Counted from the first letter of the stretch, positions 1-34,492 are shown. The stretch: 34,492 nucleotides of DNA from Deltaproteobacteria bacterium (GCA_005879605.1 VBKE01000306.1:1-34492), one strand, 5' to 3'. The notes: generated from the sequence alone by a model not told the origin. Program-made: numbers and translations.

Positions 1-219
1 ATAAGAAGTGAAAACGTCTTCAGTGACTTGGAGGGATAAAGAGTCTCGCTCTGAATGATTAGAATCCGTCGCCCTGAGCATGTCGAAGGGCTCGGGGGTC
101 ACCCTTCGAAGAGGCTCAGGGTGATCGGATCAGTGTTACTTATTCTAAAGCTTCGACGAACCAAGTGATAGGATACAGCACGTGAGGCGGGAGGCAATGC
201 AAGAAAAGGAGGACTTCTC
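1..219. other. Leading noncoding region
   Basis: I see no convincing gene between the window edge and the first coding region. It holds a REP-like inverted repeat (72-123) and, at 206-212, the Shine-Dalgarno sequence AAGGAGG for the gene that starts at 220. The edge may cut an upstream gene, but no reading frame with protein-like content enters from the left. Confidence 0.5.
72..123. repeat. REP-like imperfect inverted repeat
   Basis: The left arm CCCTGAGCATGTCGAAGGG (72-90) pairs imperfectly with CCCTTCGAAGAGGCTCAGGG (102-121), separated by a short GC-rich loop. The CCTGAGC...GAAGGG core resembles widespread intergenic palindromic repeats of soil bacterial genomes. It lies upstream of the first gene and could act as a REP element or a transcript hairpin. 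No second copy was seen in this window. Confidence 0.6.
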
Positions 220-1221
220 TTGGTAAGACGCATGCACTTCCTGAACCACCTCTGCCTCAGTGCCGCCTTATGTATCGGCACGACTAAGAGCTCGCTCGCC
301 GCCGAAAAACTCGTCGGTCTGCAATCTGCGCCTAGTATTGCGATGGCGCTCCCGTGGTTTGCCGAGGCGGCTCGCCTTTACCCGAAGTACGACCTCGACT
401 TTCAGCTCGTTTACATCGCTTCATCGGGAATCGTGACGGCGGCGATGAGCGGAGGGAACGGTTCAGTCGCCTTGGTTGGCGGCGAGGGTCCCATCCGAGC
501 CTTTCTCAGCGGCAACACTGATTTTGTTTTTATCGGGTCGGTAAAAAACGTGCTGACGCACAGCATCATGGGCAAGCCGGACATTAAGCGGCCAGAAGAT
601 TTGAAGGGAAAGAAAATTGGCGTTGGCCGCATCGGCGGCAATTCACACTACTTTGCGCTTTACGGAATGCGCCAGAAGGGTCTCGATCCGCTGCGGGACG
701 CCAATCTAATCCAGACCGGCGGCGCGCCGGAAACGTTTTTGGCGTTGAGCTCAGGCGCTGTCGATGCGGCTTCCATGACGACGCCGCAGGATACGCGCGC
801 CGCTTTCACCGGCTTCAACTATGTTATCGACGGTAGAGAAATTAAACCGCCTTACGTCGCGACGGGTTTTGTCACACTTCGCTCCGTCATCGCCAAGCGG
901 CCCAAGGTGATCAGCCAGTTTATGCACATGATGGCCGAGTCCTACAAAATCATGCTGACCGACCGCGACTTGGCTTTCCGACTGATGGCCAAGAAAATCG
1001 GTCTCACCGATCGAAAAGTGTTCGACGCAGCTTACACTCAAGAGTTGAAAGTCTTGGAGCCGAAGCTCGACATCAAGGCCGGTGCCATTCAAGCGACGCT
1101 CGACGAAATAGCGCGCACTGATCCGCGCGCGACCAAGGTCTCGCCCCAACAGCTGATCGACCGACGCTTTCTGGAAGAGATGGAAAAAGATGGAACCTTC
1201 GACCGCCTCGGAATCAAATAG
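220..1221 (+). CDS. ABC transporter substrate-binding protein, NMT1/THI5-like
   Basis: This is a predicted periplasmic solute-binding protein of the NMT1/THI5/SsuA type that would capture a small organic ligand for an ABC importer. The first 28 or so residues form a signal peptide (basic start, hydrophobic core, cleavage near SLAA|EKL). The mature part has the two-lobe pattern of the family: an early segment on location and ligand contact, then 'RPEDLKGKKIGV' and 'GGNSHYFALYGMRQKGLDP', the usual lobe-2 entry. The start is taken as TTG at 220 because AAGGAGG lies 7 bases upstream; ATG at 232 is the alternative. No permease or ATPase gene is adjacent, so the transporter it serves and its ligand are unknown. 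Binding proteins of this type are often annotated as nitrate, sulfonate or taurine binders without proof. Confidence 0.85.
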   Translation: MVRRMHFLNHLCLSAALCIGTTKSSLAAEKLVGLQSAPSIAMALPWFAEAARLYPKYDLDFQLVYIASSGIVTAAMSGGNGSVALVGGEGPIRAFLSGNTDFVFIGSVKNVLTHSIMGKPDIKRPEDLKGKKIGVGRIGGNSHYFALYGMRQKGLDPLRDANLIQTGGAPETFLALSSGAVDAASMTTPQDTRAAFTGFNYVIDGREIKPPYVATGFVTLRSVIAKRPKVISQFMHMMAESYKIMLTDRDLAFRLMAKKIGLTDRKVFDAAYTQELKVLEPKLDIKAGAIQATLDEIARTDPRATKVSPQQLIDRRFLEEMEKDGTFDRLGIK

Positions 1222-1369
1222 CCGCGATTGCCGTAGCTGTTTGCCGCTCCTCATCGATTTTCTTTCAATAAAGTGCAAATCCAACCGATGAAACGCATGA
1301 CTGTCTACGTTGGCTGCGTTGTTGAAATCAAATCGAACTAATCCAACCGTTGAAAGAGGAGAGCAAGCC

Positions 1370-1789
1370 ATGAAAAGTTATCGCAAGGAGCTGTGGTTCA
1401 ATACGGCGACGCGGGTGGCGTTTATTAACATCACGCCGCAAGTGAACGACTGCCTGCGAGAAAGCGGAGTGAAAGAGGGTCTTGTGCTGGTCAACGCGAT
1501 GCATATCACCGCGTCGGTTTTCATCAACGACGACGAGTCGGGTTTGCATCACGATTACGGTGTTTGGCTGGAGAAGCTCGCGCCGCACGAGCCGATTAAG
1601 CAATACCGTCACAACGACACCGGCGAGGACAATGCCGACGCTCACATCAAGCGGCAAGTCATGGGGCGTGAAGTGGTCGTCGCGATCACCGACGGCAAAT
1701 TAGACTTCGGCCCTTGGGAACAGATCTTTTACGGCGAGTTTGATGGCCGACGGCGCAAACGAGTGTTGGTGAAGATTATCGGTGAGTGA
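1370..1789 (+). CDS. yjbQ: YjbQ/UPF0047 family protein
   Basis: This 139-residue protein matches the UPF0047 (YjbQ) family in length and motifs. It has an internal [11 protein letters not shown] segment, then [12 protein letters not shown], and '[26 protein letters not shown]' near the end, where the family's conserved G-x-W-Q/E...E-x-D-G-R-R-R pattern sits. E. coli YjbQ has been reported to have weak thiamine-phosphate-synthase activity; the physiological role is not settled. The start at 1370 (MKSYRKEL) is preferred over an upstream start at 1310 because it follows the purine-rich GAAAGAGGAGAG and gives the normal family length. It lies 148 bases behind the solute-binding gene, so co-transcription is possible but unproven. 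Confidence 0.88.
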
Positions 1790-1808
1790 TTTCAGATTTC
1801 CGCTTGTT

Positions 1809-2690
1809 TCATCCGCTGAAGCGATGCGCTGCGACTTTGTCGCTTATTTCGAGTCTTAACAAATCCTCTCCGACTTCCAGCGGGCCGGAATAATTCTTGC
1901 GCGTCGCCGGGATCAGGTCCTCAGGCTTGGCGTCACCGAACAATAAAAGATGCGTGTAGACGGCAAGTCGCGGCTTCACTCGTGAAAAAATCTCGCCGGC
2001 CTGCTCAGGCGTGGTGTGGTTGCTGGTGATCCGTTTAAGCTGTTCAGCATTTTCTGGGCCGTCATTGGACGCAGCGACGACCTCGTGAACGAGCAGATCC
2101 GTTCCCTGCGAGTGGCGGATGAGATTTTCGTTGTAGGTCGTGTCGCCGGAGAGCACGGCGGAGCGGCCTCGGTAGTCGATCCGATACCCGTAGGCGGGCA
2201 ACTGCTCCGCGAAGTGATCGACCTCAAAAGCAGTGATTTTGATGCCGTCCTGGTCAAAGACCATGCCTTCGGTGAATTCGTCCGCGACTAATTTCACGCC
2301 ATTCGGCGGATAGTTCTCACTGCGGACGCGAATGTCCACGGCGAACGCCTTCGGCAGATATTCCATCATCTGCTTCGTCCCTTCGGGTCCCCACACTGGC
2401 AGCGGGACCTTTCGCTTGCCCCAAGGCCGGCCGATCCAGCCGGTCAGCCAGAGATCGGGAAAGCCGACGACATGATCGGAGTGATGGTGGGTGAGAAATA
2501 TGCCGCTGATGTCGGCAAATGGGATCCCGAGCTGATGGATACGCTGCATCGCGCCACGCCCAGCATCGAAGATAAACTTCTCAGCGCCGACTTCCACCAG
2601 GGTGCTCGGACCGAAACGATCTAAAACGGGAGGCGGAGCGCCGGTGCCCAACAGCGTAACTCTAAAAATATCATCAGCCTGCTTTTCCAT
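1809..2690 (-). CDS. Metallo-beta-lactamase-fold hydrolase (RNase Z-like)
   Basis: This 293-residue protein has the MBL-fold zinc signature T-H-H-H-S-D-H after the opening 'VTLLGTGAPPP' strand, a later D-T-T-Y ligand region (SGDTTYNENL), the VHE motif and a C-terminal 'YTHLLLFG' His. The order resembles RNase Z/ElaC and the related arylsulfatase-type phosphodiesterases. True tRNase Z function cannot be told from sequence alone. The start is ATG at 2690, with GTGGAGGATTC just upstream; an earlier in-frame start at 2756 adds a low-complexity leader and no ribosome-binding site. It converges with yjbQ, with only about 20 bases between stop codons. Confidence 0.85.
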   Translation of the reverse strand: MEKQADDIFRVTLLGTGAPPPVLDRFGPSTLVEVGAEKFIFDAGRGAMQRIHQLGIPFADISGIFLTHHHSDHVVGFPDLWLTGWIGRPWGKRKVPLPVWGPEGTKQMMEYLPKAFAVDIRVRSENYPPNGVKLVADEFTEGMVFDQDGIKITAFEVDHFAEQLPAYGYRIDYRGRSAVLSGDTTYNENLIRHSQGTDLLVHEVVAASNDGPENAEQLKRITSNHTTPEQAGEIFSRVKPRLAVYTHLLLFGDAKPEDLIPATRKNYSGPLEVGEDLLRLEISDKVAAHRFSG

Positions 2691-2811
2691 GAATCCTCCA
2701 CGGGCAAGACATTGTAAGACCGACCGGCAAAGTAGCATCTCGACGGAAAGAGTCAAAGAGAAAAACGCGACATATTTGATTCCCTGGAGCTGCGCCGATA
2801 TGTTTCAATGA

Positions 2812-4092
2812 GTGGTTTCTCGATTCACCAATCATTTCCGGCGATCCGATCGCCCGGGCCATCGGCCTTTGCCCTGCCCCCATTATCCAAATTGTTTCGG
2901 CTGTCCGTTCATTGATTTACCCTACCCCGAGCAGCTCATCCGCAAGCGGCAGCGGGTCATTGACGCATTCGGTCGCTATCCTATGTTGGCTCAGCTCGAG
3001 GTGGCGTCGGTTACCCCATCTCCGCGTCGGCTGGGCTATCGAGCGCGCGTCAAGCTGGTGGTGCGGAGGACCAAGGGCGAGGTAGCAGCGGGTCTCTATG
3101 TACCGCAAAGCCACCGGGTCATCGACATTTCCTCCTGCCCGGTCCATCCGCGACCGGTAAACCTGGTGGTTCAGTATCTCAAAAGAAAAGTCCAAGAGCT
3201 TGGCATTGTGCCTTACGACGAAAGAGACGATAGCGGTGATCTGCGCTATCTAGATTTTCGTTACAGCTTCGCGCGGCGCGAGCTGAGCGTGACGCTGGTG
3301 ACTCGGTATCGTGACTTTCCCCAGGGCGTCCTGCTGGCTCGTTCTCTCTGCCGTAAGTTCTCTTTCGTTAGCGGCGTTATCCAAAACATCAATGACCAGC
3401 GGGGCAACGTGATTTGGGGAAATTCTTTCCGGTCCCTTGCCGGGCGTGACACGATTCTGGAGCAAATGGGGAATTTGAAACTTGTATTTCCCGCTGGGGT
3501 TTTTTCCCAAAGCAATCCTTTCACCGCGCGCAAGCTGTATGAGCGGGTTTACGACAGAGCCGGCTTGACGGGCGGAGAAACTGTGCTGGATTTGTATTGT
3601 GGTGTGGGTCCGATCTCGCTCTATCTCGCCGCTGCGGCTCGCCAGGTTTGGGCAGTTGATGATAGCGAGCTGTCCATCATGACGGCGAAGCAGAATGCGC
3701 GCCGAAACGGCGTCGGTAACTGCCGCTTTTTTGCGGGGGATGTGGCGGCAATGGTTTCGCAAGTCAGACAAAGCCAGCCTCAGATCGACTTGATTGTTCT
3801 TAATCCCCCACGCAGAGGTGTTCAACCAGCGGCGCTGGAGACGATGCTTGCCGTGAATGCGCCGCGGATTATTTATGTCTCATGCGAACCAACCAGCTTG
3901 GCGCGCGATCTGGATTGGTTTGCCCACTGTTTCCCCAAACCGAAGAAGTCGAGACGCTGGTCGTGCTGCAAAAAGGTCAATACTCGGATAACTTGCAATC
4001 GGAATACCGGTCATGATTTTATGGCACGGCTTCTCGAAATTCGCAATCGAAGTGCTGCAACTCAAGTCTTCATTACGGTGGCAGCGGCTTAG
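2812..4092 (+). CDS. RNA (uracil-5-)-methyltransferase, TrmA/RlmC/RlmD family, 3' end frameshifted
   Basis: This is a SAM-dependent m5U methyltransferase, probably acting on 23S rRNA. It begins directly with the Fe-S cluster cysteines (CPHYPNCFGC, then SCPVHP about 90 residues on), so it lacks the N-terminal TRAM domain, as RlmC does. The SAM-binding motif LDLYCGVGP, the NPPRRG motif and the nucleophile VSCEPTSLARDL are all present. The predicted product then runs off into a basic, non-homologous tail. In the -1 frame from 3930 the sequence reads FPQTEEVETLVVL, which is the family C terminus, including the catalytic Glu, and ends at a stop at 4014-4016. About 12 residues that normally lie between LARD and FPQT are missing, so a deletion with frame change near 3926-3933 is likely. 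The start is GTG with a weak ribosome site. Confidence 0.8.
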   Translation: MVSRFTNHFRRSDRPGHRPLPCPHYPNCFGCPFIDLPYPEQLIRKRQRVIDAFGRYPMLAQLEVASVTPSPRRLGYRARVKLVVRRTKGEVAAGLYVPQSHRVIDISSCPVHPRPVNLVVQYLKRKVQELGIVPYDERDDSGDLRYLDFRYSFARRELSVTLVTRYRDFPQGVLLARSLCRKFSFVSGVIQNINDQRGNVIWGNSFRSLAGRDTILEQMGNLKLVFPAGVFSQSNPFTARKLYERVYDRAGLTGGETVLDLYCGVGPISLYLAAAARQVWAVDDSELSIMTAKQNARRNGVGNCRFFAGDVAAMVSQVRQSQPQIDLIVLNPPRRGVQPAALETMLAVNAPRIIYVSCEPTSLARDLDWFAHCFPKPKKSRRWSCCKKVNTRITCNRNTGHDFMARLLEIRNRSAATQVFITVAAA

Positions 4093-4128
4093 CGGCGGCC
4101 TCGTGAAGTCGTTCCCAAGGGAGAGATT

Positions 4129-5196
4129 ATGATCAGATCCAGGGAAGTTTGGTTCATGTGTGGTTTCTTAGTGGCATTCGTCCTCTTCGCCGGCAGCGCC
4201 ACCGCGATCACTTTGCCGGAGTTGGCAAGCCGCGTCGAGAACATGAATCGCTCGGAGAGAGAGGCTCTTTTGATCAAAGGCGCCAAGGAAGAAAAAGAGG
4301 TGATGTTTTACGGGACGACGCCCGTGAATCAAGTCGCCGTCTTAAAGAAGGCTTTCAGCGCGCGTTATCCGTTTGTCGACCTGAAACACTTCTATTCTCC
4401 GCGCCAGGGCATTCTTAATAAGACAATCAGCGAGTTTCGCGGCGGCGCTAACCTGGCGGATGTGATCATGACGGACGTGAGCTATGGCTACCAGTTAATC
4501 AAGGAGGGAATTTCCAACCCCTTCTCCACTCCCGACGTGAAGCGTTACGTGCGCGGCTCGTACGACCCAAACGGCCAATGGTACACGATGTACATGCTCA
4601 CCATCGCGCTCATGTATAACAAAAACATGGTCAAGCCGGCTGACGTGCCGCATAGCTATCAGGATCTGCTCGATCCAAAATGGAAAGGGAAGATGCTCTT
4701 CGATCCCGAGGCCGCATACGTCATGGCGGCCATGGAGCATGCATGGGGCAAGGAAAAAGCGCGCGATTACCTCGCGCGACTTGCCAAGCAGGATCTCATT
4801 CTTAGACGGGGCTCGACCTTGACGACTCAGCTCGTCGCCGCAGGCGAACAGCCCATCGCCATCGCCGTCAACGGCGAAACTGCAGCCGAAACGAGAGATA
4901 AAGGCGCGCCGCTCGGCTTTAGTCTTCTGGCGCCGAAGATCATCACACCCAACGGATTCTTCGTCGCGAAAAAAGCTCCGCATCCGCACGCTGCTCTGCT
5001 TTTCACCGACTGGACGCTGTCAGAAGAGGGGCAGAAGGTCTTGGCCGTAGAATTAGGCAAGGGAAGTGCAATGAAAGGCTTGCCGGTAAAATACAAAGAG
5101 TTTCAGACCGACCCCGACTACGTCGTCGGACCTGAGTTTGGCAGCCAGTTAAAACAGTACATGGGGGAGTTTCAGAAAATTTTTGGGACAATGTAG
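4129..5196 (+). CDS. Extracellular solute-binding protein family 1 (iron(III)/AfuA-like)
   Basis: This 355-residue secreted protein has a signal peptide (hydrophobic core VWFMCGFLVAFVLF, cleavage after ATA at about residue 27). The mature part has the family-1 pattern 'LLIKGAKEEKEVMFYGTT', 'ALMYNKNMVKPADVPHSYQDLLDPKWKGKM' and the C-terminal 'AALLFTDWTLSEEGQKVLA'. These match iron(III)/spermidine-type binding proteins that clamp ligand between two lobes. No ATPase or permease gene is next to it. A GAGAGATT stretch precedes the ATG at 4129. The ligand cannot be named from sequence. Confidence 0.85.
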   Translation: MIRSREVWFMCGFLVAFVLFAGSATAITLPELASRVENMNRSEREALLIKGAKEEKEVMFYGTTPVNQVAVLKKAFSARYPFVDLKHFYSPRQGILNKTISEFRGGANLADVIMTDVSYGYQLIKEGISNPFSTPDVKRYVRGSYDPNGQWYTMYMLTIALMYNKNMVKPADVPHSYQDLLDPKWKGKMLFDPEAAYVMAAMEHAWGKEKARDYLARLAKQDLILRRGSTLTTQLVAAGEQPIAIAVNGETAAETRDKGAPLGFSLLAPKIITPNGFFVAKKAPHPHAALLFTDWTLSEEGQKVLAVELGKGSAMKGLPVKYKEFQTDPDYVVGPEFGSQLKQYMGEFQKIFGTM

Positions 5197-5237
5197 AGAG
5201 ACCGGCCGGTTACCCCTAGGACCGCAATTCCTTTGTT

Positions 5238-6605
5238 CTAAACGAAGTACCCACCCAGAACGGCATCGTTCCACGTGCGCAGCACTGACGGGGCGATGCC
5301 GACCGGCAAGTCTTTCTCCGCCTTCCAGAAGCTATGAACGCCCGCGCCGAAGCGGGTGAGGGCTATCTTTGGTGCGGGACTCATCGCCCTAAATCCCGGC
5401 ATGATCACTTCTTCGTAAACCTCGGAACTGTGATCGCGGCTATCCTTGGAGATCTCGAAGAGAAACGGCGGCACCGGCTTGACATTCGGCCCTGACAGCT
5501 CGCGCGTATAGCCGACGAAGCGTTGCACCAGAGCGTCGGTTTCATCGCGGTTCATTTTTAGCCGTGCCGCACTGACCTTGGCTGCTTCGGTTAGAGACCC
5601 GGTGATGGCGTGGGTGACGACGTATTCCGCTTTGAACTGGGGACGGGGTTTGGCTTTTTCCCAGGCTTCAAGGATGTCTTCTATGATCGCGGGCAGCCGC
5701 ATGAGCGCGGCGGGCCCTTCTTGTCCGAGCGCTTCTGGTCCCTGATAGCGCGCTAAGTCGCGCCAAGTGCGGATGTACAGTTCATTGAAAGGATCCGTAC
5801 GCACATGGCCCTTCTTTTCCACTTTCTCGTAGCCGGTGATCTTACCCATGTCACCGCCCCACTCGTCGCGCCCCATGCTAAGATAGCCGAAGGGCGAGTG
5901 CTCTGTGGCGCAGACGCCGGCCATGTTGGGAATGCGCTGGGACAGCATGCAGACAAACGGCCCGCCGGTGGAGTGGCCCTGGCCGTAAACGGAAAACTCC
6001 GTCGCGGGAAAATGGCGCCGGCTCGCCTCGATCATGCCTTCTTCGAAGGCTGCTGGCCAAGCTGCCATGCGATAATAAAAATTTGTCTCCGGCTTCGCCC
6101 GCGCCAGTGTGCGCGTGCCGTAACGATTGCGCATCGATTTGTCTCTGACTACGTCATATTCATCCGCGGTGATCACCTCGCCTTGCTTCCAGATCGGCGT
6201 GCGCACCGTTCCGTCGGCGTGGATCGTGTCGCCGGGCCAATCTCGGCTGGCATCCGGAAAATAAAAGCGCCCCGGAAAAGTGCCTGCCATGACCTTGTAA
6301 CCGAATTTTGTCGCCAACAATTTAGCGTGCCGCTCAATCCCCTTGAAGTCTCCCGAGCCACCGTGAAGCAAGAAGAAGCCGGCTTTTTTGCCGTCGGCGC
6401 CGACGGGAATTCGTTTCGAATCCTCTGGTTCGTACACCATCATTCCGATATCCCACTCCATGCCGAGAACGTTGATTCGGAATATATCTTCGGTTTGGCG
6501 TATGGTGATATCAGGAATGCCCAAGACTTCCTCGGTATCTTTGATGCACTGCTCCCGAGAAACGAATTGCGGAGGTTGCCAGCGCTGGTTAGCTTCAGCT
6601 TTCAT
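5238..6605 (-). CDS. Alpha/beta-hydrolase fold protein, uncharacterised
   Basis: This 455-residue protein has a clear alpha/beta-hydrolase core: oxyanion-hole-type HGGSGD at residues 81-86 and nucleophile elbow G210-H-S212-T-G214. A C-terminal His (GVHSFW, near 430) is the likely catalytic base. The long N-terminal segment and a large insertion between the core strands, with 'DSMRNRYGTRTLARAKPETNFYYRMAAW'-type sequence, do not match a family I can name. There is no signal peptide, so it is probably cytoplasmic. The start is ATG at 6605 after a GGGAG-containing stretch. It lies in a run of minus-strand genes with the dehydrogenase at 6724-7794, 118 bases away; co-transcription is possible. Confidence 0.8.
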   Translation of the reverse strand: MKAEANQRWQPPQFVSREQCIKDTEEVLGIPDITIRQTEDIFRINVLGMEWDIGMMVYEPEDSKRIPVGADGKKAGFFLLHGGSGDFKGIERHAKLLATKFGYKVMAGTFPGRFYFPDASRDWPGDTIHADGTVRTPIWKQGEVITADEYDVVRDKSMRNRYGTRTLARAKPETNFYYRMAAWPAAFEEGMIEASRRHFPATEFSVYGQGHSTGGPFVCMLSQRIPNMAGVCATEHSPFGYLSMGRDEWGGDMGKITGYEKVEKKGHVRTDPFNELYIRTWRDLARYQGPEALGQEGPAALMRLPAIIEDILEAWEKAKPRPQFKAEYVVTHAITGSLTEAAKVSAARLKMNRDETDALVQRFVGYTRELSGPNVKPVPPFLFEISKDSRDHSSEVYEEVIMPGFRAMSPAPKIALTRFGAGVHSFWKAEKDLPVGIAPSVLRTWNDAVLGGYFV

Positions 6606-6723
6606 TTCGATCTCCCATTCGTAGGCTACAAAGAACGCGAAGAACTTAAAGAAGAATGCTCTATCAGATCTTTGCGCTCTCTGCGGTTGGGTGCCCTGTT
6701 GTTATATTTCTCCAGCTTTCATC

Positions 6724-7794
6724 TTACAAAATGCTCTTGCCGCCGAATCGGCTCTTCCATTGGTCGATGACTTCGGTGTTGTAGACGTAGGGGGAGACTT
6801 CGCCCTTTAGGGCGGCGATCACTGATTGCGTTCCCCAGAGCAGACCGGTTTTAAGACCGCTGCCGTAGTTGGAAGAAACCATGTGGGGCGAGATCAGTAC
6901 TCGGTCGTCCATCTTGCGGAAGGGGCTATCTGCGGCAATCGGCTCGTTCTCGAAAACGTCCAACGCAGCGCCGGCGATTTTATTGTTTTGCAGCGCGTCG
7001 ATCAGCGCCTTCTCGTCCACGCAGTAGCCGCGCGAGGTGTTTACAAGGATCGCCGTCTTTTTCATCATTGCCAGCGTTTCGGCGTTGATAATGTGGCGCG
7101 TTTCTTTCGTAAGAACCACGTGCAGGGTGACGACATCGGATTGTTTCAAGAGCGTCGAGAGATCCTTCGCGCGCTCGACGCCGAACTGCTGAAACTTGGA
7201 ATCCGGGACGTAGGGATCGTAGCCGATCATCTTCATGCCCCAGGGCCGCATGAGTTTGGCGACGCGGCTACCGATCCTGCCGAGACCGATAATGCCCAGC
7301 GTAATGCCCGGATAGCCGTCCTCTTCGCGATGACCGACGAACGTTCCTTGGAGTTTCATGTCTCTCCAGCCGCTGGTCGTTTTCAGATAGCGGTCGCGCT
7401 CGCGGGTCTTCTTTAGCAGTGTTAGCATATTCGTGATCGTGCCTTCGGCGACCCCGCCCCAGTTGGATTCCGTCGGGCCGTGAGTGACCAGGATGCCCAT
7501 CTCCGTTGCCGCATCGACATCCACATCATCGACGCCGATGGTGAACTTCGCCACGATGCGCAGATTCTTCGACGCCTGCAAGATTTTTTGCGTGATGGGC
7601 GAGCTCCGAATAGAAGTTCCCATGAGTGCATCGCAGCCCGTCGCCATTTTCGCCATCTCGTCTTCATTATTTCCCTGGGGGGTGTCCCAGTTCGCCTTTC
7701 CCAGGATGAGCTCACAACCAGCATCTTCCAGCATCTTGTGCGCGTTGCCCGTTGGATCGGCGGGAGCAAAGACGAAAACTTTAGGTTTTGCCAT
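6724..7794 (-). CDS. D-isomer-specific 2-hydroxyacid dehydrogenase
   Basis: This 356-residue NAD-dependent oxidoreductase interconverts a D-2-hydroxyacid and a 2-oxoacid. The cofactor motif is GLGRIGSRVAK (170-180) followed by the acidic D of YDPY. The catalytic set is Arg255 (NTSRG), Glu284 (FENEP) and His304 (SPHMVSS). The family is that of SerA, glycerate and glyoxylate reductases. The substrate cannot be assigned. The start at 7794 (MAKPKV) follows GAAAGGAGAAAC; a longer frame to 7962 begins with non-homologous sequence and is not used. Confidence 0.9.
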   Translation of the reverse strand: MAKPKVFVFAPADPTGNAHKMLEDAGCELILGKANWDTPQGNNEDEMAKMATGCDALMGTSIRSSPITQKILQASKNLRIVAKFTIGVDDVDVDAATEMGILVTHGPTESNWGGVAEGTITNMLTLLKKTRERDRYLKTTSGWRDMKLQGTFVGHREEDGYPGITLGIIGLGRIGSRVAKLMRPWGMKMIGYDPYVPDSKFQQFGVERAKDLSTLLKQSDVVTLHVVLTKETRHIINAETLAMMKKTAILVNTSRGYCVDEKALIDALQNNKIAGAALDVFENEPIAADSPFRKMDDRVLISPHMVSSNYGSGLKTGLLWGTQSVIAALKGEVSPYVYNTEVIDQWKSRFGGKSIL

Positions 7795-7872
7795 TGAAGT
7801 TTCTCCTTTCGTCGGATTTTTTCTGTGGATTAGCCCGGACTTTATAGTTTGCCCGCGCCATAAGTCAACCCT

Positions 7873-7917
7873 GAAGTTGAAACGAGTTTGAAGTTTCGAG
7901 CTTTGGGTTTCGCGTTT
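7873..7917. repeat. Degenerate short TTTCGAG/GTTGAAAC-type repeat
   Basis: The intergenic stretch contains recurring AGTTGAAAC, AGTTTGAAGTTTCGAG and GGGTTTCG words that read as a decayed tandem repeat of roughly seven-base units. It lies between the divergently transcribed dehydrogenase and epimerase genes. Its function is unknown. Confidence 0.35.
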
Positions 7918-8013
7918 AATCCAAGATCCGACACGCTGATCGGCATTCGACTGGACAACCAAGCGCTAAACCGGATAGAAAGGCAGATACCGATCGTATA
8001 AGGACATGCAGTC

Positions 8014-8976
8014 ATGAACGTATTGATCACTGGCGGAATTGGCGTGAATGGCGCGATGACCGCCAGGCTTATGGTCAAAGAGAGCTTACGGCCGGTTCTG
8101 CTAGATAACCGAATGGATTTGTCGCTCATGCGGGACATCCAAGGCCAGGTGGATTGTGTCGAAGCCGACGTATGCGATCAGCAAGCATTGGAAAAGATCG
8201 TCGATGACTACAAAGTAACGCACATCGCTCACTTGGCGGCGCTGATGCCAGAACCCGCCGAGGCGAATCCACGATTGGGAATCAAAGTCGGTGTCGATGG
8301 TACCGTGAACGTCTTGGAAGTCGCGCGCGCCAAAAATATCAAGCGCGTTGTTTTCACCAGTTCGAAGGCCGTCTACGGTGAGATCCTTGGCGAGTATGCG
8401 CCGCCGAACTGCAAGCCCGTGCGCGAAGATTTTCCGAAGCATCCGGCGGATCTGTACGGAACGATCAAAGTTTGTTGCGAAGAAGTCGGTAAATACTATC
8501 GGGAAACCTACGGCATCGAATTCATCGCTCTGCGTTACGTGTCGATCTACGGTCCGGGCAAAGAAGCGCGTCATGGCCCGCTATCCTTCTACGGCCAGCT
8601 GATCGAAAAAGCCCGGCGAGGAGAAAAATGGCTGGTGCCTCAGGGAGGCGATCAGCTCAACGACGCGGTGTACGTCGGTGATGTCGCGCGCTCCATCTAT
8701 CTTGCCGTGAAGGCGGAGCGGCCGGGCGAATCGGTTTTTAATATCGGCACGGGAAAGGCGTCGACGCCGCGAGACTTCTTGGATGCTGCGAGCAAAATCT
8801 TTCCGAATCATCGAATCGAGCTTGGCCCGGGACCGAGTAAATTAGGCAGAAGCAAGCAAAGCTACTGCGTCTTCGACATTTCGGCGGCAAAAAAGCATCT
8901 CGGATATGAGCCGTCTTATGACGTCGAGCAGGGAGTGAAAGACTACGTGGAAACCCTTAATCGCGTGGGACGATAA
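8014..8976 (+). CDS. NAD-dependent epimerase/dehydratase (extended SDR)
   Basis: This 320-residue extended short-chain dehydrogenase has the Rossmann motif TGGIGVNG (6-13), the catalytic Ser region FTSSKAVYG (114-122) and the active-site Tyr148-x3-Lys152 (YGTIK). It resembles UDP-sugar 4-epimerases and other NAD-dependent sugar epimerases or dehydratases, but no sugar is suggested by the neighbours. The next gene, the TPP enzyme, starts about 100 bases downstream on the same strand. Confidence 0.88.
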   Translation: MNVLITGGIGVNGAMTARLMVKESLRPVLLDNRMDLSLMRDIQGQVDCVEADVCDQQALEKIVDDYKVTHIAHLAALMPEPAEANPRLGIKVGVDGTVNVLEVARAKNIKRVVFTSSKAVYGEILGEYAPPNCKPVREDFPKHPADLYGTIKVCCEEVGKYYRETYGIEFIALRYVSIYGPGKEARHGPLSFYGQLIEKARRGEKWLVPQGGDQLNDAVYVGDVARSIYLAVKAERPGESVFNIGTGKASTPRDFLDAASKIFPNHRIELGPGPSKLGRSKQSYCVFDISAAKKHLGYEPSYDVEQGVKDYVETLNRVGR

Positions 8977-9074
8977 GATAACACGTCTTCGCACAGTCTT
9001 ATTCCCAGGATGACACGGTCGAAGGGCATCACGGCACAAATCGAAACTGAAATTCTGAAACTTTTGGAGGAAAT

Positions 9075-10880
9075 ATGGCAGAAAAATCTGAGGCGCAAAG
9101 CAATCCGGAAATCTGGTCGGCGGGGATCGGGCGGAAAAGCAGAGCGCAATACGGCTCCGATCTCATGGTCGAAGTGCTGCGCGATCTGGGCATTAAATAT
9201 ATCGCGTTGAATCCGGGCGCGAGCTACCGCGGCTTCCACGACTCGATCGTCAACTTCGAGCCCGGCAAAGGGCCCGAAATCATCATGTGCACGCACGAAG
9301 AGATCGCGGTGGCGTTGGCCAACGGCTATGCCCGCGCGACGGGTGAGATCATGGCGACCGGGCTGCACGACATCGTCGGTTTGCAGCATGCCTGCATGGC
9401 GATCTTCAATGCCTGGTGCGACCGCACGCCGATCCTCAATCTCGGCGGCGGCGGTCCGCAGAGTACGACCCATCGCCGGTCCACGGATTGGGTGCATACT
9501 GCACTCGTCCAGGGCAATATGGTCCGTGAGTTCGTCAAGTATGACGATCAACCGAACTCCGTCGATGCCGTGCCTGAATCTTTCCTGCGCGCTTATCGGA
9601 TCGCGATGACGGAGCCAAAAGGGCCGGTATACGTCTGCCTCGACACCGACGTGCAGGAGCAGAAGATCACTTCACCGATGATCGTGCCGGATGCCCGGTT
9701 GTTTCGCGCGCCGGCGGGGCCGGGGCCCAATCCGGAATCGCTACGGCGAGCCTCTCAATTATTGGCTGAAGCTCAGTGGCCGGTGATTGTCGCCGGAGAA
9801 GTCGGGCGGAATCCCAAGGCGCTGCCGGCCTTGCTCGACCTTGCCGAAGCGCTTGGCGCGCCGGTGATCGATTCAGACGGCCGGTATGCTTTTCCAAGCA
9901 CCCATCCGCTGAATCTGACCACGGCGCGCGAAGAGGCGCTGCGTAACGCGGACGTGGTGCTCGCTCTCGATGTTCCAAGTTTGGGTGTGCCCCTTGGGCC
10001 GTCGGTTCGTGAGCGCGGCAACTTTGCGCCGGTGATTTCGCCGAGTTGCAAAGTGATTCACATCACGTTGCTGGATTTGGAACGACAGAGCTGGGTGAGC
10101 GACTCCATGTGGCTTTTGCCGGTCCATGTGCCTATGGCGGCCGATACCGCCGTGACGTTACCCCCATTGCTCGAGCAGGTGCGGGAGCGATTAAAATCCA
10201 ATGGCAGTGCCGGCCGGCAGATTCAGGAGCGGCGCGCAAAGATAGAAGCGATTTATCATGAGGCGCGGAAGCAGAGCCAGGCATGGATCGACAAGACGTG
10301 GGAGGAAAAACCGATCTCTCAAGCGCGCCTCTTCGGCGAAATCAATAAGCGGGTGCAGGGGCAGTCGTGGGCGTTGGTGAGTGCCCATGGGCGCCGCTGG
10401 CGTGAGGCGATTGAAGTTACGGAGCCCGCGCACGGCATCGGCGGCGGCAGGGGAGGGGGCGTCGGCTATGGCTTGCCTTCTTCCATCGGTGCCGCGCTGG
10501 GACACAAAGGGAGCGGCCGCCTCTGCGTCGCCATTCTTGGCGACGGCGACTTTTTGATGACGTCGAATGCCCTATGGACCGCGGCGAAGTATCAAATTCC
10601 GCTGCTGGTTGTAGTGCTCAATAATAGGTCTTACTACAACGACGAAGAGCATCAGGAGCGAATGGCTCGCTGGCGCCAGCGACCCGTGGAGAATAAGGGA
10701 ATTGGCATTCGCATCGAAGATCCAGCGCCGGACCTGGCGGCGATCGCCCGCGCGCTGAGCGTGGATGGCTTCGGCCCGATCACGGAGCCGGATCAACTCG
10801 GCCCGGCGCTGGACAAAGCCATCGAGATTGTGGGCGACGGAAAGCCCGCGGTCGTCGACGTGATCACGCAGCCGCGCTAG
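9075..10880 (+). CDS. Thiamine-diphosphate-dependent enzyme, acetolactate synthase-like
   Basis: This 601-residue protein belongs to the pyruvate-oxidase/decarboxylase group of TPP enzymes. The N-terminal Pyr domain has the catalytic Glu in CTHEEIAVALANGYARATG (Glu75). A central domain follows, then the C-terminal PP domain with the cofactor motif GDGDF ending at NN about 26 residues on (about 485-515). Such enzymes act on 2-oxoacids; benzoylformate decarboxylase and sulfopyruvate-like members are in the same group. The substrate is not assigned. GGAGG lies just ahead of the ATG. It is 3' of the SDR epimerase and 5' of the AtzG-like and amidase genes, which suggests a shared catabolic operon. 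Confidence 0.9.
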   Translation: MAEKSEAQSNPEIWSAGIGRKSRAQYGSDLMVEVLRDLGIKYIALNPGASYRGFHDSIVNFEPGKGPEIIMCTHEEIAVALANGYARATGEIMATGLHDIVGLQHACMAIFNAWCDRTPILNLGGGGPQSTTHRRSTDWVHTALVQGNMVREFVKYDDQPNSVDAVPESFLRAYRIAMTEPKGPVYVCLDTDVQEQKITSPMIVPDARLFRAPAGPGPNPESLRRASQLLAEAQWPVIVAGEVGRNPKALPALLDLAEALGAPVIDSDGRYAFPSTHPLNLTTAREEALRNADVVLALDVPSLGVPLGPSVRERGNFAPVISPSCKVIHITLLDLERQSWVSDSMWLLPVHVPMAADTAVTLPPLLEQVRERLKSNGSAGRQIQERRAKIEAIYHEARKQSQAWIDKTWEEKPISQARLFGEINKRVQGQSWALVSAHGRRWREAIEVTEPAHGIGGGRGGGVGYGLPSSIGAALGHKGSGRLCVAILGDGDFLMTSNALWTAAKYQIPLLVVVLNNRSYYNDEEHQERMARWRQRPVENKGIGIRIEDPAPDLAAIARALSVDGFGPITEPDQLGPALDKAIEIVGDGKPAVVDVITQPR

Positions 10881-10972
10881 TTGGGACGAAAGTTGACTGG
10901 ATTGTTAAGCTGGCAATAAATTCGGCGGCAGAGGAAAAGGCGGAACTCAAGAAATAGGCGGAGGAAGTAAAT

Positions 10973-11158
10973 ATGGACAGGACACTCGAAGAGACTTTGC
11001 GAGCACTACTGGCGAAAGAAGGGCTTGAACCCAAAGAGGGCGACTTGGAAAGATTCGGTCCGCTGCTAGAACAATACGTCGCGACGCTTAAAACTTTGCG
11101 CGGCGTGGATGTCGGCGAAGAAGAGATCGCAGGTACCTTTCATCCGGAATCGAAGTAA
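10973..11158 (+). CDS. Small AtzG/GatC-like amidase-associated protein
   Basis: This 61-residue acidic protein ends in a GTFHPES tail. It lies 12 bases upstream of the amidase, and AtzG-type subunits, like GatC in the Gln-tRNA amidotransferase, are small helical partners of amidase-signature enzymes with a similar 'leucine-rich helix then a short extended tail' organisation. I infer a structural partner role from position and length; sequence similarity is weak. GGAGG precedes the ATG. Confidence 0.55.
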   Translation: MDRTLEETLRALLAKEGLEPKEGDLERFGPLLEQYVATLKTLRGVDVGEEEIAGTFHPESK

Positions 11159-11170
11159 GGAGGAGTTATC

Positions 11171-12565
11171 ATGACCGCTGAGAACAAAGCGCTGCATTAT
11201 CTTACGATTCACGAAGCGCACAAGCTCATCCAAAGCGGTGCGCTGTCGCCCGTCGAGTTAACACGCGCGATTGTCGAACGCATTGACGCCGTGGACGGGC
11301 AGCTTCATGCCTTCGTCAATCTCATGGCCGATACGGCTCTGGAAGAAGCTCGCATCGCCGAAGCCGAGATCCTGCGGGGAAATTATCGCGGACCGATGCA
11401 TGGCATTCCCGTGGCCGTGAAAGACCAGCTCGACGTGAAGGAAGCGCCGGCGGAAATTCGGGGCTTGGACGCCAGCGCGGCGAAGCAGGTCGGCGATGCC
11501 ACAGCGGTAAACAAACTACGCGAAGGCGGCGCCATCCTGCTGGGCAAGCTCGCTATGAGCAGCATGCCGAGCGAGCCGCCGCAGCCGCGCAACCCATGGG
11601 ATCTCAAGCGCATCACGGGCGGCTCCAGTACTGGCGCGGGCGCGGCGGTGTCGGCGGGGCTCTGTATGGGCGCATTGGGTGAAGACACGGCAGGTTCGAT
11701 CCGCAATCCCGCGTCTCTCTGCGGGATCGTTGGCTTCAAAGCGACCTACGGTCGGGTCAGCCGCCACGGACTCGCGCCACTCGGTTGGTCGCTGGATCAC
11801 TGCGGGCCCATGACGCGAGTTGTCGAGGATGCCGTGCACATGCTGCAAGCCATCGCAGGCTATGATCCCAAAGATCCGACTTCCATCAACGTGCCGGTTC
11901 CGGAATACGGCAACGCTCTTCGGGAGGACGTACGCGGGATGGTGATCGGCGTTCCGCGCGACTTTATTGCTCTCTGTCGCGAGAAAACCAGTCCTGAAAT
12001 TCTTCAATTGGTTGACGAGGCGATAGGCGAGCTGGAATCTTTCGGGGCGCGAATTCAAAATGTTTCGCTCCCGACATTGAAATACGCCACTCAAGCCAAT
12101 GCGGTGATCTACTACAACGAACATTACGCCGGTCACCGAGAGGAGGCCAAAACTGCGATCAAGACCGGCGCCACGGCACGCCGGGCAAGGATTTACTTTG
12201 GTGTGCTCACCGGTTCGGCGGATTACCTGCATGCGCAGCGGATTCGTAGTCAGCTCAAACGAGAATGCGCCGAGGTTTTTCAAAAAGTGGATGTCCTCGC
12301 TTTGCCGTGCCAGACGAGCACGGCGCCGAAGTTTGAGGAAGTGGACGCGCTCGACACTCTGAGAAAGCATCTTGCGCCGGAATATCACGCGCCGTTCAAT
12401 TTGGCTGGACTCGCCGCCATCTCTATCCCGTGTGGATTTTCTCGGGCGAATCTCCCGGTGGCACTCCAGCTGGTGGGAAAACCTTTCGATGAGCTAACCG
12501 TCTTGCGCGCAGCGTATACCTACCAGCAGCATGCGCGCTGGTACGAAAAACGGCCGCCGATATAG
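11171..12565 (+). CDS. Amidase-signature amidase
   Basis: This 464-residue enzyme hydrolyses an amide or amide-like bond using the Ser-cisSer-Lys triad. Lys84 lies in GIPVAVKDQLD, Ser152/153 in TGGSSTGAG and the nucleophile Ser176 in DTAGSIRNP. The GGSS-x-G motif carries T where many family members have G, a common variation. The substrate may be a urea, amide or acylurea compound, in line with the AtzE-like pairing, but this cannot be confirmed. An AGGAG site lies ahead of the ATG. Confidence 0.9.
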   Translation: MTAENKALHYLTIHEAHKLIQSGALSPVELTRAIVERIDAVDGQLHAFVNLMADTALEEARIAEAEILRGNYRGPMHGIPVAVKDQLDVKEAPAEIRGLDASAAKQVGDATAVNKLREGGAILLGKLAMSSMPSEPPQPRNPWDLKRITGGSSTGAGAAVSAGLCMGALGEDTAGSIRNPASLCGIVGFKATYGRVSRHGLAPLGWSLDHCGPMTRVVEDAVHMLQAIAGYDPKDPTSINVPVPEYGNALREDVRGMVIGVPRDFIALCREKTSPEILQLVDEAIGELESFGARIQNVSLPTLKYATQANAVIYYNEHYAGHREEAKTAIKTGATARRARIYFGVLTGSADYLHAQRIRSQLKRECAEVFQKVDVLALPCQTSTAPKFEEVDALDTLRKHLAPEYHAPFNLAGLAAISIPCGFSRANLPVALQLVGKPFDELTVLRAAYTYQQHARWYEKRPPI

Positions 12566-12605
12566 GCTTCGTTCTTCGCCTCGCCTTCAGCCGAAGCGCG
12601 GTTGT

Positions 12606-13733
12606 TTATTCCGAGGCGAAGCCGTATAGCCGCGCGCAGTTGTCCCATAAATATTTCCGCTTCGTCGTGTCGCTGAAGGGCAGTTTCAAGAAGCTTTCCA
12701 CCGCGTGAGGATATTTTACGTCGAGATGCGGGTAGTCGGTCGAAAAGACGATATTGTCTTCCAGGCCGAAGTCGGGAAGATTCTTCGCGGTGATCTCATC
12801 GCATTCCACCGAACCCCAGCACTGCCGCTGAAAATATTCCAGCGGATCGAGTTTAACTTCCGGATGTTCCGCGGCGCCCGTGAGCTCTGCGTATTCGCCC
12901 ATGCGCCAGAGAAGCCAGGGAATCCACGAGCAGTTGCCTTCCAGGAAAGCAACCTTCAATTTCGGAAACCGTTCCATCACGCCGCCGTAGATCATGTCGG
13001 CGCAGGCCAGCATGTTGGCCATCGGGAATGACAGAGTGTTGAACATCGTAAAGCTCGGGATAAACTGCGATAAGGCAGGCTGCGGGAGAAATACGCGGCC
13101 GGCTTCATGGAATCCGACCGGAACGCCTAACTTCTGGCACTCCGACCACAGCGGATCGTAATAAGGATCGCTCCATCGGCGGCCATTCACGTGATTCGGC
13201 CGCATGAGGATACTTCTGAATCCTAGTTCTTTTGCTATGCGCCGGGTTTCTTCGACGGCCGATGAAACATCATGCGGCGCGACGATGGCAGCGCCATACA
13301 TTCTGTCCGGCGCGGCTTTGCAGAACTCGTACATCCAGTCGTTGTATGCTTTGGCGATGGCCGCTGCTAAATCCGGATCCAAGCCATCCACGGCGAGAAC
13401 GAACAAACCGCGGCTGGGATAGAGAATCGCGATATCGAGTCCCTCTTTGTCCATGGCGCGGACTTGAGCGACATTATCGAAGTTGCGTGCTTCCTCTTCG
13501 CGATACTTCTCGTTGAGAATTCGCTCGCGAATCGGCCCAAGAGCAGGATTCGGTTTTTCCGCGGGCCGCGGCATGATCTTGCCTTCGACTTGGATGCCCA
13601 GATCTCTTTTATGTCGTGAGAGCCCGATCGGCGCGCGATCGGCAAATTTGGAATCGATGTAGCGTTGCCAAAGGTCGCAGGGCTCCATGACGTGCATATC
13701 CGAGTCCATTGCCTTGAATCCGTTCTTAGCCAT
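12606..13733 (-). CDS. Metal-dependent amidohydrolase (amidohydrolase-2 family)
   Basis: This 375-residue TIM-barrel protein opens with the metal-binding DSDMHV motif, then has GFHEAGR, the EGNCSWIPW loop and the C-terminal active-site Asp in FSTDYPHLD. It matches the amidohydrolase-2 (ACMSD-like) group, which performs decarboxylations and C-C or C-N cleavages on aromatic and related acids. It converges with the amidase gene, with about 40 bases between the stops, so it is not in that operon. Confidence 0.85.
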   Translation of the reverse strand: MAKNGFKAMDSDMHVMEPCDLWQRYIDSKFADRAPIGLSRHKRDLGIQVEGKIMPRPAEKPNPALGPIRERILNEKYREEEARNFDNVAQVRAMDKEGLDIAILYPSRGLFVLAVDGLDPDLAAAIAKAYNDWMYEFCKAAPDRMYGAAIVAPHDVSSAVEETRRIAKELGFRSILMRPNHVNGRRWSDPYYDPLWSECQKLGVPVGFHEAGRVFLPQPALSQFIPSFTMFNTLSFPMANMLACADMIYGGVMERFPKLKVAFLEGNCSWIPWLLWRMGEYAELTGAAEHPEVKLDPLEYFQRQCWGSVECDEITAKNLPDFGLEDNIVFSTDYPHLDVKYPHAVESFLKLPFSDTTKRKYLWDNCARLYGFASE

Positions 13734-13817
13734 GTGAGTCTCCTTGATGGGCTTTCGTTTGACTGAGCGATCCTAGCAAAGGAATGAAGCTTGGTTCAAA
13801 TCGTGGGGCCGATCACT

Positions 13818-14165
13818 CTAAATTCGGTTACCCATCAGAATCCACAGGTTAGCTCCCAAAACAAATCCCAAGAAATATCCGATTGGTCCGACTACCAGCA
13901 ATATCCAAGCCCATTGTAACCTTGCGGCGAGAAGCCACGCTATAGCAATGCCACCCAAAGGGAGGACCATAAACGAGAAAATCCCAATGAGCAATTGGAA
14001 ACTGAAGCCTAGGGACACCCAGCCTGGCTTCGTTACAAGAAGCGCTGCTAGACCGGCGCTTAGAACCAGCGCTGCAAGTTTTCCTTTCCCTGCGCGTGCA
14101 CACCACCACAACCCGATGGAGAGAAGCCCCGGGATAACGAAAAAGTATAGATAGTTAGCATCCAA
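13818..14165 (-). CDS. Small multi-pass membrane protein, uncharacterised
   Basis: This is a 115-residue protein with about four hydrophobic segments (residues 5-20, 30-45, 50-70 and 80-105). It has a TTG start at 14165, whose reading frame follows directly on the TGA of the M24-fold gene with only one intervening codon. The two frames are in phase, so the start may be coupled, or the small protein may be the readthrough tail of the upstream gene. No family is recognised. The protein-like hydrophobic pattern supports it as real, but the unusual start lowers confidence. Confidence 0.5.
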   Translation of the reverse strand: MDANYLYFFVIPGLLSIGLWWCARAGKGKLAALVLSAGLAALLVTKPGWVSLGFSFQLLIGIFSFMVLPLGGIAIAWLLAARLQWAWILLVVGPIGYFLGFVLGANLWILMGNRI

Positions 14166-14168
14166 ATT

Positions 14169-15338
14169 TCATCCGCACACGGGGAATTTGAATGGATAGT
14201 TGTGCAGCGGTTCTCCGCCGTTCTTTGTCACGAGGACCGCGGCGCCGAGCTGCAGGCCGGCGCGCAAGTCCTTGGTTATCGGGTTCGGCTGTATCACATG
14301 CACCATGTTTTCCTCCAGCGTCCATTTTTCCAAAGGATGCGCTGCGGAACTCGTCCCCAGCTCGGGGCCCTTGCCAGCTTCGCCGTGAAAGACGCTGTCG
14401 TAAGTGGTGAAGCCGTTCTCTTCGATGACCGCAGTAGCGGCGATGATTTCCTCGCTGGTAGTGCCGGGTTTGCAAATCTTGCGCACGTTCTCGTAGCACT
14501 CCAACGCCACGTCGAACAATTTTCGATAAATCGCGGAAGGTTCGCGCCCGATGGCGAAAGGGCGATGGATCTGCGTCGAGTAGCCCCAGAAACTAACGGT
14601 CAGTTCGGTGATGACCACACTCCCCACGCTGATGGTGCGCGTCGTGGGGCGCTGCCATGGAACAAAGCGGTCGGGATCATCCATCTGCGTCGTCGCGATG
14701 AAATGAATTCCGGGCTCGCCGCCGTTCTTGAGGTAGGCGCTATATACTACGGACAGGATATCTTGCTCGGTCATGCCGGGCCTGAGCTCTCGCTCTAACG
14801 CCTCGCAGGCGAGGTCGGTGAGATAGCCGCTTCGCCTCAAGTAGGGCAACTCTTCTTCGCTTCTGACTCTTCTTATCTGATTGAACGCCGGGCCGAATTC
14901 CACGAATTCGACTTTAGGAAATTCCCGTTGCAGCGCCATAAAGTGACCGTGAGCGATGCTTCTGAGGCTCACGATGCCGATTTTACTGTCGGCCAGCTCT
15001 CTCCGTTGGATTTCTTTTACGATACTGTCTATCGGGGAGGGGCCATACCAGCGGACATCTTCGACAATAGATTGCGCCTTGGCGCAAGGTTGATGGTTGA
15101 AGAAATGAATGAAGACGGTCGGATCGCCGTCGCGGGGAAACAAAAGCCAGCAGGGCGACTGGGCCAAATAGTTTGAAAGATAATGAACCTCTGGCGAACC
15201 TCTCGCTCCGGAAATCAGAATCGCATCTAAGTTCTCCTTCTGCATCGCGTTCCGTACGGCCCGATAGCGTCGAGCATACTCTTCGTCGGAAAAACGGGGA
15301 TACAGATCTTTACCAGTTAAACCGGCTCCTGCTGTCAT
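14169..15338 (-). CDS. M24-fold (creatinase/aminopeptidase P-like) protein, metal ligands lost
   Basis: This 389-residue protein has the two-domain layout of M24 peptidases: an N-terminal creatinase-like domain (1-160) and a pita-bread domain (170-389). The positions that bind two metals in Xaa-Pro peptidases are changed: the D of 'LIDxG' is Glu245 (VITEL), the second D is Gln256 (GYSTQIHRPF), the 'EPG' Glu is Gln350 (VIQPNP) and the last Glu is Gly365 (LQLGAAVLVT). A His at 318 remains near its normal place. It is probably not a metallopeptidase; a creatinase-like C-N hydrolase or a pseudoenzyme is more likely. It lies next to the monooxygenase gene on the same strand. Confidence 0.75.
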   Translation of the reverse strand: MTAGAGLTGKDLYPRFSDEEYARRYRAVRNAMQKENLDAILISGARGSPEVHYLSNYLAQSPCWLLFPRDGDPTVFIHFFNHQPCAKAQSIVEDVRWYGPSPIDSIVKEIQRRELADSKIGIVSLRSIAHGHFMALQREFPKVEFVEFGPAFNQIRRVRSEEELPYLRRSGYLTDLACEALERELRPGMTEQDILSVVYSAYLKNGGEPGIHFIATTQMDDPDRFVPWQRPTTRTISVGSVVITELTVSFWGYSTQIHRPFAIGREPSAIYRKLFDVALECYENVRKICKPGTTSEEIIAATAVIEENGFTTYDSVFHGEAGKGPELGTSSAAHPLEKWTLEENMVHVIQPNPITKDLRAGLQLGAAVLVTKNGGEPLHNYPFKFPVCG

Positions 15339-15446
15339 GCAAAAATCAGCTTCCTTTTTTTTCGGAATTAGACCATAGATGGGATAAAGCTACAACGTGA
15401 AAAGAAAGAAAGAGCGAGTGATGCAGTAATCGAGTGCTGGAAGATA

Positions 15447-17102
15447 TTATTGCCGGGCGCCACGCACTTGATCAATGATTTCTGCAGCATTGGCGGGCAC
15501 CGCATCGCCGCGCCATGCCACGTGCCCGTCGGGACGAACCAAAACCAAGGGGCGCTCGTATACCTCCCGCACCTGAAGCTCATCCAAAGAAACGATATCG
15601 AGCGGCAGGCCAGCCTGTCTTGCCGCATCGGTGAAGGCGGAGCCGTCGATGCCTTGCGATGAAAGAACCAGTAACGTAAAGCCCTTGCCGAATAGATCGA
15701 GCGTGGAACGGCCATCCCGCAGCCAGACGTGGGGCGCGCGGACTCCAGGCCATGTCGAAGGAACATAGAGACCGTGATCTAAGGGGGGCGGCGGACTGCC
15801 ATCAGACACACAAATCCGCGAGTTCTCATAACGGTAGCCCAGTTCGATGCCGGCTGAGTCGTGCTGAAACTCTTTGGCGCGGGTGCGAAGAATGACCGCG
15901 CGCGCTTTTTCTCGCAGTCGATTTCCTTCTTCGCCGTCTTCTTCGAGCAGGGGCGAGAAAGGGATTTGGCTATCGAACCCCGCGCGCATCTCTCCCGCCT
16001 CGGTCACGTTGATCATCCCGACGGGCCGACGCTCCAGTCCGTAGCTGTCCAGCAAGCGCGGCCCTCCCCAGCCTTGGAGCACCGCCGCCAGTTTCCAGCC
16101 GATATCTACCGCGTCGCCAACTCCGGTATTCATGCCGAAGCCGCCAGCGGGCCATAGAAGATGCGCCGCGTCACCGGCGAGAAAAACACGCCCTTGCTGA
16201 TAACGTTCGGCAACCAGGCAGTGGCCCGTCCATGGACGCACGGCCAGAAGTTCGAACGGAATGTTTTCACCCAGCGCATGGCGGAGCTTCTCCGGCGCGT
16301 TGAGCGAATCCAAATGTTCTTGGCGGACGCCTCGAATGTTCAAACGCCACAACTCGCTCCCATCCACGGCGGCGATTGCCCCCTGGATTTGCGCATTGAT
16401 GATTTGATATTGCACCGCCGGACCGTGACGGCTCACGGACAACAGCGGCGCGCGGAACAGGACCGCGACGTTCATTCCCTGGGCAAAAACGCCTTGCAAC
16501 TGGATGCCCAACCGGTGCCGAACGCTGCTCTTGCCGCCGTCGCAACCCACCAGATAATCGGCCTCGATCCTGGTCGGTTGTCCGGTTTGGGTATCGACGA
16601 TTTGGGCGGTGACCTTTTGTCCGTCTTGTTGGAAAGACTCGAATGAAGTTCGGTAGCGAACCTCGACTGTGGGCAGAGTGCTTACGTGCTCGTGGAGTAC
16701 CGGATCAAAGTAGGGTTTTGAGATCCAGAGCCTGCCTTCCGGGCTGTAGGGGGAGCGGGAAGCGGGATCGCCATTGGCTGGATGATCGAAGCGCGCCACT
16801 TCATAACCATTCATGCGCGTCACGAAGACATAATTCCGGGGATAATCGGTTGGATAACCGGAGTCGTACCGCATTCGGTCGGCCAAACCCCAACGGCGCA
16901 GGTGTTCGCAAGTTCGAGTATTGGCAAGGTTGGTGGTCGGGAAGTCCACGGTGCCGTCGCCTTGTTCGACCACGAGGCAGTGGATCCCGCGCCAGCCTAA
17001 CTCGATGGCTAATGCCAATCCAACGGGCCCGCCTCCCGCGATCAGTACTGGATAACGTTTTAGTCCAGCCGGATTTGCCGTTGAGACATTCGAGTCAGTC
17101 AT
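15447..17102 (-). CDS. FAD-dependent monooxygenase (PheA/TfdB-like)
   Basis: This 551-residue flavoprotein has the FAD motif GGGPVGLALA (23-32), the NAD(P)H/FAD motif DYLVGCDGGKSSVR and the second FAD motif VFLAGDAAHLLWPAGG. A C-terminal thioredoxin-like segment follows. The whole matches class-A aromatic-ring hydroxylases of the phenol/3-(3-hydroxyphenyl)propionate type. The substrate is not assignable. The start is ATG at 17102, with AGAAAAGACC ahead; an earlier in-frame start at 17126 is less likely. It lies 155 bases downstream of ferredoxin B on the same strand, and may or may not belong to that cluster. Confidence 0.88.
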   Translation of the reverse strand: MTDSNVSTANPAGLKRYPVLIAGGGPVGLALAIELGWRGIHCLVVEQGDGTVDFPTTNLANTRTCEHLRRWGLADRMRYDSGYPTDYPRNYVFVTRMNGYEVARFDHPANGDPASRSPYSPEGRLWISKPYFDPVLHEHVSTLPTVEVRYRTSFESFQQDGQKVTAQIVDTQTGQPTRIEADYLVGCDGGKSSVRHRLGIQLQGVFAQGMNVAVLFRAPLLSVSRHGPAVQYQIINAQIQGAIAAVDGSELWRLNIRGVRQEHLDSLNAPEKLRHALGENIPFELLAVRPWTGHCLVAERYQQGRVFLAGDAAHLLWPAGGFGMNTGVGDAVDIGWKLAAVLQGWGGPRLLDSYGLERRPVGMINVTEAGEMRAGFDSQIPFSPLLEEDGEEGNRLREKARAVILRTRAKEFQHDSAGIELGYRYENSRICVSDGSPPPPLDHGLYVPSTWPGVRAPHVWLRDGRSTLDLFGKGFTLLVLSSQGIDGSAFTDAARQAGLPLDIVSLDELQVREVYERPLVLVRPDGHVAWRGDAVPANAAEIIDQVRGARQ

Positions 17103-17257
17103 GGTCTTTTCTCCGCTAGCGTACAAACGATACTCAGCGAGCGGCGCGATTCACAAAGCTGAAATCAAACACCTGGCTAGGCGGTATTTTGTTGTTAACG
17201 CCGCCGAGGCTTTTTTTACGATCGGCCGTCCGCGATAGCCAAAGTCAATGGGAATAG

Positions 17258-17467
17258 TTATGACGTGACGCCGGTGGGATCGTACTCTATGAGCGCGCCC
17301 GGCGCCGGGCAGTAAGGCAAACAGTCTTCACAGCCCGTGCATTGATGCTCAATGACTTCGTACATGTGGTGGATGTCTTGCAGTTTTGGATGGATGGCGG
17401 CCTCCGGACAGACTTCTCGGCAGAGGCCGCAGGCGATGCAGAGAGCTTCTTCAATTCGCATTTTCAT
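17258..17467 (-). CDS. Ferredoxin B, 2[4Fe-4S] type
   Basis: This 69-residue protein has two complete four-cysteine motifs, C10-x2-C13-x2-C16-x3-C20-P and C43-x2-C46-x2-C49-x3-C53-P, the classical bacterial 2[4Fe-4S] ferredoxin pattern. It should carry electrons in the cytoplasm. It starts 12 bases after ferritin-like protein B, and both run in the same direction, which suggests that this ferredoxin serves that protein. Confidence 0.9.
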   Translation of the reverse strand: MKMRIEEALCIACGLCREVCPEAAIHPKLQDIHHMYEVIEHQCTGCEDCLPYCPAPGALIEYDPTGVTS

Positions 17468-17479
17468 GTCGAACTCATC

Positions 17480-18220
17480 TCAAGCTGAGCCACCCAGCGC
17501 CCGGCTTGGCTCCGACACCCAGGGTCTGAGCAGGAAATCGAAGACCTCTTCAATGGGCTTTTGATCTTCCGGCGTGAGCGCATAGGCGTCGATCTGATAC
17601 TTCCCTTCCATAAAATGCATCATCTCTTCGGCTTCTTGGCTGCGCAGCTGGTGGCGGATCAGAGAATCGTCGATGACGCTGAGCGTCGCGGAGATTCCCA
17701 GGCAGGCCATCGCTTCGATGTAATAATGCTGCCCCGCCCGCGCCAGCGGATGGATGTGCGGAAACATCGCGGTCATCCCGAAGTAGGAGAGCTTGGGCTG
17801 CGTGTTTGCTCGCGCGTCGTTCATCAGCTCTTCTTCACGCTTGATCCAGCCGCCGCGGAGAAGCACGTCCGCGTGCAGTTGGCCGTGCTTGACCTCATCC
17901 CAGATCTGACGCGCGCGCATGCGCTGAAGATCGATGTATTTCGACTGCTCGTCAACCGTGACGGAAAGAATCTGGGTTGACATTTGCTTGATTGACATGA
18001 AGGGTCCCTCGGCCGCGTATCCAGCCCGAGCCCGCGCCGCCTTCCACTCGTCACTTACCGCTTTGAGATCCTGCTCGGCGGATTGAATCGCCTGGGTGAC
18101 AAGCTTATCCCAGGGCGGGATGCAGCGCTCAGTCTGGCGCAAGCGAAAATCAACTCCCGGGCCGCTGAAACCCGTGGGGTAGACCCACTTATCTAAAAAA
18201 TCTTGTAAAAGCGGCTGCAT
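17480..18220 (-). CDS. Ferritin-like diiron protein B
   Basis: This 246-residue, mostly helical protein has two ExxH motifs of the diiron-oxygenase/ferritin-like type: E109-V-K-H112 (DEVKHG) and E199-M-M-H202. Glu169 (YYIEAM) is exactly 30 residues before E199, the family spacing. The matching residue about 30 before E109 is Gln79, and the nearest acids are E71 and E91, so the first-helix carboxylate is unclear. The protein has no name I recognise. Its pairing with a ferredoxin suggests an oxygenase or reductase function in a PaaA-like role, but this is inference. It starts with ATG at 18220 after a GGAG. Confidence 0.65.
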   Translation of the reverse strand: MQPLLQDFLDKWVYPTGFSGPGVDFRLRQTERCIPPWDKLVTQAIQSAEQDLKAVSDEWKAARARAGYAAEGPFMSIKQMSTQILSVTVDEQSKYIDLQRMRARQIWDEVKHGQLHADVLLRGGWIKREEELMNDARANTQPKLSYFGMTAMFPHIHPLARAGQHYYIEAMACLGISATLSVIDDSLIRHQLRSQEAEEMMHFMEGKYQIDAYALTPEDQKPIEEVFDFLLRPWVSEPSRALGGSA

Positions 18221-18244
18221 GCAAATCTCCTTGCGCTTTACATG

Positions 18245-18535
18245 TTATGCACGTTTCGGCGCCGCGGTACGTGGCCACCGCATTTCCTCGGTCCACACTT
18301 CGGGAGGCGGAGGAACCAGCGATCTCCCGCTATTTGCATCGACAATCGATCCTTCCGCGGGACAATACATGAGGCAAACGGTGCACTTCGGATAGATGCA
18401 TCGCTCGTCGATCTCCAAAAGATGCTTGGGCGTGGATGATACGATGACTGCGTTGATATCGATCTCACGACACGCCACATAGCACATGCGGCATTCGGTG
18501 CACTTCTCATGATCGATCTTCAAACCCGGCATCAT
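18245..18535 (-). CDS. Ferredoxin A, 2[4Fe-4S]-like with modified spacing
   Basis: This protein of about 96 residues (counted from ATG at 18535; GTG at 18541 is an alternative) has eight cysteines: C-x2-C-x2-C-x3-C in KCTECRMCYVAC, and a second group C-x4-C-x2-C-x3-C-P (CIYPKCTVCLMYCP). The first group ends in CREID rather than CP, and the second has an inserted pair of residues before its second Cys. The tail of about 30 residues is Pro/Trp-rich. It lies between the two ferritin-like genes and presumably feeds electrons to one of them. Confidence 0.85.
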   Translation of the reverse strand: MMPGLKIDHEKCTECRMCYVACREIDINAVIVSSTPKHLLEIDERCIYPKCTVCLMYCPAEGSIVDANSGRSLVPPPPEVWTEEMRWPRTAAPKRA

Positions 18536-18564
18536 GCTCACTGACCTTGGCTACGTTGACCTGC

Positions 18565-18624
18565 GGCTTGAACGATTCGAACGGCTTGAACAGTTCCAGT
18601 CTTCAAATGGTTCAAGGTTGAACG
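18565..18624. repeat. Degenerate GTTCAA/TTGAAC-type short repeat
   Basis: The gap between ferritin-like A and ferredoxin A contains repeated CTTGAACG, TTCGAACGG, CTTGAACAG and GGTTCAAGGTTGAACG words spaced by about 10 bases. They could be a decayed tandem array or hairpin-forming repeats in the mRNA. Their role is unknown. Confidence 0.4.
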
Positions 18625-18632
18625 CGTTTGCA

Positions 18633-19382
18633 TCAATCGATATCGGCCGACACCATCACTTCTCCCGTCGTTTCCTCTTTTAACCCCAAGACAAACCGCG
18701 CGCCCTCTTCGAGAAAAAACAGGTAATCGCGCCGGGTTTCGGCGCACAGGCGCGTGGCCAGCTGCACGTCGACTTCCTTCTGTACAAAGCGCTCGACCTG
18801 AAAGCGACCCATGAGTATGTGACTCCGGGTTTCCGGAAGTTGGCTCATGAAGAGCGCGCGGATGGCATCGTCAGGAAACGAGCGTGCAAAGCGCTCCGTC
18901 CAAGCCAGCTCGATGACCTTCGGCCCGAGGTTCAAAGCGGCAATGCGGAGATTTTGCGGATAGTTGGCCAGCGCGCGAAGACAGAAGATATAGGCGCTCA
19001 CCCGGCTCGCCGTGGCAAACTGGCCGTAGGGATGTTCAAAAAATTTCCTTTGCGTGCGTACCCACCGGCGCCGGAGGATCTCGTCGAGATACTGCATTTC
19101 ATGGGTGGACTCATCGTAAATCTGCTTGCCGAATAGATAAGCCACGGCGGGCGGATAGTCGTTCAAGTTGATGCCTTGAGCCCAACCGCCGTAGACGTAA
19201 TACATGAGGCGCTTGAGGGTCCACAAACGACTCACGAGCCGAAAACATTGATCGGCCGTGAGACGTTCCTGGCGCGCCGCATCCAATACGGCGTCCATCG
19301 GCGTCATGGAGGCCTCGCGCTCGCTTTGGCCGAGCAGACTCTGCGCGAGCGTGGTTCCGGGATGTTGATCCGAAGAACCCAT
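18633..19382 (-). CDS. Ferritin-like protein A (partial diiron ligand set)
   Basis: This 249-residue helical protein has E91-S-T-H94 (DESTHEMQYL) and a later E184-T-R-S-H188 pair, plus Glu158 in a helix (PKVIELAW). The second pair is E-x3-H rather than the canonical E-x2-H, and no first-helix acid is seen about 30 residues before E91. It therefore has the ferritin-like layout but an incomplete set, like the non-catalytic partner in phenylacetyl-CoA epoxidase. Its ATG directly follows the TGA of the beta-propeller gene (no gap), which indicates translational coupling. It is not recognised as a named family. Confidence 0.6.
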   Translation of the reverse strand: MGSSDQHPGTTLAQSLLGQSEREASMTPMDAVLDAARQERLTADQCFRLVSRLWTLKRLMYYVYGGWAQGINLNDYPPAVAYLFGKQIYDESTHEMQYLDEILRRRWVRTQRKFFEHPYGQFATASRVSAYIFCLRALANYPQNLRIAALNLGPKVIELAWTERFARSFPDDAIRALFMSQLPETRSHILMGRFQVERFVQKEVDVQLATRLCAETRRDYLFFLEEGARFVLGLKEETTGEVMVSADID

Positions 19383-20492
19383 TCAGCTCGCCGCGAGCAG
19401 ACGTTCGTGCCCCTTCTTGGAAATCGGCGCGAGGCCGGACACGATGAGAGACCAGTTCTCGCCGCCGTCGTCGCTGCCGTAAACCTCGCCTCCCGTGGTG
19501 GCCGCGAAGACTGAACAGCCGCCGTTCCAGTCCTCGATGCACAACGCGCCGAACTCGTGCTTCAGACTGTTAGGGAGTCCTCCACCTAGTCGTTGCCAAC
19601 TCCGGCCGCCTTCCGCGCTGCGGTAGATTTGACCTCCGGCATAGGCGCTTTTGTGCCAGGTGGTAGGGTTGTGTTCGGCGGCGGCGACGAACATGAGATC
19701 CGGATTGCGCGGGCTCAAAACGAAGCCGTCCGGATAGACGTCCTCAGCCCAGTCGGGGCTGCTCCAGCGCTCCCAACGACTTCCGCCATCCAAGGTGACA
19801 TAAAAACCTGCTCCGCCCGTGACAAAGATTTTCTTCGGATCGCGCGGGTCGATGAGCGCTTTGTGAACGTCATAGAAATGCTCCGCGGGGCGGTCTTTAT
19901 CGCGGAAGAAACCCACGGCATTGACCTCGATCCAGCTCTTTCCTGAGTCCGTGCTTTTCAACAAGGCGCCCTGCTCGATGCAAGCATAGATGGTAGTCGG
20001 ATCTTGGGGATCGAAGGTAATAAACTTGGTGTGCGCGACGTGCGGGGGCGCGGGAAACGACCAGGTCGGCGCGCTCGGCACCGAGCGGAGCGTTGGCAGT
20101 TCTGTCCAGTGTTGCCCAAGGTCTTCACTACAGAAAAGGTGCGCGGGCTGTGTTCCCACATAGACTCGGACCTGGCCGTCGACAACCGTGGAGGCGAGGC
20201 TGTAAACGTCATCCATCGTTAGACCCTTGTCGCGGCGCTCCCAGGTTTTTCCGCCATCCGCGCTTGCATGAACGGAACCAAAGAAGGCGCCGGCAAACAT
20301 GAGACCACTCGTCCGCTCGAAGATAATGGAGCTGATATGCAGACCGCGGAGCGCGCGATGACTCACGCGCCAGGCCCGGTCGTCTAAACGCTCGAGAAGG
20401 ACCAAGCCGTCCTTTGTGGCCACCCAAAGTTGGCGCGATTGCTCCGACGATGAATACACGTTCGAACCGCCGTGAGAAAGTCCGATTGCCAT
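19383..20492 (-). CDS. Six-Asp-box beta-propeller protein (BNR/Ycf48-like)
   Basis: This 369-residue protein has six Asp-box motifs: SADGGKTW (77-84), SEDLGQHW (122-129), STDSGKSW (180-187), TLDGGSRW (233-240), SAEGGRSW (292-299) and SDDGGENW (340-347). That fits a six-bladed propeller of the sialidase/BNR or photosystem-II assembly factor Ycf48 kind. There is no signal peptide, so it is probably cytoplasmic, unlike most secreted BNR enzymes. No sialidase catalytic residues could be confirmed. Propellers of this type often act as assembly or scaffold factors for metalloproteins. A GGAGG site precedes the ATG at 20492. Confidence 0.8.
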   Translation of the reverse strand: MAIGLSHGGSNVYSSSEQSRQLWVATKDGLVLLERLDDRAWRVSHRALRGLHISSIIFERTSGLMFAGAFFGSVHASADGGKTWERRDKGLTMDDVYSLASTVVDGQVRVYVGTQPAHLFCSEDLGQHWTELPTLRSVPSAPTWSFPAPPHVAHTKFITFDPQDPTTIYACIEQGALLKSTDSGKSWIEVNAVGFFRDKDRPAEHFYDVHKALIDPRDPKKIFVTGGAGFYVTLDGGSRWERWSSPDWAEDVYPDGFVLSPRNPDLMFVAAAEHNPTTWHKSAYAGGQIYRSAEGGRSWQRLGGGLPNSLKHEFGALCIEDWNGGCSVFAATTGGEVYGSDDGGENWSLIVSGLAPISKKGHERLLAAS

Positions 20493-20504
20493 AGCTTTCC
20501 TCCC

Positions 20505-20525
20505 AAACCGCGAGGGGCGCGGTTT
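20505..20525 (-). promoter_or_regulatory. 5' hairpin just upstream of the beta-propeller gene
   Basis: AAACCGCG (20505-20512) and CGCGGTTT (20518-20525) form a perfect eight-base stem with the loop AGGGG. Read on the minus strand, the hairpin lies immediately before the GGAGG of the propeller gene. It might regulate translation or mRNA stability. The T-run needed for a terminator lies on the other strand, where no gene ends. Confidence 0.4.
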
Positions 20526-20753
20526 TTATTAGGTTAGAATTCTAAACGTGTCTCACTCTATCAACCTATTTTCTCCGACGTCAATGGGTTTCTAGGCTAC
20601 CGTTTTTCACACGACTATCGCAGGTGGAAATGATATAAGAACAGTTTGGAATGGCGTATGTCAACGGCTGGCGGCAGCAGCGGTATTACTTACCTGGAGT
20701 CTAGCGATGATTTTTGGAACTTCGCGGCTGAACCAGTTGCAAGAGGGAAGATC

Positions 20754-21713
20754 ATGAAGATCGTACAGTTGATGGTCCTGAGCATCGCTATTTTGCTTTC
20801 TTCGGCCCCCGTCCACGGTCAATACACCAAACCGGTGTACGTTTCGATGCCGTCGGCGGGAAATTTGCAGCATCTCGCTTTGGCCGCTGCGAAGTACAAA
20901 GGGTTCTATAATGAAATGGGAGTGACCAATGTGCAGCTTGTGTTTCTGCGCGGCAACTCCGTGAACGTGCAAGCGCTGGTGGCCGGCAGCGTTCCGTTCG
21001 CTTCGGCCTTCGGGCCGTCCATGCACGCCATGTTTCGCGGCGAGCAGATCCGCATCGTGCTCCAGATTTTCAACCAGATTCCTTTCAGTCTCGTGACCCG
21101 CCCCGAAGTGAAACGGCTGGAAGATCTCAAGGGCAGCAAGATCGCCGTGACTTTCGGAGGTTCAACGTACAGCGTTCTGGTCGCCTTGCTGGCCAAATAC
21201 AAAATTTCCCCCAATTTTGCCGAGTACCTCAATATCCCGGGGGATCAGGGCAAGACGGCGGCGCTCGTGCAAGGAAGGGCAGCGGCTGCCCTCATGGCGC
21301 CTCCCGGAGACCGGAATTTGCTCAAAGAAGGTTTCAGAAGGCTGATCTATGTCGGCGACGTTTTTAAAAATGTTCCCTTCAGCGCTCTGCTTACCACGGC
21401 CAAAGTGATTCAGGAGGAGCCCGATCTTGTTCAGCGTGTGGTTACGGCGGTCACGAAGGCGTTGCTTTTCATCCGCGAGAACCGCGAGGGCGGTATCGAA
21501 ATGATCATGCGTCACGGTCAGGTCGATAAAGAAGTGGCAACCTCGCTTTATGACCTCATGCGCGACGCCTACGTGCCGGAGCTCACTCCTGAAGGCGTCA
21601 TGCAGCGCGCCGAGCTGGAGATCGCCACTCTCAAAGAGCGTCCCAATTTCGATCCTAAAGGTTTCATGGACGACCGGTTTTTAAAAACGGCGCTACGCTC
21701 TTTAGGTCGATGA
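20754..21713 (+). CDS. ABC transporter substrate-binding protein, NMT1/THI5-like (second copy)
   Basis: This 319-residue protein, counted from ATG at 20754 (MKIVQLMVL), has a signal peptide of about 22 residues and the same lobe pattern as the binding protein at 220 ('KRLEDLKGSKIAV', 'GGSTYSVLVALLAKYKI', 'GDQGKTAALVQGRAAAAL'). It shares the fold but is clearly a distinct paralogue. A longer frame from 20646 has no clear signal sequence and is not used. No ABC permease or ATPase is adjacent. Confidence 0.85.
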   Translation: MKIVQLMVLSIAILLSSAPVHGQYTKPVYVSMPSAGNLQHLALAAAKYKGFYNEMGVTNVQLVFLRGNSVNVQALVAGSVPFASAFGPSMHAMFRGEQIRIVLQIFNQIPFSLVTRPEVKRLEDLKGSKIAVTFGGSTYSVLVALLAKYKISPNFAEYLNIPGDQGKTAALVQGRAAAALMAPPGDRNLLKEGFRRLIYVGDVFKNVPFSALLTTAKVIQEEPDLVQRVVTAVTKALLFIRENREGGIEMIMRHGQVDKEVATSLYDLMRDAYVPELTPEGVMQRAELEIATLKERPNFDPKGFMDDRFLKTALRSLGR

Positions 21714-21718
21714 GAAAA

Positions 21719-21733
21719 GGCCTGCCGCAGGCC
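21719..21733 (+). terminator. Hairpin after the solute-binding gene
   Basis: GGCCTG-CCG-CAGGCC forms a compact six-base stem six bases after the stop of the solute-binding gene. The following run is only partly T-rich (GTTTTGTTTC), so it could be a weak or Rho-assisted terminator. Confidence 0.4.
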
Positions 21734-21915
21734 CATGAGCGGTGTTTTGTTTCGGGGAGATCCCACTGGGGACTATCAGTCCGAGGAAATAAGCGCGATC
21801 GGCAATTAAAGCTCATTCCAGCAAAGGCCATTGACCGGGCGGCGATTGGCGTTTACGATATCAACCACAAAAGCTCAGCATAATAACTGCATGATTTGCC
21901 GAGGAGGGTTTGCCC

Positions 21916-23040
21916 ATGAACGGATCACTGTATTGGCGCAAGCGCATTATCAATGTGTTTACGGTGGCAATTGTTTTTTGTGCCGTATGGGTCAGTGCCC
22001 TCCAAGCACAAACGACCGCTCCAAATCCCCTTCAAGGTCTGCGAGAGTTTCTTGCCCCTGCCATTAGCGTCCATCGGCGCCATTCCCATGAGCTGATGGC
22101 TGATCGGAATGTCGTCGGAACCGCCGTGGGACTCACAGCAAACAGGCAGCCGGCCATTAAGGTTTTTACCAGATCAGAAGCGATCATGAAGATTCCCACG
22201 AACCTCGAGGGTCTTCCCGTTGAGGTTGAAGTGACCGGCCCGTTTCACGCCTTGGGCGCGGCCGACAAGGAGGCTGCGCCGGAGGCGGTTCGTGTTCCGA
22301 CTAACCCGCGAGCTACTTTTCCCAGGCCGGTGCCCATTGGAGTTTCCACCGGAAATCAAAATGACGTCATGGTGATAGGAAAGAGTATTCGTTGCTCGGC
22401 GGGTACGATCGGTGCGAGAGTTACAGATTCTGAAGGGAAAGTATACGCTCTCAGCAACAATCATGTTTACGCCCTGGAAAACAACGCGCCTCCCGATAGC
22501 AGTATTCTCCAGCCGGGACTCGCCGATACTCGATGCCGCGTCAATTCCAATAACGTTATCGGCACACTGGCCTTCTTCGTGCCGATTGTATTCTCAGATT
22601 CCGCCAACAACACCGTGGATGCGGCGATCGCGCTATCCGATATTTCGCTTTTGGGCAACGCCACACTTCGAAGAGGTTACGGGACGCCTCAGTCGGCGAC
22701 TGTGTCAGCCTTTGTAGGTCAGAACGTGCAGAAATATGGTGAAACGACCCGACTCACACAAGGTCAGGTGACGGGAATCGACGCGACTGTTTTCGTCGAT
22801 TATGATTCGGGGAGGGCGCGATTTATTGATCAAATCATCGTTGGATCACGAAGCGCGTTTATTAAGGCCGGCGATTCAGGTTCGTTGCTCGTCACAAAAT
22901 CCGGAGTGAATCCGGTGAATCCGGTGGGCCTGCTCTTCGCAGGAGATAAAAGTGGCAGGACCGCGATTGCCAATCCGATAGCTCTGGTGCTGGGTGCTTT
23001 CGAGGCTTTCGGAGTCTCCATCTCCATCGATGGACAATAG
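21916..23040 (+). CDS. Secreted chymotrypsin-fold serine protease with N-terminal prodomain
   Basis: This 374-residue protein has a signal peptide (residues 1-32) and a segment of about 60 residues with 'VVGTAVG' and 'IPTNLEGLPVEVEVTG' motifs. A trypsin-fold domain follows with catalytic His183 (LSNNHVYAL), Asp235 (TVDAAIAL) and nucleophile Ser321 (GDSGS). The N-terminal segment resembles the whole of the small downstream protein, so it may be a prodomain or inhibitor-like domain. The start is ATG at 21916, with GAGGAGGG seven bases ahead; TTG at 21910 is an alternative. It is presumably exported and acts outside the cytoplasm. Confidence 0.82.
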   Translation: MNGSLYWRKRIINVFTVAIVFCAVWVSALQAQTTAPNPLQGLREFLAPAISVHRRHSHELMADRNVVGTAVGLTANRQPAIKVFTRSEAIMKIPTNLEGLPVEVEVTGPFHALGAADKEAAPEAVRVPTNPRATFPRPVPIGVSTGNQNDVMVIGKSIRCSAGTIGARVTDSEGKVYALSNNHVYALENNAPPDSSILQPGLADTRCRVNSNNVIGTLAFFVPIVFSDSANNTVDAAIALSDISLLGNATLRRGYGTPQSATVSAFVGQNVQKYGETTRLTQGQVTGIDATVFVDYDSGRARFIDQIIVGSRSAFIKAGDSGSLLVTKSGVNPVNPVGLLFAGDKSGRTAIANPIALVLGAFEAFGVSISIDGQ

Positions 23041-23164
23041 TGTCGGGGCGTTTGATTATTTTAGTCTCGGCACTTTGAGAGCAAAGGTCATTCACGGAAA
23101 GGCGACGCAATGCGATTTTTCGGCGAAAACTGATTGATCATTACTTTCCTTTCATGATTATCCG

Positions 23165-23518
23165 TTGAAAGCACCACTTACTTTGATAGCGCTGTTGCCG
23201 ATTCTACTTGCAACAATAACCTGCGGTTCCGAGGTCGGTTTACGGAATCGGGAGGAAACTCGCATGGCGGGAACGACAATTCAGGAAGCCCTCAAGCAGC
23301 ATACGGACCGTTTGATGGCGATTCCCGGTGTCGTCGGAACCGCCATCGGTGAATGCGACGGCAGTCCATGTATCAAGGTTTTCGTGGTGAAAAAGACCAC
23401 CGATATCATGAATAAAATTCCGTCGAAGCTGGACGGATTTCCCGTTGCGGTAGAAGAAACCGGCACCATTCGTCGACTCGAGGAAAAAAGAACAAGATCG
23501 CCGCAACATGGCGAATAG
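23165..23518 (+). CDS. Small protein homologous to the protease N-terminal domain
   Basis: This 117-residue protein is essentially a stand-alone copy of the N-terminal domain of the upstream protease: 'HTDRLMAIPGVVGTAIG' against 'HSHELMADRNVVGTAVG', and 'IPSKLDGFPVAVEETG' against 'IPTNLEGLPVEVEVTG'. The 5' part encodes a hydrophobic leader (LTLIALLPILLATITC), perhaps a lipoprotein signal, but the TTG start has no good ribosome site. ATG at 23264 follows GGGAGGA and would give an 84-residue cytoplasmic form. A dedicated protease inhibitor or chaperone is a reasonable idea. It lies on the same strand 124 bases downstream of the protease. Confidence 0.6.
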   Translation: MKAPLTLIALLPILLATITCGSEVGLRNREETRMAGTTIQEALKQHTDRLMAIPGVVGTAIGECDGSPCIKVFVVKKTTDIMNKIPSKLDGFPVAVEETGTIRRLEEKRTRSPQHGE

Positions 23519-23531
23519 GCGAGTATCTGAA

Positions 23532-23566
23532 TCTCCGCCGGTTGCGCAGCGGCCGGAGAGTTTTTT
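23532..23566 (+). terminator. Rho-independent terminator
   Basis: TCTCCG (23532-23537) and CGGAGA (23554-23559) form the outer stem of a GC-rich hairpin, followed by a run of T (23561-23566). It lies 14 bases after the stop of the small protein, so it probably ends the protease/small-protein transcript. Confidence 0.7.
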
Positions 23567-23627
23567 CAATTGAGTTTCGAATTCATCTCTTCAATAGCTG
23601 TCTAACAAGATTGCCACTATAGAGTCG

Positions 23628-25331
23628 TTAAGCGTTCCGTCCTAAGGCAGTTCTCGGCTTGTCCGGTCCATTAACTTCGACAAGATAGAGCCGGCCTCGT
23701 TCGGGTATTTGACGATCTATATTTTCACTGGCGTACTCAAGGGTCACTCCGCGTCTATCGCGGATCCGTTTCCAGTCATTTTCCCAGCAGAGCAGGTAAA
23801 AGGGCGAATGCTCGCCGGTGAAAGAGTTTGTATAAATTGGCAAGCGCCTATCAGCGTAGAACGTAACGCCAAAGTCGCCTGAGCGGTAGAAGTACAGCGG
23901 CTTATCTTTAACGGTAGAGAGCACATGCTGCGTAAATTGTTTAAAACTATATCGCCGGGCCAGATCAGTATCGAAGCGCTGCACAAACACTAAGGATACA
24001 ACCATCAGTGCACCCGTACAGCCGAAATAAGCTTGCCAAGCGTCTTTTGTGGCAAACGCGACGAGAAGCAGTCCCCCCAATGCGCTAAGGATGGCCCAGA
24101 GAAAAACGGCCGATCGCTGCTGAGATAATAAATCCCCCACGATGAGGAACTGGGCTTGATCTTTGGGGTAAAGCTCAGAACTTACAAGTTTTACGAGACC
24201 CGGGGCGGCTTGAAGGAGTGACGCCACCGAAAACAAAAGAAAGACCGCAGCATTCAAATACGCCACAGGTTTCGCAAGAAATCGCGCGAAGGACGCGGTC
24301 GCGTCCGCTAATTTCTGGCACCAGACTCCAACAAGAAGCGCAAACGCGGGATAAAGAGGAAGGATATAAACCGAGCGCTTTTGCTTAAACACGGAGAAGA
24401 AGACGAGGCCCGCGGAAAACCAGACAACGAAATAGAGTAAACCCTCTTGGTCCAATTGGTGTCGGGAGCGGTATAGCCAGATTGCGACAGGGATAGTGAA
24501 AAGACTCCAGGGCGCAGCGTTCTGGAAAAAAAAGGGGATGTACCAAAAGAAAGGATGGGGATGACCAGCCTCTCCGCCCACAACCGTAGAGAAATTTTCT
24601 TTAATTACCACATTCAAAAAGTCTTTGCCGCCTTGCCACAGAGCCAAAGCGTACCACGAGCCCGCTACAACGGCGCAAGTACCGAGAAGCACGAAGGGAT
24701 GGAGTTTTTTGACAAAAGCCAAGTCCCGTCGCAACCAGAGAAACATCAAGTAGGCAAAACCGGGAACGACGACTCCGAGAGGCCCTTTAGCCAGTGCTGC
24801 GAGCCCCAAGAAAATTCCTAGGACAAGGGATTTCATTCGACCGCCTCCGCTGCGATATAGCCAGGCGAAATAAAGGAACGCGCACAGCATAACAAAGGTG
24901 AGGGTCATATCGACTCTGGCGGCTTTGGCCGCCTGCCGCCACTCAAAGCTCGTCGCCAAAACCATTGCGGAAACAAGCCCGGCGCTCCGGCCCCAGAGGC
25001 TCGCACCGGCGAAATAGGTCAGGAGGACTCCTGCGGTGCCAAAAAACGCTGATGGAAATCGGACGGTAAATTCATCTAACTCGTTTACGGCTTGCGACGC
25101 GAGAGCCGCGAGCCAGTGGTATAAAGGAGGCTTGGACGGAATTTCGTTTCCATTGCGCATGGGCAAGATCCAGTTTCCCGAATGATTGATTTCCCAGACC
25201 ACCAATGCTTCACGAGGTTCCTGCTTATCGAAGAACGGAGCATTTCCCAGCTCTAGAAAATAAAGAGCGCAACAAGCGCTCGAGATCAAAATCACGTCAA
25301 AAAGCCGATAGCCGATCTTGTCACGCGCCAT
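23628..25331 (-). CDS. GT39/ArnT-like membrane glycosyltransferase
   Basis: This 567-residue (from ATG at 25331) integral membrane protein has 10 or more hydrophobic segments. The first periplasmic loop carries FDKQEPREAL (D-x2-E and R), the acid/base motif of the dolichyl/undecaprenyl-phosphate-sugar (GT39, ArnT) group, followed by GN-x-I-P-S-K-P-P-L-Y-H-W. ArnT members transfer aminoarabinose or mannose from an undecaprenyl carrier to lipid A or proteins. The acceptor is not assignable here. The longer frame from 25376 adds a non-conserved stretch. Confidence 0.85.
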   Translation of the reverse strand: MARDKIGYRLFDVILISSACCALYFLELGNAPFFDKQEPREALVVWEINHSGNWILPMRNGNEIPSKPPLYHWLAALASQAVNELDEFTVRFPSAFFGTAGVLLTYFAGASLWGRSAGLVSAMVLATSFEWRQAAKAARVDMTLTFVMLCAFLYFAWLYRSGGGRMKSLVLGIFLGLAALAKGPLGVVVPGFAYLMFLWLRRDLAFVKKLHPFVLLGTCAVVAGSWYALALWQGGKDFLNVVIKENFSTVVGGEAGHPHPFFWYIPFFFQNAAPWSLFTIPVAIWLYRSRHQLDQEGLLYFVVWFSAGLVFFSVFKQKRSVYILPLYPAFALLVGVWCQKLADATASFARFLAKPVAYLNAAVFLLFSVASLLQAAPGLVKLVSSELYPKDQAQFLIVGDLLSQQRSAVFLWAILSALGGLLLVAFATKDAWQAYFGCTGALMVVSLVFVQRFDTDLARRYSFKQFTQHVLSTVKDKPLYFYRSGDFGVTFYADRRLPIYTNSFTGEHSPFYLLCWENDWKRIRDRRGVTLEYASENIDRQIPERGRLYLVEVNGPDKPRTALGRNA

Positions 25332-25674
25332 GTAAAACCCCCCCGCATCAGTCAGAAGCCGAGCGAATATTACCAAATTAGGCCGCGGTTAGAAATGCTC
25401 CAAGGCACGTGCATGAAACAATATTTGCCGGGATCGGCACGGTGAATAGCTGTCCCGTTTTTACTAAAGCTGGAGCAAGTCAAAACGTATGGACTCCCCG
25501 TTTAGAGCAGTATAGGATTTGTGCGCGAGCCGGAATCCAGAACATAAGACTTCTGGATTCCTGCTTTCGCGGGAAAGACGATGAGGTGCTTTTCGGACGA
25601 ACGAAGTTCGCCTTCTCAAAAAAGCTCCGGACGTAAGACCGGACGAATTTACAGCAGGTTTTTGAGGTCGAAAG
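25332..25674. other. Noncoding region with dispersed repeat
   Basis: I see no gene in this 343-base stretch between divergent genes apart from a short inverted repeat (25531-25580). The 75-residue reading frame at 25409 has no protein-like content and crosses the repeat. Confidence 0.5.
25531..25580. repeat. Inverted repeat of the GGAATCCAGAA type
   Basis: GGAATCCAGAA (25532-25542) and TTCTGGATTCC (25551-25561) form an 11-base stem with an eight-base loop. A second nested stem, TTCCTGC-TTTC-GCGGGAA, overlaps its right side (25558-25574). This resembles dispersed REP/dRS3-like intergenic elements that end in 'GATTCCTGCTTTCGCGGGAA'. Confidence 0.55.
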
Positions 25675-26665
25675 ATGAAAAGGGTTTTTTATTTCCTGCA
25701 TTCCGCGTTGGCCCTAGCGACCGCGGCGTTTCTTACAGTAACGGGACGCACCGGAACCGCTGCCGAAACGATGAAAGCCACACCTTTGCGGCTCGCCTAC
25801 AGCGCGATCACGGTCAATCAGGCGATTCCTTGGATCAGTTACGAGGCCGGCCACTTCAAGAAATACGGACTCGACGTCGAGTTAATCCATGCCAGCAGCA
25901 TCACGGCGCTGCAGGCACTTCTCGCCGGTGAGGTATCCATCGCCCAGTCGGTCACCGACGCGTGCGTCAGCTCCAATCTAAACGGAGCGGACACGCTATT
26001 GATGGGCGCGATTCTCGATAAGCCGCTTTATAGTTTTATCGTCAGCTCGAAAATCAAAACGCCGCAGGACCTCAAGGGCAAAAGAGTCGGTGTCACCTCT
26101 TGCCAGGGCGATGCTCAAGATGTGGGGCTTAGATCCGGCCACGGACGTTACAATGGTTCAGCTCAACGAAATGGGTCTTTTGGTTCAGGGCCTGGTAAAC
26201 GGCGTGATCGACGCGGCGCCGATCTCGATACCGAGTAACATCCGGGCAAAGAACCTGGGCTTCACCGAGCTATTCGATATGACCAAGCTCAACAAGACCT
26301 ATATCACGGGAAGCGTAGTGACCAGAAAGCGCTTCCTCGAAGGCCAGCGAGATGTCGCCAAGCGCTTTATGAAAGGTTTTCTGGAGGGCATGAAGACTTA
26401 TTTGGAAGATGAAAATTTCAGCATAAACGTAATCCAAAAGTGGACTCGCGCGAAAAACCGGGACGAAACTAAAGAAGCCTATGCGCTGCAGGCGCGTCAC
26501 ATGCTTAAAGTGCCGCGCACTTCGATCGAGGGCGTGAAGACGATTCTCGAAGGCTTGGACCGAATCCCCGCGGCCAAAACCGCTGACCCCCATCGATTTA
26601 TCGACTTCACAATTCTCGACGAACTAGAAAAAGAGGGTTTCTTCAAATCGTTGTACAAAAATTAG
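25675..26665 (+). pseudogene. NMT1-like ABC substrate-binding protein, frameshifted
   Basis: The 5' part (25675 to about 26089) encodes a signal peptide and lobe 1 to 'GKRVGVTS'. The rest of the protein (ARAMLKMWGLDP... to a stop at 26663-26665) lies in the +1 frame, open from GTG at 26090. In related proteins about six to eight residues (such as FGSASDFA) lie between VTS and ARAML, so about 20 bases (2 mod 3) seem to be lost. All other features of an intact binding protein are present ('NGVIDAAPIS', 'DELEKEGFFKSLYKN'). This suggests recent disruption or an assembly error. Confidence 0.75.
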
Positions 26666-26774
26666 AATGGCGCAGACGATCTCATTGGGCGACGAGACGC
26701 CTCGTAAAAGAGATTTATCCTGACGGTTTGAAACGGTGAGTGATTTGGTTTAGCTACTTGCGCGGTTTTCTCTT

Positions 26775-27044
26775 TCACTCCGTTCGTCTCGGTCCGGGGT
26801 CTACGTTGCCGGGCAGACACGAATAAGTAATCGCTATGTTCTTATGCCTGAGATGGACCACATTCGTACCAATGTTTACGTTTTTTCGGCCGTGCCATGA
26901 ATTCACCTTTTTCTTGAGGCTATTTTGACATTGAGATCTCAGCTCAAACCGGTTTATTGGCGTCCAATAACTGCCCGCCGTCGATGTGGTTTCCGCCCAC
27001 AGCACCCATGCAATCAGAAGGCTTGAACAGCAAGATTTTTTCAA
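26775..27044 (-). CDS. Small secreted protein with AWVLW leader
   Basis: This 89-residue protein has a TTG start and an N-terminal hydrophobic segment MKKSCCSSLLIAWVLW. The rest has a W-T-P...RSQCQNSLKKK pattern and a CLPGNVDPGPRR tail. I recall many uncharacterised bacterial proteins with an AWVLW leader, a conserved central Cys and a 'C-x-P-D-x-VDPR' tail, but I cannot name a function. CAGGA lies seven bases ahead. It lies between two genes on other strands or far apart, with no operon partner. Confidence 0.5.
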   Translation of the reverse strand: MKKSCCSSLLIAWVLWAETTSTAGSYWTPINRFELRSQCQNSLKKKVNSWHGRKNVNIGTNVVHLRHKNIAITYSCLPGNVDPGPRRTE

Positions 27045-27127
27045 TTTCTAATCCTGGTTAATTTGTGAAATCTCACCCCCGACATGCGGCCCGAGTCCGG
27101 CTTCGTATTTCACGGACACCGCGATGT

Positions 27128-28969
27128 TTACGTTGTTACGCTGCGCTGCGGGGAATCGGCTGTCGTCAAGGGAATCGTGAGGCGAAAAGCTGTTCCCTTG
27201 TTGGGCTCACTGGTGTAGGAAATTTCGCCGCCATGAGCGGCGACGATCTGGCGGGCGATGGCCAGACCCAATCCAAGTCCTTGAGATTTCGTCGTAGTGA
27301 AGAGCTCAAAGACATTCACTTCCTCGGGAATTCCAGGTCCCGAGTCCTTCACTTCCACCACTATTTCATTGCCGTTTTGGAACGCGCGGAGTTTCAGTTT
27401 CCCCCCTTCGGGCATCGCGTCAGCCGCGTTCTTACAAAGATTGAGGAGAACTTGCTTGAGTTTTTGTTTATCGGCCATCACGCGAGGTAGCGAAGCGGAA
27501 AAATCGAGATCGGCCTCAATGCGGCGTTCATTATGGTTGTGCCGTTCCATGGTCAAGATCTCAGCGGCAATTTCCCGGAGGGAAATGGATTTCAGATCAA
27601 GCTGGCCTGAGCGCACGAAAGATCGCAAGTCCTGAAGCAGCGCGCGCAGCCGGTCGATTTCGTCTCGCAAATTCTCCACGTCCCCGCGTAGCGCATCAGC
27701 GTTTATGCCATCTAGCTCGGAAAGTTGCCGTTCCAGGAATTGCACCGTGGCGTACATGCCCGTGAGGGGATTCGCGATCTCATGCGTAATGCTCGCCGCG
27801 GTTGCGCCGATCGCGGCCAGACGCCCATTTTCCCGGGCCTTCGCTTCCGCTCGGATGGTTTCCTCCTGACGCGCTTCCAAAGAACCCGCCATCTCATCGA
27901 AGCTTCGAGCCAACTGCCCTAGCTCTCCCGAGGCGTAGGACACTCCGGTTCGGGCTTTCAGATCGCCTCCGGCAATCCGCCGGGCAGTGGTCAAGAGGCT
28001 GTTGACCTGCCGGACGACAAAAAAATCTCCGCCAAACCATGCGGCGGCAAACACCGCGAACCCAACTAGCGCCAGCCATGAAAGATTGCGCCGCAGAATG
28101 CGATGCGCTTCCGCAAACACCTCGTCCTCAGGGGTGCTCAGTATGAGATGCACGGTCCCGGATTCGCCCCTGCCGCCCAAGGAACTGAACACGGCGAACC
28201 GCCGGATATGGTCCACTCCCTCGAGCGAATGAAGACCTTCCGGGCCGGTTCGAAGCGCGCGGTCTACCGAAGTTCCCGCTATAGACTTGCCGATCCACGG
28301 CTCGCCGCCGGGATGGTGCGCCAAGATCAAACCTCGGTCATCGGCGATGGTCACAGTGGAACCCTTAGGCAGCGCCGAGCCTGCCGCCATGACCTTAAGC
28401 CATTCCAAGTCCAGGACGGCAAACACCACCGCTCGGATTTTCCCCGCCTCATCGACCGATGGATAGGCGAGGGGAAGAACGGCTCTTCGGGTGAGTCGAG
28501 CGACTTGATAATTGCCAATGGTGAAATCCCTTGTTTGTAGCGTTTTGTGGAACCAATGCGATTCGGGAAAATTGATGCTATCCGCGAGAATCGAATCGCC
28601 TCCGCAAAACCGCACACCGTTCGGTTCCACCGCGCCTAAGTCGACGTATTGACGATACTCTTTGGCGATGCCTGCCATAAGCGCGTTGCAGGCGGTGACG
28701 TTTTGCTCTCGCACGGCCGGCAGATTTGCCAACACAGTCAAGAGTTGACGTGCTCCTTGAACCAAAAGCTTGTTCTCGTCGTTGATCACCTGGGAGAGCC
28801 GCACCAAGTGTTCTCGAGCATCCTCTTCGGCCATCCGCCGCTGATCGCGGTCCGTGTAGAGAATGAGAGCCAAGGCTGGAATCACGGCGACAAAGACAAG
28901 GAGAAGCAGGCGAGCGCGGAGACTGCACGGAAGAAAACGAGACACTAAATTCGTGACCATCGTGTTCAT
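27128..28969 (-). CDS. Sensor histidine kinase with dCache-like periplasmic domain
   Basis: This 613-residue membrane kinase has TM1 (20-38), a sensory region of about 230 residues with a dCache-like shape, TM2 (297-315), HAMP (318-370), HisKA with phospho-acceptor His396 (SITHEIANPLTGM), and HATPase_c with N box (NLCKNAADAM), G1 (DSGPGIP) and G2 (GLGLGLAIARQIV). It should autophosphorylate and pass phosphate to a response regulator, but none is encoded in this window, so it is an orphan. The ligand of the sensor domain is unknown. There is no strong ribosome site ahead of the ATG at 28969. Confidence 0.92.
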   Translation of the reverse strand: MNTMVTNLVSRFLPCSLRARLLLLVFVAVIPALALILYTDRDQRRMAEEDAREHLVRLSQVINDENKLLVQGARQLLTVLANLPAVREQNVTACNALMAGIAKEYRQYVDLGAVEPNGVRFCGGDSILADSINFPESHWFHKTLQTRDFTIGNYQVARLTRRAVLPLAYPSVDEAGKIRAVVFAVLDLEWLKVMAAGSALPKGSTVTIADDRGLILAHHPGGEPWIGKSIAGTSVDRALRTGPEGLHSLEGVDHIRRFAVFSSLGGRGESGTVHLILSTPEDEVFAEAHRILRRNLSWLALVGFAVFAAAWFGGDFFVVRQVNSLLTTARRIAGGDLKARTGVSYASGELGQLARSFDEMAGSLEARQEETIRAEAKARENGRLAAIGATAASITHEIANPLTGMYATVQFLERQLSELDGINADALRGDVENLRDEIDRLRALLQDLRSFVRSGQLDLKSISLREIAAEILTMERHNHNERRIEADLDFSASLPRVMADKQKLKQVLLNLCKNAADAMPEGGKLKLRAFQNGNEIVVEVKDSGPGIPEEVNVFELFTTTKSQGLGLGLAIARQIVAAHGGEISYTSEPNKGTAFRLTIPLTTADSPQRSVTT

Positions 28970-29238
28970 TGGTTAGGCTCAAACTCTTCGCACGTGGGCT
29001 GAGTATAAAGTTAACAGAAGCGAAATCAAGGGGTTTGAAGCGGATAACGGTGAAGACTCTGTTAAGATTTGCACATTAATTAATTTTCTCGCTTTGGGAA
29101 TAGATTTGCCGGCCGAACGGTCTATCGTTGTTTGGAAGCAGAAGATTTGCGTGAAAGATAAGGACAAGGACAGACGATTTGAAATTGAGGCGCGCGGGAC
29201 CAATCCCGGAACGCCGATTTAAATGAACGGATGCTCTT

Positions 29239-29532
29239 CTATCGCTTCAACTCATGGCGGAGCAGGCGCAAGAGTTCGTTGAACTGGCGCTGCATGGCGA
29301 TCATTTGCTCGCGCATATGGAGGACCACCTCGGCTCCCTCCAGATTCACCCCCATTTCTTCAATGAGCAGGCGGGCCACGCGAACACGATTGACCTGATC
29401 GAGGGAGTAGAGTTTCTGACGTTGCCGGACGGTGGGCCGGATCAAGCTCTCGCGCTCTAATTGATTGATGAACTCCTGATCGACGCCGCAGACTTTAACG
29501 ACCTCGGTAATGCGCAGATACTTACGCGCCAT
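29239..29532 (-). CDS. MerR-like CbpM/HspR-type chaperone modulator
   Basis: This 97-residue protein has the MerR-type helix-turn-helix start 'YLRITEVVKVCGV', 'LERESLIRP' and 'YSLDQVNRVRVARLLIEEMGVNLEGAEVVL', then a coiled tail. This is the pattern of HspR and of CbpM, the small modulator of the J-protein CbpA. It follows dnaJ on the same strand after 15 bases and is probably co-transcribed. It may bind DnaJ, repress the operon or both. Confidence 0.82.
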   Translation of the reverse strand: MARKYLRITEVVKVCGVDQEFINQLERESLIRPTVRQRQKLYSLDQVNRVRVARLLIEEMGVNLEGAEVVLHMREQMIAMQRQFNELLRLLRHELKR

Positions 29533-29547
29533 CGCTCCGATTCTCCG

Positions 29548-30669
29548 CTATAGACGCAGGTCTTTGCGCACGTCTTCCGTGTAGGCCCGGTCGATCTTAT
29601 CGATGACTTCCTGCGCGATCTTTTCCTTTGGAACTCGAACCATGAGCTCCAGATACAAGTCTCCGGCCGGGCTTTGACCGTGAGCGGGAACCCCTTTGCC
29701 TCGAACGCGGAGCCGCTGCCCGCTTTGCGCGCCGGCGGGAATGTTTACCTTCACAGTTCCGACCGGCGTCGGCACTTCCACGGGGGCCCCGCGGATGGCC
29801 TCGCCGACGGTGATCGGCAGTTTCATGGATAAATCTCGCCCAGAACGCGTAAGCAGGGCGTGCGGCCGGATTCGCGGCACGATGTAAAGATCTCCGGCAG
29901 GTCCACCGCGAACACCCGCTTCGCCTCTGCCGCGCAAGCGAATCCGCTTTCCCGGCTCGGCTCCGGGCGGAATATTGACCCGAATGGTTTCCGGCCGCAG
30001 CACCCGCCCCGCGCCGCCGCATGCAGCGCATGGATCGCCGGGCAGTTGTCCGGTCCCCATGCAACGCGGGCAAGTCTGCTCGAACTGAAGCGGTCCCTGA
30101 ACCACTGACTTGCGGCCGGTACCGCGGCACTCGGGACAGGTAGTCGGCGCGGTTCCTGGTTTGGTACCGCTACCATGACAGGTGTCACAGGTAACGGGAC
30201 GCTGGAGCGTAAGCGCTGTCTGAAAACCGCGCACCGCATCGAGAAAGTCGATTGCCATCTCGGCCTCGATGTCCCCGCCGCGCATCGAACTCGGCCGAGC
30301 CCTGCGGCCGCCGCCGAATGTGCCGCCCAGACCGCCAAACAGGTCGCCGAGATCGTCCATGTCAAATTGATAGCCGCCGCCGGCGCGTGTCGATTGCTGC
30401 TGCCACTGCTGATAGCTTCGCGCTTTCGCGGCGTCAAAACCGGAGGCGAGCCCGGCCTCGCCGAATTCGTCGTAGAGCTTGCGCTTTTCCGGATCAGTCA
30501 AGGCATCATAGGCGACCGAGATCTCTTTGAACTTATTTTCCGCCTCTTTATTACCCGGGTTGATATCCGGATGATATTTTCGAGCGAGTTTGCGATACGC
30601 CTTGCGGATTTCTTCAGTGGAGGCATTTCGGCTCACGCCCAGGATGTCGTAAAAATTGCGCTCGGCCAT
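29548..30669 (-). CDS. dnaJ: Type I DnaJ co-chaperone
   Basis: This 373-residue protein has a J domain (4-66) with the HPD motif at 33-35, a G/F-rich linker (about 98-130), a zinc domain with four CxxCxGxG-like repeats (Cys161/164, 178/181, 200/203 and 214/217), and C-terminal substrate-binding domains. This is the full type I architecture. It stimulates DnaK ATPase and delivers unfolded clients. DnaK and GrpE are not in this window, so this is a satellite dnaJ paired with a MerR/CbpM-type gene, a CbpA-like arrangement but with a zinc finger. Confidence 0.95.
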
Positions 30670-30710
30670 TGCAAGCTAGAATAGCGCCGGCGCGCCGAGT
30701 TGCAAGAGGA
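30670..30710 (-). promoter_or_regulatory. Possible sigma70-type promoter of dnaJ
   Basis: On the minus strand TTGCAA (30700-30705) and TATTCT (AGAATA on the plus strand, 30678-30683) are separated by 16 bases, close to a sigma70 consensus. The -10 box lies only 8 bases ahead of the ATG, so transcripts would be nearly leaderless, and no Shine-Dalgarno site is seen. No CIRCE element was found. This is a weak prediction. Confidence 0.3.
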
Positions 30711-31030
30711 AAGATCAGTGCTTTGATCCTGGGGAAACTAGTCAGCTATAGGAGTTGATTTGCTAGTGATATTCAGTTTGCACTTCGACGTGGGGAAAAC
30801 GCCGTTTGTGGTATCGAAGCCACAATGGCTCTAGCGAGTTCAATGTTGCAGCTCAGAGCATCCACCGGTGAGAGATCGTGCGGTCGTGAAGTTTAGTTAC
30901 TACATTATCGTGGTCGGCCGCGAAACAGACGGGGCGAGACTCCCAAAGCAAGTTGCAATCTCACAATTGGTTAACAGACTCTTGAGTTGTCGTTGTAGTT
31001 TAGTACTGTAAAAGTCAGGAGGTGAAAGTT
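30670..31030. other. Noncoding region between divergent genes
   Basis: Beyond the proposed dnaJ promoter I see no gene in this stretch. The AGGAGGTG ribosome site for the gene at 31031 lies at the right edge. No convincing RNA gene or clear palindrome was recognised. Confidence 0.5.
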
Positions 31031-31423
31031 ATGGCAGTAAACTTAAAAGCCGCCATTGTCGCCAACATGAACGAGCTGAAGAAGGCAATTTCCCAGAAAA
31101 CGTCTGAGGTGGCCCAATTGGAAAGAGAACTAAAGCGTCACAAGACCGTGCTTGCGCTGCTCTCCGGACGTGACGGTGCGGGCAAGGTCACGACAAAACA
31201 GAGTCGCGGGCGAAACGGCACCGGCCTCAGAACCGTGCTGAGCCGAGTTCCCGAAACCTTCACGAGCAAGACATTTGTCAAAGAGGCGAGCCGGACTAAG
31301 AAGCAGCCGATCTATATACGGCAAACTCTTTCGAGATGGGCGCGAGAAGGGAAAATTAAAAGATTGGGCCGAGGCAAATATCAGAAGCTAAAAAAGGCTA
31401 GCATACACCATCTGGCGGCTTAG
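31031..31423 (+). CDS. Coiled-coil protein with winged-helix-like C terminus, uncharacterised
   Basis: This 130-residue basic protein starts at ATG 31031 with AGGAGGTG seven bases ahead. An N-terminal heptad-like stretch (residues about 10-45, NELKKAISQKTSEVAQLERELKR) predicts a coiled coil. A Gly/Arg-rich linker follows, then a C-terminal domain with 'TFVKEASRTKKQPIYIRQTLSRWAREGKIKRLGRGKY', which resembles a winged helix. A DNA-binding role is plausible. I do not recognise a family. Confidence 0.6.
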   Translation: MAVNLKAAIVANMNELKKAISQKTSEVAQLERELKRHKTVLALLSGRDGAGKVTTKQSRGRNGTGLRTVLSRVPETFTSKTFVKEASRTKKQPIYIRQTLSRWAREGKIKRLGRGKYQKLKKASIHHLAA

Positions 31424-31603
31424 GCTGTGATGGTAATCCGCTGCCTGTGGCATCACGCTACAACTGAACAACGCCTGTTCACAGGTCAGCAATCTTTCTC
31501 ATCAGAGAATGCGCTTTGGTGAATTGCACACGCGACCGGCGGATATTCGTTGTAACGGAGGCTATTCTGTAGATACAACCGTTCCGGCCGACGAAGTCGC
31601 TGA

Positions 31604-31984
31604 TTAAGACTTCTTCCGCTCTTCGTCAATCAGCTGCATGGCTTTTGCGCGAAGTTCAACATCGGCATTTATTTCTTTAACGATGTGGCTGTAAGATTCA
31701 GGTGTCAGGCCTTCTTTTTTGAGCACTTCAGCGATTCGTGCTCTCGCTTCCTTCTCGATGTCGTCAGTTTCCCGGGCGTTTTGAGCACTTTTGATGCGTG
31801 GCAGATAAGTATCGCGAATCTTCTCGAATTGGACATAAACCCTTGCGAATGATTTTAGTTTGTCCGGATCGATGTTGGAGACCTGACTTGGCGTTTCCTG
31901 AGAAAAGACTCGCTTTGTGATAGGGGACATAATCAAAACCGCGAGTATCATGATGATGATTTTTCCTGGAAGTTCTTTGTGCAT
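31604..31984 (-). CDS. DUF4168 secreted protein
   Basis: This 126-residue protein has a signal segment (KIIIMILAVLIMSPITKRVFS) and the DUF4168 core: 'LKSFARVYVQFEKIRDTYLPRI', 'ARARIAEVLKKEGLTPESYSHIVKEINADVELRAKA'. The function of this domain is unknown. The start is ATG at 31984, after GGAAGGGGGCC; a longer frame to 32050 begins with a second hydrophobic stretch and is less likely. Confidence 0.75.
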   Translation of the reverse strand: MHKELPGKIIIMILAVLIMSPITKRVFSQETPSQVSNIDPDKLKSFARVYVQFEKIRDTYLPRIKSAQNARETDDIEKEARARIAEVLKKEGLTPESYSHIVKEINADVELRAKAMQLIDEERKKS

Positions 31985-32390
31985 AACTGGCCCCCTTCCT
32001 TGACTTTTTTGCCACGCCACTGCGAAGGCAAAAAGCAAGACCAATGCCAATGGCCTGCTAGATTTTGCCTTTTATTCCGTCGGTGAGATTATTGTTGCTG
32101 GCAGATCTCATGTATGGATTCTCCTGCAAGGGTCTTCCATACGTCTCATTCCCCATACTACAGTTCCTCTCCGGACAATGTGAGTTCACGACAAATCCAG
32201 AGAGTCCCCAATCGCGAGCTAACTAAAGTCGTCCCTTAATAGCAATATAGCCGGTGCGAGGAGACTTCAATGGCCGCTCTAAACTGGGCCGGAGCGCTGA
32301 GGGCGAGAAAGTGGATCGTATCGCGAGCTTGACTGAAGAATCGGCCTAATGCAGTCCGGGAGGATGATACGCCGTTTTTAGCGGCTTACT
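31985..32390. other. Noncoding region
   Basis: I see no convincing gene or RNA here. One short reading frame of about 20 codons starts at ATG 32271 after GAGGAG, but it is too short to call. A nearby 'TGAAGAATCGGCC' stretch is featureless. Confidence 0.4.
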
Positions 32391-33331
32391 TTACTGATTT
32401 TCCTTAAGGTAAAGGGGTGTCTCTGTTGGTCTCAGGACGACGGACGGAGAGGCTCCGGATTTGGCGGTCCTTGAAAAAAAAGTTTCTAAGACATTCTCGA
32501 TTGAGAGAATTCCTGCCGTTTGATGATTTCCGTTGACAACCAATCCGACCAGATATCCTGAGGCGTCGACGACCGCTCCGCCACTCATATGGTTTTCGAC
32601 TCGGATTCCCCACTTTGTGTCCAGTGAGATACCTTGGCTTTCCAGGTAGGCTGGCGTGTAGACCTTGTAGTCGGCAGCGAAATACCCCCGGCTATTTTTT
32701 TCCGTTATGTTCAGAAAACCTTCGGAAATTACGAAATCGCGGTCCTTGGGATATCCCACGACGAAAACTCTCTTAGGAGGCAACAAGGGTGTCAATTCAA
32801 AATCAGCATCGGGATGTAACAGGTTGATTTTGTTTTCCTCGAAATCCCTCAAATCCCAGTGAGAAAAACCAATGGCGCCATCGGCTTTGGCTTAATGATC
32901 TCGTCAGGGGTGTGGATGTCCTTCCCGTTTGTAGAGTCTACCTCTTTCAGGTGAGAGACGATCTGGACCTCAAACTCCCTGTCGCCGTTTTCGGCCTTGT
33001 AGCGTATGGCTGAAGGGCCACCCGAACAATCCACGCTGGCGGAAAAGCGGCTTTTTTCCTTTTGACTTTCTAAACAGAACTTCATCACATGGTAAGCAGT
33101 TACAAAAAGTCCGTCAGATGAGATCAGAAATCCAGATCCCAAATTAGCCCGTTGCCAAGTACCATTTTCGTTTTGATACTCCAGCAAGATTTTAAGGCTC
33201 TTCGACCTGACCTCAGGCCAGTTAAACTTGACGCCGGTGTTCAAAAGATCCTTTGCGTCGCTGATAAGATTACTTAAAGCGGGGGAAGACCACGAGAACA
33301 AGAAAATAGTCAAATACAGGAGTATCTGCAC
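32391..33331 (-). pseudogene. Trypsin-like serine protease, frameshifted
   Basis: The 5' frame (33331 to about 32884) has a GTG start, a signal peptide of about 20 residues, 'GSGFLISSDGLFVTAYHVM' with catalytic His81, and 'DEIIKPK'. The next part continues in another frame as DGAIGFSHWDLRDFEENKINLL, which supplies the expected catalytic Asp, then 'NHMSGGAVV' with the Ser. A one-base loss between 32883 and 32893 would join the two frames. All three catalytic elements are present. It may be a decaying gene, a sequencing error or, less likely, a programmed shift. It is separate from the protease at 21916. Confidence 0.75.
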
Positions 33332-33492
33332 TGTTGAATAGCGCTATAGATACCCGAAATGGAAAAAAAATACAAGGAAAATAAGCCGGCAGCCGAATAT
33401 GGCCCAGCCTCCTGACCGCTTCGTTTGCGGATGGGCCAATTATCTGAAAGAGGGAATATGTCTGAAACTCAGTGAATCGGCTGGGTTAAGAG

Positions 33493-33915
33493 CTAAGACG
33501 CCAAACGCAAATCGGAGTTTGCGATATGTTGCGCCAGTGGGCGTTGCGGCAAAGCAACGACTCGCAAATCCTTTTGCTTGTATTGCAAGAGACCGCGTCT
33601 GATGTAGCCCGGATCAAGCCCAAAGAGTCCGCACACGTTCTCAAAGCTAAACAGCCAGTCATCATCGGAGCTGAAAAACCACTCCCTGGTTTCTTCGAAA
33701 TGCCGTCTCCCGCTCCGCGTATTGGCACCAAAATACTTTATGTAGCAGCGGATCGCGTCTTCTAAAACCGCCAACATCAACAACATCTCGGGTTCACGAC
33801 CCGGCCTGCTTCGGTAGACCTGAAGATATTCGTATAACATTTCGATATCGAATGGGGAATTAAAGGTTTCTGAATGTTGTTCAGATGAAAAACCTGCTAC
33901 AGCCTCGACATTCAT
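33493..33915 (-). CDS. Conserved hypothetical protein with C-terminal HTH-like segment
   Basis: This 140-residue protein has ATG 33915 with AGGGGGATACT ahead. The C-terminal 'WLFSFENVCGLFGLDPGYIRRGLLQYKQ' is a helix-turn-helix-like segment found, as I recall, in many uncharacterised deltaproteobacterial proteins. The central EMLLMLAVLEDAIRCYIKYF part is helical. Function is unknown; it may be a small DNA-binding protein. It ends at 33493, next to the right-end protease on the same strand. Confidence 0.65.
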   Translation of the reverse strand: MNVEAVAGFSSEQHSETFNSPFDIEMLYEYLQVYRSRPGREPEMLLMLAVLEDAIRCYIKYFGANTRSGRRHFEETREWFFSSDDDWLFSFENVCGLFGLDPGYIRRGLLQYKQKDLRVVALPQRPLAQHIANSDLRLAS

Positions 33916-34492
33916 AGTATCCCCCTAAATCTTTTTTGATGCCGTAATCCTTCCGGGCTAAACTGCCCACCGGCATTTTCGTCCAGCGCGACTGGGCAAA
34001 TTATGGGAGCAATGAACGCGCCAATGATGAACGGGCAGGAAGAAAACCTTGCATGAACCGAAAATGCGTTGCATTTCAAAGAGTTCACAAAACATATCTA
34101 CGATCAAATGACTGAACCCTCATGGATTCGATTGAAGAGATATTCAGTAAGAGTAGGTAAATCACCTACAGTATTGTAGGGGAATAATCCACAATGCCGG
34201 CACAGCCGGACTTATTTCTAAATGTCTCAAACTACTAAAGTCTGGTAGGTAACATGGCACTGACCTGCCTTTTGTAAAAGTAAAATTTAACTGCCCGGGC
34301 TCGCGCTTATCTTTCAAGCCGAAAACGATTTCATGACCATCGGATGGCTGTCGCAGGGCGAACTTGAAAAGCAAATTTGACCAGGCAGAAGGTGGCAGGC
34401 TCGACGAGGGCCTACACCTCCGAAGGGATTTCCAAGCCGACGACTTATCTTTAGGTATGCGGGCCCCTGAACAAGTTCAGATATGCGTAACC
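33916..34492. other. Noncoding tail with palindromes
   Basis: This 577-base tail has no convincing gene. It holds the regulatory palindromes at 34153-34180 and lies upstream of the minus-strand conserved hypothetical gene, so part of it may be a long 5' region. The 70-residue frame at 34162-34374 lacks protein-like content. Confidence 0.5.
34153..34180. promoter_or_regulatory. Overlapping palindromes, possible operator
   Basis: GTAGGT-AAATC-ACCTAC (34153-34169) is a perfect six-base palindrome with a five-base spacer. It overlaps CCTAC-AGTATT-GTAGG (34165-34180). Together they look like a site for one or two regulator dimers of LuxR/NarL type. They lie about 240 bases upstream of the minus-strand gene at 33493-33915. 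Confidence 0.45.

Follow-up and report, generated by a model that had tools for sequence, protein, structure and literature searches.

Heme-oxygenase-like diiron enzymes catalyze unusual reactions, namely, the formation of nitriles, alkenes, azetidines, and N-oxides. In the heme-oxygenase-like diiron oxygenases (HDOs; PF14518), the ligand motif is E-H-E-H-(D/E)-H, distributed over core helices 1 to 3. The ligands of AetD are D76xxH79, E140, and H172xxxE176xxH179 (PMC11611611). Reviewed HDOs require no protein effector (PMC13108848), and one published study describes MboA/MboB as possibly the first member of the class to have a redox partner of its own (PMC13185094). In PaaA/PaaC, a catalytic subunit is accompanied by a degraded homologous subunit, and the PaaA ligands are spaced E42-30-E72 and D126-29-E155 (PMC4498308). 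BoxB requires no structural subunit, and its partner BoxA is a single protein that carries two [4Fe-4S] clusters and FAD and uses NADPH (PMC4498308).

Here, we describe a locus in a 34,492-nucleotide stretch of DNA (the window) from a Deltaproteobacteria bacterium (GCA_005879605.1; VBKE01000306.1:1-34492). At its center is a conserved module of four genes, FerA-FdxA-FerB-FdxB, that as a whole is named by no profile library. We consider, with a probability of about 0.5, that the module encodes an undescribed non-heme enzyme of two subunits that activates O2, probably at a diiron site, and has electron carriers of its own. By analogy, FerA/FerB resembles PaaA/PaaC and BoxA/BoxB in plan, not in tested membership.

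Gene layout and distribution of the module

Five open reading frames lie on the minus strand in the order reported in a preliminary description of this locus, and their coordinates agree with it: a BNR/Ycf48-like beta-propeller (19383-20492, 369 aa), FerA (18633-19382, 249 aa), FdxA (18245-18541; 95 aa from the likely start near 18532), FerB (17480-18220, 246 aa), and FdxB (17258-17467, 69 aa). The genes are closely packed, as had also been noted; the propeller stop codon abuts the FerA ATG, and gaps of approximately 90, 24, and 12 nt follow. Orthologues point to the ATG near 18532 (MPGLKIDH) as the most likely start of FdxA, in preference to the GTG at 18541, which would yield 98 aa. When compared with an orthologue (74 to 87% identical), all five genes take most of their differences at third codon positions (first/second/third positions, 25/13/114 in FerB, 47/34/118 in FerA, 12/5/45 in FdxA, and 15/10/32 in FdxB) and are therefore real genes. 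The gap between FerA and FdxA (18543-18632) holds a short repeat with a 9-bp period (GTTCAAGCC-like), which has approximately 40 partial matches across the genome, mostly weak; similar repeats flank FdxA in another locus (L016).

Querying 84,980 species genomes with FerB alone returned eight loci, a count that comes mainly from a single-protein scan reaching close relatives only, and the true spread may be wider. The order FerA-FdxA-FerB-FdxB was identical at each of the eight loci where the contig permitted, with no competing arrangement, and the four genes form a conserved module. Both ferredoxin genes adjoin FerA and FerB at every locus with a long enough contig, and the survey of co-occurrence encountered no orthologues lying without these neighbors. 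Across 58 genomes, FerA and an untruncated FerB always occurred together; the one genome with FerB and no FerA (G002) has a contig that begins inside FerB.

The hosts are metagenome-assembled genomes (MAGs) labeled Deltaproteobacteria, an Immundisolibacteraceae MAG, a Gammaproteobacteria MAG of the same order as Immundisolibacteraceae, and a Chloroflexi MAG, in which the module sits on a short, low-coverage contig and may be misbinned. FerA and FerB are 53 to 66% identical between the window's family, the Immundisolibacteraceae, and the Chloroflexi MAG, with gene order kept. Within the window's family, FerB occurs in the window's genome and in 6 of 24 relatives. Searches of larger groups yielded no extra copies: the single find in each (1/297 in the window's phylum, 1/321 in the class of the Immundisolibacteraceae MAG, and 1/350 in the phylum of the Chloroflexi MAG) was the copy already known. 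No relatives were found on plasmids or viral contigs. A distribution this rare and patchy is consistent with horizontal transfer or repeated loss.

The beta-propeller adjoins the module in those loci of its own family that are long enough to show it. No propeller lies next to the Chloroflexi and Immundisolibacteraceae copies, and none is present in the flanks of L017 and L018. The propeller was rejected as a core member because copies outside the window's family have no adjacent propeller, and the earlier proposal that it helps to assemble the system is not upheld for the same reason. Two propeller paralogues in the same genome (L031:9147-10217 and L032:7656-8741; 53% and 43% identity) adjoin no FerA or FerB genes.

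The other neighbors vary. In the window they are an FAD monooxygenase, an M24 peptidase, and an amidohydrolase; at another locus (L020) they are CoA transferases and an enoyl-CoA hydratase, and at a third (L019) a beta-lactamase-fold protein. The enzyme probably uses O2 to modify a small molecule, and the nonconserved neighboring catabolic genes suggest an organic acid, an aromatic compound, or a CoA thioester; reading the substrate from the neighbors was rejected, as these genes differ in every lineage. The window's monooxygenase is an FAD-dependent aromatic hydroxylase-like gene (15447-17126; FAD_binding_3, PRK06126 type) located approximately 130 to 155 nt downstream of FdxB and followed by the peptidase and amidohydrolase genes; it lies beside the module nowhere else. 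Elsewhere in the window, positions 21910-23040 encode a protein with a Nal1 C-terminal/S64 trypsin-like signal, and a small ORF downstream of it (23165-23518) looks like the N-terminal part of that protein.

Putative metal-site residues and homology of FerA and FerB

FerB contains E109xxH112, E169, and E199xxH202, with 30 residues from E169 to E199, as described previously, and these residues are invariant in 8/8 orthologues. The invariant set also includes Q79, H116, Q195, and E198, although invariance alone is weak evidence, since the alignment is shallow and 28 of FerB's 59 D/E/H/Q positions do not vary in it. The set in FerA, earlier called partial, proved to be degraded as well. E158 and E184xxxH188 are invariant. 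Position 91 holds either E or D, Q takes the place of H94 in 6 of the 9 aligned rows, and T185 corresponds to FerB E199. The variation at E91 and H94 and the Thr opposite FerB E199 therefore make FerA look like a noncatalytic partner.

Profile alignment shows that FerA and FerB are homologues: the hhalign score was 36.4, compared with a mean of 17.6 and a maximum of 23.7 in 40 block shuffles. The alignment places FerB E109xxH112 over FerA E91xxH94 and FerB E198xxxH202 over FerA E184xxxH188.

Neither protein is named by any HMM library; Pfam and NCBIfam gave no match of note. Searches of PDB sequences with single proteins and with profiles returned nothing for FerB and one chance match for FerA (E, 1.1). 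PF14518, PF03070, and PF05138 (PaaA_PaaC) matched no member of the FerA or FerB families at E values up to 10. Scores of hhalign comparisons with 16 PF14518 and 19 PF03070 proteins from related genomes fell mostly within the shuffle range, and no link to either family that survived shuffling for both FerA and FerB was found. Comparisons with PaaA_PaaC proteins likewise stayed within the shuffle range, i.e., at background.

Predicted fold and ligand templates

AlphaFold2 models of FerA and FerB were built on alignments of only eight sequences. The FerA model reached a pTM of 0.79; the FerB model was weak (pTM, 0.62), and its residues 102 to 156, which hold E109 to H116, had pLDDT values under 50. 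All 50 Foldseek and VIA matches listed for the FerA model were heme-oxygenase-like (TenA, CADD, PqqC, PolF, BesC, AetD, and HrmI). Against the heme-oxygenase-like chains listed, Z scores were 12.3 to 15.1 over approximately 186 to 213 residues (rmsd, 3.1 to 4.2), a range into which other helical bundles can also fall, reaching a Z of approximately 14 according to the tool. PaaA_PaaC and ferritin-like chains were absent among the FerA matches listed, an absence that is no proof. MiaE, a tRNA hydroxylase, is ferritin-like, and it was the best Foldseek match of the weak FerB model, with a nonsignificant E value of 0.24. By Z score, however, the FerB model was closest to the HDO HrmI (7.9; rmsd, 4.3; 158 aligned residues), followed by TenA, CADD, and UndA, with MiaE lower at 5.4. 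A viral structure library gave no useful match. Helix breaks are predicted at E109 to H116 in FerB and at E91 to H94 in FerA, similar to the kink reported in core helix 1 of HDOs.

A heme-oxygenase-like fold for both proteins is likely. The label "ferritin-like" used in the preliminary description is doubtful, as the better model matches only heme-oxygenase-like folds among those listed and PF05138 gives no signal. That description would have been undercut had the two proteins belonged to different non-ferritin families; the fold may indeed be a non-ferritin one, but FerA and FerB appear to have it in common.

The ligand motifs leave the fold undecided, because FerB misses one residue per template. 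Against the PaaA set (E, ExxH, D/E, ExxH), the first Glu is Gln79 in 8/8 copies and the other five are present; against the HDO motif, five of six residues are found (E109, H112, E169, Q195, E199, H202), whereas Gln195 occupies the position of the alpha-3 His in all 8 copies, and H116 may stand in for that His. FerA lacks most of the HDO motif. FerB E109xxH112, E169, and Q195xxxE199xxH202 follow the AetD ligands in the same order and with similar spacing. The HDO-fold reading is favored because of this order, the helix breaks at the ligands, and the homology to FerA. In contrast to HDOs, the module has no PF14518 match and comprises two distinct subunits, of which one has a broken site, together with two dedicated ferredoxins; the Gln195 replacement, the weakness of the FerB model and its nonsignificant Foldseek matches headed by MiaE, and the FerA Z scores that other helical bundles can reach also weigh against an HDO assignment.

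A distant ferritin-like oxygenase of the PaaA/PaaC type, in which FerB would be the diiron subunit with Gln79 in place of the first Glu, FerA would be inactive, and the ferredoxins would correspond to the [4Fe-4S] part of BoxA, appears unlikely. The spacings Q79-30-E109 and E169-30-E199 mirror those of PaaA, PaaA and PaaC are only 17% identical, and FerA and FerB resemble them in this respect, and the MiaE match and the two [4Fe-4S] clusters of BoxA point the same way. However, no sequence link to PaaA_PaaC was detected, Gln79 replaces the Glu in every copy, the FerA matches listed are heme-oxygenase-like throughout, the fold is probably different, and neither a PaaB-like bridging subunit nor a PaaE-like flavin/[2Fe-2S] reductase was seen in the module at any locus.

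The closest folds to FerA by Z score among the matches listed are TenA, CADD, and PqqC; of these, TenA and PqqC do not depend on a diiron site. Together with the incomplete ligands of FerB on both diiron templates, this would suit a heme-oxygenase-fold pair without a diiron site that binds an organic ligand or tetrapyrrole, its ferredoxins feeding a reduction or a heme-oxygenase-like reaction. We regard this as improbable, since FerB retains five residues in AetD order and spacing plus the invariant H116, which a TenA-type enzyme would not need. Loss of the alpha-3 His could instead leave a mononuclear iron enzyme, and motif changes in FlcD do alter nuclearity within the superfamily (PMC11363339). 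FlcD, however, lost the last two motif residues, whereas FerB retains E199 and H202 and changes the preceding one, and H116 could supply the missing His; a single-iron site is more doubtful still.

Ferredoxins and the proposed enzyme

FdxA and FdxB consist of ferredoxin domains alone, and each has the two four-cysteine cluster motifs of 2[4Fe-4S] ferredoxins. In FdxA, the motifs are CTECRMCYVAC and CIYPKCTVCLMYC, the second being widened to CxxxxCxxCxxxC; all eight cysteines are conserved, PF12837 scores above its cutoff, and PF14697 scores just below. In FdxB, all eight cysteines are invariant in 7 copies, and PF14697 scores above the cutoff (43.4 bits). NCBIfam gave many sub-cutoff matches to the ferredoxins, none decisive. 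As in BoxA, electrons could pass via two [4Fe-4S] clusters, but here the carriers would be two small separate ferredoxins with no flavin domain, in place of a fused FAD/NADPH reductase. No NAD(P)H-ferredoxin reductase lies inside the module, which counts against the proposed enzyme.

In the two-subunit enzyme that we favor, FerB would be the catalytic subunit, binding two metals through E109, H112 (and/or H116), E169, E199, and H202 and activating O2. FerA, a homologue of FerB that has diverged and in which the site is broken, would associate with it in a structural or regulatory role. Electrons would pass from an unlinked reductase to FdxA and FdxB and then to FerB, and both subunits would most likely adopt a heme-oxygenase-like fold, as in TenA, CADD, UndA, and AetD, rather than a ferritin fold. 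We infer the fold and metal content of FerB, its pairing with FerA, the electron flow, and the use of O2. The two-component system with two ferredoxins put forward earlier thus stands as regards the homology of the two proteins, the near-complete site of FerB, the broken site of FerA, and the adjoining ferredoxins, but not as regards its ferritin-like label.

It is possible, though speculative, that the module represents the first heteromeric HDO, combining active and degenerate HDO-fold subunits, a relocated H116, and two dedicated 8Fe ferredoxins. In such an enzyme, H116 on helix 1 would take over from the His of helix 3, so that the ligand set would still comprise three His and three carboxylates. 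If so, the other diiron superfamily arrived at the PaaA/PaaC plan by independent evolution. The combination of a degenerate second subunit with two dedicated 8Fe ferredoxins would be novel, and a two-subunit HDO of this kind would show a route to a ferredoxin-fed, multi-turnover oxygenase in the superfamily.

PF14518 itself is strongly expanded in the window's bacterial family: the window's genome has 27 matches and one relative as many as 31, whereas matches occur in just 2 of the 14 control genomes. All 16 aligned PF14518 proteins of this family have HxxxDxxH. Two PF14518 genes of this family (at L046 and L054) adjoin a gene for a long protein with two CxxCxxCxxxC iron-sulfur motifs (CIGCHACTVAC), which may be a further case of an HDO that has an iron-sulfur partner.
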